Source: Entophlyctis helioformis (taxonomy: Eukaryota > Chytridiomycota > Chytridiomycetes > Chytridiales > Chytriomycetaceae). From it: a stretch of 64,000 nucleotides of DNA. Shown in pieces: positions 1 to 64,000 of this stretch. The stretch covers positions 1-64,000 of the forward strand of contig JAHLKH010000100.1 in assembly GCA_025526915.1 (NCBI GenBank), given 5' to 3'. A model generated the notes under the pieces. It saw only the letters and a list, made by a program, of their open reading frames with translations. It made no database searches and was not told where the DNA came from. Position 1 is the first letter of the stretch, and each line of letters opens with the position of its first letter. A program made the translations under genes and the position numbers.

Positions 1-255
1 GGGCTGTACCACGACCTGAATTGCACCCGAGAGAAGGGTTGTGGGATCAAGGGTTTTGCTACCACCTCCTGTGTCGATGGGAGGAGTCGCGCCGACGACT
101 CCCATGCGTGTTGGGCGTGCTTGTTGGTTTGTTGTTGCGTGTTGTTGTGTGTCGTGGCAAGTCGCGATCTGGTGTTTGTTTGCATTGGCATGCTCTGATG
201 GTTGGCAGCAATGCATGGAGCACTGGTCTGTGTGTGTGTGGAATGGCATGCTCCT

Positions 256-283
256 CAGAGAGAGAGAGAGAGAGAGAGAGAGC
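256..283. repeat. (GA)n microsatellite
   Basis: A run of about fourteen GA dinucleotides lies in the 5' flank of the first gene. I see no gene in the first 350 bases; the open frame that crosses them is an in-frame extension of the downstream gene without coding character. Confidence 0.9.
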
Positions 284-357
284 GTTGCACATGACTATGC
301 ATTCGCCCCTCTTTATTCATGGAGGACACACACGCACCGCCCAGCGAGACAGCAGGC

Positions 358-545
358 GCTGCTGCCTGCACCACTGCCGTTGCTGGACTCGCATCGCGCA
401 GTGTCAGCACTGCGCAAGGGCTCTCTAGATCGACCAATCACAGCGATTCCACCAGGAGTTGACCAATCACAGCGATCCCACCAGGATCGGCCAATCACAG
501 CGACTCCACCAGGATTGACCAATCACAGCGATTCCACCAGGGGTA
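358..545 (+). promoter_or_regulatory. Dispersed element with four tandem CCAAT-box repeats (copy 1)
   Basis: About 75 bp of single-copy sequence (ending GCGCAAGGGCTCTCTAGATC) is followed by four tandem units of about 27-29 bp, each starting with GACCAATCACAGCGA or a close variant, and ending in GGGGTAAT. The array ends about 48 bp before the start codon of the signal-peptide gene at 593. A second copy with the same flank and three units lies in inverted orientation at 44690-44840 upstream of RPB4. Each unit carries a CCAAT pentamer, the known site of the Hap2/3/5 (NF-Y) complex. It may be a true promoter module or the end of a non-autonomous mobile element; the sequence alone does not decide. 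Confidence 0.7.
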
Positions 546-592
546 ATCGTAGCTTTCCCCGCAATCCGAATTCGAATCGAATCGAGCCTCCG

Positions 593-1912
593 ATGCACCC
601 AGACCGAACCACCTCCCGCCCCCGCCCTGCCTGGCCAAGGGCCGCCGTGCTGCTCTGTCTGGCGGCAGCTGCCCTGGTCGCTCTGGCCACCGCACCGCTC
701 CCCGCCTCTGCCTCGCCCGTACTGCGCGATGTCCACCGCACCCGCCTGCAGCTTATCCGTCTCCCCGAAGCGGCAGCCCCTGGTGCGGGTGTTGACTCGG
801 CCGACGCCAGCGACAAGGGTCTGGCCAGTGCCGGCGACGAAGCCACCCACTTTGCGGTGAATGTCGTGCGCTTCGATGCGCTGCTCGACTCGGACAAGAA
901 CGACTCGCCCGTCGCCAGCCGTCTGTCGCACGTCCTCCTGCGCTTCGATGTCGACACCACCACGGACGGCGGCAAGGTGCTCGTCAACAACGTCCCCGTC
1001 GAGATGGGCATTTCGCACGTCAAGGTGACGGCCAAGACCCTTGTCGGAGTGTCGCCCGGCACCGACTACCAGAAGGCCGTCGACGCATTCGACGAGGGCA
1101 TCGTCGATGTGCAGATCTCCGTCTCGGGTGCCCAGGTCCGCCTGGCCAACGGCGACACTGTGCGCCGCATCATCATCGCCGAGCGTATCATGCAGGTCAA
1201 CGGCAAGGACGTTGCGCAGGACGACCGAGTGCAGCAGGTTATTGAGATCCTGCCCAACGGCTCTGTGCGTCGCAGTCGCCCTCACCACGAGTCGGAAGGC
1301 TCTGCCTCTGCCGTCGCTGCCACGCTCGATATGGTTGCTGCTGGCGGCCGCGATGCTCCAATCCGCGCGCAGCACTTTAGCAGTGACAACAGCGACCAGG
1401 AGGGCTACGGCACCTACAGCGAGACGCTGGATGACGACGAGGAGCAGTCCAGCGACAATCAGGAAGAAGCCGACCCCGTCGACAGGCCTCACCACGAGTG
1501 CCGTGGCAAAGCAGTCCTGGCTGCTGTTGCCGCTCGATTCCGCTGTGCCTATTCTGCAGTCTCTGCTTGGATTAGCGAGCTGCCTCAGTGGGGCAAGATG
1601 CTCGTGTGCCTGGCCACTTCCCTCGTTGTTGCTCTGACCGTCTTTGGCCTGGTACGCTCTGTGGCTCTGCTCTTTGGCGCGTATTCTGTCTCGCACTCGT
1701 CAACAGTCCTTTACAGTCGCGTTCCAGCCGGCGATCTCGAGGGTCAGGATCCCTTTGACAGCGACAGCGACGATGACACTGACCGCAAGCCATTCACCAA
1801 GTCGTCGTCGTCGCCCCGTCCAGCTGTCCCCAGCAAGTCTGCCTCTGATGACACGCTTCCTGCCTATACGCCCATCCCTGCTAGTGACGATCACGTCGAC
1901 CTGAAGCAGTGA
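593..1912 (+). CDS. Secreted/type I single-pass membrane protein, unknown family
   Basis: A single-exon gene of 439 aa. I chose the ATG at 593 because it starts a good signal peptide (RR/PR basic start, then AAVLLCLAAAALVALATAP and an A-S-A-S cleavage region); the frame is open further upstream but runs through the CCAAT repeat. The lumenal/extracellular part (about residues 30-330) has a beta-rich central segment (about 80-220) followed by acidic and histidine-containing linkers. A hydrophobic stretch from about residue 336 to 366 (MLVCLATSLVVALTVFGLVR) is the likely transmembrane helix. The cytosolic tail is acidic and Ser-rich and ends with LPAYTPIP, a PY-like motif that could recruit a Nedd4/Rsp5 ligase (inference). 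I do not recognise the family. Confidence 0.75.
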   Translation: MHPDRTTSRPRPAWPRAAVLLCLAAAALVALATAPLPASASPVLRDVHRTRLQLIRLPEAAAPGAGVDSADASDKGLASAGDEATHFAVNVVRFDALLDSDKNDSPVASRLSHVLLRFDVDTTTDGGKVLVNNVPVEMGISHVKVTAKTLVGVSPGTDYQKAVDAFDEGIVDVQISVSGAQVRLANGDTVRRIIIAERIMQVNGKDVAQDDRVQQVIEILPNGSVRRSRPHHESEGSASAVAATLDMVAAGGRDAPIRAQHFSSDNSDQEGYGTYSETLDDDEEQSSDNQEEADPVDRPHHECRGKAVLAAVAARFRCAYSAVSAWISELPQWGKMLVCLATSLVVALTVFGLVRSVALLFGAYSVSHSSTVLYSRVPAGDLEGQDPFDSDSDDDTDRKPFTKSSSSPRPAVPSKSASDDTLPAYTPIPASDDHVDLKQ

Positions 1913-2039
1913 TCTCCTTGCATGCCCATCCTGTCCACATCCCTTCTGTCCATCACTTTGTCCCTTGTTCTCCATCGCCTACTTGCACGAATGAATCTCT
2001 TGTGTCTGAAGCTTTCCTTCTCGCCCACGACACCGAAGC

Positions 2040-2747
2040 ATGGAAACTCGATCCAGTGCCAGATTGGCCAACAAGCGGGGCATTGGCAACGACCCGCCTT
2101 CGAAGCCAGCCAAGCCGGCCAAGCTGGTCAAGCGCACATCAACAGCTGCTGGTGTCGAAGGCCTGTCCTCCGCAGCCAAGCGGGTCAAGGAACAAGACAA
2201 GGGAGATGCTGGCAGCCTGAGCATCTTGACGCAGCTCCTGAAGGGCAAACTCGGCCAAGCAAACAAGCTTGATGCAGCAACCAAGCAGGCGGTCTGGATA
2301 GAGGCTTTTGAGAGCGACTGGCAAGGCGATCTTGCACTTCTGCCACCGTCGCTCGACCTTTCAGCATCCACCGGTCTCTGCAAAGCACACACCCGCTCCA
2401 TGTACGATCGGCTTGTCGCTCGCTTCCCTGCCCGCGCCAACACGCCTCTGTCCGGCCTGAACAAGTACCGCACCAACACATGCCCGCGCGACAAGATGCA
2501 GTTGCTGAATATCCCGATGCGGCACGGCTGGTTCGATGTGCTGAGCTTCAAGTACCCGATCGCTCTCGGATGGTTTGCGATACGGTTTGGTCATGCCGGC
2601 CTGCTTGAGCATCTGGTCAAGGAGCACGGCGTCGATCTCGGCCAGTACAAGGCAGCCAGGAGCGATGTTGGTGCTGTTGCCGATGCACAAGTCATGCAGA
2701 TGCTGCGTGATGCCGGCAATGTCTCGTTCTGCAAGCCGGCCTTGTGA
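2040..2747 (+). CDS. Short ankyrin-family protein (N-terminal cap domain), 235 aa
   Basis: A single-exon frame of 235 aa starting METRSSARLANK, with a basic Lys/Ala-rich N-terminus. It shares a distinctive layout with the decayed gene at 60.9-62.1 kb: DWQGDLALLP (there DWQGDLLLLP), a KAHTRSMYDRLVARFP-like helix, then a block with LGWFAIRFGHAGLLEHLVKE followed by HGVDL. In the relative this block leads into ankyrin repeats of the type GHLxVVxFLHxxRTEGC. Here the protein stops at that point, so it keeps the cap and at most one or two degenerate repeats. Large families of such proteins are known from chytrid genomes (general knowledge, not checked). Function unknown; it may be a truncated member. 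Confidence 0.7.
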   Translation: METRSSARLANKRGIGNDPPSKPAKPAKLVKRTSTAAGVEGLSSAAKRVKEQDKGDAGSLSILTQLLKGKLGQANKLDAATKQAVWIEAFESDWQGDLALLPPSLDLSASTGLCKAHTRSMYDRLVARFPARANTPLSGLNKYRTNTCPRDKMQLLNIPMRHGWFDVLSFKYPIALGWFAIRFGHAGLLEHLVKEHGVDLGQYKAARSDVGAVADAQVMQMLRDAGNVSFCKPAL

Positions 2748-3363
2748 GTGGCAGCGGCGTCACAAATGCGATGCGATGCAGATGCAGTGTGGAGCAGTGC
2801 GGTGCTCGACTTTCCAATACAGATATCAGCACAGACCAAGCATGCAGTCCTTCAGGCATCCAAACCGACGGCATGCCCTATCTGGCGAGTTTTGGAATGC
2901 CGAGCATGCCAGGCATTGACAATCACTCGAGCACCACAATGGCCAGTCAGAAAGGCGCAATGGAGACGATCAGTGGACGGACGGATGGATGGCTGTCCCT
3001 TGCTGGCGAGCCATCTGCGACAGCCGCTTTGAGGACGCCACGAGCTGCCACGTTGCTCGCGCTGTGTGACACGTCAAACGCGATGCACGACACACGCCAT
3101 GCTGTGCACCCACTCGCAGCAGCATGGTCACATCCAGCGATCAGTGCTGCCCGCTCGCAAGCTCTGCAAGTCTTGCAGAGTTTCCAATCGCCAGCAACAA
3201 CAACAACAACAACAACAACAACAGGCGTGCTTTTGGGTTGAATACAAGTGGCATGATTCATTTGCTTGTTCAATACAGACAGACATGCAGACAGCATCAC
3301 GCCGCACGCATCATCAACGGCAGAATCGCATACGACGCTGGGGCAGAGACAATGGCGCGAGAA
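2748..3363. other. Intergenic, with (CAA)n microsatellite
   Basis: No supported gene. It contains a (CAA)n run at about 3195-3222. It separates the ankyrin-family gene from the 3' end of the OPT gene on the other strand. Confidence 0.6.
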
Positions 3364-5826
3364 TTACTCCATAAAGTCCTCAATGGGACGGCCAGTGCAC
3401 CAGAAGTCGATGGGGTAGGCGTTGAGGGCGGTGGTGACGGGAGGGTAGTAGATCGTGAGGACGGTCGCGAGGATGACAGCGATACCAGATCCGGCGTCGA
3501 TGGCAGCGGCGAGCACGTAGTTGTACTTGGTCCACCAGGCGTGCGAGTACGTGAAGATGCCGTACATGAAGATGGTCGACACAATGGCCTGCGACGTGAT
3601 CGACGAGAGCACAGAGCCAGAGCGGGCGGGGTAGGCCATGAGCGGGAAGTGGATGAAGCGCCAGTACGGGTGCGGGAACACCTTGTTGCCGAGCCACGGG
3701 AGGACGGGGAGGACGAGGCCGAGCAGGTAGCCGAGGTTGAGGCCAAAGTAAGGGCCCTCGGGGCCGAAGAAGCGGGCAGGGCCAATGGCACCCCAAATGG
3801 CACCGGCGTTGAAGAAGGTCGTGTGGCCGGGGTAGGTCCAGTCCTTGGTCTCGAGCGGGAAGTAGGCAATGACGATCCAGACGGCAGCGGTGTTGCAGAA
3901 CGCGCCAACAACGGTACCCCACAGCTGCGAGAACACCATGTGGAGCGGGTTGATGTGCAGGTAGTGGCCGACCTTGAGATCAGCAGAGAGCGACAGGCAC
4001 TGGATCATGATGTTGTAGCCGTACGACTTGAACGACATGACAGGGACGGTCGAGCCGGGAGCAAGCAGACCCATGACAATCTGCGTGACAATGTTGAGGC
4101 CGAGCTGCTGGCCCGACGAGGCCTGGATGATGCCGTACGGGATCGTGAACACGAAGCCGAGAACGAGACCGAGGAGGGTGCCCCACCACTGGAGACGGAA
4201 GGGAGTGAACAGGCCGACCATCATCTGCACAGCGAGCCAGAAGCCGAGCCACGAGAGGTACATCCACTCGGGAATGTCGGGGTACGCCTTCATGAGCGTG
4301 TTGTGGATGTCGGGGGTCTCCTCGTCGACCTGGTTGATCATCTCCTTGGTCTGGCGGACAATGTCCTTGTAGTACCACAGAGCAACGTGCGAGATACCGC
4401 AAGTGAGGGCAAGGAACGAGAGCGCGTACGTCATGGCAAAGTGCTCGGTGAGGTAGATGGGCTTGATCAGGTCGAACGCGGTCTGGTTGAGGTCAAAGTT
4501 GGAGCGGTCGTAGAAGGTCGTGGCGCGGAGCTGCTTGCCCTTGCGCGAGAACAGGGCGGGCGAGTTGGTGCGCGGGAAGGGAGTGTCGTCCGAGTACGTG
4601 TACACGGACTGGAGCTCGGTGGGGCGCTTGAACGCGTTGTTGTAGTACGCGAGGGGGACAATGATCCAGATCACGACAATGTTGGACACGAACACGTTCA
4701 TGCTGGCCCACCACGGGACGGCGAGCACGTTGGTGCCGACAATCGTGGGGTCGAGCGACAGCGAGAACATGCCGACACCCATGTTGGGCGACGCAGAGCC
4801 GAGGTAGCGGACCGTCTTGCTGTTGGACATCCAGCACAGGATCGAGATGGCCTGCACGACACCGGCAAAGTACGACGGGAACCACTGCCACACAAAGGCA
4901 AACGAGAGCGCCAGCCAGAAGAAGGCGTAGCGAGAGAGACCGCCGGCCTTCTTGGACTCCTCAGACTCCTCCTCGGTCTTCTCGTGGAAGGCAACAAAGA
5001 GCGCGACCGTGGGCAGGATCGTGGGCCAGTACATGGCAGCCGGGCGGACGAGGAAACGGCGGGTCATGCCGGCGAGACCGTAACCGATCATCTGGGTCGA
5101 GAACACGAACAGGAGAGCGTTCCAGAAGGTGACGTTCTGGTCGTTCTGTTGGACGGGGACACAGAGCGGTGGTGGTGGAGTGGTAGTGGTGGAGTGGTTG
5201 TAGTGGCGGTGATGCACAGCAGACAGGCGAGTCAATCACTGGTCCAAGAGCAGATGCAAGGCGAGCGGCGGCGGAATGCAATCCCGTCGTGGTGCACACC
5301 ACAGCACGGCACAACAACAGCACGGCACAGCATCCTGGTGCACACGACAACAGCAGCACCAAAGAGAACGCACCATGAACTTGGGGAACTTCTGGGCGAC
5401 AACGTTCTCAATGCCGTACGGCTCACCACCAGCGGCACCGGCAATGATGTAGATGAGGACGTGCTCCTTGATGGTGAACGGGCCGGGGTTGAGGATGCCG
5501 CGGGGGAGCACCTTGGCGAAGAAGATACCCATCGGGTACGACAGCAGAGCGGCAACAACGTTGGTGATGGCGAACGAGTTGGTGCGGAACGAGAAGATGC
5601 CGTTGCAGAGACCGAGGAACACGGCAAAGATGGTGCCGAGGAGCACCATGCGAATGGTGAGCGACGGCGCAGCAGGGTCGTCGGTCTCGGGGACAATGCC
5701 CTTGGTGTACTGCTGGGCGTACACGGCGTCGATGGCCTCGATGTCGTCGGTCTGGGCCATGAGGGCCTTCTCGGCGTCAAGCTCGTGCTTGAGGTCGACC
5801 TTCTGGTCGGTCTTGGTGTCTGCCAT
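3364..5826 (-). CDS. OPT-family oligopeptide transporter
   Basis: Proton-coupled small oligopeptide transporter of the OPT family, expected in the plasma membrane. Two exons, 5826-5374 and 5145-3364, joined in phase 0 (ATG|GTGCGT ... CCAACAG|AAC); the 228-nt intron is among the longest in the window. The product is 744 aa, normal for the family. Residues 113-122 read NPGPFTIKEH, the OPT signature. Many hydrophobic segments follow, plus further conserved blocks: a PSYFAGVVQAISILCW segment, SASPNMGVGMFSLS, and the C-terminal PLMAYPARS/PIDFWC region. The N-terminal 50 residues are polar and cytosolic. The gene lies alone, with intergenic repeats on both sides. Substrate not predictable. Confidence 0.95.
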
Positions 5827-7086
5827 GTCTAGAGGAAGCGGACGGGGATGGATTGGACAGAATGGGCGGGGGCACGGCGAGCTATTTGTATGGCGACGGC
5901 TCTTGCCGCGCATTGCGCCGCGTCGGCTGGTCTGTGTGCACCACCAGCTGCACTGCTGCGCTGCTGCGCTGCTCTGCTGACTGTCCACGCGGTGTCACAG
6001 GCGAGCAAACTTGCGCAGCCACGCGGTGGTTTTCACGCCGCCGCGTGGATGGGCCACACGACACAGTGCAAATCCCACGCGGTGCAAAACTTGCCAAACA
6101 GTGCGCGCATCACACGGCCACGACCGCCGGATGTGCGCGCAACAGCGAGAGACCGTCGAGCGCCTCCAAAGAGCAGCGAGCCCATCAGCACCCAGCCAGG
6201 CGGATGTTGACGTGCAAAGTGTGCTGGCAAGCTGGCAAGCGCCACTCCCTTTGAGTGATGGCGGATCTTGTCATCGTCGTTCAACTGTGACGCACTGCTC
6301 GCCTGTCTGGCGTGGTGTGGTTGGCCGGTGTGGTGTGGTGCACTCGCTGGAATGGAGAGGTGCACTCGCTGGCCTGACACTGTGGCGGCACTGGCGGTGG
6401 CAGCAGCGACAGCATCGCAGCGTGATAGCAGCCTGACAGGCTGGCAGCGTCACATCGCAGGCTGTCTGATGGCGCCATCCGATAGCGATTGCGCCGCCGC
6501 TCTCCTGTCCCCCTTTCCGGCCCCCTTTCCGGCCCCCTTTCTGTCCCCCCTTTTGTCATTGCCCTTCTCCCGCGGCTCTTCCAGCGGCTCGCCGTGCGGC
6601 TCCTTCACTTTGTTGTGCCTCGTGGCCAGCCAGCGTGGCCAGCCAGCGTGATCACCGCATGACACCGCCCAGCAATCTGACGCAGCATAACGGCAACTGG
6701 CGATCGTCTGCGCTCTCGCTCAAGCAGCATGCGGGTCCCGTCCTGCTGCTGCCCAGCTGTCTTGCTGCCTCGCTGTCTTGCTGTGGGCTGTCCTGCTGCC
6801 TCGCTGCCTCGCTGCCTCGCTGCACTCGTCTGTGCCGAGATGCCGCTGGTGCACAGGCCTGCTGCTGTTGCTGGCGGGCAGCCACACTGACCAACTGCGC
6901 CGCTCGCTCTCTGCCAGTCTTTCGGCCAGTCAGCCTGCCCGTGCCTTGGTTGAACATGCCGCTGGTGCACTGGCCTGGTGCACGGCTCTGCTGCACGGCT
7001 CTGCTGCTCTCGTGGCCGCCTTCTCTCTCTCAGCTCTCCCTCTACTCGTCGCAGCCAACACCGGCCTCGCAGCAGCAGCAACAGCA

Positions 7087-7126
<40 letters not shown>

Positions 7127-7340
7127 CAGTCGCTGATGCCGCCACCGCCACCGCCACCTCCCTCTTGCCAACCGTCGCAGTGAGCAGCCAGACTGGCCAG
7201 AGCCGTACGGGCTGGCCCACGCCGCCCTCTGCACTGCCCGGCTGATGTAGCACATGGCGCTGGCATGAACGACAACAGGTGCACACACACACACTCACTC
7301 ACACACACGGCAGCCAGCCAGCCAGCCAGCCAGCCAGCGT
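5827..7340. other. Long intergenic region with CTG/CAG and low-complexity repeats
   Basis: No convincing gene. The open frames here are CTG/CAG-driven runs of Leu, Ala, Ser or Gln. A (CAG)n/(CAA) tract lies at about 7070-7133, GCTGCCTC-type repeats at about 6760-6830, and CCTTTCCGGCCCC repeats at about 6508-6550. The first 200 bp should contain the OPT promoter. Confidence 0.5.
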
Positions 7341-7766
7341 GTGCTGGGCTGCTGCGGCGGATCGCCCAAGGCGACGCTTTCTGCCGCCCGGAAGTTCTTG
7401 GCCAAGCAGCCCAAAATGGACATGGAGAGAGACGCAGACAGCAGAGACAACCTGGCCGGCCTGGCCGCTGCCCGAGGTGCGTGTGCGTGCGTGCGTGCGT
7501 GTGCGTGCATGTGCGTGTGTCGGCAGGCGTGCCACTGCGACCGTCAGCGTCTGCAAGCCTGTTGCACAGCGGCACAGCAGCACAGCACCGCTGACACTTG
7601 CCAATCCCTCCATCCTTCCTTCCTTCCAGCAAGCGCCACAACGCCGTCCGCCCTGCAGGTGTTTGCGACATCGTCAGACACCACTCGGTCGGGCTCGCCG
7701 TGGTGGTCGCCGCAGTCTGTCACTGCTTCTCAATGCCTTTATATGCAACATCAGATGACGCGTTAA
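7341..7766 (+). CDS. Possible small two-exon gene, unknown
   Basis: A tentative model. The frame from ATG 7341 encodes a basic segment (SPKATLSAARKFLAKQPKMD) that looks coding. It reaches a donor at CCCGAG|GTGCGTG, followed by a GTGCGT-rich intron and a pyrimidine-rich acceptor (CCTTCCTTCCAG). Splicing keeps the frame open (ASATTPSALQVFATSSD...) to the TAA at 7764-7766. The protein would be short, without a recognised domain. A low-complexity origin is the alternative. Confidence 0.3.
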   Translation: MLGCCGGSPKATLSAARKFLAKQPKMDMERDADSRDNLAGLAAARGACACVRACACMCVCRQACHCDRQRLQACCTAAQQHSTADTCQSLHPSFLPASATTPSALQVFATSSDTTRSGSPWWSPQSVTASQCLYMQHQMTR

Positions 7767-7818
7767 AGACGCGGGATAGTTGTGTATGTGAAAGAAACCA
7801 CATTCTTCAAAGACATGT

Positions 7819-9723
7819 TCATTTTCGGGTGGGCATGACAAGGACAAGATCGACGCTCGGGCGGTACCCACGCCACACCATCTTGTCAAACAGCCGGACG
7901 GCTAGCCGCTCATTGCCGATCCTGAGCTGCATCCGGATAATCTCCTCGTATGTCTGTGCATTGGGCTGCATGGCTTGCAGCTGCTCGTTGAATAGCAGCA
8001 TGGCATCGTGTACGCGGGTGGCGCGGGTGTACAGGTTGATCATGCGTGCGTAGGTGGCCGACAGAGGGCGGGGCGTGCCCCAATAGTGCTGGACGGTCTT
8101 GGTCTTTCCGTCCGCGTTGCTGTGGCTGTTCTTGTTGTAGCGCTCGCTGGGCTCATCAGACTCCTTGGAGATGTGGATGAACGACGGCAGGCTGGGGAGA
8201 GAGGGCGACGTGTCAAGACGCCACGAATCGCACAGGCTGAGCACGCCCTTCCAGTACGTCTCGGCACCGGCCAGGTCGCCACACGCCTGGCACGCCTCGA
8301 TGATGGCGTCATACAAATGCTCGTCGACGGTGTGGGGGTTGCCATGGACCGGATCCTGCGCTTGGTCGAGCAGCTGCTGAAACAGGGCTTTGGCGTCGTC
8401 AAGCCGTCCGGTCAAGCCAAGCGCGCGGATGAACGCCTCGTGCACAACACGAGACTTGACCTGCAGCGCATTCACTGGTGCTGCCTCTGAGCCAAACGGT
8501 CCGTTTGGCAGTGCCGACAAAGGCTCGGGCCCACGTGCACCAGCCAGGGCCTTGTAATGCTCGTACAGACGCTCGGCACCTTCAAAGTCACCCGCACGGG
8601 CGTAGCCGTCAATCATGATCGCCCATGCATCCGCATTGACCAGCCGAGACGCAGGATGTGCGCTCAAACACCGCATCCACATGTCGGTGAGCGCGTCCAG
8701 ATCGCCCAGCCGAGCAAACAGGGCCATGACCAGATTGAAGCAGGTCACGTCAGGCCGAATGCCCTCCTCCTGTGTCATCTTCTCCAACGCCGCCAGCATC
8801 TTGGCGCGGTTGAGCGTGCCCAGATGAATCATCATCTGCGCATGGTAGTCGCGGATATCGAGTGGAATGCCCAGCATGCGCATGCGCGTGACGACGGTCA
8901 GCGAGTGCGCCTCGGCGACGCTGGGCAGCGTGTGCTGCGTGATCAGCGACAGGAGCGCCGAGTGGTCGTCGGCCGGGATGCGGGCAATCTCTGGCTGCTG
9001 GCCCAGCATGCGGTAGATGTACCATGCCTTGCGGATCTGGCGATGGTGGAGAGCGTCGTGGAAGGCTTCGGGCGTGATGGGATAGTCGTGGTGGATGCGG
9101 CGGGTGTACTGGGGCTCGGCGACCTCGCCCTGATTGGGCTTGCCGAGCTTGAGCGGCGGCAGCGAGTCTGTGGAGCCTTGTTGCAGAGACTGCTGCCGGT
9201 AGTTGCTGGTGTTCCTGCTGTTGGTGTTGGTGTTGGTGTTGGTGTTGGTGTTGGTGTTGGTGTTGGTGTCGCTGCTGCGCTGGTGCCTGGCCGAGCCGCT
9301 CGGCGTGTGCAGGCCGAAGTCGCTGCTGGCGAATGCCTCGAACGCAGCCTCGCCTGGGTCGTAGCTGTCGTCGATGAATCCGTCGTCCTGCCCGTCGGGC
9401 TCCGCCGCCGCTGCTGCTGCCAGCTCCATGGCCAGTGCAGACGACCCGGCTGGCTGGCCCTGCGGCTGTCCTGCAGCCGTCGTGGTCGTCGACATGAACT
9501 GCACCGACGGCAGCGGACGGCAGAATCGCTGCGACGGTGCGGTGCTAGCATGCTGCGCTGCGTGTTGTGCTGCGTGCGGCTGCGGCTGTGTCCGAGTGTG
9601 CCGTTGCGTGTGCGACTGGAGCTGTGGGTGCGACTGCGGCTGGCTGCTGCAGAGCGCAAGACTCGCAACGCTGCGCCGGCTGCTTGCCAGCCGCAGCGTT
9701 TGTGATCGTGCAAGACGCAGCAT
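7819..9723 (-). CDS. Pentatricopeptide-repeat (PPR) protein, probably mitochondrial
   Basis: A single-exon gene of 634 aa. The N-terminus is rich in Arg, Ser and Leu with no acidic residue (MLRLARSQTLRLASSRRS), typical of a mitochondrial presequence. After a low-complexity linker that includes an (Asn-Thr)n tract, residues from about 200 on form helical repeats of PPR type: DVTCFNLVMALFARLGDLDA, ADAWAIMIDGYARAGDFEGA and others near the C-terminus (ATYARMINLYTRATRVHDAM, TYEEIIRMQLRIGNERLAVR). PPR proteins bind organellar RNA and act in its processing or translation. Which transcript is unknown. The start codon lies 69 bp from the stop of CFAP61, same strand. Confidence 0.85.
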   Translation of the reverse strand: MLRLARSQTLRLASSRRSVASLALCSSQPQSHPQLQSHTQRHTRTQPQPHAAQHAAQHASTAPSQRFCRPLPSVQFMSTTTTAAGQPQGQPAGSSALAMELAAAAAAEPDGQDDGFIDDSYDPGEAAFEAFASSDFGLHTPSGSARHQRSSDTNTNTNTNTNTNTNTNSRNTSNYRQQSLQQGSTDSLPPLKLGKPNQGEVAEPQYTRRIHHDYPITPEAFHDALHHRQIRKAWYIYRMLGQQPEIARIPADDHSALLSLITQHTLPSVAEAHSLTVVTRMRMLGIPLDIRDYHAQMMIHLGTLNRAKMLAALEKMTQEEGIRPDVTCFNLVMALFARLGDLDALTDMWMRCLSAHPASRLVNADAWAIMIDGYARAGDFEGAERLYEHYKALAGARGPEPLSALPNGPFGSEAAPVNALQVKSRVVHEAFIRALGLTGRLDDAKALFQQLLDQAQDPVHGNPHTVDEHLYDAIIEACQACGDLAGAETYWKGVLSLCDSWRLDTSPSLPSLPSFIHISKESDEPSERYNKNSHSNADGKTKTVQHYWGTPRPLSATYARMINLYTRATRVHDAMLLFNEQLQAMQPNAQTYEEIIRMQLRIGNERLAVRLFDKMVWRGYRPSVDLVLVMPTRK

Positions 9724-9792
9724 CGTTGGGCAGGCCAGCGTCGGAATTGCGACGGTTTATTAGAGGCTCGTTGACGGATCGCCAGACACGCA

Positions 9793-12700
9793 TCACGGGA
9801 ACGACTTGAAGACGGTCGTGTCGAGCAGAAACTCAAACACCTTGGCGTCCCACTGTCGACGGTCGGCCGACTGGTCAAACAGCTTGTACAGCAGCTGGTG
9901 CTCGCGCTCGGCCATCTGCGCCATCGGCACCTATAGTCAGCCGGTGTCATCCATCGCTCTGCGGCAGCAAGCCCAGCACGCACCACTTCATCCTTGTCGA
10001 CATGGTGCTTGAGATGGGCGACAATCTCCTTCATCTCGTCGCTGCTGGGGTCCTTGACGGCCTCTTCGCGCGATACCTGCGCGAATCCAGGGAACCGATC
10101 GTGGTACAACGGCAATGCCCACGGCTCGCTCAAGAACCTATGTAGGGGAGCACCACTCGCCACGTCAGCCAGTCGCCACGGTGTGCACCATTCCGACATG
10201 CTGCATTGCGCATACTTTACAAAGTCGTAAATCACGCCCTCGTCAAACCGCGCGACCAGACGGTTCAGATACTTTTCGTGCAGTCCGTACAGACAGAGGA
10301 TATTGTCTGTCGGGATCTTTTCCTGGCCGATAAAGGTGACGGACCAGATGTACCCCTGCGGATCGAGATGGATGCTAAAGTATCCATGCACCAGTCGATC
10401 AATCACCAGATCGCGTCCCTGTGTGTGCAGCACCGCGTGACGCATCACGCATCATGCATCGGTCAGTGCCGCCCCAATGTGCGAATCGAGCAGACCGCGG
10501 TTGGGATACGCACGTATTCCAGTTTGTTGGCGCGCTCGGAAGCGAGCTGGCCGGGCAGGTGTGGCCGATTAAAGTACAGATAGTAGTGTCCGCCTGGCAG
10601 GTACGCCTCGATCTTCTTGGCCTGCACAAACTCGATGAGGTCGTTGGAGTCTTCGGGCAGGTTGGCCATCTGGCGGCCGGCTCCAGCTGCTGCAGCAGAT
10701 GGTACTGATCCAGCCGGCTGCGGCTGCTGTGCCGCGTAGATGGCGTCCATGCCCGACGATGCGTGGTGTGCCACCATGAGCGTCGGATCGAAAATGTTGA
10801 GCAGCGTCTCGGCGAGCTTCGTACCGACTTCCTTTGAATCGTAGTGCGCGTGCGACCACTTGGTCTGGTACCGGCTCGCGTACTTTGTGATGCTTCCTGC
10901 ACCGAATCTGCCGCAACATTGTGGTGTGAGTGGGCCCGTGGTACGGCTGGCACGGTTTCGACACGAGAATGCACTCACATGAACGGGTCTTGCGTCCGGA
11001 AGTACTTGTCAATGACCAGTCGGCCATCAAACACCAGGCAGCTGTCGTTGATGAACTTGAAGGTCGCCTTGTCGATCGACCGCTCGTCGGCGTAAATGAG
11101 CATCTCGGCAATCGGCAATCGCACCGGCGTTGAATCCTCACGGTTCTGGAGAGCATGGAATAGCAGAAAAAGTCAGCTGACGCATCGCATGCAAGTCCAT
11201 GCGGCAGCGACAACGACGACTTGCCAGAAGCACAAGGCCAAACAGCGTTGGCGGGTTGGATTCGGGCTGTGTGGCCCATTTGAGGATGCGGTATCCACGG
11301 TAGTGGTGCACGCCTGCCTGGACCAGATGGCCAAAGACGCGGTCTTCGACAACAGGATCGTCAAAACACGTTGCCTTGGTCGGGAGCGTTGGATCGACCA
11401 TGGCGATACGGCTGCCGGGCACGCCGCGTTTGAGAAGCACTGTCCAAACGCAGTGTCAGCATGGGCGAGTGTGTGCATGAGATCAGCCATGGCCGCTCAC
11501 TCTCGACGGTTGCATACGCCTGCACGCTGCGGCCAAACCTGTGTGTTTCGACAGCAACCGAGTGTCAGCCGCTACACTGTGCGATAATGACGTGAGAGAC
11601 GACCAACGTACACAACCGCCATGGTGCTGTCGTGTTGCTTGAGTTTGTCGATGCCTGCCATGATGGCTTCTTCTTCGTGCTTGACCATCGAGTACACGCC
11701 AGACAGCGCGGCTAGACCTGCGTCTAGCTTGCTGACCTGGTACTGCATGCCCGGACACATGACCAGATAGTCGTACCTGTGCAGCCATCGCATCCAAGGG
11801 TCAGTGGTGTCTCTGCAGTGAATTCCGACAGCTCCAAAGTACAACGCACGGAACAAGTCGGCCGCTGTCCAGATGGATCAGCTTGGACTCGCGGTCCAGC
11901 TCTTCCGTCGACTCGCAAATGACATCCACGTAGTAGTCGAGAGCCAGCTGATCGAGTCTGTGGAGTGCACATCCGCAGTGTTAGGTCTGCTCCTTCACCT
12001 GAGAGCCAAGCCAAGCATACTCGAGACTGGTGTAGCAGCGCTGGTTGACGAAATGGCACTTGGATGCCATTCGAGGCGGGCCGCCCTTGGAGATCAGCGT
12101 AAGATGCGTAAAGTGCAAGTGTGGCGTCTGGACATTGCACACGCCAATAGCTCATTAGTTGGAAGATGGCGGCATTGTCTGGCGGGTATTCGACGTACAT
12201 AGACAAGCCGTTCGAGGAATGCGGTGCTGACATCCGATCCACCGAGCACCACGATGCGGCTGTTGATGGCAATCTGGGCACGACGACCGTGTCAGCCTTT
12301 GCAGAGCGCTGCATCCAACAGCGAGAGGGGGCGGCGGAGCACATACACGTGGCTCAAAGATCAACGACGGTGTGATCAACTGCAGGTTGAATGGCAGCGG
12401 ATCAGGCATCGGTACGCCGTCGCGCATGTTGTCAGGGAACTCGATGCTGTCCCGGCATCCACACATGTGAGCATCGTCGCCACCGCTGGCATCGGCGAAT
12501 GCATGCCACGGCACGCTTACACGCGACGACGCTTGACAGGCACCAGCTCGCGCAACGCCACGCGCTGCGACGCCAGGTCCTGTTGCGCGGCCTCGTCGAC
12601 CAGGAACAGCAGACACGGCGACTGGCTCTGGCGCATGACTTCCTGGAACACCCAGCGTGCCTGCACCTCGAACAACGGGTTGAAGATCATTTGGCGCAGC

Positions 12701-15210
12701 AGGACCGGCTTGTCGACCAGCGGCGTTAGTTTGGGCGACATGAACCGCTCGATCTCGTATTGGTCCGTGTAGGCTTGCGGCGACCTGCACTGCTGTAGCA
12801 CGATACAGCATGTGAGTTGGCCGAGGGATTCGGCCGTGTACACCACGTAATCTGTGCATGGATGGATATCGTGTTGGTGACGCTCGTGTCAGCAATGTTC
12901 GTGGTTGCGGTGATGTAAGCATCACTCAGACGACGGGCTGTTACCTGACTGAGGATCAGTCAAGGCACTCCGCACGCTGGACATGATTTCCTGCTGGTTC
13001 TTGAGCCCAAAAGTGAGCGAGTCCAGAGGCTCCACATCAGCCGGCACTGCACGGCGCACGTTCACCAGATCGCCACACCCGAACCTGTTCGTGATGTACA
13101 GGTTGTGTCTGTCCAACATGCACACCAGTCAGTCGCCACCACACCATCCCATCGCTCTCACATCCGTAAAGAAAGCATCATAAGACTCACGCGGCGATCT
13201 TGCCCGCGCGTGTCTTGACCTTGGAGAACCGGTCTAGCAGCTTGATCTCGGGCGTGTTGGGCGGCAACGACACCAGGCAATAGTCGCGCGCACTGAACAT
13301 CTGGAACGCCACGCGGATAAACTCGATCGAGTGGTTGGCGTACTGGTTCTCGATGCAGAACATGTTGACGCAGAAGGCGTTGGGTGTGCGCATGTCGGTC
13401 GGGTTGATCGCGTCGTCTTCTTCTGCCGGTGGCGCGGGCTGCGACAATGAGAGCTTGGGGTTGCTGTTGGTTGAGCTGCGTTTGGATGTCGAGAGCGCGT
13501 CGTCGGTCATGGCTGTGGCGGCCATGCTTTCGGACATGGCATCCATGTTGCTGGCGTCTGTATCTTGGGCCGCTGGCGACGAAACCGACGCCTTTGGTTG
13601 CTGTGGTTTGGCTTTCGGCACTGGCTTTACCTCTGTTGCGGGCCGCCGAGTCAGCTCGTGCTATCCACCTGCGGTGTCTGTTGGATGGCAAATGCATGAT
13701 TTACCCTTCATGAGATAGTCAAACATCTCCAAATGGTAGACATCGTGCAGCATGGCCTGGTCAATCTCGCGGTTGATGCTCATGAATCCCACCACCTCGC
13801 CATCCGCCTGTCAATGCACCATCAAGCCGTTGTTAGCCGCAAGATGCTGTCCAGACAGCCCAAACGCACAACAACACTACCTCGGCAACAAGAGTGCGAA
13901 CGGCTTCTGACTTGGACTCGACAAGGCCGGCCAGATAGTAGTCGGCATGCTCGCCCTTCAGCAACTGCCGTCATGCCATTTAGTGCATGTGGGCAGCAGA
14001 TCACCGAGAAACTGCCGCACAAGCCACCTACATTCTGACGGCGGAACATGGGCACGAGATCGTCGCAGTCCTCGACACGCGCACGCCGCACGCGGAACGT
14101 CGGCAGCACGTCGCGGCGATGGCACACCTGCAGGGAAAACGTCGCGTTCGGGTTCAGCAGTGCTGCTTCGGTAAAGTACTTTGCGCCGCGCTTCATGTTG
14201 CGGAACCTGCGTCGGCTCGGCTGGGCATCGCCGTTGCCGCCCGATCCCCCTGCCGCAGCATTGGCCGAAGCCGACGCATCAGCCGACGGCGTGGGTGGGA
14301 TGTACCGCGGCGACGAGAACGGCGGGAAGAGGATCAGCGAGTCTGGCAGGAAGTAGCAGATATTCTTGATGAGCGGCAGCAGCTCGTACAGCGTGTTGAT
14401 GGACGTGTCGAGGAACGGCAGCGAGATGTCGGGGTCGGCAAAGAAGAAGGCGATGAATGCCGTGTTGTGGATCTGTGGCGGTCGGCAGACGCGTCAGTGG
14501 TGTGGATGGTTTTACAGACACGACACGCTGTTGGACTCACGGTGGCGTCCTTGAAGTCGTACAGGGTTTTGATCCAGGCGTCCCAGGCACCTGCAATCAG
14601 CTTGTCGCCGGCCACGGCAGCAGCAGTCTCGGCACCTGCAGCAACGCCAGGAGCAGACTCGCTTGCAGCTGTATCCGCGCCACCGCCGCCGCCCCCGCTG
14701 CCGGTCATCTCATCGCCAGAGGCAGCGTTTGGCGCATTCGCCGCACCGCTGTTCGAAGCTGCCGCCGAGGCCACCTTGTTGGCCACAAACGACGGCGGCG
14801 TGAGACTGAACGCAGCAAAGCCAAACACCTTGGTATCGTTGGCATCGGTCGCCACGATGGCCAACGGACACGTATCACTGCAGCGGCACAGAGTGTGATG
14901 AGGGCGTCTGCCAACGGGACACGCGCTGCATGGCCACGACGGCTTACATGAGCAGGGCGATGTTGTAGTCGCCGTATCGACGCTGGAGCGCGCGCTCCAT
15001 GTCGTCGCGTCCAAACACGCCGCCCTTGACGAGCTTCTGGATCTTGGCAGCGTCTCGCATCTCTGCCCGGCGGTACGACAGAGGAGTTGCTCCTGCGCCT
15101 GCGCCTGTATTGGCACCTGCACCTGCGCCTGCTCCTGCATTGGCAGTCGGCTGCCCTGTTGTTGACTGTTGCAGCATAGCGTCACTGTCGAACGGTTTCT
15201 TTACAGGCAA
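9793..15210 (-). CDS. CFAP61: Cilia- and flagella-associated protein 61
   Basis: A multi-exon gene (about 17 exons, introns about 60-110 nt) whose joined exons match CFAP61 along their length. CFAP61 belongs to the axonemal calmodulin/spoke-associated complex at the base of radial spoke 3, so the organism builds motile flagella. Visible landmarks in order: N-terminal YRRAEMRDAAKIQKLVKGG and ACETYLTRANSFERASE-like PLAIVATDANDTKVFGFAAF; VRRARVEDCDDLVPMFRRQN; an acetyltransferase-like ADGEVVGFMSINREID; NAFCVNMFCIENQYANHSIE; a FAD/NAD-type Rossmann segment INSRIVVLGGSDVSTAFLER; YDYLVMCPGMQYQ; the C-terminal block with VHGYFSIHLDPQGYIWSVTF. Exon 1 (ATG 15210) holds a Gly/Ala/Thr-rich tract and joins exon 2 at CTCAT|GTAAGC ... 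GCTGCAG|TGATACG. The last exon ends DTTVFKSFP-stop at 9793. Individual internal splice sites were only partly checked. Confidence 0.9.
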
Positions 15211-15308
15211 ACCTGGTGGATACCATCTCCGTCGCTTTTATTCGTCTGCGACCAGCGCAGGCTTCATCGACTCCTTCCCACCAAGGCAGCGTACTCGCCG
15301 TCGCCGGC

Positions 15309-15655
15309 TCAGTACGACTCGATCTTTGCCGTTGCAATGTAGCAGCCGCGAATGACCACCGCCCCAACGTACCGCAGCTGCTCTGTCCGCCCCCCTCGCA
15401 CGTCGCAAGCGTCAGTCGGCACGATGCTCAGGTCTGCTCTGGTCTGCTCATGGCAACTCACGGCAACTCACCGCCGTCAAACTCCTCCGTGGCGTTGAGG
15501 ACGACGTTGGCGTCCCGGTCGACGCACACAAAGAACCCCTGGAACACCCGGCCGTCGGTGACGGTGATGCGGGCCTTGCGGCTCAGCAGCATCTGCAGCT
15601 GGTCTCGCTTGCTTCGCCCATTCGCTGGCGTTGGCGTTGGTGTCGGCTCGTCCAT
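15309..15655 (-). CDS. NAA38: N-alpha-acetyltransferase 38, NatC auxiliary subunit (LSm-like)
   Basis: Two exons, 15655-15472 and 15382-15309, splice in phase 1 (GACGGCG|GTGAGT ... GGACAG|AGCAG) to give an 85-aa protein. It has a compact Sm-like fold: LLSRKARITVTDGRVFQGFF, then CVDRDANVVLNATEEF, then YVGAVVIRGCYIATAKIES. This order and size match Naa38/LSMD1, the small LSm-like subunit of the NatC N-terminal acetyltransferase, rather than a spliceosomal LSm. It acts in the cytoplasm with Naa30 and Naa35. The N-terminus contains a short (Pro-Thr)n run. The stop lies 98 bp before the CFAP61 start on the same strand. Confidence 0.8.
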
Positions 15656-15760
15656 GTCAACGAATGATCGTTTTGAAGGAAACAGTTGTGATCGCAACAT
15701 GGACTGCTTGTATGGACAACCAACAGTGCACAAGCGGTCGACGCAAGACTGTGCGTTTTA

Positions 15761-18387
15761 TTACGATTGGCTGGCGCCACGGGTGCGGCTGCGGGTCACT
15801 CTGCCGCTACCAGCCGCGCTACCAGCCCGCTTGTCGACGCTCTCCTGCGATGCCGCTGTACTCGTGGCGATCCTGGCAGACTTGCGTGGCCGCCCAGGTT
15901 TCCGTGCCGCCGGCTGCTTGGTGCTCGATGCTCTACCACCACTGGCACGACGATCCTCTTCCTCTTCCTCCTCCTCTTCCTCCTCGTCTTCGTCGTCTTC
16001 GTCATCGTCAGCCTCCTCGTCGTCAACCGCAATGAACTCCTTGTCGCTGCCGTCATCACTCTCGTCGCGTATCTGGCGCTTCTGTGGTTGCAACGACCGT
16101 GGCTCCTGCAACTCGCGCACAACCTGCGACGGCACAACAGGCGCAGAAGCCACTCGAGGAAGCCTCATGGCGGGCACGCGTTCCCTGGCAGCAGCTGGGG
16201 CTCCTTTCGCGTGTCCACTGCTGGCGGGCTCGCTGCCATGAACAGCAGCCCGCTGCCGCTCAGTGACTCCCCGCGTGCCTCTGCCGCCATTCGCATTCGC
16301 ACTCGCACTTGCGCTCGCACTTGCACTCACGACACGAAACTGCGGCTCCGCACTCGTCCGTCCAGAAGCAGCAGCAACATCACCGCCGCCACTGCCGCCG
16401 CCAGTCTCGGGCATGACCCAACCGCGTGCGCGCACACTCGCCCGATCCCGTTCGCCCAGCCCGTAATAGAACGCGGGGTCAATCAGACACACCTCGTACA
16501 TGCGCTGCTCAATCTCGTTCTTGAGCCGCGCCGCCGTTTCTGCAGCCGTCTCGCCGCGTCCGAGGGTGAGAGTACGGGGGCCGCTCGACGGCGACCGACC
16601 AGCATATGCAGCAGGCGTGGTGAGACTGGCCGGCAGCTGCTGCACGCGCGACAAGTTGGTGTTCGCGTTGGCGTTGGCGTTGGGGCTGGGGTTGGGATTG
16701 GACTTTTTCGGGTGCGGCGGAGCAGGCGGGTCGATGCCGCCACGGCCGGCTTGGCGCATGATGGCTGTGATCTTTTCGATCCACTGGCGCTTGACTCTGG
16801 GATGCTGGTTGGTGGCGAGTCGCGGTGTCGAGACGATCGCTGCCGACGGCCCGGCAGCAACACCGGTTCTTGTGGCGGCGGGCCGAGCGGTCGGTGCTGG
16901 AGACTGGCCAGTGTTTGAGGGCGGTGGCGGAGGAGGCAGGTTGGCGAGCCGCGACGGCTGTGCTGGTGCTGGTGCCTTGAATGTTGGCTTCTGCTGCTGC
17001 TGCGCTTCTTGTGCCTCCTCTTCCTCTTCCTCCTCTTCCTCTTCTTCGGCTTCTTGTTCGGGTCTGTACACGTACCAGACAGGACTCTTGCCCTTGAGCG
17101 CGGCTTTCTGTGTCTGTTATATGCAAGCACAAGCAGGTGTGAGTCCATGCACATGCTGCCCAGCAAGAGTGCCAGCAAGCCAACGAGCCAACGAGCCCCC
17201 AGGAGCACACTCACAAGTGCTTTGACGCGTGCAGGCGGGTACTGCTGGTTGAGCATCACTCCAAGCGTCCCGATAAACGCCATAAACGCCGCGTGGAACT
17301 CGCCATAGTCATACACGTCCGCGAGCGTCTGCGTCGATGTGACCGTCTCCTCCATCTTCTTTTCAATCTGTCCCGATCGCCGTCAGTCTGAGCCGCGCAG
17401 CCAGCGAGCGCAGCCAACACGGCCAGGATGAGAGGCGGACAGACAAACCTCGCGTTCACGCTCGACAAGCATCGCGCGCAGAGCCTTGACATGCGGCTGC
17501 CGCACAGTCGTCGACTCGCTCTGCAGATCGCGGCCGAACCCGTCGAGCGCCTCGTCGTCATGGAACCCAGCCAGCACTCTAGCGACGACCAGCTACCGCA
17601 TCGCGCACGTCAGCACTCGCCTACGCACACATGCTCGTCCACACAACCGCCTCACCTGCGTGCGGGCCTCGACCACGAGCGGCAAAAACTCGCCGTCCAC
17701 AAGACCAGCGGGCACCTCGACGCTCGCCTCGAGCACCATGCCGACCGACGCCAGAATCCGCAGCACGCGATCCAGCAGCTCCTGCGCAGCCTCGTCCTGG
17801 TCGGTCGACAGCGACGACGCGGCGTACGCCGGCATCTGGCGCAGCGTGCGCACGGCGGTTTTGAGGTCCAGCATGTACGAGCCGAGGAGCGCCAGCCGCG
17901 ATCGCTGGTGGGTCGGCAGCGGGATGTCGGTGGCGGGCGACTGGACGGCACCCCAGAAGAACGGGTCGGCTGCGTGGCGGCGTGGTTGTAGTTGTCGTAG
18001 TCGTTTGTGTTAGTCGGTGGTTGGTAGGTGGCGGCAGGGGCGACAGCAGTGAAGCGACGGCCACGCACACTGCAGGCTCGTGAGCGCGCTGTAGGCGAGC
18101 TTGATCTCGCCCGTCGACGGCCGCGTAAGCAGGCGCTGCTGCTGTTGGAGCTGTAAGTGCTGTTGCTGCTGTTGGTGCGTGTCCGGCCCAGCGCCAGACG
18201 ACAGCGACGCCGACAGCGACGCCGCGGCACGGGCAAGCACGGCTTCGGGGGCGTGCGCGCGGGCAACCAGCGTCGACACGGCGAGGTGCAGCGTGACGTC
18301 GAGCTTCCACAGGCGGCTGCCCTGCGGCCGCACGGCCTTGTGCGGAGCGTCGGTGCCCGCGGTGCCCGCGGTGCCAGCAGCGTTCAT
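15761..18387 (-). CDS. Unknown 760-aa protein with C-terminal acidic tract and AT-hook
   Basis: Five exons, 18387-18069, 17969-17656, 17592-17449, 17367-17215 and 17113-15761, join in frame with GT-AG introns of about 60-100 nt, giving 760 aa. The N-terminal half (about residues 1-330) is predominantly helical (KLDVTLHLAVSTLVARAHA; RSRLALLGSYMLDLKTAVRT; a well-ordered YDYGEFHAAFMAFIGTLGVM segment). The C-terminal half is low complexity: Glu runs, Asn-Ala repeats, then Asp/Glu-rich, ending with RKPGRPRKSARIA, an AT-hook. A nuclear DNA- or chromatin-binding role is inferred from the AT-hook only. I do not recognise the helical domain. It starts head-to-head with taspase-1, 52 bp away. Confidence 0.75.
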
Positions 18388-18439
18388 GCTTCGTGCGCCA
18401 GATCTCGACTTTACGACAACGACAACAACAACTTGTCGC

Positions 18440-19765
18440 ATGGCTCCGCTGGTGGCCGTGCACGCCGGCGCCGGCATCCACTCGGCCACGCCGGCCGCGC
18501 TCGCGGCGTACGAGGCGCTGCTGGCGCGCACCACGCTGTCGACGCTGGCGCTGCTGCGTGGCGGGTGCACGGCCACCGACGCCGCCGTGCACGCCGTGCG
18601 GCTGCTCGAGGACTCGCCGCTCACCAACGCAGGCATCTGCGGCGCCAACCTGTCGCTGGCGCGCACCGTCGAGTGCGATGCCGCCATCATGGCCAGCGAC
18701 GGCGGTCGTCGTGACGGTCGTAGTAGTGGCCGCCAGGCGTTTGGAGGCGTCGGCGCGGTCCCCATGGCGCTCGCCTCGCCAACAGACACGCTCGCCGACA
18801 CAGTGGTCGCGCATCCGATCGACGCTGCGCGCTGGGTCATGGACGGCGACGCTGCCGGCCGCGATGCCGTGGGCCGCGTGCCGCCCGTGCTGGTGGCCGG
18901 CCCTCACGTGCACGCCTACGTCGGGCCGTCCGTGCCGCGGCTGTCGCCTGCTGCCGCTGCGGCGCTGGTGTGCGACACGCAGCTGCGTCGCTACGATCGC
19001 CATATGAGACTATTGGAGGGCGATGATGGGCATGCTGATGGCCGCGGCGTTCATGCCGACACAAACGCGGGTGTCAACGCGACCGTAGTCAAGGAGGACA
19101 GCGAGCCCGGTGCGGAAACGCGCGTGTACGATACGGTCGGCGCGGTCGTCATGGACGACACTGGCGCCATCACGGCAGCCGTCAGCTCGGGCGGCATCTC
19201 GCTCAAGCACCCGGGCCGTGTGGGCGAGGCCGCGCTCTACGGCACAGGCGTGTGGGCCCAGCGGCGGTCGTCGGGCCGGCCGGGCGTGGGCATCAGCGTC
19301 ACGGGCATGGGCGAGCAGATCATCAAGCTCATGGTCGCGAGCCGCCTGGCGGAGCGGCTTGGTGCCGACACGGCCGGCGATGCTGGCCATGTCGTCACGG
19401 ACTTTGTCGAGCGCGACGTGCTGGGCAATGGCAGTCGTCTGCTCGATGACCGTGACGACGAGCGGTGTGTTGGGTTCGTGTGTCTGGTGGTCGCGGATCC
19501 GGACTGCGCAGACACGGACTCTGGCTCAGATGGCAGTGGCAGTGACTGTGGTAGTCGCAGTGACAGCCAACCGCCCGCGAAACGGCATTGTGGCGACGCG
19601 GACCAAACGGGCCAGCAGCCGCGAGTCGAGCTGTGGTGGGCACACACCACCAAATCCATGGCGCTCGCGTACATGTCTGCATCCGACGACCGCCCCGTCT
19701 TTGAGATGTCTGTCCAGGCGACGCATGGCCGGCGTGCTGTCGTGTCTGGCCGATCCTTCCGATAA
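18440..19765 (+). CDS. TASP1: Threonine aspartase 1 (taspase-1)
   Basis: A single-exon gene of 441 aa in the Ntn-hydrolase asparaginase_2 family. It matches taspase-1 rather than L-asparaginase: VAVHAGAGIHS at the start, the autocleavage and nucleophile site YD|TVGAVVMD with the catalytic threonine at residue 232 (human Thr234), SSGGISLKHPGRVG just after, and VTGMGEQIIKLMVA. Taspase-1 processes itself into alpha and beta subunits and in animals cleaves MLL and TFIIA after Asp; the fungal substrate is unknown. An acidic Ser/Asp/Gly insert lies at about residues 355-385. I prefer the ATG at 18440 over the in-frame ATG at 18386, because the latter would overlap the start codon of the divergent gene. 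Confidence 0.93.
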   Translation: MAPLVAVHAGAGIHSATPAALAAYEALLARTTLSTLALLRGGCTATDAAVHAVRLLEDSPLTNAGICGANLSLARTVECDAAIMASDGGRRDGRSSGRQAFGGVGAVPMALASPTDTLADTVVAHPIDAARWVMDGDAAGRDAVGRVPPVLVAGPHVHAYVGPSVPRLSPAAAAALVCDTQLRRYDRHMRLLEGDDGHADGRGVHADTNAGVNATVVKEDSEPGAETRVYDTVGAVVMDDTGAITAAVSSGGISLKHPGRVGEAALYGTGVWAQRRSSGRPGVGISVTGMGEQIIKLMVASRLAERLGADTAGDAGHVVTDFVERDVLGNGSRLLDDRDDERCVGFVCLVVADPDCADTDSGSDGSGSDCGSRSDSQPPAKRHCGDADQTGQQPRVELWWAHTTKSMALAYMSASDDRPVFEMSVQATHGRRAVVSGRSFR

Positions 19766-19773
19766 AACACTGT

Positions 19774-22404
19774 TTATTTGCCTGTCTTGTTGCCATTCCA
19801 AGGGGGGCAGGGTCCAGCTCGACGGCTGTGCACGGTGGGCAGCAGCCGGAAGCAGTAAGAAGCGGCCATGGGGTGCTTGTCCATCTCAGTAGTCTGTATC
19901 ATCGCATGCGTGTTAATGGCGGCAATCACACGGCATGCTGACAACGTGCCTGGCGTACCCAGATCGGTGTCGTGGTGGCCGACCATGGACGCCTGTCCGT
20001 CAAACGATCCCAACGCTTCTGCGAAAAACTCCTGTGCGCGGTTCAGTGTATCAGTGCACCGCATCCACCATCACAACGGTACACGCATTGGCGATACTCA
20101 CCGACGTCCGGCGCTGCACACGACGCGGATGCGCATGCATAGCGCCACCACCGACACCGCCATTAGCCATCTTGTGCTGGCCGGGCAGCCCCATGCCCAG
20201 CCCGCGCGGGCCAACACTCAGGCTCGACGCCATGGCATAGCCTGCAGCGCCGACAGGCTGGCCATGGTACACGCCATGCACGCCGCCACCGCCGCCACCG
20301 CCGTTGCCACCACCGGCCATGCCCGACAGCCCCTTGATCGAGTGTGCCTTGGACACGGACAGCGCGTCCATGGCCGACACGGGCGGCGACGTCACGGCCA
20401 ATGGCTGCGGCTGCACCGTGTACGCCTGCGACCCGTGGCCACGGTCGTCGTCCACCACCACGCTGATACTGCCCGTAATCTGTACTCCCGCAGTGTGTGT
20501 TTGTGTAGGTGGGTTAGCAAGTGCACGCATCACCACCACCACACGCGCATACACACGCGCATACCTTGGCATCAAGCTGCACGTCAATGTCTGCACGAAA
20601 GTACCGGAAGTCGTGCATGGCCGAACGGGCGGCCTGGTGGCGCGACCAGTTGAACAGGTACGTGGTGGCGTCGCCCGTCTGCTGGTACTTGAGAAACTCT
20701 TCCAGCCGCTGGATGTCGGTCAGCTGGCGCTTCAGCTCGACCTCGTCGCCGAGGAGGATGGTCAGCTGTTTGCAGGTGGTTTGTGAGTCGACCGTTGTTG
20801 CGTGATGCAAAGACGCGATGGAGAGATGAAGTGAGTGGCGGGAGGCGGGAAGACAGGGCAGGGAGAGGAGAGAGAAGAGAGACGCACCTTGGACTGGATG
20901 ATCGACTTGAGCTCACGCATGGCGCGCTGGTACATTTCCTCGATCTGCTGCTCGATCTGCGAGCCCATTCTCTCGACCGCCCGTGCGCGCGAGTTGACGG
21001 CCGTGATCTGGTTCGCAATCTCTGTTTTCCGCGACTGGAGGATCGGGTCGGGCTACCCTCGTCACCGCCACCACCACCACCATCAACAACCGCGCAGTGT
21101 GTGCGTGTGTGCGCGCGTGTCAGCCCATGCGGAATGACGATACATGACGATGATGCGAGGCAGGACACGAACGACGCACCATCTGGGCTTCTTGCAGGGC
21201 GGATTGGTAGGCTTCTGACACGCTCACGAGCTGGTGGCGTGCCGCCTCGCCGTTTGCGTGGTGGCCCACCATCTTGCAGTACACGCATACCGGCACGTGG
21301 CACTGCGAGCAAAAGAACTCGATGGCCTTGTCGGGGTGGTTGCGGCAGTTGCCAAAAACGTCTGATCCCTGGACGGTTTAGCCAGCCCCATACACACAAA
21401 CAAACACATGCATATGTCAGCGTTGGTATGGTGGGATGAGCATTCCGAGCAAGCGGCAACGAGGAGCGGCAGGGCACGTACCTTGCCAATAGGCGTGCGT
21501 GTGTGGCGGCTGGCGAGTTTGGTCTGGTGAAGCGCATGGTCGCACTTGTTGCACAGATTCGCCGCGTCTGCCGCGCAATACACCATGGCGAGCTCCTCTT
21601 CGCAGTTGTCGCAGCGCGCTCTCTCGCGCGAATGCCGCTCCTTGGCCATGTCGTACTCGTAGTGGACAATGTACTGCGGCAACACCTGTTGGGTCGTTGC
21701 GGTCATCGCGGGCCGATTGGTGTGCCGTGTCAGTCGTACTAGAAGCGGTGGGCAGATGAGCTGCGATGGCGACGTACCTGAGCAGGGTTCTTGATGTAGT
21801 AAGTGTGCTCATGGACGCTGGCCGTGTTGCCGCTCTCGGCCATCGCACACGGGTCTGCGTGTGCGTGTGTGTGTGGTGTATCAGTCACCTCGCCTCGCCT
21901 CGCCTCGCACACACTAGCACACACTCGCATCAACCTACCTTGCAGGTAGAAACTGTCGTATCCCTCGGGCACGGGCTCGCGTTCAGCGGTGCCTTCGTCC
22001 GCAATGTACGCTCTGCCAACCGTCACCAAACACGCGACGGCCTTATGTATCACGACGCCATTCCCGTTGGCAGTCTCTGCACTCGTCCGTCCCGACCCGC
22101 CCCGTCAGTCTCAGTCTCGCTCTTCCCCCTTTCCACCCACGCCAGCAGACACACCAACAGACACAGTAGACACACATGCACACAAACACACACCGATATC
22201 AGAGCCCTCGACGCGACCGACGGTTACGCGCAACCCAGTCGCAGGCGGCGGGAACCGCACCCCGCGACGCACGACATCCTCTTCAGTGTTGATGCCGCCA
22301 AACCACGACGCATCCATCCACGCTTGCAGCACCAGCGTGTCCTTGTCAGGGCCGTCAGCGCCACGCTCCTTCTCTCTCTCCCTCTCCCCTCCTTCACCAA
22401 CACG

Positions 22405-22444
<40 letters not shown>

Positions 22445-22724
22445 CCATACCTTGGACCGGCGCTCAAACTGAACGCTCTGGTGGGGATTCGATATCGCGT
22501 AGGCGGCCACGATACGCGCCGTGCTGGCACGCAGCGTGAGCTGCAGCGCGTACTCGAGATGCGCGTACTCGGGTGTCGATGGGGCAAGCTGGCTGCGCGC
22601 TCCAGTCGCCCCACCGCCATTGGCGGTGTTGGCATTATTGGCACTGTGTGTCGACGCCCCTGTTGTGCCGCTACCGTTGTTGTTGGGGGTGTTGGCGGCG
22701 GTGTTGACCTTGTCGCTCAGCATT
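19774..22724 (-). CDS. Tandem B-box zinc-finger coiled-coil protein
   Basis: A multi-exon gene. The N-terminus is Asn/Gly-rich. Next comes a conserved unnamed domain (YAHLEYALQLTLRASTARIV, ISNPHQSVQFERRSK, VVRRGVRFPPPATGLRVTVG, VPEGYDSFYLQ). Two B-box zinc fingers follow, CDNCEEELAMVYC...CNKCDHALH and CRNHPDKAIEFFCSQCHVPV with CVYC...H, then a coiled coil and a C-terminal domain (FNWSRHQAARSAMHDFRYFR). There is no RING, so it is TRIM-like without ligase domain. A similar arrangement is my recollection of B-box proteins from oomycetes and other flagellates. The last exon, after a strong donor GTCG|GTGAGTATC near 20090, is less certain. If right, the stop is only 8 bp from the convergent TASP1 stop. 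Confidence 0.75.
22407..22441. repeat. (CA)n microsatellite in an intron
   Basis: A pure (CA)n run lies in the first or second intron of the B-box gene. Confidence 0.9.
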
Positions 22725-22991
22725 CGTCGTTGTCGTTGTCGTTGTTGTCGTTGCTGTCGTTGTGTGAGGGTTGCTTGTTGATGGGGCAACAACTCAATAA
22801 ACAGCAGCCGCCGCCCGTTCAAGCCCACGACGCGTTGAGTCGACACGCGCGACAAACAAAAACAATACGGTGCAATGTGGGTGCAATGGATGTATTGGTG
22901 CAATCGCAGGTGTCTCTACAGCGAGATCAGTGTGCAAGGAGAGCGTGAGGGAGAGGAGGAGGGGAGAGAGGGGGGAAAGGGGGCGGAATAG

Positions 22992-23969
22992 TCAAGCGAC
23001 CGCCTGCTTGGTCGTCTTGCCGCCACCAAAGCGGTGAAAGACTCTGGATAGCGACTGGCGGATGGAAGCGGCGGCCGAGGCCGCACCTGATTCGCCGGAA
23101 GCAGCAGCCGATGAAGGGTTGGCGCCGAGCGAGGCCGACGATGCTGTGGGCGACGACGACGACGAAGACGACGACGACGACATGGACAGGGTCTTTGGGG
23201 GGATGTTGGGCGACGAGGTGCGCTTGCCCAGGAAGCTGCTCAGGCCATGCAGGGTTGCGGGGCGCTTGTTGTAGAAGCGCTTGTACGTGTCGGCGAGGTA
23301 CTGGACCTGCACCGAGTTGAAGGCACCACGCCGGTACTTGCGCACAAAGGCGATGGCGTCGACCGGGGCCATGCCGGCCTCGATGAGCGTGATGGCCACA
23401 AGGACGGGAGCACGGCCGAGGCCGGCGACGCAGTGGACCGCGATGCACGCCTGGCCCGGGACAGGCGCGATCGAGCCGGGAGCCGCGGTAGACGCGGAAG
23501 CAGACGCAGCCGGGGCCGCCATGGGGACAGTAAGGGACTGCTTGTGGCTGGAGGGATCGTCCTTGGGCAGAGCGAGGCCGCCAAAGCGGGCATCTGCGAG
23601 CTTCAGAAAGTCGTGGATGATCTCAGCGGGAGGCACGCCGCCGTCTTTGAAGGGCCAGTCATGGACCGAGATGTTGTTTGCAAGGAGCAGAGCAGTGTCG
23701 TAGGTGGGCTCGCAGACGCGCACCACATCTGTGACGCCGCGGGCCAGCAGCTCGCGCAGGTAGTCGGGCAGCGAAGCGTCCGAGGGGCAGTCGAGGATCA
23801 CAAAGCGCATGGAGCCGCATTCGATCTGCGAGAAGATGCGGGTCAGCTGCGAGCGGTTTGGCGAGACGCGGCCAGACACGGACGACGACTGCGAGAGCGA
23901 CGCGGACATGGGGACAGCGGACGGCATGGGCGCGGATTCGGGGGCGTTTGCGGTGACGGTGACAGACAT
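22992..23969 (-). CDS. PRL-type (PTP4A) dual-specificity protein phosphatase
   Basis: A single-exon gene of 325 aa. The core matches phosphatase of regenerating liver: MRFVILDCPSDASLPDYLRE, DVVRVCEPTYD, the general-acid loop HDWPFKDG (Asp109), and the P-loop HCVAGLGRAPVLVA with catalytic Cys180 and Arg186. Ala follows that Arg, the PRL hallmark, where other PTPs have Ser/Thr. PRLs hydrolyse phosphotyrosine and bind CNNM magnesium transporters at membranes. Two oddities are a roughly 45-residue Ala/Ser/Pro insert (131-175) before the P-loop, and an extended Ser-rich C-terminus ending KTTKQAVA in place of the usual CAAX prenylation motif, so membrane anchoring must differ or be lost. Confidence 0.9.
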   Translation of the reverse strand: MSVTVTANAPESAPMPSAVPMSASLSQSSSVSGRVSPNRSQLTRIFSQIECGSMRFVILDCPSDASLPDYLRELLARGVTDVVRVCEPTYDTALLLANNISVHDWPFKDGGVPPAEIIHDFLKLADARFGGLALPKDDPSSHKQSLTVPMAAPAASASASTAAPGSIAPVPGQACIAVHCVAGLGRAPVLVAITLIEAGMAPVDAIAFVRKYRRGAFNSVQVQYLADTYKRFYNKRPATLHGLSSFLGKRTSSPNIPPKTLSMSSSSSSSSSSPTASSASLGANPSSAAASGESGAASAAASIRQSLSRVFHRFGGGKTTKQAVA

Positions 23970-24004
23970 GTGGCGGAGAAGGGATGTGAAGCAGAGCTGG
24001 GATG

Positions 24005-24060
24005 ACTATAAAAGGATGGGGAGGGCTATAGAAGGGGGCTATAGAAGGGGACTATAGACG
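24005..24060 (-). promoter_or_regulatory. Tandem CTATAGAAGGGG repeats upstream of the PRL gene
   Basis: Four degenerate copies of a roughly 14-bp unit containing CTATAAAAGG or CTATAGAAGG lie 36-92 bp before the PRL start codon. Read towards the gene they give CCTTTTATAG or CCTTCTATAG. They could serve as TATA-like core promoter elements; this rests on position and sequence only. Confidence 0.35.
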
Positions 24061-24860
24061 GCGTAGGCAGAGGTGGGGTTGGGAGATGTGGGGAGAAGAC
24101 GAGGGTCGTTTGTGCTCAGCAAGGGCAGTTAGCCGCCGTCGTCGCAGTTGCAGTCGATGATGCAGAGGGCCAGAGGGAGGCGGAGGTCGGCGACGGGAGC
24201 ACGCGAGGCGAGAGAAGCACGGGCAGCCAGTGTGGAGGCGGGAGCGCAGTCTTGGGCAGACGGCGAGGCGGCGGAGGAAGGGAAGGCGAAGGCGGGCGAG
24301 GCGGGCGAAGGCGACGAGGGCGACGTGGCGAACAGGGCAGAGAGCAGCGGCGAGGAGGCGGGCCAGACGCAGGGGGCCGTGTTCATCAATGGGCGAGCGG
24401 TGATCGGGCGGGAGGATCTAGAGCGAGGCGGGGGCAGGCGTCGTCTTCGTGGGTGTCGTACAAGTCGTGGGTGTCGTCGTACAAGTCGTGGGTGTTGTTG
24501 TAGTGTCTGTCTGTCTGTGTAAGAGAAGAGCCGTCTGAGTAAGCGGGCGGGCCTTTAGGTGTTTGTGCGTTTGGGCCATCCAAGCGGCAAGTCGCGGCCG
24601 CCAAACGAGCAGCAAACGAGCCCACAAATGAGCAGCAAAAGAAAAGGCGCCGCCGGCGGCAGCAGCAAGAAGGGCAGCAGGTGGAGCGCATGCGACAGCG
24701 GGAGTGGCAGCGGGAGTGACAGCGAGAGGGCACAGACAGGGAGGGCACACAGACACAGCCAGAGCACAGCACAGCCAGACGCAGACAGCCAGACGCAGAC
24801 ACACACAGACAGAACGCCTGGCTTGTCTGGCTTGTCTGGCCTGTCTGGCCTGCCTTCAGC

Positions 24861-24893
<33 letters not shown>

Positions 24894-25180
24894 TGCTGCC
24901 GTTGCCTGCTGCCTGCCTGGTCTGCCTGCCTGCCTGGTCTGCCTGCCTGCAGAGCGAGCGAGCGAGCCTCACCTTGGCGTGTGCTAAGTGTGTGCTAAGT
25001 GTGTCGCTGTGTGCTGGGCTGTCTTGCAGAGTGCGTGTGTCGACTGACTGTGTTGCCTGTGTCGGCTGTGCCGTTAAGAGCGAGGGAGTGACGCCAAGTG
25101 CGCCTTCAAATTTCGCTTTTATATGCTGCTGCCCGTGTCATCCGACAGACGGACGGACTGCCCACTGCCCACTGGTCACT
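24061..25180. other. Intergenic, low-complexity
   Basis: No supported gene. A minus-strand frame at 24129-24389 (86 aa, Ala/Ser/Pro-rich, ending CIIDCNCDDGG) is possible but has only compositional character. The rest contains GAGGCGGGCGA repeats, GTACAAGTCGTGGGTGTC repeats at about 24450-24500, CAGACACAGC repeats, GCCGTTGCC at about 24860-24900, and CTGCCTG runs. Confidence 0.5.
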
Positions 25181-27332
25181 TCACACTCCATCGCCGCCCC
25201 GCTCCGCCCCCGGCACCGCAAGGTGCGTCGGCCCGCTGCTCCGGCGCGTGCGCCCCCCAATGCTGCTGCTGCTGCTCCCGCGTCGTGACGTGCTCGGCCC
25301 TGCCTCTCCAATCCTGCTGCTGCTACTGCTGCCGGCGATGCTTCTGCTGCCACCAACTACCACTCCCGGCGCGTCCACAACCACCACTGGCACCTGCGGG
25401 CCCGACCGTCGTCGCTCATGCCCGCCCAGGCTGGGCGAGCTGGGCGGCGCAACAAGCCGCCCTTGCTCTCCGCCCGCCTCCACCGCCCCTCCCGCGTGCG
25501 ATGATGACCTGGATGACGATCGCGTGACGGGCCGCGTCACCTCATGAACTCGCCCTTGCTCATGCGCGTCATCCCACACGGCCTCGTCCGATGCCGGTGC
25601 TGCTGCTGCTTCTGCTGCTCGTGACCGCATGTTGCCCGACACGGACCGAGACCGTCCACGCCGCTGCTGTTCCTGCTGCTGTTGTTGCTGCTGTTGCCGT
25701 TGCTGATAATGATGATGCCGCTGTTCCTCGACATACTCATTTCCCTCGACATCCTCGCCCATCTGTGCACTGGACACGACGCGCTGCGGCTGCCGTGTGC
25801 CGCTCGACTCTCGGCTCCGTGTCGGCCCTCGCCCTGACTGCTCCAATGCCTGCGCTTCGCTCGGCCGCGCACTACCCCCGCGTGGCCCCTTGTCCAGCTG
25901 CGTGTCGCTCACACTCACCTGCGTCGGCTTGGGTCTCAGACTCTCGTTGCTCGCCACCGGCCCGCCGCCATACATCACCGATCTCCCAAGCCCGCTCGGC
26001 CGTCTGCTCTCCGTGGTTGCTCGCGGCGACTGCGGGCTGCTCTGCTGTGTGCGCTGCGTGGGTGCCCCTGGCGACAGTCGATCGTTGTTCCGGTCGCCCT
26101 GTGCCGGTTTCACCGGCGTGCCCGCCAGCGACGGCGACTGATACCCTGTCTGATGCGGCGTCGTGTGCGTGCTGGGCAGCCCTGCCCGCGAGCCGCCCAT
26201 CTTGATCTTGGAGAGCAAGACGACCTTGTTCTTGCGCGATCCCTCGTCATCGACAATCATGGCGCACCATGACGACGCGAGTATGCTGTCAGTCAGTCAG
26301 TCAGTCAGTCAGTCCATCAGTCTGTCAGCTTCCGCTTCTGCGTCAGTCCATCAGTCCATCACGCCGACTCACTTGCAGTAGTCCTGGATCGCAAACTGCA
26401 CATAAAAGTAGTTGCCCCAGAAGCCGTAGAGTGACAGGATCGTCGTGACCAGGTACACAAGAATCGCCAGCGCAATCTTGCCCATGAACCCCGAAATGAA
26501 CCGTTGAAGTCGGCGCGAAGTGTGCATCTGGCTCTTGGCCCCATAGAAGATCTCCGTGAAGCTCTGGTCAAGTGCGTTGGAAGAAGAGAATGTGAGATAC
26601 GGTGTGTGTGGGTGAGGGCAGTGGTGGTTGGGATCGGATGGCGTGGATGGGCACGCATGCCTTGCATGCCGACATGCCGTCATGGCCACCGTACCTTGAC
26701 AAGTGGGATCGCAAAACACCCCAGATTGACCAGATCTGTGCAGACCGACCCACGCGTGAGCACGGGCGAGCTGTTCTTCTCACCGACAGCCAGACATACA
26801 CACATGCCGCCAGATGCAATCACAAGCAGAGCAGAGCGGCAGACTCACACACAAACACGTAGATGAGCTTGGCGCGGTCGTTCCATCCTCTGTCGAATAT
26901 CGCCACACAGCTCCCGTCCGACGCCACAAACCACACCTTGAGCACATCGCTGGCGATATTCATGCCCAGCGCCGCCGCAAACATGGCGCCGAGCACCCAT
27001 CTCACAGGGCCCATCCATCTTGCACCCAGCAGCTGCGTGCCGCGCTGCACGACCGTGCCGACGGCCAGAATCTGGAACACGAAATAGCACGTCGACGCCA
27101 CCTCGACGACCGCCAGACACGGGATATGGCGCGCCGTGTTCTGCACGAGAAACAGCGCCATGTCCGTCGTGTGCAGCGTCGACGCTAGCAGCTGCACCTG
27201 CCGGATCCGTGTCGGCGACCGCCTGTAGTGGCTGTAGTTGTCCTGCAGGTTGAGCGCCGAGAGAACGAGAAAGGCGCCGAGGACGTAGGCGATCGTGTCG
27301 CGCTGCGTGAGGTAGGCGGTGCCGCAGTCCAT
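25181..27332 (-). CDS. Multi-pass membrane protein with long disordered tail, unknown family
   Basis: Four exons, 27332-26849, 26735-26695, 26563-26373 and 26285-25181, close in frame to 606 aa. The first about 240 residues carry several hydrophobic helices (TIAYVLGAFLVLSALNL, MALFLVQNT, VASTCYFVFQILAVGTVV, WVLGAMFAAALGMNIASDVL, KLIYVFVYLVNLGCFAIPLV, IALAILVYLVTTILSLYGFW), consistent with about seven transmembrane segments. The remaining roughly 360 residues are cytosolic, Ser/Gly/Arg-rich and disordered, with a Gln tract. The layout resembles a seven-helix receptor, but I see no diagnostic GPCR motif. A (CAGT)n run lies in the last intron. Confidence 0.75.
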
Positions 27333-27766
27333 TCTGCGTGTGTGTGTGTGCGTATGTGTGTGTGTGCGTGTGTGTATGTGCGTATGTGTGTATGTACGTG
27401 TGTGCGTGTGTGCGCGTATGTGGACGTATGTGTGTGGCTCGTCGCTCGCTAAACACCACCGGGCTTCTGCAGACGACTGCTGGTGATCGGATCCAGAGAC
27501 ACTGCTAGCCACACTGTCGTGTCTGCTCGTCGCCCCGTGTGTCGACCAGATGCCTCGGAAACCGCGAATAGACGACGTCTGTGCGCGTGCTGGGCATGTA
27601 AATGTCGACTGACATCACGAACCTCAGTGACGTCAGAGACGTCGGCCCCCGGGGACATGGTTTTTGCAAAGTTCATTAGTCAAGATCAGCTATAAGAGCA
27701 CGTGCAAACGACGTCGAAAGGGATTGAGATGGCGAAGGAAAAGGAAAGGGGTGAGAGAGAGGGGCG
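27333..27766. other. Intergenic, GT/TATG-rich 5' flank
   Basis: A degenerate GTGTGTGCGTATG repeat occupies about 27335-27435, directly upstream of the membrane-protein start. The rest is short 5' and 3' flank without a gene. Confidence 0.6.
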
Positions 27767-29983
27767 TCAAGCGATGTGGTCGTCGTTGTCCAGGTCTGAG
27801 CCAGTGCCGTCAAGGTCTTGGACATCGTCATCATCATCGTCATTGACGTCAGATTCCATGTCCGAGTCGTATGCGGGCTCGTATTCTGTCCCCATGGACG
27901 AGGTGACTGGGTCCATGACCACAGACGCGAACAGAACGAGGGGCATGGCAATGGCGGTCGGGATGGCAAAGAAGATGCGAGCGACATAGACAACGAGCGC
28001 GCGCGGTGTGATGCGTGAGATCGGTGACTGGGTTGCCGGCAACTCGACGAGCGTTGATGACGACGCAGAGGCGGTGCCCAGGGTCGGCTTGGGGGTCAGG
28101 CACGGATCCAGAACATCGCGCTTGCAGATTGGGCAGAGACGGTTGTGCTTGAGCAGCCACGGGTCGACGCTGTGCATATGCAGGATGCGCGGTCCAGGGC
28201 GTTAGTCCAGCCCCAAACAAGCCGCAACAGGAAGCGATCCCACGTCAGAGACGGCTACAACGTACCAGGTGTCGTGGAAGATGTGTCGGCAGGGCAGTTC
28301 CCGCACGTGTGCACCCGCCACGAAATCCTCGATGCAGATGGCGCAGCAGTCGCGCGAGATGCCCGTACCGCCCTCGCCCCACGAGAGCGGCTCTCGGCCG
28401 TCGCCCTCCTCGCCGCCGTCGCCGCGGAAGCCGCGGATGTCTGCGTCGTCCAGCACGCGCACGGGGAACGGCACAGAGCGGAGTCGTGGCGGCGGCGCCG
28501 ACGGCCCCGCCCAAACACCCAGATTGCCGCCGCTGCTCGCACCGTTGGACAGGATCAGGTCGCAGCCCTCTGCAATCGTCTCGAGCAGGTACACGTCGCC
28601 GTACACGATCCAGTTGCGCAGCATCGACAGGCTCAGACAGAGCACCAGGAAGCACGAGCCGCACACGGACACGGAGATGAGCAGCAGGACAAAGTCGGAC
28701 AGGAGGAGCGTCAAGGGCGACGGCTCGTTGGCGGCTTCGGCCGATGCCGGGTCGCGCGCGTGCGACCATGACAGCAGGTACGGGTGCACCGGCGGCGGGC
28801 CAATATGCACCACCAGCCCGCCGTCCACATCGCCGCGTGTGCGCGCGCTCGTCATGGGCCGGTGGCCCTCGCTCCCACGTGCCTTGCGACCCAGCACCGC
28901 CGCGTCCGCGTGCGAAATGAACAGCGCCACCGTCCGCACAAAGCCGTGCATCGAAAACGCCGACATGCGCACCAGCACGTCCTGGCCGCTGTCGCTCAGG
29001 TAGTGCACCGCCCCGCCGCTGCTCGGCCGCCGTGTGTTGTGCACCACCGTGACGGCGAACCCGGCCTGCTGGATGTTGTACACCTTTTCGTCAAACGGGC
29101 AGCCGCCGCGCGGCACGAGCGCGATCCAGTGCACGAGATCGTACAGGTCGCCGACGCTGTCCGTCGCATTGTCCGCGGTTGCTGTTGCCGCCGCAGGTGT
29201 GTGCACGTCCGACACGACCGGCGGGCGGCTGTACCTTGCCGCCATGCCCGCGTCGCCACCGGCCGCCGGCACGGGCAGCAAGGACCAGTCCTGTGTCGAC
29301 TGCAGCGCCACGATATCCGCCAGCGCCGACACGGGGAGCGACCGACGCTTCAGCGCGCGCAGTGACTGCAGCCGGTGCCCGACAATCGGCGTGCAGCCGT
29401 CCTCGGCATCGACGACCACCACCGGCCCCGTCAGACCGTCCGCACTCACCGGCCGACCAAACAGTGCCGGGATCGCCAGCACCGGCTCGATCTGTCCGCC
29501 CTTGCCGCGCTCGCCCGCTCCTGCTCCCGCTCCTTCTCTTGCACCTGTACCTGTCTCGCCGTCAACACTACCACCACTGTTGCTGCTGCCCAGTGTGACG
29601 GGCGTCATGTACAGCGTCTGCTCGCGGCCCATGTACGATCCGCCCGGCGATCCGAACACGGCCGACAGGTGCGTGGCGCGCGCGAACCGGTGCGCGAGCA
29701 CAAACAGCGAGTACACAATCACGGCCACGATCCACAGACGGAAGATGAGCGTCGCCACCGCGCGCACGACCGTCTTGAGCCGCGAGAACGCCGTCTCCTG
29801 CTGGTGTTGGTGTGTGGTGTTGGTGTTGGTGGTGCTGGTGGTGGTGTTGGTGTGGTGGTTGGGGCGATTGCGGTGGCTGTTGCGGTGGTGATGGTGATGG
29901 TAGTAGTGGCGACATTGGCCCATTGTCGTCCCATCCGTTTGTTTGTCGTGCCTCGCGCTCCGAGCTGGTCGCCTCGCGTGCAC
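27767..29983 (-). CDS. PA-TM-RING-H2 E3 ubiquitin ligase (RNF13/RNF167-like)
   Basis: Two exons, 29983-28266 and 28169-27767, join inside the RING (CACCTG|GTACG ... CACAG|CGTCG) and give up to 706 aa. In order: a His/Asn/Thr-rich start, a signal-anchor helix (LIFRLWIVAVIVYSLFVLAH), a protease-associated (PA) domain (WIALVPRGGCPFDEKVYNIQ, GFAVTVVHNTR), a transmembrane helix (LLLSDFVLLLISVSVCGSCF), then the RING-H2 CAICIEDF...LPCRHIFHDTCVDPWL...CPIC with all eight zinc ligands. A further hydrophobic segment and an Asp-rich tail follow. PA-TM-RING ligases act in endosomal/vacuolar membranes and ubiquitylate membrane cargo. The true N-terminus is doubtful. A coding-looking frame from ATG 30353 runs in a different frame into the (CAC)n tract at about 29800-29880; no credible intron joins the two. 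Confidence 0.85.
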
Positions 29984-30646
29984 TCGTCGTCGTCGTGGCA
30001 GTCGGCCTGGCCGTCACGGTCTCGTCGACCTCGATGCGAGTGTACCCGCCCCTGCCCGCACTGGCACTCGTGTGGGTGTGTCCGCACGGGCCGACCCACG
30101 CTGCTGCTGCTGCCGGCCGCATCGACATCTCTGGCCGCGACGGTCCGTTGGCCAACAGCATGGATCTGCAATCAACGCTGTCCATACTGTCCGTGTTGGC
30201 TGTGCGGTCGCCGCCTCGCACAAAGTCCCCGCTCCAGTAACGATGGTGGCGTGGTACAGTCGGTACAGTCGGCACAGACTGTGCTGCAACGGCCATGAGC
30301 GGCTCACCGCGCTCGACATCCGTCTCGGTCTGCGATCGGTGGTGTCTGACCATCTATGCTGATACCGTATCTGTTGTGTGTGCTGTGTCTGTTGTATCGG
30401 TTGGCAGGTGTCGAGATGCGTGCTAAAAGCCTCGGGTTCCGCCCACCTCGCCCCCATCTCCTCCTCCACTTCCACCGCCACCATTATAAGCGCGTCTGTA
30501 AACATGGAGTGTGTGTGTGTGTTTGTTTGTTTACTTTGTTGGGCTGTTTGTTGACGGTCTGGTTGTTGTCTGGCTTGGCGTGGAGGTCGGTCCAGTGGCC
30601 GTGGGCGACCCAGCCAGACAATAGCGTTGGGGGAAAAACCACTTTA

Positions 30647-30700
<54 letters not shown>

Positions 30701-30831
30701 TGTGGGAGGGAGTGGGGGGAGGGTGATCGGGTGAACACAATGAAGAAAAGGAGTGAGAGATCCAAGGGGGGAAACAAGGCATCATCACGGCTCGCGCGAC
30801 AAGTGTCCAATGGTCGCCAGGCCGACTGCGC
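29984..30831. other. Upstream coding-like frame of the RING gene, then GT microsatellite
   Basis: From ATG 30353 on the minus strand a frame of non-repetitive composition (MVRHHRSQTETDVERGEPLM..., GGYTRIEVDETVTARP, SEREARQTNGWDD) runs towards the RING gene but in another frame. It is either the real N-terminus behind a frame break or a missed intron. From 30360 to 30831 I see no gene; a (TG)n microsatellite lies at about 30648-30694. Confidence 0.45.
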
Positions 30832-31344
30832 TCATGACCGACGCGGCTGCTGCGCCGACACGTTGGCCGTGAACGGCGCAGGAGCTTGCGGCGATCCCTT
30901 GCCGCCCTTGCCGCCCTTGCCGGGCCTGGCCGACTCCCAGTCGTCGTCCGAGGGTATCCATCCGAGTGCTCTGAACCAGTCGTAGATAATGGCCGTCTGC
31001 ACATGGGCAAGGGTGAGTCGGTGCACGCCACAGCCAGACAGACAGCAAACAGTCACGACAGTCGAGACAGACAAGACACACCTTGTTGACATCGATGCGG
31101 AACCATGACTTGGCATCGCGCTTCTTGAACGGCCCGCGTCGCACCACCTGGGTGAGAATGACTTCCTTGATGTGCAGGTACTGCTCGGGCAGGATGCGCA
31201 GCGTCGAGCACATGGTCACTTCCTCGACCGTCAGCTTGTCATAACCGACCGTGTCGGCAGGGATATGCAACAACCCGCCTGCGCCAACCACAGCAACCGC
31301 CGAGCATGTGAGTGCAACGCTCAGCAAACAGCAGGAGAGAACCA

Positions 31345-31375
<31 letters not shown>

Positions 31376-33188
31376 GCACGCACCTTTTTTCCAAAAGACG
31401 GGCGGTGCGCCATACGTGTTTTGGAAAAAGCCGCCAGACGCGCCGCGCGAGTTTTCGCCGTCGTCGGTCCGCGGCCGCTTGAACTCGGATCCATCGCCAT
31501 GGGCACCGCCAGCGTCCTGGCCACGGCCAGCAGCCGCATGTGCCGCCGCCGCGGCCGCGTACATGGGCGACTGCGTGATCGGCGTCATGGTACCTGTGCG
31601 CAGCACACCGCCAAACGATCCTGCCGTCGACCGGTGTGTCGCAAACGGCGATACCGTCGATCCCGTGCCTCCACCACTGCCACCACTACCACTACCACTG
31701 CTGTTGCTGTGGCCTCCGAGACCGTTTCCACTGGTATTCGTGCGTCCGCCAATCACACCGCCGTAGCAGCGGCCGCTCCGTCCGTTGGCTGCCCGGCCAT
31801 AGCCGCTGCCGCCACTGAAGCTGTTGCTGCGCCGCGTGCTGGGCAGTGTGTGCGCCATGGTGTCGGGCAGCCCGCCCGCCGACACGCGCGGCGACGACGA
31901 CGACAGTGCCGATGCCGATGTGGACGCCGACGATCGACATGCCGGCGACGTGGCAACGCGCAGCCATGCCTTGGGGTTGCGAGTGTACGCCGCATACACG
32001 TCCAGCTTGACAAAGCCGTGCGTCTGCCGCGACGTGGGTGTTGTGCCCTCGACCGCCGACGGCGCGATCGATCTCGCCGGATGCATCGACTTGCGCTTGG
32101 TCGACACCGCCGGCTTGCCGATCGCCGTCGCTGTCAACTCTGTCGCTGTTGCTGTCGGTGTTGTGGCCGAGGGCAGATGCGCCGGCTTGGTAAGAGTGTC
32201 GAGCGGCTCGGCCAGCGACGACGCAGCGAGGGGATCCAAGGCCGGCGACGCTGGCGCAGATCCTGCTGCGGTCGCTGCCGACGACGGTGCACCCGACACG
32301 GCCCGCTCAAACGCCGGCGGCTGCTTGGCATCGGCCGGGTCGCCGGCGACGTCCATGTGCGAGTCGGTCTCTGCATCGGTGTAGGTGTGCAGCCCGTGCA
32401 CAGCGGCGATCAGCGAGCCTTCCGCAGCGGGGGCAGCCGCCGGCCATGGCCGCACGGGTGCAGCGGGGGCCAGCGAGCCGAGAGAGGGCGGGACGGGCGA
32501 TGAAGACGAAGATGACGAGGCGGTTGATGGGGCGAGCGAGGCCGGCAGGAGCAGCGGCTGCGTGGACGACGGCGATGGCTGGAGAGATTGATCCGCCGGG
32601 AGCGAGGGCGATGCGGGCGGGAGGGCCTTGTGCTTGTGGTCGCTGTGGTCGCTGTGGTTGTGGTTGTGGTTGTGGGCATCGACGCTGTGGGCGGCGGCTG
32701 GTTGTATCGGGAGCGATGCGGGCGACGGAGCAGACGCAGACGCAGACGCAGATGCAGACGCAGATGCAGGGGCGGGCGGGCGCAGCGGGCGGGCAGCGAT
32801 CGACGGCGGGTGCAGGGACATGGGAGCGGGCTGAGCCTGTGGTGCCTGTGCCTGTGCAAGTGGTGCCTGTTGAAGTGGTGCCTGTGGAGCCTGTGGAGGT
32901 GCAAGCGACGACGCCGATGGAGCCGATGGAGCCAACGGCCGGCTTTGAACGGCGAGTGCAGGGGAAAGCGCAGCGGGCAGCGACGACGCGCATGGAGGTG
33001 CGAGCGGTGCGAGCGGTGCCTGCGGAGGTGCGGGTGCCTGTGCGAGTGGTGGCAGGAGCGATCGGCTGGACGGGCAAGGGGCCGGAGGGGCCGGAGGGGC
33101 GAGGGGCGGGGCCGGCATGCGGGCCTTGTGCTGGTCAAGGTGCTGCTGCTGCTGCTGGTGCTGCGATGTCGGAGGCTGCTGTGCGTGC

Positions 33189-33223
<35 letters not shown>

Positions 33224-33790
33224 TCCCGAGGGGCCGGCCGTGACGGGCTCGGCAGACAGCGGCGTTGGGTTGCGCAGCCGCCGCTGGCCGTGCGGGTGGG
33301 TCGTGTGGTGGTTCATGTGGCCGTGGCCGTGCAGCGACAGCAGATGCGATGGGGGCGAGGCCGGGCACGACGTCGCGGGCGAGACTGACGGCGTCGGGTA
33401 CAGCTTGAGGCCGGGGCCGCCCGGGGCTGCGGGCTGGTTGTGCTGCTGCTGCTGGTTGTTGTTGTGGACGTGGACGTGGACGTGGACGTGGTTGGAGGGG
33501 GCGATCGCAGCAGTGGCCGGCCCGCTGCCACTCGGCGAGGGGCCGGGCAGATGCAGATGCAAGGCCGCTGTTGTTGTGGTCGTTGTTGTTGGCGTGGCGG
33601 TTGTTGCTGCTGTTGCTGCAGTGGATGCACGATCGGCGACAGCGCCAACGGCAGCGTCAACGTCAACGTCAACGTCCATGTCGGACGGGCCTGCGATCGA
33701 GGGCGTGGCGGTTGCAGGCATCTGCTGCTGGATCTGCTGCTGGATCTGCTGCTGCTGCTGCTGGGAAGCGGGGCCGTCGTGGCTGGCCAT
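30832..33790 (-). CDS. SWIRM-domain protein (fungal Fun19-like)
   Basis: Three exons, 33790-31384, 31278-31082 and 30996-30832, give 922 aa. Nearly all of the first 800 residues are low complexity: Gln, Ala/Pro, Ser, His-Val and Asp-Val repeats. An exception is FVKLDVYAAYTRNPKAWLR, a short segment I recall upstream of the SWIRM in fungal relatives. The C-terminal SWIRM domain (YDKLTVEEVTMCSTLRILPE, YLHIKEVILTQVVRRGPFKK, ARDAKSWFRIDVNK-like, then IIYDWFRALGWIP) is split by both introns. SWIRM domains bind DNA or nucleosomes in chromatin complexes. With no other domain, the closest type is yeast Fun19. The start is the ATG at 33790 (MASHDGPAS). One intron carries an (AGAC)n run. Confidence 0.85.
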
Positions 33791-34954
33791 GTCGGTGATG
33801 CTGGTGCGTGGTGCAGGCGGGATGGCATGGCAGGCGGAGGATTCCCACACGAGAGATCAGGCACGATGGCATGGCAGGATGGACGGCATTAGCAACCAGC
33901 CGGTGCGCAGACGGGGCAGCAGAGGGCAGATGGCAGATGGCAGATGGCTCAGGGCTCAGGGCAGTGGGCGATCGCAGCAGCGCAGCCGCTGCTCGTCGTC
34001 ACCGCCGGAGCGGCAGCCCTGAGTCACGGACGCCTGTGCTTGGCGTGCGTGCGTGCTGGCCCGTTGGCTGGCCCGTTGGCTGGCTGCCCAGCGAGATCGG
34101 CTGGGGTGGCCGCCAAGTCGCCGTACAGGCCCGTACGATCACAGCAGCACAGTCGAGCAGCCAGCCAGCCAGGCAGCCAGACACACACAGACACACGCAG
34201 GCACACACAAGGCACGCAGCCCCGTCAACGTCACGATCGCATCATGGCCGTGAACGAGCCGTGAACGAGCCCGGGTCCCTTCACTTGGGCGGATGATGCA
34301 GCAGCACAGCGCTGGCTGATCCGGCCCCCCCACGGAACGGCCCAGGCGGAACAGATCACAGGCAGGCAGGCAGACGGGCAGACGGGCAGACAGACTGCCA
34401 GACAGGCTGCAAAGGATCGGCGGCACTCACCTGGAGCGGCACTGGCGGATGGGGCTGGTTGTTGCGCAGACTTGAACCTCGTGTGCTGGGGCTGCCCGAT
34501 CACGGAAAGAGAAGCGAAGCGAAGCCGCACGCCGCACGCCGCCGCAAAAACAAGCAGGCAGGCGAGGCGAGCAGACGATAAGCAAGCGAGCGAGCGAAGC
34601 AAGACAGCCGTCGTGTGAGGTGTGTGTGAGGTGTGTGTGCGTATGCGTCTTTGCATGCGTGTGGCACAAGGGGGTGGTGGGATCGAGGCTGCGAGGCCAG
34701 TGGCACGGCTGCACGGCCGCTCGAATGCTCGAATGCTCGAATGCTCGAATGCATCCAGGCCGTGCTGCCCACGACAGGCGGAGAGGCGGATGGAAAGGCG
34801 ACCACGACCACGACGATGCAGGCGCACGCACGACCATGCACGTACCTGCAGACGGGACGGGCAGAGGTCGAATGGATGCTGGAATGCGGACGGACAGATG
34901 GGCGGGCGATTGCAGTCGGTTGCGTTGGATGGAGCAGAGGCACCGACGAGGCGT

Positions 34955-34991
<37 letters not shown>

Positions 34992-35150
34992 TGCAGATTC
35001 CAAGAGCAATGCCGGTGCGAGTCGCGGTGTGGAGCAGGCACGGGCGAGTGGTGGTTGTGTGGTGGTTGTGTGGTTGTTGGGTTTCGGTGTCAGTGGGTGC
35101 AGGTGTTGGCAGCAACAGGCGCCAAGTCTGTTCTGCTCTGTTCTGGCTTG

Positions 35151-35181
<31 letters not shown>

Positions 35182-36146
35182 TCGGAGGCGGAGCTTCGTG
35201 TGCTGCAGACGCGCCGCGCCAGATCTGGCGAAGCCTGCGTCGCAGCCAAGTCACGCTGCGCAGCGCAACGGGTGGCGGGGGCAGCGGGGGCAGCGGGGGC
35301 AGCGGGGAACGAGGGCGGATGACGGCGGGAGTGCGGGCGGAGGAATGGATGCTGTGCAGAGGGCCATGGGCTTCATGGGGCTTGTCCGTCGGGCGACTGA
35401 TGGATGGCGCAGCCCATGGCGCTCATCCAACAAGCCTCGACTACTCGCCGAGGACAGCTGCCCATGAACGGCCATGCAGATCATGCAACAACAAACCACA
35501 GCAACAGGCAGGCATGCAGACAGACAGACAGCCTGCCAGCCAGACAAACAGATGCGGGCAATCAACCCGGCACACTGATCCACACAACCGCCAGCCAATC
35601 GCACCGGCACGAGCATGCGACACAGCCCTCGAGACAGGCACACGATGATTGCAGCACACGCAGTCAAGGGGGCCGGCTTACTTTGTCGTTGACGCTCGCT
35701 TGCAGATACACGCTGTTTGTGTTGACGGACACGACGCAAGATGAGCAAGGGAACGGCAGGGAAGATAAGGTTGCCGCGTTGGATGCGCAAACGCTGGCGC
35801 CGCGCCATTTCCGACCAGCGCATGAATGTTCGAGAAGACCAGACACGAGGGGGTGCGGCGAGCGTGGCGTGATTCATGCGATTCACCGCATCCCCTCGCG
35901 CCGTCCATCTGTGCCCCTCCTGAGGCTTTGGGTCGCGTTGTGTCGGCTGCCCTTGCTGAGCATCCCGTGTGTGCGTCATGGGCTTGCAGGGTGGCGGCGT
36001 GTGCGTGTGCGTGTGTATTGGTGCAGATCTGCGATGCTGCCGAGTCTGCCACACACTGCCTGCCCTTCGACTTGAACGCTGCGCGTCCATCGTGCTTTCT
36101 CGTCCGAGCGGGCACACGGAAGATCGCAAACGGTTCTTGGACAGCC
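33791..36146. other. Intergenic, rich in tetranucleotide and short tandem repeats
   Basis: No supported gene in 2.3 kb. Repeats include GGCAGAT at 33920, (TGGC)n at about 34958-34988 and 35150-35182, GCTCGAAT repeats at 34722-34752, (GGGGGCAGC)n at 35275-35305, and GGCAGACA/CAGACAGA runs at 34365-34400 and 35515-35550. Long frames in several directions are composition artefacts. Confidence 0.55.
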
Positions 36147-37139
36147 ATGGCCGCACAGTCCGCACACGCAGCACACACAGCAAACGCAGCAGGAGCTGCA
36201 CCGGACGGCGACGCTGGCCAGCAGCCGACACAGCCGCAGCAGACGCACGAGCAGGACAGCGCAGGCTCCGGTGCGCCAGACGCCTGGTCCATCGACGAGG
36301 TCAGGGCGATTGCGCGGGACATGCTCAGCAAGCTGCAGTCGGGCGAGCACGAGGCTGCACTGCGCAGGCTGCGGCAGACGCTGGCCGACACCGCTGCCGC
36401 CCGCCAGCGGGCCGTCGCCGATGCCCAAGACGCTCTCAAGAGTAAGCTAGAAGTGCCGCTGCCGTCTGCCGCTCTGTCCAGCCGCACTCAGTCACTCACT
36501 CGTCCCGCCCCCCTGCAGTTCTTGGCAGACAGGTGCAAGTCGCCCGTGAGGACGCCGGCCAGGCCGACAAGAACCTTGATACGTCGCGGCACACGGAAAC
36601 CATGCTGCAGCTCGACCGCACCAAGTACGCCACGGCCCGTGCGGTCTCAGACCTCCAGTCATCTCTCGAGGCCGCCGAGACCAAGCTCAAGGCGCTTGAA
36701 ACCGAGATCGACGCCGTCAAGGCCGCTGAAGCAAGCGCCAAGGAACAGGAGATGGATGTGCCCATGTGCGTTGTTGGGTGACGCCCTCGCGTTGGATCGT
36801 GGGTGGCATGCGGCTGCACTCGCTGACATGCAATCTGCGGCACATGCACACGCACAGGATGAGGCTGGCGCTGTACCTGGGCATTGGCGTCGAGTTCTTC
36901 AAGGACGAGGCCACGGGCGAGTATAACCAGATCCTTGCCAGTGAGTTTGATGGAGCGAGGCGTCTGGCTCTGTCTGGCGCGTCCTGGATCCACTGACCCG
37001 TCTGTTCTTTTGCATTCGCATGCGAGTAGAGAGCCCCGCGCGCAATGACATGGAGCTGATTGATATCGAGAAGCAGTACTCGCAGTTCTACTATACGAAT
37101 CTCTGCTGGGATCTGTGCGATGATCTTGTATTGGTCTAG
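36147..37139 (+). CDS. SPC24: Kinetochore protein Spc24
   Basis: Four exons, 36147-36441, 36519-36765, 36858-36940 and 37030-37139, give a 244-aa protein. An Ala/Gln-rich start is followed by an extended coiled coil (ARDMLSKLQSGEHEAALRRL ... ARAVSDLQSSLEAAETKLKA) and a small C-terminal globular domain: RLALYLGIGVEFFKDEATGE, then DMELIDIEKQYSQFYYTNLC. Coiled coil plus this compact end, with a YLGIGVE strand and a final FYxNxxW-type helix, is the Spc24 pattern. Spc24 pairs with Spc25 and anchors the Ndc80 complex to the inner kinetochore. Length is somewhat above the usual 190-210 aa because of the N-terminal tail. The frame upstream of 36147 is open but not coding-like. Confidence 0.8.
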
Positions 37140-37175
37140 GATTCCTGGATCCGTGGCTGGCTGCGTTGGTTGTGC

Positions 37176-37595
37176 TTAGTGGTCGAGTGGAATACAGTCT
37201 TGCTTCTGTTCTTGAGTTGTCCAGGGCAGCTGTCCCACAGGCACCTCGTTGCGCATCTCGCGTCCCAACAGCAGCAGGCTGTCCATGCCGATCTCGCTGC
37301 GGTCCTGGAGTGCCACGAGAGAGTCGCCGGGATGGCACGTCCACACCCGCCATGGCATTGGCTCGCAGACAACAAATCTCGCAGGATCCCTTCTGCTCTG
37401 TAGCGCGCTGCATGTGTGACCAGAGAGCACGCTCGAGTTGGCAGCCAGACAGCGAGCGCGCTGTGCAGCGCAACGGGACAGAGAGAGCGGGGCGATGCAA
37501 AACGAGAGGCAGCCAGCAGCGGCCTCCACTCGAGGCATGCACTGGCTGGCCACAAGGAGCAAAAAGGAGCAAAAATGTCGAGCGGAGTGGTGCAT
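37176..37595 (-). CDS. Possible small protein, unknown
   Basis: A 139-aa frame tail-to-tail with SPC24 (36 bp between stops). The C-terminal half (CEPMPWRVWTCHPGDSLVAL, QDRSEIGMDSLLLLGREMRN, then VPVGQLP) has clear protein-like composition. The N-terminal half is Cys/Ser/Ala-rich and the first ATG overlaps the tRNA by four bases, so the real start is probably internal or on another exon. Not recognised. Confidence 0.35.
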   Translation of the reverse strand: MHHSARHFCSFLLLVASQCMPRVEAAAGCLSFCIAPLSLSRCAAQRARCLAANSSVLSGHTCSALQSRRDPARFVVCEPMPWRVWTCHPGDSLVALQDRSEIGMDSLLLLGREMRNEVPVGQLPWTTQEQKQDCIPLDH

Positions 37596-37674
37596 GCGGT
37601 GGGGTTCGAACCCACGCAGGCTTTCGCCTATAACGTCTTAAGCGTCACGCCTTAGACCACTCGGCCACACATGC
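37592..37674 (-). tRNA. trnL-UAA: tRNA-Leu (anticodon UAA)
   Basis: The reverse strand folds as an 83-nt class II tRNA. The acceptor stem GCATGTG pairs with CGCATGC (one G-U), the D arm is GGCCGAGTGGTCTAAGGC, and the anticodon stem TGACG/CGTTA encloses the loop CTTAAGA with anticodon TAA. A long variable arm (AGGC GAAA GCCT) and a T arm with GGTTCGAACC follow. The next base is A, the leucine discriminator. There is no intron, and CCA is not encoded. It reads UUA. Confidence 0.95.
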
Positions 37675-37910
37675 GCAAAACCTCCAGTCGAAATTCCCGC
37701 ACATTGTCTGTTTGAACGCTACCTCTGCAAACAGCCTCAGCGTGAGACACGTGAGACATGAGACATCTGCGACGAGCAGCACAGCTGGTGGTGGTTGTGC
37801 AAGAGCAGCCCAAGACTGCGAGGCAAAGAGGGACGTGAGACAGACGTGAGACAGATGCGCCAGTGACGATCCACAGTGCCACCGGCAGATCTTCGCCTTG
37901 AACTCGCACG

Positions 37911-40256
37911 ATGGATCCCCTGTCGGCATCCGCCTATGGTGGCGGCCACAGCAGCCACGACGCAGCAGCAGGAACAGGAACAGGCGCAGGCGCCCACGAC
38001 CACGAGCACGGCGGCGACCCGTGGGGCTCCAGCAGCTACGCCTCGGGGGCAGGCGGCGGCGGGTCCAGCTCAAGCAGCAGCGATGTGGACGACCACCCGC
38101 TGGCTTCCGGCGGCCATGGCCAGCTCGGCGCGACGGCCGCGGGCGGTGGCAGCGGTGGCAGCGGCGTAGGCATGTTTGGGCTTGCAGGCCACGGCCAGCA
38201 GCCTGGACTGCACCCTGGACAGCCTCCAGCGCAGGGGCAGGCGCAGGCGCAGGGGCAGGCACACGCACCGGCCCTTGGACAGCCGCAGCACGAGTCGACG
38301 GTCACGTCGGCCGTGTTCTCGTTAGGCAGCTATCCTGACGCCGAGCAGCAGCTGGCCTCCCGCCCGCCCCGCGAAAAGGTACGTGCTGTGTGCCTGCCTG
38401 CTGCCTGCTGCCTGCTGCCCGCTGTGTGTGTGTATGTGTGTGTGTGTGTGCATGGCTCTGCGTATGCCTGCCTGCCGCCCAGCTGCACAGCTGCTCAACC
38501 CTGGCGGATGCAGACACGCTCGCATGCTTTCCACTTGCTCGCGCTGTGCAACCTCGGCTGCTTGGCTGACACGACCGCCTGCCCGACCGCCTGCCCGCCC
38601 TCCAACAGACCAACTTCTGCTGCGAGCTCGACAAGGTCTTTGCGAGCGTCTCGAGCCATGCGTTTGTGCCGCCGATCCGCGCAGACATTGACATGCGCGA
38701 CCAGGCCAAGCCGGCCATCACCATCGCCGATGCCACCAAGGCGCACGACATGTCCGGCAGCACGTACATTGCGTATGCGATCCGCACCGATCTCCCGCAG
38801 CAGGCCGTCGAGCTCGAAGCCAAGCACCGGTACTCGGAGTTTGAGGCTCTGCGCAAGCTGCTGACCAAGGCGTATCCGACGGTCGTTGTGCCGCCCATTC
38901 CCGAAAAACACTCGGTCGCTGCCTATGCCGCCAAGCCCGGCAAGGCCAAGGAAGATCCACGCATCATTCTGCACCGCAAGCGCATGCTGCAGACGTTTTT
39001 GAACCGTGTCGCTGCGCACCCGGTGCTGAGGTCGGCACACATCTTTCATCGCTTTGTCAAGGGCGATGCGCCGTGGAGCGAGATCCTGAGCTCGTCTGGC
39101 CTGTCGCACTTGCTCAAGCGCAGCGACACGATTGTCAAGGTCAGCGACAAGAGCGTGCTCAAGAAGCCAGGTGGGTGTGATGGGCGGCGCCAGTGCATTG
39201 CAGATGGGGCATGTAGGATGCCGATGCTAATGGCCGTGACCATGACGTGGCCTGACAGATGCCCACTTTATTGCTGCCGAGGACTATACTGCGCGGTTCA
39301 TGGCGCAGATGCTCTACATTGAACGCATCTACAAGCGCATTGCGAGCCACTACTCGGAAATGGCATCAACATACACGGATCTGGGCGGCAGCTACAACGG
39401 CTGGTCGCTCACCGAAACGACGCTCTCCGAGGCCATCGAGCAGACGGGACAGGCGATCGACTCGACAGTGACAGCGACCAACACGCTGCACGCACAGCTC
39501 GAGGAGCGCTTTGGCGAGTCGCTGCACGAGTATGCGCAGTTTGGCAAGGCGATTGACAAGCTGCTGCGATGGCGCCACAAGAAACATGCCGAGTTTGAAG
39601 CCATCTCCGAAACGCTGATCCAGAAGCAGGCACTGCTGCAGAAGCTTGAGCAGACCGAGCATGAGTCGCAGCGGCTGGCGGCAGCGCTCAACTCGGAGGG
39701 CATTCCTAGTGCCAGCCAGCCGTACGCTTATGCAGGCACTGGAGCCGCCGCAAGCAGCGGCGCATTGGCTGGATCTGACGGTACTGGAATAGGCGGCAGC
39801 GGGGCAGCGGGCGAGGCGTTTGGGCAGGGGATCAACTCGCCACCAGGTGCGACATCTCCACCATCCACGCAGCCCCCACAGGGCCAGGCCTATCCATCCG
39901 CCAGCGCCAAACTGCCATATGCCAACCCGCCGATCCCAGCCTCGAGGCCCGTTGGAATCTTTGCGACGCTCAACTCGCTCATGGACAACGACCCCGAGCT
40001 CACGCGCCGCAACAACATCTCCAAGACCAAAGAAGCGATTGTGACGCTCGAGGACCAGCGCGAGACGACCCGGCAAGAGCTGCTTGCGGCCAATGCCGAG
40101 ATCCAGCGCGACCTCGACCGGTTCCAGCGACAAAAGATTGCCGACCTGCGAGACATGCTCGTGGGATACTCGCTCGCGCAGCGCGAGTACCACCGCAAGG
40201 CGCTAGCGGCGTGGCAGATTGCACGCAGCGCAATCGACCGCATTCCTGCCGCCTGA
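37911..40256 (+). CDS. SNX41: Sorting nexin Snx41/Atg20 (PX-BAR)
   Basis: Three exons, 37911-38378, 38609-39170 and 39259-40256, close to 675 aa. The N-terminal about 150 residues are Gly/Ala/Gln-rich and disordered. ASRPPREK marks the start of conservation with the fungal Snx41/Atg20 group. The PX domain (about 205-307) contains RYSEFEALRKLL at about 230, PPIPEKHSVAAYAAKPGKAK, and RKRMLQTFLNRV, the PI3P-binding residues. The rest is a helical BAR-type region (AEDYTARFMAQMLYIERIYK ... GKAIDKLLRWRHKKHAEFEA ... REYHRKALAAWQIARSAIDR), interrupted by a Gly/Ala/Pro linker. These proteins form dimers with Snx4/Atg24 and act in endosomal recycling and selective autophagy. Annotating it as ATG20 would be equally valid. 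Confidence 0.9.
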
Positions 40257-40503
40257 TCCATCCATCCATCCATTCAACCATCCATCGATTCAACCATCCA
40301 TCCATCCAGCCTTCCATTTGCTTGCTTGCTTGCTCTGTTCGTCTTGTTGCCCCCCTGTGTCTGCAGCCTGTCTGCGATTGCATCAGCAAATGAACGCTGC
40401 CTTGCTACGATTGCTGCCCATGGACAGCTGGGCCACAGGATTGTGGCGCGCTCTGTGACTCGCCCGGTTGTGTGGCGCGTCGTCCGATTGAAGCAAGGCC
40501 GCC

Positions 40504-41412
40504 ATGGATGAATGTCCCTTCAACGGCTCGAGCCCCTCTTGTTTGCCGACTCGCACTTGCCCCCAGTGTACAGAAGCCAGCACAAACAGACGCATGTCGC
40601 ACACAGCAGCAGCAGCAGCAAGGGCAGCAGCCGACTCGAGCGACGACTACGACTTTTGCACAGCATCGTCGCCCGTGCGGCCGCCGCTCGACCTCGACAG
40701 CTTGCTGTCCGTGTGGGAAGCGCAAGGTGCGTCGCTTGCCGTGTCGGGCTGTGCTCGCTCCCCTCGTGCTGCCCCGTGTGCACAGACGCAGCAACGATGA
40801 CCAGCCTGGTGCATACGGTGGCACCGCTGCTCTGATCAGTTGGTGCTGCTCCGGCTACCATTGCTGCCATCGCTGCTATCGCTGCTGCGTCTGTGCCGAC
40901 GTTGGCATGCCATCCACCTGCCAACACACTGACATGAACATCCTGCATTGTTCTTTAGCCGACACGCTCACCCACCAGGACGTTGCCCAGTTTCGCATGG
41001 ACAACCGCAAACGCAATCTCCGAGCCATCGAGTCGCCCCGCGTGCAGTCGCCTGCCCTTGGCCCGGCTGTGGCAATCGCTGCGCTCGGCACCACATTTGC
41101 AGCATCGCACATGCCGCCCCTCTCATTGACGTCGGCGTCCAAGGCTGGCATCTCCATGCCAAACGGGCATCAACTCGCTTCATCCATGATGTTCGGCAGA
41201 GGATCGCCGACTTTGGCTCGGCCATCCAAACGACTTGCTCTTGGCGCGCTCGCATCTCCACCCTACTGGACCCAGTCGGCATCCCATTCGCCGTCTCATC
41301 ATGCGCAGACTGGCGGCCATGTCCAAAGCTACCACGAGGGCATCATGGGCAGTGATGATGTGGACGCCAGTATGGACGACATTATCTGTGCACCGGCCGT
41401 GGCCCCCAACGT

Positions 41413-41444
<32 letters not shown>

Positions 41445-41812
41445 TGTACCATATGAGCAACCCCCAACAGCAACACTTGTATCAAAGTCAGCATCAGCAC
41501 TCATACAACAACCAAAACAGCCACAATCACAACAGCCATAATACGGCATCGATGTCCATGTCTGTGCAACACCCGCCCACATTGCTCTATGCATCGACCT
41601 CCATGGCCGGCCACCACCCAGCAACCATTGCCACATCGGCCGTGTACTTGGCGGGCGGTCTCATGCAGACCATGGAGTATCTGCCTCCGACGCCGCTGTC
41701 GTCTCAGCCGCCACCGCCACTGCCCATGCCAGATGCCATCATGTCTGTAAAGTCGTACTGGGCAAACGAATCTGTACACGTGTATGACCACGACCTGCGC
41801 ATGTTACCGTGA
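40504..41812 (+). CDS. Unknown Ser/His/Gln-rich protein, 358 aa
   Basis: Two exons, 40504-40726 and 40959-41812, join in phase 1 (GCGCAAG|GTGCGT ... TTCTTTAG|CCGAC). A conserved-looking segment spans the junction: SSDDYDFCTASSPVRPPLDL, LLSVWEAQADTLTHQDVAQF, RMDNRKRNLRAIESPR. It is followed by SP motifs that could be cyclin-dependent kinase sites, then Ser, Gln, His/Asn and Pro tracts. A regulatory nuclear protein is a guess from this composition. The family is not recognised. Confidence 0.65.
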
Positions 41813-42006
41813 CCGCCAAATGCGAATCTCGAATGAATTATTGCGTTTTTTTTTGTTGGCGAGCTTGCCTTGGCCGTTCAAACAACGCAAGGTCGTGCTT
41901 GCTGCCCCGCCTCTGGCCGACAGACAGACAGACAGACAGACAGGCGGACAGACAGACAGAAGACTGACGATGATCCATGCACGACAGGCAGACAGGCACC
42001 CACACA

Positions 42007-43362
42007 ATGGCGCGGCAAACAAGAAGCAGCACCAAGGCGGCTGCAGAGGCGGCTGCTCAGGCATCGACGGCCGTTGCAACGGCAGCACCGACCATTGCAG
42101 CCAAGGCGTCCAAAAAGTCTGCTGCTGGCAAGGCGGCCAAGACGGCCAAGACGGCCAAGGCGACGTCGCCCGTCCCCGAGACGGTCCCAGCCGACACAGC
42201 CGACGCTGCAGATACCGACGATGCTGCAGATGCCAACGACGCTGCCACAGAACAAGAGACGGCACCGGAGCCCAAGGTGGCCAAAAAGTACCTCAAGCAC
42301 CGCAAGTTTGACGACGACGATGAGGAGGACGAGGATGAGGACGAGGATGCTGGCATGGCAGATGCAACTGGTGCTGCACAAGACAACGAAGAAGAAGAGG
42401 ATGAGGACGACGATGAGGACGACGAGGCTGCGCCTGAAGCCATCTCGACCCGTGATACCAAGGCGGTGGCGATCGAGTCTCAGCGTACCCGCGCCGACCG
42501 CGAGAAGCGGTAAGACGGATCGTGTCGATACCATGTGGTCGATCTCCTTACCAGCTGGCTGACACGCATGCGGTATGGGATGCCCACGACCACCACCCAC
42601 GACCACCACCTACCAGTGAGCGGGAGTCGCTCAAGGAAAAGAGACGGAAACGTGACGAGGCTGGCAAGCAGCAGCAGCAGCAACGCCGCGCCAAGATCGC
42701 CGAGAAGGCGCGTCTCATGCCTGTCGAGGTCCTCGAGGCTGCGTCCAAGGCGTACGTTGTCTCTCCATCTGTCTGCACTGATTGTGGCGGCCGCTCTGGC
42801 TCGGGACTTACTCGTTTGCTCGTGTTTGATACTGCGGCGTGTGTGTGTGGGGATGGCAGCAAGGAAGAGGCTGATCGGCTCAAGGAGGCCAAGGCAAAGG
42901 CGCAGGTCAAGAACGTGCATCTGCGTGCAAAGTCCGAGGCGAGCAAGGCCAAGAAAAAGTCTGCGTTTGGACCCGAGGGCGGTGTGCGCGTTGGGTGCGT
43001 TTCTCTGTCTGATGCGGTCGGCATTGCTGGGCTTGGCACAACGCACACGATCGTTGCTGACGACACGTGTGGTGTAGAAAAAAGATGCTTGTGGTGCCGC
43101 TCAACAAAAAGGCGACGGGCGGTCCGGGCGGCAAGATCGACCCTGCTGTTCTGGCGTTCAAGGAGAGCCAGCTGTTCCGCGCCAAGACCAAGCGCATTTC
43201 TGGTAGGGTTTTTGCCACGCCCGTGTCGCTTGTTCAGCTGATGCTCGGGGGGCGATGAACGTCATAACCAACACTGTGCTTGGCTGGACAGCTGTCACGG
43301 CCATGTCGTCTGCACGATCGAGCCGGAACAACGGCACGCCTGCACCCTTCTTTGCCAAGTAA
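42007..43362 (+). CDS. UTP16: U3 snoRNP-associated protein, Utp16/Bud21-like
   Basis: Five exons, 42007-42509, 42617-42751, 42860-42994, 43078-43202 and 43292-43362, sum exactly to 322 aa. The protein has an Ala/Lys-rich start, a long Asp/Glu tract (about residues 98-150), a Lys/Glu/Arg helical region (ESLKEKRRKRDEAGKQ ... EEADRLKEAKAKAQVKNVHL), and a conserved C-terminus (DPAVLAFKESQLFRAKTKRI followed by SAVTAM). The acid-then-base layout and the final FKESxLF..KRIS block fit the U3_snoRNA_assoc (Utp16/Bud21) family, part of the nucleolar SSU processome. The last intron (TTCTG|GTAGGG ... GGACAG|CTGTC) is needed to reach the conserved end; without it the frame stops at 43256. Homology is by memory of the family. 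Confidence 0.6.
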
Positions 43363-43710
43363 GGGATCACGGCACGGGACAGCTCATCCGGCGATCCAGC
43401 CAATAAAGCCATGTTTGGTATTTATCCCACCCGCGACAGGAAATGACGCACATGGCTGCGCGTCTCTTTATTGCTCTCCCGGCTTCCTCGGACAGCCAAT
43501 GCGTCGACCATCCTTCCATCCATCCATCCATTCATCGATCCGGATCCATCTGCCCGTCCAACGGCCAGCCCACGAGCCAACAATTAGAGCCATTTCAGAC
43601 GCGCAAGGACAGCAACAAACAGTCTCGTAGTCGGCCGACGAGCAGTAAAACCGCCACACACTGCAGCCAGCGGCCAAAAACGGTTCCGATCCCGACACCA
43701 CACGCCGCCA
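43363..43710. other. Intergenic between convergent UTP16-like and RPB4
   Basis: No gene seen. It contains a CCATCCATCCATCC run near 43513-43533. Confidence 0.6.
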
Positions 43711-44561
43711 TCAGCCCTGGTACTTGCGCAGGTTCTGCAGATCGTTGAGCAGGTTCTGCAGCTCGTCATCCGTCCGGACCTCGCGCGCCAGACTGCCCAC
43801 CACAGCGCGCATGTCAGCCATCAACAACAGTCCAACACGGACACGCGATCGCCGGGGCTGGCTGGCGCGAAGTCAGCACGCACCTTGGAATAAGGATCTT
43901 GGCTTCTTCGGCAGTCTCGCAGCACAGGTTGGCGAGCTGCGCCATCTCAAACTGGTGGAACTGCTCGTCGGGGAACAACCTGGACAGGCAGATCGATCAA
44001 TCCATCGGCCGGTCAATCCATCGGCCGGTCAGTCCAGTCAGTCAGTCCGGTCAGTCGAACCAGTAGAGTCCAGACGCCAAGAGACTCACGATCGGATCTC
44101 CTTGACCGTCTGCTTGTTGGTGAACCGAGAAAACTGCTGGCAGTAGTCAATCGTCTTTTGCATGACGCTGCCGTCGCCCACACCCCGCCACACGAGTTGA
44201 AGCGTCAGTCTGTGCCAGGTCTGCCCCTCGTCTCCAGCAGGCGGGGGCATCGGACTCACTCGGAGATGCTGCCGTCGCCCGACTCTTTGCGCTTGCGGTC
44301 CTTGGCGACTTCGAGCAGCACTCGCACCTCTGAGATGAGCAGGCACTGGACATCCTGGAACTCTGTGGGCGATGCCGTTCAAGTTGTGTCGTCAGCGTCG
44401 TCGTCGGCGTCGTTGTCAAAGTCGTCGTCGTCAGAGTCGTCTTGGCTGGCATGCCCAGTTGTGGTGAGACAGCCAACCGAGCGGCACTTGCCTGTGCCAA
44501 ACTTGACCTGGTTGGCGTCCTCCTCTTCCAGCGCCTGCCTCCTTCGTCGTGTGGTTGCCAT
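43711..44561 (-). CDS. RPB4: RNA polymerase II subunit Rpb4
   Basis: Five exons, 44561-44492, 44362-44260, 44167-44090, 43979-43884 and 43792-43711, give 142 aa, the typical length for Rpb4. Landmarks: FGTEFQDVQCLLISEVRVLL, VMQKTIDYCQQFSRFTNKQT, FEMAQLANLCCETAEEAKIL, and DDELQNLLNDLQNLRKY at the end. Rpb4 pairs with Rpb7 to form the stalk of RNA polymerase II. The first intron has a GC donor (ACAG|GCAAGT); splicing there is required to join FGT to EFQDVQ in frame. A CCAAT-repeat element lies about 130-280 bp upstream. Confidence 0.95.
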
Positions 44562-44689
44562 GGCTCTCTGGCTGTCTGTCTGTCGGTCCGTCTGTCTGTC
44601 GGTCGGTCGCTGGGTGCTGCCTGTGGCCTCACGTCCTCAACGAGATTGCAACAGCTCAAGGCCCGGTTCTCATACCATTACCCCTGGTG

Positions 44690-44840
44690 GAATCGCTCTG
44701 ATTGGTTGTTCTTGGTGGAATCGCTCTGATTGGTCGATCCTGGTGGAGTCGCTGTGATTGGTCGATCTAGAGAGCCCTTGCGCGGTGCTGACACTGCATG
44801 ATGCGAGCACAGCAACAGCGTGCCATGCCAGATCCAGACG
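44690..44840 (-). promoter_or_regulatory. Dispersed element with three tandem CCAAT-box repeats (copy 2)
   Basis: Read on the minus strand, towards RPB4, it has the same flank as the element at 358-545 (CAGTGTCAGCACCGCGCAAG then GGCTCTCTAGATCGAC). Three tandem units of about 28 bp with CCAATCACAGCGA or CCAATCAGAGCGA follow, and then GGGGTAAT. Its 3' end lies about 130 bp before the RPB4 start codon. The orientation relative to the downstream gene is the same as in copy 1. Confidence 0.7.
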
Positions 44841-46795
44841 CTGCTGCACTTGCCGCCCAACTGCACACAAGCAACAACGAGCCAAACAACAACGACGGCA
44901 ACGCAGGCGACAGCACGGATATGGGACAACACTCGCTTGCTGGACGAGTCCTTTCAGGGGGACGGCGAGGCTCACTGCTCAAGGTGGCATGCAGCAGGCC
45001 GTCGAGCAGGCCATCCAGCAGAGCAGCGTGGTCGAGGCCGTCTGAGAGGCGTGCCCAACAAGGCGGGCGGACAGAAGGCAGGCTGCAGACAGGCAAGCGG
45101 GTGCGTTGACTCGCTGTCTGTCCAGGCATGCTCCATTGCCCATCGACGACGACGGCACAGCAGTCTGACGGCCGTGTCTGTGTGGTCTTGGCACTGACTG
45201 CGTGCTTGTCTGATGGCTCCAAACAGCAACAAGAGACGTTGGCAAGACGGCCGTGGGCAGGGCGATCTGGTTGTTGTTCAAGAGGACAGCGAGAGCGTTG
45301 GCATCGCAGGACCAAGCTGCCTGGTGCATTCCGACTGCGACATGGGATACAGCAGCCGCAGATGAGCAGCCACTGAGACGTGCTCAATGGATCGATCCTT
45401 GGAGTTGGCTGCAGGAACTGCTTGCTGGACAGCTGGATTGGCATGCCGACTTGGATGCCAAACTCGACAGTGGCAGCACACTCGATGAGCAGCACACTCG
45501 ACGACACTGATCCAGACGAGATTGGTGAGGAGGACGCGAGTGCTGGCAGGCGTGTCTGGCCACATTGCACTTGGTGCGATGGCATCTTGGATGCGATCCA
45601 CTGAGCAGCAACTGGAGTGGCCAGACAGACAGACCAAGCACTCTCGATTCATTCAACAACCACAACGACGATGATGGCGACGGTCCTGACGATCCCAGTC
45701 TTGCATGCACTGTGTTTGTTGACAAGGACGATCCAGAGCAGAGGGGCGATGCAGGCAGTGCGCCAACGGCCAACCTGTCCATGGACCAGCTGGCCAGTCA
45801 GGCAACACCAACTGCATCGCACTGGGTCACAATGAAGATGCATATCAGGGCGATTGTTGGATGCAATGGGACATTGACTGAGAAGACGACACTCGGAGAG
45901 AGACTCGCTGCAATGCGGCTCATGACACGCAGAGTGATGCTGCACGGTGCATGTCAAGCTGCGCACTGAGTGGCATCACATCAATGACTGTGCCAGCAAC
46001 ACACGACCGCATCTTGAACGCCTGGCTGTTGGCTGTGCTTGCTATTCCCTCTATGGCTGTTGGACAGTGGGCGGCGAGTGCCAGGCTGCTCGCTCTCTAT
46101 CCACTCACTCTCTGTCTGTGTCGGCAATGAAAGTTCAACTCCGCCAGACGCTCCGATTCTTTTCTCGTAAACGCAGATACAGACGCAGCAGCATGACGGT
46201 CGCCGGCTTGTTGAGGGTGCTCAAGCTAGGCAGGGCTGTATGTGTCTACAGTGCTGCCTGGACCCTGTGCCAGGTCTTGCAGGCTATGCTGCAACCGCTG
46301 CTGCCACAACAGCCGCCACTGCAACAGCCGCCGCCGCAACAGCAGACTGCAACAGCCGCAACAGCAACAGCCGCAACAACAACAGCCGCAACAGCAACAG
46401 CCGCAACCACCCAGTTCAGCGGGATGCTGCACGTTGACGTGCTAAGCGTCTTCTTCTCGCAGCTAGTCGCCACAGCCGCCATCAGCATGCCCGACTCCAT
46501 TGACAGCTGGAAGGACATCGTCCAGCCAGCTTTTCAGCTGTTCATGGCGTCGGTCGGCGACGGCCACACCATCAAATTCCATGTGGATGGTCGCCGCGGA
46601 GACGCGGGAATCAAGATTGTGCACTACAGCCGCGCTCACAACATGCTGCATGCGGCGGTCAAGGTCCTGCGGTATGCGTTCCGCCGCCAAGAGTATCAGC
46701 AGACGGGATCACTTTCAAAGTAAGTTTGCTACTCTCTACTGTGTGGCTGCCATGCTGACTATCTTCTGCTGCTTGCCATCAGGGACGAGATGTAT
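44798..46795 (+). pseudogene. Decayed or unresolved coding region cut by an LTR
   Basis: Protein-like stretches alternate between the three plus frames with stops between them: SPFRGTARLTAQGGMQQAVE; SSTLDDTDPDEIGEEDASAG; NLSMDQLASQATPTASHWVT; then from about 45947 an open frame with AMKVQLRQTLRFFSRKRRYR and a Gln/Pro/Ala/Thr tract of CAACAGCC repeats (46290-46410). It continues with DSWKDIVQPAFQLFMASVGD and ends at a good intron (CAAA|GTAAGTTTG ... GCCATCAG|GGACGAG, 46721-46780). Five codons after that intron the LTR at 46796 begins. I could not build a single intact model, so decay or missed introns remain open. Family not recognised. Confidence 0.4.
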
Positions 46796-46922
46796 TGTAA
46801 CGGATGCTCGGTCGCGGTCACGTGATCCACGTGATCCACGTGACCGGACAGACATTGTCGGGCCGCACTGGCCGCTCTGGTTTCCCCCGTTCTTGCAGTC
46901 GTCTGCCCGCCGTTCCCCTGCG
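46796..46922 (+). repeat. LTR family A, truncated copy
   Basis: Starts TGTAACGGATGCTCGG and matches the first about 127 bp of the complete LTRs at 50925, 52573 and 53759, then stops abruptly where a second, different LTR begins. It contains three CACGTG boxes. Confidence 0.8.
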
Positions 46923-47241
46923 TGTAACGGATGCCGCCGCAGTCCCGTGGTCACGTGACCTGCTGGCGTTGATCTGGACGCGCCTTGCCCGGACTTGGCT
47001 TGGCCCTGTTGTTGTAGTCGTATCCAAGCCGTAAGCCTGTATACTCACTGCCCCTCTGCCACCAGGTCTGTGCCTGTGTCTTAATGAAGTCGTATCCAAG
47101 CCGTAAGCCTGTATACTCACTGCCCCTCTGCCACCAGGTCTGTGCCTGTGTCTTAATGAAGTCGTATCCAAGCCGTAAGCCTGTATACTCACTGCCCCTC
47201 TGCCACCAGACGGCCAGCCGCTCTCGACTAGGACAGTTACA
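46923..47241 (+). repeat. LTR family B, 5' LTR of the gag-pol element
   Basis: Starts TGTAACGGATGCCGCCGCAG, sharing only the first 12 bases with family A. It contains one CACGTG and ends in ...GACAGTTACA (TG...CA ends). Its 3' part has 2.7 tandem copies of a 72-bp unit beginning GTCGTATCCAAGCCGTAAGC (47018-47209). The gag-pol remnant follows directly. Confidence 0.65.
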
Positions 47242-50200
47242 ACAACAACCAACGCCACCGACGCCGCCAGCCGCCGTTACCTGCGGCGTCGAATTCTTTC
47301 TGTGCCCATGGGCCTGTCTCGCACACCCACCCCTGGCGCCGGCCCTGCCAGCACTGCGGCCGACGCCGACCCGGATGCCAACAGTGCCTTGTATGTCTCG
47401 CCAGCACCTCATTCACCGACGAGCCGTCACGCCTCCTGCAGGGGTTTACAGGTAACTCTACCATCTGGGCTGATAGCCGCACGCGTGATTCTGGGCTTGG
47501 CTCCATGGCCAGCGGCATGTCTGCATCCCGCCTCCCTCAGGCTGGCTCTCGTGGCCGCCAGGGTGCTCCATCGGGCAATGCAACCTCTGCAGTGGCCTCC
47601 AGCACGCCCGCGTTTCGCCACTCCTCTGCCGCGCCTCTGGACGGCAGGGGTGCTCTGTTGGGCAGCGCGGGCGGCTCGCACGCCTTTCCTGTCCACTCTG
47701 TTGGCACCGCGTCCGCTTCTGTGCACCAGCCGCAGGATTCAGCCAGCGAGGACGTCTGGATCACACTGGACGACCACGCCACGTCGCTGTCGCGGTTCAG
47801 GACTCCATTGAGGACCTGCAATCCCGTCTGCAGGACACCCACAAGCTGCTGGCCCAGCAGGCGGATTCCTTCTCCACGTCCGCCGCGTCCAATGAGGAGC
47901 GTCTGGCCGCTCTGTTCAAGTCCGTGTCTGACAACACGACAGGCCGTGCGAAACCTGCAGACGCAGGCCACCAAGACCGTGGAATCGATGATCGCCCTTA
48001 GCAAGCAAGTTGCCTTGGCCCAGCAGTCTGCAGACAAGGCGGTCGCTGCCACGGCTGCCTTGCAGGCGTCGCGTTGGCCCTCGCGATTGGGTCCTCGGTG
48101 GACGCACGCCTGCCAGCAGCCGCGGACGCCCGTGCACCAAACCTCGCCAAGGTTTTCACAGACTGCTTGGGTGCCAAGCAGGTACCATTCAGCGGATTTG
48201 TGATGACCAAAGGCCCGGCTCCCTCAGTCGACTGGAACGCCACTCACAAGAACCTCAAGCCATTTGTCATTGCAGTCGGCGGAGCATACAAGGAAGCCTG
48301 CACCACGGCCGGCGTCGACGCGATCCCGCTAGGCGCCATCTTCTCGCTACTGCTGCCTTACTTCTCTGGCCGCGCACTCGAGTTTGTCACCGCATGGCAC
48401 GAGTCGCACTCTGCCGACGATGATCTGTTCACGTTCCCTCAGTTCCTCGCCGACCTCCAATCGCTCCACCGCAACCCAGAGCGGATTCGCAACCAAGCCG
48501 AAGGGAAGCTGGCGAGCCAGTTCAAGCCGACGCTGTGCCATGGCCGCGCCCCGCAGGATTGGATTCTGGAGGCCGAACCGCTGTTCAGCGACGCGGATAC
48601 ACGGACGACCGGAAGCTCAGATTCCTCCGTGCCCGCATCAAGGATCTGCCCCCAGGGAAGTTCAAGACGTATGCCGCCCTCCGCGACGCGTTCTTTGAGG
48701 ATCACTCAGAGGCAGCCGAGCACGCCCTGGAGACTGCCGCCGCCACCGCTCTGGCAGATGCCCACAAGGCCCTCGAGGCCCAGTCAAAGCCCAGCTCTGG
48801 CAAGACAGCTGCCGCGTCGCCCGCTCTTGGAGCTCCTCATCGCCCAAGGCTGCCACCCCCGCGCCTTTGGGCAGCAGCAGTGCGTCTGAGACGCGTAAGG
48901 CCGCCTCGCCTGCAGTGCCGGCCGACCGCCCGAGTCAGGACCGCGGTGGCCGATCGTCTGGTCACCGCCCGCCCCACTCTAAGGTCGGGCGCATCGCGGC
49001 AAAGGCCAAGGCACCGGGTACGTTCGCTCGCCCCCTCTGGCTCCTCCTGCTCCTGCGGCTAAGCACGCTTCGGCGGCTAAGCCTGCGGCCGGCGTAAGCC
49101 CAATGCTGACACCGAATCTCCATCGGTCCCTGCCCGTGACGACGGCGCACCAGCAATGGCTCCGGCTCGCAGTCGCTCGAAACCGTCTCGTCGTTCTCAG
49201 ACGACGGGACGCAGTACAGCGACGCAGACGAAGAAGAGTGACCATTGGTGGCTGTTGCGAATAAAAAGATGCCCTCTGGGCTCCCCGTTCGTCCTGCTTG
49301 CCCTGTTATGCCGCCGTCGCGGCTGAAGGAGGGGCACCTTGCCCCGTGACTCCGATCACCAAGCACCGGTGCACCTTCCCGGTGTTCCTGGACAATCGCA
49401 GCGCCAGTGTCCTGGTGGACACTGGCAGCAGCGCGAATCTGGTTGCTCGCCGTTGGTTGGATGCCAACGGCCTGCTCGCTGCTGCCCGGCCGTTCACCCG
49501 GCAGGCGGTGACTCTCGAGTTTGCCAACGGCAACTTGCAGAGACTAGATTCGGAGGTCTACCTCACGCTGGCCGACAGATCAATGCGGTCAGCCAGGTGC
49601 GGTTCCTTGTCTACGATGGTGTGGATGATGTCATCCTGGGCATGCCATGGCTGCGCACCACCGCGAAGGCGTCGTTCAACTTCCGTCGCGGCGTTTTCCG
49701 CTTCTCAACCGAGTCGCGCCCCGATGTGCACCACATCTGGCAGCACGAAGACGCTCCGCCGTCTGCTGCCCCCACAACCGGCCGCACTCTGACATCGTGG
49801 TTACCATGTCGGACATCCTCGCCCATCCGGACGAGTACGCGGAGCTGGTCTATGTGGATGACCTGCCTGAGGACCGTGAGGCAGCTGCTGATGCGCGCCT
49901 TCGCGTCGCGGCGCAAACGGCCTACCCCGGACGAGCTGAAGGAGAAGTACCCCTACCTTCCAGTCTGCCCGGACGAGGAGACGCAGAAGGCATTCATCGA
50001 GTACTACGAGGTCTGCTGCCCGCCGCAAGGCCGTGCGCACGACTCGGAGTTCGAGATCGCGATCCCTTTCATTAAGGATGCGCAGCTGCCGCCGCGTCGT
50101 GGCCTCAAGAAACTGAACCAGGATGCATCCGTAGCGCTCAAGAAGCAGCTGGACGAGTGGTACACCAAAGGTTACATCCGCCGCTCGTCATCGCCTTTGG

Positions 50201-50924
50201 GCGCCGGCACGCTCTTTGTCCGCAAGAAGGATGGTTCGCTGCGGTTGGTCATTGACTACGCGGCTTGAACAACATCTCGGTGAAGTTCCACAGTGCGATC
50301 CCGGAGATTGAGACCCTCCGCGATAACTTGGCAAACAAACCCTTCCGCTCGATGCTTGACATTCGCGAGGGCTTCCTTAACATTCGTGTTAAGGCGGAGG
50401 ACCAGTGGAAAACTGCGTTCTCCACCCAGTTTGGTCACTTTGAGTTCACGGTCATGCCTTTTGGGCTGACCAATGCTCTGGCTGTGTTTACACAGGCCAT
50501 CCAGTCGACGCTCAATGAGCTGCTGGGCACGTGCGTCTCGGTGTACATGGATGACATCTACATCTACAGCGCGACGTACAAGGAGCATATCAAACACCTA
50601 TGCACTGTTCTCAAGCTGCTACTGAAGGCTCAATTGTACATTAAGCCGTCCAAGTGCATGATCCTGCAGCAGGACATTGAGTTCTGTGGTCACGTGCTCT
50701 CGCCCACTGGTTATTCCATTGCGCCAAAGCACTTGCAGGACATGGCAGCAGCGCCACACATCTCAAACACAACCACTCTGGCAACTTGGCTAGGTAAGCT
50801 TGTGTGGCTGAAGTCATTCATTGGTGGGCCGAACCCTGCAAAGGCGTACGCCACCATGTGTCTGCCACTATACAAGCTGCTAGCCAAGAATGCCAAGTGG
50901 GAGTGGGGCCCTGCCCAAAAGCAG
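47242..50924 (+). mobile_element. Ty3/gypsy retrotransposon remnant: gag, protease, reverse transcriptase
   Basis: A degenerate gag-pol. Gag capsid-like sequence lies at about 48074-48830 (KVFTDCLGAKQVPFSGFVMT ... LGAIFSLLLPYFSGRALEFV) with a frame change near 48590. The retroviral-type aspartic protease is at about 49370-49580 (VLVDTGSSANLVARRWLDAN). Further frame changes near 49580, 49790-49870 and 50263 break the linker and the reverse transcriptase, which covers about 50040-50924. RT landmarks: SPLGAGTLFVRKKDGSLRLV, FTVMPFGLTNALAVFTQAIQ, YMDD at about 50548. The element ends inside the RT/RNase H junction (WEWGPAQKQ), where a family A LTR begins; RNase H and integrase are missing here. 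At least four frame breaks make it non-functional. Confidence 0.88.
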
Positions 50925-51192
50925 TGTAACGGATGCTCGGTCGCGGTCACGTGATCCACGTGATCCACGTGACCCACGTGACCGGACAGACATTGTCGGG
51001 CCGCACCGGCCGCTCTGGTTTCCCCCGTTCTTGCAGTCGTCTGCCCGCCGTTCCCCTGCGTGCATACTCACTGCCCCGAGACCAGGTCTGTGCTGCCTCC
51101 CAATGAAGTAGTCGTCTGCCCGCCGTTCCCCTGCGTGCATACTCACTGCCCCGAGACCAGCCGGCAAGTCCGTCTGGCGGCCCAGTACTACA
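50925..51192 (+). repeat. LTR family A, complete copy 1
   Basis: TGTAACGGATGCTCGG...CAGTACTACA, 268 bp. It contains four CACGTG boxes within about 40 bp (one more than the other copies) and 1.7 copies of a roughly 75-bp unit starting GTCGTCTGCCCGCCGTTCCC. Confidence 0.85.
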
Positions 51193-52572
51193 GCAAGAAC
51201 CCAACTTTTTTTTTGGTCGGGGCAGCATTGGTGAGCTTGGCTGGACATCCTCGCCGCCTCTGCTGCCTCGGCTGGAACCAGGGCCTGCTGGCGGTCGGCA
51301 GTCTTGCCACCCAGGCCCTGCGGAGTTGCGCCTCGAGTCTCGCACACTGGACGTCTTTGTCTCAACGCTCCTGTGCTCTCGCGGCATCCGCTTGTCAACA
51401 CTTGCCGCTGTGCACCAGCGCACTTTTTTTTTTCATGCGTCTTGGTCTGCAGCTGGCAGTGGGCTGTGTCGTCATCCACCCACCGGCTCTGGCATCCGAT
51501 GCCTCTTTACAGCCGCCTCACACTCGCCTTCCGTTGCATGGTTCAATATCTGCCGGCATCAGCTCGCTCGCCAGCATCAGCTCCACCTGCTTGTCGCCGC
51601 ATCTGCTTCTGGACATTGTCTCCAGGCATGCTCTGTGCCTCCTGTGAGAGGAGTTGGGGCGGGATCCACAGCCGATCACCACTTACACCCTCAACTGCAC
51701 CGCTGCAACTTTCGTCAGCCGCCACAACCACGCCGATCAGTCCTGACCACATCTGGATCAGCACGTCAGTATCGGCATTCGCTTCAGCACGGCACGGCCT
51801 GCATCTGCCACAGCTGCATTGTCCGCCATATCAACCACCACTGGATCGGCTTGTGCCTCGCTGCTTCTGCAGCACGATGTTCTCGTCGACGGGCGCGTTC
51901 ATCACCTCGGCCTTGGCAGCATCAGCCGCCTCAGCCACCCAGCCGCCATTGGTCTCGCATCAGCATCCATCGGCCACAGCCTGCAGACACCGGCCCCAGC
52001 ACGTTGCACATCTGTAGCTCAGCATCAGCTCCTGGACCGGGTATCCAGGCCATGCTCGGTGCCTCTTGCGAGAGGAGTCTGGGGTGGGATCCCTTTTGGA
52101 TCGCCACTTGAACCCACACTGCGTCCCTGACCAGCCATCAGCCGCCACCCTACACCGTACGGCTCTGACCACATTCGGATCAGCTTACACCAACACGGCC
52201 ACGCACGTCAGCTCGGTCACCACCGGCACGATCTCGCAGCTGCTTTTGCCTTTTCATCCTGATCGCCACACCATCCGGCTTGTCCACCTGTTCATGTGTC
52301 TGTTGACCATGTTCACCCTCTCGGCCCCGATCTGTCTACCTCTCCATCTCTTCCCCTTCCATCCAATCCATCTCTCCATCTCTGCCCCTTCCATCCACTC
52401 CATCTCTCTCTCTCTCTCCTTGTTGCTCTGTGCGCATGGTTCCCCGTCCTGTGTCCTTCGCGTCCATTGTTGCCCACACCTCTGCCTCTCGTGTGTGCAA
52501 CGCCCATGCATCCTCTTAGTCGCTGTTCATCCACTCTTCTTTCTTATGAGTGGCTGTCTACGCTGGGGGGAG
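51193..52572 (+). mobile_element. Internal remnant of family A element, no coding capacity
   Basis: No recognisable protein. Two diverged copies of a GAGAGGAGT...GGGATCC segment lie at about 51650 and 52070. The last about 150 bp are nearly identical to the end of the next internal segment (53610-53758), finishing with the polypurine tract CTGGGGGGAG immediately before the following LTR. A CT-rich stretch occupies 52310-52430. Confidence 0.75.
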
Positions 52573-52831
52573 TGTAACGGATACTCGGTCGCGGTCACGT
52601 GATCCACGTGATCCACGTGACCGGACAGACATTGTCGGGCCGCACCGGCCGCTCTGGTTTCCCCCGTTCTTGCAGTCGTCTGCCCGCCGTTCCCCTGCGT
52701 GCATACTCACTGCCCCGAGACCAGGTCTGTGCTGCCTCCCAATGAAGTAGTCGTCTGCCCGCCGTTCCCCTGCGTGCATACTCACTGCCCCGAGACCAGC
52801 CGGCAAGTCCGTCTGGAGGCCCAGTGCTACA
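52573..52831 (+). repeat. LTR family A, complete copy 2
   Basis: TGTAACGGATACTCGG...CAGTGCTACA, 259 bp, with three CACGTG boxes. It acts as the 3' LTR of the preceding internal segment and the 5' LTR of the next. Confidence 0.88.
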
Positions 52832-53758
52832 GTGCTCCTCAACGCTGAGGGCATCTCCTGGCCAGCGGACTCGCACTGCCCGCCGCTCACGGCCGCCAAG
52901 TGGCTCGGCCCCTTTGCCATCACCAGCCTGGACTCTGGTGAATCTGGCCTCAACTACACGCTCGCGCTGCCTGCCTCGCTGCACCGCATCCACAACGTGT
53001 TCCATGCCGACCGGATCTGCCCGTATGTCGACCCCCTGTCTGCACCCACCGGCCGCAAGGATGTGCCCTCAAGGCCTGACCCCGAGTACCATGCCGACGA
53101 CGGCACGTCGGACAACTACGAGGTCGAGCGGATTGTCGACTCGCGCACTTATCGTGGCAAGATCGAGTATCTGGTCAAGTGGGTTGGCTATCCAGCCAAT
53201 GACAACACATGGGTCCCAGCCGCCGACATGCGCAAGGCCCAGGACCTCGTCAAGGCGTTCCATGCTCGGCCGACCAAGGCACCTAAGGGCAAGGCGTCCA
53301 AACCGGCTCAGCCCACGCACGCGGCTCCTGCACCGGCTGCCCCTGCCCCCGCCACGGCGCCTGCCCCCACGCAGCCCAAGGCATCCAAGTCCTCTCGCCG
53401 CAAGCGCACTGCGCCTGCTCCTGCACCAGTGGCTTCTGCTCCAGCTGCAGCCACGCCTGCGGCACCTGCTCCGGCTGACAAGCCGATCGCACCTGCTGCA
53501 CCCGCATCTCCCTCTCTCTCTCCATTGTTCCCTCCTCTCCCTCCTCCCTCTTCTCCTTCTTCCTTCTCTCTCTCTTCTCTTCCCCCTCTCAACCATCCTG
53601 CCCCACCTTGCCGCTCTGAGCGCACAGTTCCCCGTCCTGTGTCCTTCGGTCCATTGTTGCCCACACCTCTGCTTCTGTGTGTGCAACGCCCATGCATCCT
53701 CTTAGTCGCTGTTCATCCACTCTTCTTTCTTATGAGTGGCTGTCTACGCTGGGGGGAG
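52832..53758 (+). mobile_element. Internal remnant with integrase C-terminus and chromodomain
   Basis: An open frame encodes the end of a chromovirus pol: an integrase C-terminal segment (LTAAKWLGPFAITSLDSGES, LPASLHRIHNVFHADRICPY), then a chromodomain (YEVERIVDSRTYRGKIEYLV, KWVGYPANDNTW), then an Ala/Pro/Lys-rich tail. The chromodomain directs integration to marked chromatin in this Ty3/gypsy clade. The segment begins right at the LTR edge, so most of pol has been deleted. It ends with the polypurine tract CTGGGGGGAG. Confidence 0.88.
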
Positions 53759-54018
53759 TGTAACGGATGCTCGGTCGTGGTCACGTGATCCACGTGATCC
53801 ACGTGACCGGACAGACATTGTCGGGCCGCACCGGCCGCTCTGGTTTCCCCCGTTCTTGCAGTCGTCTGCCCGCCGTTCCCCTGCGTGCATACTCACTGCC
53901 CCGAGACCAGGTCTGTGCTACCTCCCAATGAAGTAGTCGTCTTCCCGCCGTTCCCCTGCATGCATACTCACTGCCCCTGCAACCAGCCGGCAAGCCCGCC
54001 TGGAGGACAAGTGTCACA
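53759..54018 (+). repeat. LTR family A, complete copy 3
   Basis: TGTAACGGATGCTCGG...AAGTGTCACA, about 260 bp, with three CACGTG boxes. It is the most diverged of the complete copies at its 3' end. I find no convincing target-site duplication with the outermost 5' copy; ATGTAT before 46796 and ATGGAT after 54019 match at five of six bases only. Confidence 0.85.
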
Positions 54019-54232
54019 CATGGATACGGGCCGTTGGCATCTTGTGGTTGATGCAAGCATGCCACACACCAGGCAGACAGCTAATCTTGTGCCATTGACT
54101 GTGGCAATGGCAATGCTGCTGGCAAACAGATGATTATAGGCTTGCCAGTGATGAGCCTCACAAAGGTAGAGTCTATTGAAAGGCTGATTTGATTGATTGC
54201 AAAGAATTGCTGCTTCATCATTCACCAGAGTG

Positions 54233-57200
54233 TCACTCATCACTTTCCATATGATGATGGAAACTCATCAAGTTTGAAGGGATACTTGTAAAGTTTTGCC
54301 AGTCCATAGCACTGATTATACCATGTTAGAATGTGTTGGGGTAAATGTAGAGCAAGGGATATACTTACAATTCAGTCAGATTGACAAGTTTGCCCAACTC
54401 AGCTGGGATGCTGCCAGATAACTGGTTGTTGGACATGTTCCTACCAGACTCAAGTCAGTCCAACTGCAAACAGGCACACAAGTCAATGTTATGCTTACAG
54501 CTCAGTCAAATTGACCAGATTTCCCATCTCAGCTGGGATGTTGCCTTCCAGTTGGTTTTCACAAAGATCCCTGTTATCATCAGGTAAGTTCATCTGCAAA
54601 CAAACATATGAGAGAGTGAAATGCTTACAGTCCAGTCAGATTGATCAGATTGCCTAGTTCAGTTGGAATAATGCCTTTCAGTTTGTTGTGGTCAAGATCC
54701 CTGCAATCATTATGTAAGTTCATCTGCAAAGGGGCATATGTATAATACAGTACTCACAGCCTTGTCAGATTGACTAGGTTGCCCAGCTCAGTTGGGATGC
54801 TGCCTTCCAGATGGTTTTCACAAAGATTCCTGCAGTCATCAAGTCAGTCCATCTGCCAGTAAACACAAGTCAATGTAATGCTTACAGCTCAGTCAGATTG
54901 ACAAGATTGCCCAGCTCAGTTGGGATGCTTCCTGACAGCTGGTTGTTGAACAGATACCTGCAATCATTGAGTCAGTCCATCTGCAAACAGACATGAGACA
55001 ATGCAATGCTTACAGCTCAATCAGATCAGCCAGCTTGCCCAGCTCTGTTGGAATGTTGCCTGTCAGCTGATTATTGTCAAGATCCCTAAAGTCATCAAGT
55101 CAGTCCTTCTGTAAACAGGCACATGAGACATGCCAATTCTTACAGCTCAATCAGATTGGCCAGTGTGCCCAACACAGGTGGGATGTTTCCTGACAGCTGG
55201 TTTTCAGAAAGGTACCTACAACCATCAATTCAGTCCATCTGCATTCAGACACACAAGACATTACAATGCTTACAATTCAGTCAGATTGACCAGATTGCCC
55301 AGTTCAGCTGGGATGTTTCCTGATAGCTGGTTTTGGTGAAGATACCTGCCATAATCAAGTCAGTCCATCTGCATTCAGACACAAGGGACATTACAATACT
55401 TACAGCCTTGTCAGATTGACCAGATTGCCCAGCTCAGCTGGGATGTTTCCTGAAAGACAGTTCTGGTAAAGATACCTGCAATGATCAAGTCAGTCCATCT
55501 GCCAGGAGGCATATGAGACCATGTAATGCTTACAGCTCAATCAGATCAGCCAGTCTGCCCAGCTCAGTTGGGATGCTTCCTGACAGCTGGTTTTCAGAAA
55601 GATCCCTATAATCATCACATCAGTCCATCTGCAAACAGACACATATGACAGTGCAATGCTTACAGCTTTGTAAGATTGATCAGATTGCCCAGTTCAGTTG
55701 GGATGCCTCCTGACAGCTGGTTGTTGGAAAGGCCACTGCAGTCATCAAGTCAGTTCAGCTGCTAGCATACACTTGAGGTGAATCAATGCTTACAGCTCAG
55801 TCAGATTGACCAGATTGCCAAGTTCAGATGGGATGCTTCCTGACAGCTGGTTTTCAGAAAGATACCTGCAATAATCAAGTCAGTCCATCTGCAAACAGAC
55901 ACATGGGACATTACAATGCTTACAGCCATGTAAGATTGACTAGATTTCCCAACTCAGTTGGGATGTTTCCTGATAGCTGGTTCTGGTAAAGATACCTACA
56001 GCCATCACATCAGTCCATCTGCAAACATTCACACAAGCCAATGAAATACTTACAGCCTTGTCACTTTGATCAGATTGCCAAGCTCAGTTGGAATGTTGCC
56101 TGTCAGCTGGTTGTTGTCAAGATTCCTGCAACCATCTAGTCAGTCCATCTGCAAACAGACACATATGACAGTGCAATGCTTACAGCCCAGTCAGATTGAC
56201 TAGGTTGCCCAGTTCAGTTGGAATAATGCCTGTCAGCTGGTTGTTGTCAAGATATCTACAATCATCAAGTCAGTCTATTGCATCAAGGCACATTAGTTAG
56301 TAGCATACTTACAGCTCAGCCAGATTGACCAGTCTGCCCAGCTCAGCTGGGATGCTTCCTGACAGCTGGTTTTCAGAAAGATACCTGCAATCATCACATC
56401 AGTCCATCTGCAAACAGACGCACATCTCAATGCAATGCTTACAGATCAGTCAGATTGACCAGATTGCCAAGTGCACTTGGAATGTTGCCTGATAGCTGGT
56501 TTTGGTACAGAAACCTACAGCCATCAAGTCAGTCCATCTGCAAAAAACATATGAGACAATGCAATTCATACAGGTTTGTCAGATTGACAAGATTGCCCAG
56601 CTCAGCTGGGATGCTTCCTGAAAGCTGGTTGCCAAACAGATACCTGCAATTATCATATCAGTCCATCTGCAAGCAGAGACATGAGACACTACAATACATA
56701 CAGCTGTGTCAGATTGGCCAGGTTACCCAGTTCAGCAGGGATGCTTCCAGACAGCTGATTATTGTCAAGATCCCTACAACCATCAAGTCAGTTCATCTGT
56801 AAAGGGGCATACGAACAATACAATACTTACAGCCTTGTCAGATTGACCAGATTGCCCAGCTCAGTTGGAACACTCTGTGACAATTGGTTTTCAGAAAGAT
56901 ACCTGCAGTCACAAAGTCAGCTCTTCTGCAAGCAGGCACATGAGACATTACCATGCTTACAGCTGAGTCAAATTGGTCAGTTTGCCAAGCTCAGTTGGGA
57001 TGTTTCCTGACAGCTGGTTTGCTGAAAGATCACTGCAATCATCAAGTCAGCTCATCTGCAAACAGACACATATGACAGTGCAATGCTTACAGCTCAGTCA
57101 GATTGATCAGATCGCCCAGTTCAGTTGGGATGTTGCCTTCCAGGTTGTTGTTGGACAGATCTCTGCAACCATCAAGTCAGTTCATCTGCAAACAGACAAA

Positions 57201-60200
57201 TGAGACAATACAATGCTTACAACTTAGTCAAACTATTCAGCTTGTAAATGCAACCAGGCACCTCCTTCAGCTCATTTTCTGAAAGGTCCCTGTTTTCCAT
57301 CATGTCAAGCATCAGAACCACCCCCATGTTACAATAGTCACAACCAACTCACAGAATCTCCAAGTTGGCCAGATTGCCAACCGTTTCAGGAAGCACTCCA
57401 AGTTCACAATTTGTGATACTCCTACAAGTCACTGTCTGTCAGCTGCCACAATCATCTGCAGTAAATGAAAGTCAACATACAGCTCTGCCAGACTGATCAT
57501 CTTGCCAATGACAGAGATGTCATTGATTGCCTTGCCTCCAACCAGCCTGTCCAATAAAGGTCAGCCATGTTCAATCAAGGCAGAGCAGCACAATCCTTAC
57601 AGCTTTGTCAGATTGGTTAGATTGGCAATGGTGCTGGAAGCTCTGAGATCTGGTTGTTGCACCATTGCTTTGAGGGTGTGAGTGGTTGCCAGTTCAAGCC
57701 AGACAAGGCATGGTACTCACAGTGTTCTGAGTTGAGTGAGTTTGCCAATGGATGCTGGCAACTGTGTGATCTGGTTATCAGCAATGTCACTTTGGATTGC
57801 ACTCAATGTCAGTCACTCTCACCACAGCAGCCACGTGGCACTCAAACTCACAGCTCATCAAGATGCTCCAACTTGAAGATAAAGTATGGCACAGATCCTT
57901 GCAGGTTGTTTTGTCCAAGCCGCCTGTTGCTCAATGTCAGCCAGAGTGCCACATCCAGCAAGCCATATGAAGGCATGCTCACAGTGATGTCAACTTGGTC
58001 AGCTGGCAGATGCCTGGTGGGATTTCACCATCAAGCTCATTCTGGTCAAGCCACAACTCCTTGAGCATTGTCAGGCGACCAATGTCCTTGGGAATGATGC
58101 CAGACAGACTGCAACCAGTCAACCGCCTGTTTGCTCATAGCAATGTTTGGTGCATCAGTTACTTCTCAACCAGCATGCAGACAGCAATACTTACAGGGCA
58201 GTCAAGTTGTGCTGCTCATCCCACTCCATCTGCCACTTTGGAGTGATGCGTTTGGCAGAATCGTCATAGAGGTTCATCAACTCGCCTGTTGGATGCTCAG
58301 AGTTGACTGTAATATCGCTGTCCTTGGCCCACTCTGGGAAGATGGCACACAGGATTTCGAGATCAGATGCATCATCCTCCACCTTGACAGTACCACCTGT
58401 CATTTGAACACAAAGAAGTGAGCAGACAGCTGGTAGATGAACAGAGCACAAACAATGACACACCATCAACCAGCCTGGTTGCCATGGTCAAGTCCTTGAC
58501 AATTGTGGAAAAGTCAGGGCGATCATCAGGGTCATGTTCACAGCAGGTCTTGAGAGTGTCCTGCAGATCCTGCCACACATCGCCGTTGATGTTGTTTGAT
58601 GGCTGGAGTTGGTCGGCAGCCTGTGCCAAGACATCCTGAGCAAGGACGCCAAATGCATAGACATCAACAGGTGGTTTTGGCTTCTGCTGTCCACCCGTCT
58701 TGCCTTGTCCAGCGCCTCTTGTTTTGGCTTCAGGCGCCATGTACTTGGCATGGCTGGTGCTGTGGGTGGATGCTGCCAAGGCGCGAATAGACTGCATGCC
58801 GACACTGATCTTGACCTTGCTGCCCTTGGAGTCTGTCATCAAGTTGTCTGTGTGAGTGCCCGCCTGTTGGCATCAGCAGCAACAACAAGACAGTCGACTG
58901 ACCGAGATGGATGCGGCTCATGGACAGACTGCCATGGACGACTGGTCCATCAGGTGCAAACACGTGCAGGTACTTGAGGCCGCGCGCAATACGAGCCAGA
59001 ATCTGCAGGCGCTCTTGTACGCTCAGATCAGGGTGGACAGCCAAGTACGACTTGAGATCGTAGTCCATGTACGGCATGGCAATGAATGGCTTCTGGCCTT
59101 CCTTGCCCTTGAGACAGATGCCTGTAATGGGAAGCAGGTTGGCGTGACTGAGCTTGAACCACTGGCGTGCCTCATTCTCGATACTGGTGCACACAGCCTC
59201 GTCCAGGCTGTGCTTGAACTCCTTGACAATGATCTCGCTGCCATCCATCTTGGCCTTGTACACCGTGAATGTGCCCTTGGAGTCTTCAGGGACGGCGGAG
59301 ATGAGAAAGTCGTCGTGGCGAAGGTGGAGAGCACGTGGACGGACGTATCTGTGCAGTATCGCGTGTCAGTGGATGGACATGGTGCCGCGGTGGCAGCCCA
59401 TGGCAGCAACACGCACTGCAGGATCCTGTCTGTCTTGGTGTCGATCAGGTTGAGTTTCTTGGCCGTGTGCATGAGCATGACAGCAGAGTCCACTTGCATG
59501 GCGAGCGAGATCAGCTGGTGGGTGGAGAGTGTCAGTCAACCAAGTGCACAGATCCATGAGAGCAAAGCGATCGTCACGCACCTCCTTGATCTTGGCAAGA
59601 CGTTTCTTGTATCCAGCCATCTGGGCTTCAACCTCTGCCTTCTTGGCACCAATGACAATCTTGTACCAGCTACCGGTCGTGCTGGTGCCAGCCTGATGGA
59701 CTTCTGAACCTCCTTGAGCAGATCCACAAGCTCGGCGCACTTGCCGCGCACATCGGCAGAGAACCACTGGTTGGCCATCGGTGCAAGGATCGTCTTGAGT
59801 TCCTTGAGGTCGGCCAGGAAGCTCTTCAGACCGCCAATGCTGTCCACGCCGTCCTTGATGTTGCTGAGGATGTTGTCGATGATGCCAATGGCGACGGCAA
59901 TGCCTGGGATCGGCACAAAGTGTGATGCGGCCTTGGCAGCAGAGATGACGGTCGAGGCGACTTCCAGACCGTTGGTGGCGAGGAAGCGTGTCACAGCCTT
60001 GACGCTGCTGCCGCCGGTCTTCTTGGGAGCCTTGCGGATCATGTCGACAAACTCGACGACGGACGACGACAGCGTGGCGATGTTGGAGACGGTGGCCGTG
60101 TCAAAGTCGATCTCGTCCTCGCCAACTTCCTTGAGGAACGAGTTGCAGGCGGTCGTGAGCACATCATGGCCCTCGAGTGCCGATCCGAGGAACCCTTGAG

Positions 60201-60840
60201 CTTGTCGAACGCCGCATCTGCCGTGGCTGACTTGGCAGCCTGGGCCTGCGAGTCGTCTTCAACGACGGCGGCAGCAGAACGGGTTTCCTCGACAACCTGG
60301 CTCTGCAGCTCAAACAGCCTGCCGGCAATGCCGTTGATGGCGTCGACCAGATCGTCAGGCTTGGATGGATCGGCAGTCCTGATACGAGCCACCTCTTCTT
60401 CGAGCATCGCCACGAGCTCAGAGCGGAACGGTGTGTGTCAGTCAACAGCAGTGGCGGCGGCGGAAGCAAGGGCAGTGGCAGCAGCAGCAGCAGTGTGTGC
60501 ACGGCCACACCTTGTTGGAGTCGCCTGCAGCTACAACGGCACTGCTGATTGGCACACCTCTTGGAGCAGCGGATCGCTGCTCGTCATCCTCGACGGCCGA
60601 GACAGAGGGGAAGGCACTCTTGGTAGGAGCCGTTGGTGGGCCGATGTCAGGCTCGCTGCCGCAGGCGAGGCGGTCGTACCACTTGCTCAGCTTGCTCTTG
60701 CTGCTGCTGGCGGTCACACTTGGAGCGGCGATGGGACGAGGCGGCGTCGTGATGGCGGCCACACTTGGAGCAGTGCTGGGACGAGGCGACGCTGGTGGCG
60801 TCGGTCCGTCCGGCGGGCTGTTGTTGGGGCTGACGGTCAT
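54233..60840 (-). CDS. Predicted LRR-pseudokinase receptor-like protein with N-terminal helical (MLKL-like?) domain
   Basis: One gene of about 38 exons. Exon 1 (60840-60511) encodes a Pro/Ser-rich disordered start. Exon 2 on encodes a helical region (AAFDKLKG; SVVEFVDMIRKAPKKTGG; FVPIPGIAVAIGIIDNILSN; LKSFLADLKELKTILAPMAN) recalling the four-helix MLKL/HeLo-like death domains of animal and fungal proteins (weak resemblance). A TKL-like kinase fold follows: Lys in IIVKEFKHS, FIAMPYMDYDLKSYL, YMAPEA, DVYAFGVL, DRPDFSTI. HRDLK is replaced by HGSLS and DFG by a KISVGM segment, so it should be catalytically dead. After a linker come about 29 LRR exons (plant-type LSGSIPTELGNLVNLTEL) and a short C-terminus ending near 54233. 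No signal peptide or membrane helix is evident, so it is probably intracellular. Two 1-base frame breaks (about 60190 and 59698) interrupt the helical region; they may be assembly errors or mutations. Confidence 0.8.
54369..57240 (-). repeat. Tandem array of 22 LRR exon-intron units, 130-bp period
   Basis: Each unit has a 72-nt exon encoding one 24-residue LRR (LYLSENQLSGSIPTELGN-type) and a 58-nt intron of the form GTAAGCATTG...GATTGCAG, always phase 2. One unit measured exactly: exon 56384-56313. Exon starts recur about every 130 bp from 57.2 to 54.4 kb. Introns resemble each other as much as exons do, so the unit of duplication was exon plus intron. About seven more divergent LRR exons continue to 58.2 kb. 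Base composition is visibly AT-richer than the rest of the window. Confidence 0.88.
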
Positions 60841-60929
60841 GGTTGTCCTTGGTTCTATCTCTTGGTCTCTTGGTGAAGGCTTGCTCCAGTGCACCGTCAG
60901 CAACCTGCAGACGCCAGATGCCACACAGC

Positions 60930-62108
60930 TCGGCCGCTCACCAGGCGTTTGGTTGTTGTCTTCAAAGGCAACTCAGTCCGCCGTGTCCAAGCCAGTGGTC
61001 ATCGGCAACACATGCCGCATCACAAGTCGGATGGTCCCATGTTGCTGATGGGGCTGTGTGGCTGTCTGCCGCGAGCGTTGGTGGACAGCCACTGCCAGAT
61101 GCCCTTCTGGCTGGCAAGTGGGCAGGCAGATCGGCACTGCAAGTGTTTTGTCAGCCGCCTGCGTCAGATCTGCTCATGGCGAGGATGCTCATGCAGCCAG
61201 CTGGCAATGTGGTCGTCGCCCTTCTTCCTCGCCCACGAAGCTGCTCTGTCAGCATCGCCTTCACGAGGTTGAGATGCTGGAACTCGACGACCGGCGAGAT
61301 GGCCATGCTTGGCAGCATTCGCCATCGCCTGCCAAGCGCAGCCTTCCGTTCTGTGCCGATGCAGCCACACGATCACATCCAGATGCCCACAGGCAGCAGC
61401 ATGGTCCATGGCCGTGTGGTGCAGGCAGCGCTTCCTGCCTCGTGCAGCATCTGGACAATGGCAAGATGGCCGCTGCAAGCCGCCTTGTCCATTGCTGCAT
61501 AGCCATCAACAGTGTCGTACTGCTCAAGGTCGACGCCGTGCTCCTTGACAAGGTGGCACAGCAGGCCGGTGTAACCATGAGCAATAGCCATCCAGCCAAG
61601 AGCAATCGCATGCTGAAAGTCGGGCAGATCCCACCAGCCGTTGCACATGGGCACATGGAGGAGGCAGCCGTCCATGGGCAGCGGCCGAGAAGAGGTTGAT
61701 GCTCTCAAGGAACTCGTGCTGGTGGCTGTCCTGCTCTGGCAACCGTGCTCGCAGACGGTGGGACATGGAGCGTGTCTTGACGAGCAGCAAGCCGCCGTGG
61801 CTGTCAGAACCGAGCCATGCGTCTGGCAGCAGCAGCAGGTCGCCTTGCCAGTCGAGTGTGATGGCGTCTCGCCACAGCACACGGACGACGTCGTCGAGCA
61901 GGCGGCTGTCGCTGTCGAGCATGCCATTGACAAACAGAGCAAAGGTGTCTGCTGCCGTGAGAGTCGCCGACTGGGCATCTGCAGGCATGCTGGTCCAGAG
62001 ACTGCTGCCAGACAGGTGTGGCTCGCTGTCCGTGCTGCTGTCCTTGCTGCTGCTGGCAGACATCGCGGTTGATGTGCTGTTGGGCAAGATGGACGCGGTG
62101 GCTGGCAC
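60930..62108 (-). pseudogene. Ankyrin-repeat protein pseudogene
   Basis: Starts at ATG 62108 with a Ser/Thr-rich N-terminus, then DWQGDLLLLP, KTRSMSHRLRARLPEQ and a block with GYTGLLCHLVKE followed by HGVDL, paralogous to the intact 2040-2747 gene. Ankyrin repeats follow (SGHLAIVQMLHEAG; AMDHAAACGHLDVIVWLHRH; NAAKHGHLA then VVEF in another frame). The reading frame changes near 61685, 61410 and 61275, and stops appear further on (61.0-61.1 kb), so the gene is broken unless many small introns are assumed. It ends about 100 bp before the start of the LRR gene on the same strand. Confidence 0.75.
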
Positions 62109-62111
62109 GCG

Positions 62112-62870
62112 ACGTTGAGCCAGATCCAGGCGTTGGTGGTGCGGCTCGCCTCATGCTGGCCACCAGGGCCGCGAACGAACACACGGCCGTCTGCGGATGC
62201 ACTACTACTGGCCGGACATGGCTGCGTCGGTCGGCCGCTTTGTGGGCTCGTGCGACGCCTGCCAGCGGTTCAACTCGTCGACGCAGGCGCCTGCCGGTCT
62301 GCTGCACCCGCTGCCCATCCCTGCCGACCGCTTCCAGTCTGTGGCCTGCGACGTTGCGTTCATGCCCATGTCGGACGAGGGCAACGACGCTCTGTTTGTG
62401 GTTGTGGATCGCCTGACAAAGCTTGTCAAGTGCGTGCCAACGCGACGCGATGCGACTGCCGAGGATCTTGCCGCTCTGTTCCTCAACCGATGGGTGCTTG
62501 CTGGCCACGGCCTGCCGTCGTCTATCGTGTCGGACCGCGACGCTCGCTTCCTGTCTGCCTTCTGGACGGCGCTCTGTGCGGCGCTGGACATTGAGCAGGT
62601 CATGGCAACGGCCCGCCACCAGGAGACCGACGGCCAGTCCGAACGCACCATCCGCACGCTCAAGGACCTGCTGTCCAAGTATGCCAACCACCGCGGCAGC
62701 AACTGGGAGCACATGCTCGATGCGGCTGTCCATGCCCTCAACTCTGCTCCAAGTGCATCGACTGGCTATGCTCCGTACTTTCTCGCCTTTGGCCTTGAGC
62801 CTCGCACGCTGCCACATGAGCCTGCAGCATTGTCGCCACCTGCTTTTCGAAGCACCATCTGTCAGGTACT
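62112..62870 (+). mobile_element. Orphan Ty3/gypsy integrase fragment
   Basis: An uninterrupted frame covers the integrase zinc-binding HHCC region (HAGHQGRERTHGRLRMHYYW ... CDACQRFNSSTQAP) and the catalytic core with all three acidic residues: Asp in SVACDVAFMP, Asp in SIVSDRDARF and Glu in TDGQSERTIRTLK. It stops after YFLAFGLEPRTLP. No LTR flanks it, and it begins within a few bases of the start codon of the ankyrin pseudogene on the other strand. It is the pol part absent from the 47-54 kb elements; whether it came from the same copy is unknown. Confidence 0.88.
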
Positions 62871-63440
62871 ACTCGTGCATGCATCTATATTATGCCAATG
62901 AACATCGTGTATACAAAGCACCGTTTGTCGGACTGTTGCCGAGTGGACGATGCGGCTGCTTCGAGCAGATGTATGCGAGTGGATCGTGTCTTGCCAAGGG
63001 GAATGCGAACGGGTTCTTTCTTGCATCATGTGCAACGCAACGCAACACATGTGTTTTTGAGCCGTAGTTTGCCAGTGGCTCTGAGCGTGTGGGGGTGCAT
63101 GTCGGATGCACGGCTGGACGCACACTCCGACGCACACTCCGACCGGGGCAGAGGGGGCGAGCCGTTGATGCACGCGCCACCGACCCGACCCGACCCGTCA
63201 CAGGGGGCCGCCAAGCAGCAATGGCGGTGGCGTTTCAAATTGTCTGTTTCAGTCCGTGCACCGTCGTGGCCATTGTCGGCGCTTTGCCCAGCGAGCAACT
63301 GCCGCAAGTGCATCCACGGCCGACACTCACCTGCGCACTCGCATAGCTCCACTTGCACGCACGCACACGCACACGCCGCACACGCCGCACACGTCGCACA
63401 CCACGCACACCCATACACTTAGACGACCCGCCAGCCCGCC
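62871..63440. other. Intergenic
   Basis: No supported gene. It contains CACACGC-type short repeats near 63365-63415, presumably the 5' flank of the next gene. Confidence 0.55.
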
Positions 63441-63786
63441 ATGACCTGCACCGCCGTGAACAGCACCAGCCCACGCAAGCACAGCAGCAGCAACGCACGC
63501 ACAGCGGCACCCACCACATCGACGATTGCACCTGCAGCAGCAGCCACGACCACCACCACGACCACCACGACCACCACGGCGGCTCTGCTGGTGCTCGGCC
63601 TTGCCGCCAGCCTCGGCGTGCAGGGCGTGCAGGCCCAGGCGGCACCGGCGCCGGCGTGCCTGTCGCTGGCCACGTCCCGCTCGTGCCCCGAGTTTGCAGG
63701 TCAGTGCTGTGTGTGTCTATTGTCTGTCTGTGTGTGTGTCTGTCAGTGCTGTGTCTGTCTATTGTCTGTCTGTCTGTCTGTCTGTG

Positions 63787-63818
<32 letters not shown>

Positions 63819-64000
63819 CCCTGTCGTTTGCCCCCACGCAGCGCCCGCAGCACCCGCAGCACCCGCAAGCACCCGCAGCCCCGAGCACCCGCAGCGCCGC
63901 TTTCTGCCTTTGAGCCGTTCAATGCGGCGTTCTTGGCTGGCTGGCCAATCAGCGGCGTCGCCCGCCAAGCCCCAATGCCGCGTGCTGTGTGCTGCTCGTG
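63441..64000 (+). CDS. Secreted or membrane-anchored cysteine-containing protein, 5' part only
   Basis: The gene runs off the window. Exon 1 (63441-63699) encodes a Ser/Thr/Ala-rich start with an (ACC)n-encoded Thr run and a hydrophobic segment (AALLVLGLAASLGVQGVQAQ, probably signal peptide or anchor), then CLSLATSRSCPEF. The donor is GCAG|GTCAGT. The best acceptor is GCACCCGCAG|CGCCGC at 63894, continuing in frame as APLSAFEPFNAAFLAGWPIS. The CxxLAxSxxCPxF start is my recollection of frizzled-like cysteine-rich secreted proteins of early fungi; this is weak. The intron carries GTCTGTCT and CTGC repeats. Confidence 0.55.

Follow-up and report, generated by a model that had tools for sequence, protein, structure and literature searches.

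Gene structure and domain organization of the locus

The window, i.e., the whole 64,000-nucleotide stretch of Entophlyctis helioformis DNA that was analyzed (contig JAHLKH010000100.1), contains a gene of this chytrid on the minus strand, with an ATG at position 60840 and a stop codon ending at 54233, exactly the coordinates given in a preliminary description of this DNA. From N- to C-terminus, the gene product comprises a predicted helical region, a TKL-type pseudokinase and about 30 LRRs. This domain order and the LRR array are as proposed in that description. Pfam analysis of the spliced sequence gave PK_Tyr_Ser-Thr at 2.4e-20 together with several LRR families, and public models of paralogues hold all these parts within one protein; among the matches listed, none was a public model for the window copy.

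Exon 1 (60511..60840; this and all following features on the minus strand) carries the start codon and an N-terminal extension that we judged by eye to be Ser/Pro-rich, and is 95% identical in protein to the corresponding exon of the paralogue L036. It is followed by exon 2 (59582..60416), which encodes the predicted helical domain with its MLKL_N-like core, and by exon 3 (59417..59514), which encodes the end of this domain and shows 90-100% identity in most paralogues, the values falling to 51% and 78% for the two that are most distant. The pseudokinase is encoded by exon 4 (58903..59348; N-lobe and catalytic loop) and exon 5 (58464..58832; C-lobe), the acceptor of the latter matching the public model P0001, and exon 6 (58195..58396) encodes a linker into the LRR domain. 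This domain starts with a block of 8 LRRs in 7 exons (57221..58126) that is alike among paralogues, six of these exons measuring 144, 72, 69, 66, 69 and 69 nt and the seventh (around 57601-57680) being frame-broken. It continues with a variable array of 22 consecutive 72-nt exons (54369..57162), each encoding one 24-residue LRR, and the gene closes with a last exon (54233..54311) encoding a short tail and the stop codon.

In the assembly, the reading frame of the window copy is broken at three places, twice within exon 2 and once within the LRR exon mentioned above. All of them are frame shifts; there is no other premature stop, and the introns are GT-AG throughout. As for the paralogues, 140 of the 157 LRR exons predicted in nine loci appear verbatim in the matching public protein, and the 17 unmatched exons include all eight of L042, whose public model ends early.

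A multigene family in E. helioformis and similar proteins in Polyrhizophydium stewartii

Our analysis identified the N-terminal domain at 20 loci of the genome, 16 of which also have the kinase exon. Among the 19 loci other than the window, identity to the window N-terminal piece is 79-96% in 17, and 48% and 37% in the remaining two. Exons 2, 4 and 5 are all open in 6 of the 20 loci. Taken alone, exon 2 is open over its full length in six loci (L036, L039, L041, L042, L043, and L047) and over the matched part only in three (L037, L040, and L044), and is broken in L038, L045, L046, L048, L049, L050, L052 and the window copy; exon 4 is broken in L040 and L050, and exon 5 of L038 contains stops. 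The same architecture occurs in proteins of P. stewartii, which also carry the same dead kinase motifs.

Two further ideas about the family were set aside. The kinase-less copies L045 and L048 were considered as natural effector-sensor fusions and are not counted as functional, since the join in L048 is out of frame and L045 breaks soon after it. Nor do we claim a telomeric location: one copy, on C29, is some 12 kb away from an end with TTAGGG, but C54, C110 and C246, the other contigs among the 100 of 168 TTAGGG places listed, are without a family copy, and eleven locus ends, mostly contig ends, hold 0 to 2 TTAGGG per 600 bases.

The kinase domain lacks the HRD Asp and DFG

The relatives and the fold of the family kinase domain are those of kinases (VIA-align and Foldseek). 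In the window protein, HGS (within VHGSLSMSRI, exon 4) stands in place of HRD and VGM (within KISVGMQS, exon 5) in place of DFG, while the beta-3 Lys (EIIVKEF) and the APE and RP motifs are kept. The HRD Asp is missing and the beta-3 Lys kept in all 16 family kinases, and DFG is present in none of the 15 that are readable at this site. Judged by these motifs, the window kinase is catalytically dead, as had been proposed for a TKL-like kinase at this position.

A possible MLKL likeness of the predicted N-terminal helical domain

Several lines of analysis bear on the nature of the N-terminal domain. The Pfam MLKL_N profile matches six of the nine family members (best match 4.8e-5, 23.3 bits), four of these six being related Polyrhizophydium proteins, and no member reaches the curated cut-off of 27 bits. 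There was no match in the other three members or in the window's own N-terminal pieces, and reversed-sequence controls gave none in seven. Searching the whole genome in six frames with MLKL_N yielded two matches, both under the cut-off; a match on C111 (E = 0.033) was discarded, as it belongs to a different kinase gene.

AlphaFold2 (AF2) predicts the helical domain as all-helical, with low confidence. A first model (P0006, mean pLDDT of 55.6) was set aside, and in a better one the N-terminal part has a pLDDT of 27-65 by ten-residue block. In a Foldseek search, whose query was a low-confidence AF2 model, the first rank was taken by full-length MLKL (4btf), aligned over 453 columns. The VIA-align lists (50 rows) test the kinase part alone and hold only kinases, MLKL not being among them. 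MLKL was likewise not listed in PDB sequence searches with the N-terminus: the whole N-terminus gave a best E of just 0.57, and the core gave RTT103 at 0.035 as a single sequence. A profile search of the core returned apolipoprotein A-IV (E = 0.0021), with four weak scattered stretches that we judged to be compositional, followed by Msh3, clusterin and the NRG1 CC-R at only E = 0.46-1.5. NCBIfam gave only weak scattered matches.

The domain contains a conserved hydrophobic segment, FVPIPGIAVAIGIIDNILS, with a mean hydropathy of 1.78. Its MLKL-like core is preceded by about 120 to 250 residues; in MLKL, the bundle sits at the very N-terminus. Taken together, the predicted N-terminus may resemble MLKL, a lead given by matches below the curated cut-off and by a low-confidence model. 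The weak MLKL comparison made in the preliminary description has partial support in the sub-threshold family matches and the Foldseek result, and none in the PDB sequence searches.

LRR cassettes and selection on the concave face

The variable part of the LRR domain is a tandem array (54364-57230; period of 130, 22.1 copies) whose cassette is a 130-bp exon-intron unit, the 22 exons being exactly 72 nt long, in phase 2 and separated by introns of 56-58 nt. The LRR unit follows the pattern LxLxxNxLxGxIPxELGxLxNLTx. This regular exon-intron layout does not appear in the preliminary description. Such arrays are found in the window and eight paralogues, and their units group by gene (40 label changes, compared with a mean of 66.6 after shuffling). 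The same cassettes are also used elsewhere: C36 holds a different, active-looking kinase gene that carries them, and the active-looking kinase gene of C223 has such an array too. Pfam did not match MLKL_N to the N-terminus of the kinase on C36 or on C223; for that of the C153 kinase, it gave 0.04.

Selection was analyzed in the 96 of 144 units with a 58-nt intron, using concave codons chosen beforehand (codons 2, 4, 5, 23, and 24). On the unit tree, a single-tree assumption that recombination among units breaks, concave codons had 19.5 changes per site, free intron sites 11.6, and positions 1+2 of the other codons 6.1. When arrays were taken singly, concave codons were faster than the adjoining intron in five of the six arrays with enough units (p = 3.6e-6 to 0.036, uncorrected); the L040 array showed no excess (p = 0.43), and three arrays had too few units for this test. 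Surface-codon dN/dS exceeded that of the remaining codons in all nine arrays. The signal of the window array is mild, with a dN/dS of 0.43 vs. 0.30 and, in the comparison with the intron, p = 0.036, or 0.08 with codon positions 1+2 only. Structural LRR positions are near-invariant in protein while their synonymous sites vary (Asn6, pN = 0.00 and pS = 0.58), and non-surface LRR codons have a dN/dS of 0.37. The concave-face codons of the cassettes thus show diversifying selection, both in five of six testable arrays and in the 96 pooled units. The stronger evidence for a receptor comes from two features that had not been seen earlier, namely the hypervariable array of cassettes and the presence of a multigene family.

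A candidate intracellular receptor

The best explanation for these observations, to which we assign a probability of about 0.55, is that the gene belongs to a multigene family of intracellular non-self or danger receptors whose output would be MLKL-like. On the sensor side, this reading is well supported: the C-terminal LRR array would be the sensor, its cassettes multiplying, moving and being homogenized by recombination, with the exposed concave-face codons under diversifying selection, and therefore specificity could change with frame and fold undisturbed. The pseudokinase would act as a non-catalytic relay and the helical bundle as the output module, most likely through MLKL-like release and membrane association upon recognition by the LRRs of a ligand, whose source may be microbial, viral or a conspecific that is non-self. 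The killing step, in which membrane action would lead to cell death, is more conjectural.

A somewhat doubtful alternative is a variable-LRR receptor or scaffold whose helical domain is an oligomerization or adaptor module that signals without membrane action, e.g., to active TKL kinases that carry these cassettes as well. The arrays of the C36 and C223 kinase genes and the long extension ahead of the core would suit such a module, as would an MLKL link that stays under every curated threshold and is missing from the PDB sequence searches, whereas the hydrophobicity of the conserved segment and the top Foldseek match to full-length MLKL argue against it. It is improbable that the family is merely decaying, its arrays expanding by unequal crossing over and drifting, with many pseudogenes and no sensor function. 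Near-invariant structural LRR positions, the dN/dS of non-surface codons (0.37), the uniformity of the pseudokinase motifs across all 16 kinases and the six loci with exons 2, 4 and 5 open speak against decay, which would nevertheless account for damage to exon 2, 4 or 5 in several loci, for the out-of-frame kinase-less copies and for the three breaks of the window copy; these last are all frame shifts beside intact GT-AG introns, and assembly error fits them too. Less probable still is a developmental or gamete/zoospore recognition receptor that tells self from non-self partners by its variable LRRs, since diversifying cassette-built arrays suit any non-self recognition but no positive evidence points to this one.

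Comparison of the proposed receptor with known systems shows partial likenesses. With vertebrate MLKL and fungal HeLo/HELL kinase or pseudokinase proteins, the chytrid protein has in common a predicted helical region at the N-terminus and, after it, a TKL-type pseudokinase that keeps the beta-3 Lys; it differs from them by its 30-LRR C-terminal array, its long N-terminal extension and its sub-cut-off MLKL_N match. MLKL, which permeabilizes membranes once phosphorylated, ends after the pseudokinase, where the chytrid protein has its roughly 30 LRRs. A review mentions, in its available text, fungal fusions of HELL domains with kinases or pseudokinases (PMC12881547), so this part of the architecture is not new to fungi; the literature searched, as far as its available text goes, contained no record of helix and pseudokinase together with one-LRR-per-exon cassettes. 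As in plant LRR receptor-like kinases, a plant-type LRR motif (GxIPxxLGxL) accompanies a kinase fold, but the plant order, an N-terminal LRR ectodomain, then a TM and then the kinase, is here reversed, the LRRs lying C-terminal to the kinase, and the kinase is a pseudokinase. For NRG1/RPW8-type CC domains, the likeness consists of the non-significant NRG1 CC-R match of the core profile search, and no NB-ARC was found.

Fungal NLRs have highly conserved WD, ANK or TPR repeats, and the accessible part of a survey reports no LRR and no chytrid NLR matches (PMC4986451). The chytrid family shares with them a repeat sensor, concerted evolution with positive selection, a multigene family and an intracellular location (predicted in the chytrid), but its repeats are LRRs and its cassette is an exon plus an intron. 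Pfam found neither NACHT nor NB-ARC in the window protein, and the single NACHT match of the whole genome lies elsewhere. More tentatively, Rhizophydiales-type chytrids may have an NLR-free innate recognition system, with a cassette-built, diversifying LRR sensor fused to an MLKL-type pseudokinase executioner and active TKL kinases sharing the cassette pool as upstream components or partners, a possible sensor-fused counterpart of RIPK3-MLKL.

LRR receptors are almost absent in fungi, according to the available portion of a published survey (PMC2939053). The chytrid family would fill this gap by a different design, in which the MLKL-like module is joined directly to the sensor, and it appears to form an intracellular recognition system in a kingdom where such receptors were believed to be lacking. 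The closest parallel for its cassettes comes from the LRR-ROCO genes of the brown algae Ectocarpus and Saccharina, candidate immune receptors described, in the text available, with 72-bp phase-2 exons of one LRR each, tandem arrays, alternative splicing and concave-face positive selection detected with PAML (PMC11378527). The arrays of the window and its eight paralogues have the same one-LRR, 72-nt, phase-2 exons in tandem, and concave-face selection is seen, by a method other than PAML, in five of the six arrays that could be analyzed for it; the output, in contrast, is a helical domain with a pseudokinase, the host is a fungus, and no ROC-COR GTPase is among the Pfam matches of the spliced window protein. 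Because the cassette matches this design in an unrelated lineage, the comparison suggests convergent use of intron-flanked cassettes for receptor diversification. The intron beside each LRR exon is a built-in neutral yardstick, and selection on the recognition surface is therefore directly measurable between strains.

Gene Structure and Distribution of the Candidate Receptor Family

Our analysis identified a multi-exon candidate receptor gene in the window. Read from the sequence, it occupies the minus strand, with its ATG at 60840 and its stop codon ending at 54233. The order of helical, kinase and LRR regions claimed for it in the preliminary description is real, and more is present than was seen there. 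The first three exons encode a Ser/Pro-rich extension followed by an all-helical region, exons 4 and 5 a kinase fold (Pfam PK_Tyr_Ser-Thr, 2.4e-20), and exon 6 a linker. By sequence, the closest PDB relatives of the kinase are MLK1 and then SYMRK, with MLKL within the first ten. After the linker come about 30 LRRs, of which the first eight are carried by seven exons and the following 22 by one exon apiece. These 22 exons measure exactly 72 nt, encode one 24-residue LRR each in phase 2, and are separated by introns of 56–58 nt. This array was also detected by Tandem Repeats Finder as a 130-bp repeat (22.1 copies), and the two 2-kb blocks that hold it have a GC content of 44% and 46%, compared with 54 to 69% in the remainder of the window.

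Interruptions occur in the window copy, where exon 2 is split over three frames and one LRR exon contains a break. Frame shifts aside, it carries no premature stop, which fits either assembly error or very recent decay. The N-terminal core was matched at 20 loci on 20 contigs of the Entophlyctis helioformis genome, and the kinase exon at 16 of these (46–89% identity). Exon 2 is open over its full length in six loci (L036, L039, L041, L042, L043, and L047), where exons 4 and 5 are likewise open; it is open across the matched part only in three further loci and broken in eight, including the window, while the remaining three are either cut off by a contig end or have diverged too far to be scored. 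Allelic copies or duplications of very recent date may account for some of the loci, with 96% identity over 6.5 kb between L036 and L050 and 97% over 3 kb between L038 and L039. In L045 and L048 kinase exons 4 and 5 are missing and intron 3 continues into exon 6, out of frame as assembled. L044 (contig C286) is a copy of the N-terminal domain for which downstream kinase exons were not found.

The catalytic-loop Asp is replaced at all 16 kinase loci (HGS; HCS in one) and DFG is present in none of the 15 that are readable, with the beta-3 Lys retained in 16 of 16. A related kinase of the same genome (L001/L055) has both HGDLKANN and DFG. A protein search for the three-part architecture, in which the 8000 candidates with most shared words were scored, matched ten public E. 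helioformis proteins and, beyond Entophlyctis, found the architecture only in Polyrhizophydium stewartii (P0010–P0017, eight records at 39–47% identity, some being two versions of one gene). The same search gave one plant kinase match (E 4.8e-6). A relative must have exact five-residue words in common with the query to be reached by this search, so more distant relatives are possible. The HRD motif is also replaced in Polyrhizophydium P0010 (HGA), P0012 and P0013 (HGS), and P0016 (HGN). With the N-terminal region alone as query, all 16 matches came from these two species.

Probable Similarity of the N-Terminal Domain to MLKL

The preliminary description had compared the helical region, tentatively, with the N-terminus of MLKL. 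In a Pfam scan of nine members, the N-terminus matched no family at the curated cut-off; the sole recurrent family was MLKL_N, found below this cut-off in six of the nine (P0007 and P0018 of Entophlyctis and four Polyrhizophydium proteins; E 4.8e-5 to 0.0073), over profile positions 37–126 in five and 9–124 in the sixth. MLKL_N was absent from a reversed control of seven sequences, where the best match of any family was 0.0016. PDB sequence searches with the N-terminus as query did not list MLKL.

A second AF2 model (P0013, 18 sequences) had a mean pLDDT of 66, with 27 to 67 by block in the N-terminal 300 residues. Foldseek ranked full-length mouse MLKL (4btf) first of its 1968 matches with this model, at low N-terminal model confidence, by a small margin (2.8e-11 vs 5.7e-11 for rank 2) and with a poor whole-chain superposition (TMq 0.26, rmsd 23). 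The 4btf alignment spans 453 columns, against 277–316 in the other 49 of the best 50 of 1968, which suggests from length, residue ranges being absent from the output, that the bundle region was aligned too. Taken together, a link between the N-terminus and MLKL is likely but not established. Also conserved is a hydrophobic segment of the region, FVPIPGIAVAIGIIDNILS (mean hydropathy 1.78), that could form a membrane-seeking helix. Another kinase gene, L056 (contig C111, 20190–23400), has HGN and DMG motifs and matches MLKL_N weakly (E 0.033).

LRR Cassettes and Their Probable Exchange

The 24-residue cassette, consisting of one LRR exon and its adjoining intron, is present in eight further paralogues. 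A second type, with 23 residues, the motif LPESIGNL, 69-nt exons and introns mostly of 60–74 nt, was found in L046, L047, and L053, and in less regular form in L042. In L039 the head is present and only two downstream LRR exons were found; in L043, three complete copies of a four-unit block are followed by two extra units. A unit tree groups the units by gene (40 label changes, against a mean of 66.6 and a minimum of 61 in 500 shuffles), indicating partial homogenisation of the arrays within each gene. Array units resemble one another less in Polyrhizophydium (mean identity 0.36–0.40 in four proteins, no pair ≥0.9; P0016 was left out for too few units) than in Entophlyctis (0.49–0.65 in eight proteins, pairs ≥0.9 in P0002, P0004, and P0007).

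At least 94 places on at least 10 contigs match a 271-bp segment taken from the window array. The match on contig C36 is a different gene (L003/L057, about 118302–122500, minus strand), encoding an active-looking TKL kinase with GEGSYG, AIK, HGDLKANN, and DFG and a long LRR array in steps of about 131 bp; pattern searching placed 15 units of the 23-residue type after the kinase, then four of the 24-residue type, at 127–132 bp spacing. L002 (contig C223) encodes a closely similar, likewise active-looking TKL kinase with a long LRR array, its repeated units in steps of about 132 bp. Thus, a common cassette pool appears to serve two receptor families, and the C36 and C223 kinases are possible partners of the pseudokinase receptors.

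Brown-algal ROCO genes are described as having 72-bp phase-2 exons with one LRR each, as in the window array; alternative splicing is reported for them as well, and so is positive selection at the concave face (PMC11378527). Both borders of every array exon lie in phase 2, so the reading frame is kept whether units are added, removed, swapped or skipped in splicing, a tolerance that we infer the receptor genes use.

Selection on the Concave Face

The concave face was defined before counting as codons 2, 4, 5, 23, and 24. In pairwise comparisons of 144 units from nine arrays, dN/dS was 0.91 at these codons vs 0.37 elsewhere; it was greater at surface codons in all nine arrays and exceeded 1 in four (L037, L038, L043, and L048), with 0.43 and 0.30, respectively, in the window array. 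On an exon-plus-intron tree, the four most changed of 23 codons were 4, 24, 2, and 5, all named beforehand (chance 5 in 8855, by our own arithmetic), with codon 14 near behind and codon 23 outside the top four.

Parsimony changes per site, counted on a tree of the 96 units with 58-nt introns, were 19.5 at surface codons and 11.6 at free intron sites (p 1.2e-3), a test weakened by recombination between units and any intron constraint; other codons gave 11.7 at third and 6.1 at first and second positions. Six of the nine arrays had enough units for individual tests, and the surface exceeded the intron in L037 (p 0.0045), L043 (0.0002), L048 (4e-6), and L050 (0.001), all uncorrected. The window array likewise had the surface above the intron, at an uncorrected p of 0.036 (0.08 with codon positions 1 and 2 alone), and L040 showed no surface excess (p 0.43).

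Proposed Mechanism and Relation to Known Receptors

Fungal NLRs have been described with WD, ANK, and TPR repeats under concerted evolution and positive selection, in a survey reporting no LRRs and no chytrid matches (PMC4986451). LRRs are again given as absent from fungal NLRs in a 2025 review, which also notes fusions of HELL domains with kinase or pseudokinase domains (PMC12881547). Soanes and Talbot describe fungi as almost without LRR receptors, and report four LRR-plus-kinase genes without transmembrane regions in Batrachochytrium dendrobatidis (PMC2939053). In the open-licence PMC literature, we found no paper on a pseudokinase with leucine-rich repeats in chytrids, no title on an MLKL, HeLo or four-helix-bundle pseudokinase-LRR fusion among the matches listed, and no E. 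helioformis title on such receptors; one paper from the chytrid tyrosine kinase-like kinome literature mentions no LRR in the passages covered, and for chytrid LRR exons with diversifying selection only the NLR survey and a paper on frog TLRs were found.

Since one tested defining feature of each class was lacking, we do not file the receptor as MLKL, ROCO, NLR or LRR-RLK. Its closest functional analogy would be a brown-algal-style sensor of LRR cassettes joined to an MLKL-type effector, and this sensor half is the part of high interest. The LRR array would bind a variable ligand, the pseudokinase would relay the resulting change, and the helical domain would then be released; the repertoire would evolve by cassette recombination and diversifying selection on the concave face.

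Genomic Surroundings

The DNA just upstream of the gene (window 60900–62400, minus strand), where frame-broken ankyrin-like reading frames can be seen by eye, is common to 7 to 14 other family loci, suggesting that the duplication unit is larger than the receptor gene. Adjoining its 3′ side, a plus-strand frame (52751–53788) has, by eye, a chromodomain-like end resembling those of Ty3/Gypsy-type elements. The LRR side faces a contig end within 20 kb in 18 of 20 loci, several contigs being short anyway, a pattern that may reflect assembly breaks in repeats; one locus (contig C29) has a TTAGGG telomere array about 12 kb away. Upstream of L043, L046, and L047, a WD40-like frame (ELPGHAD-VFSV, by eye) replaces the upstream sequence common to other copies.
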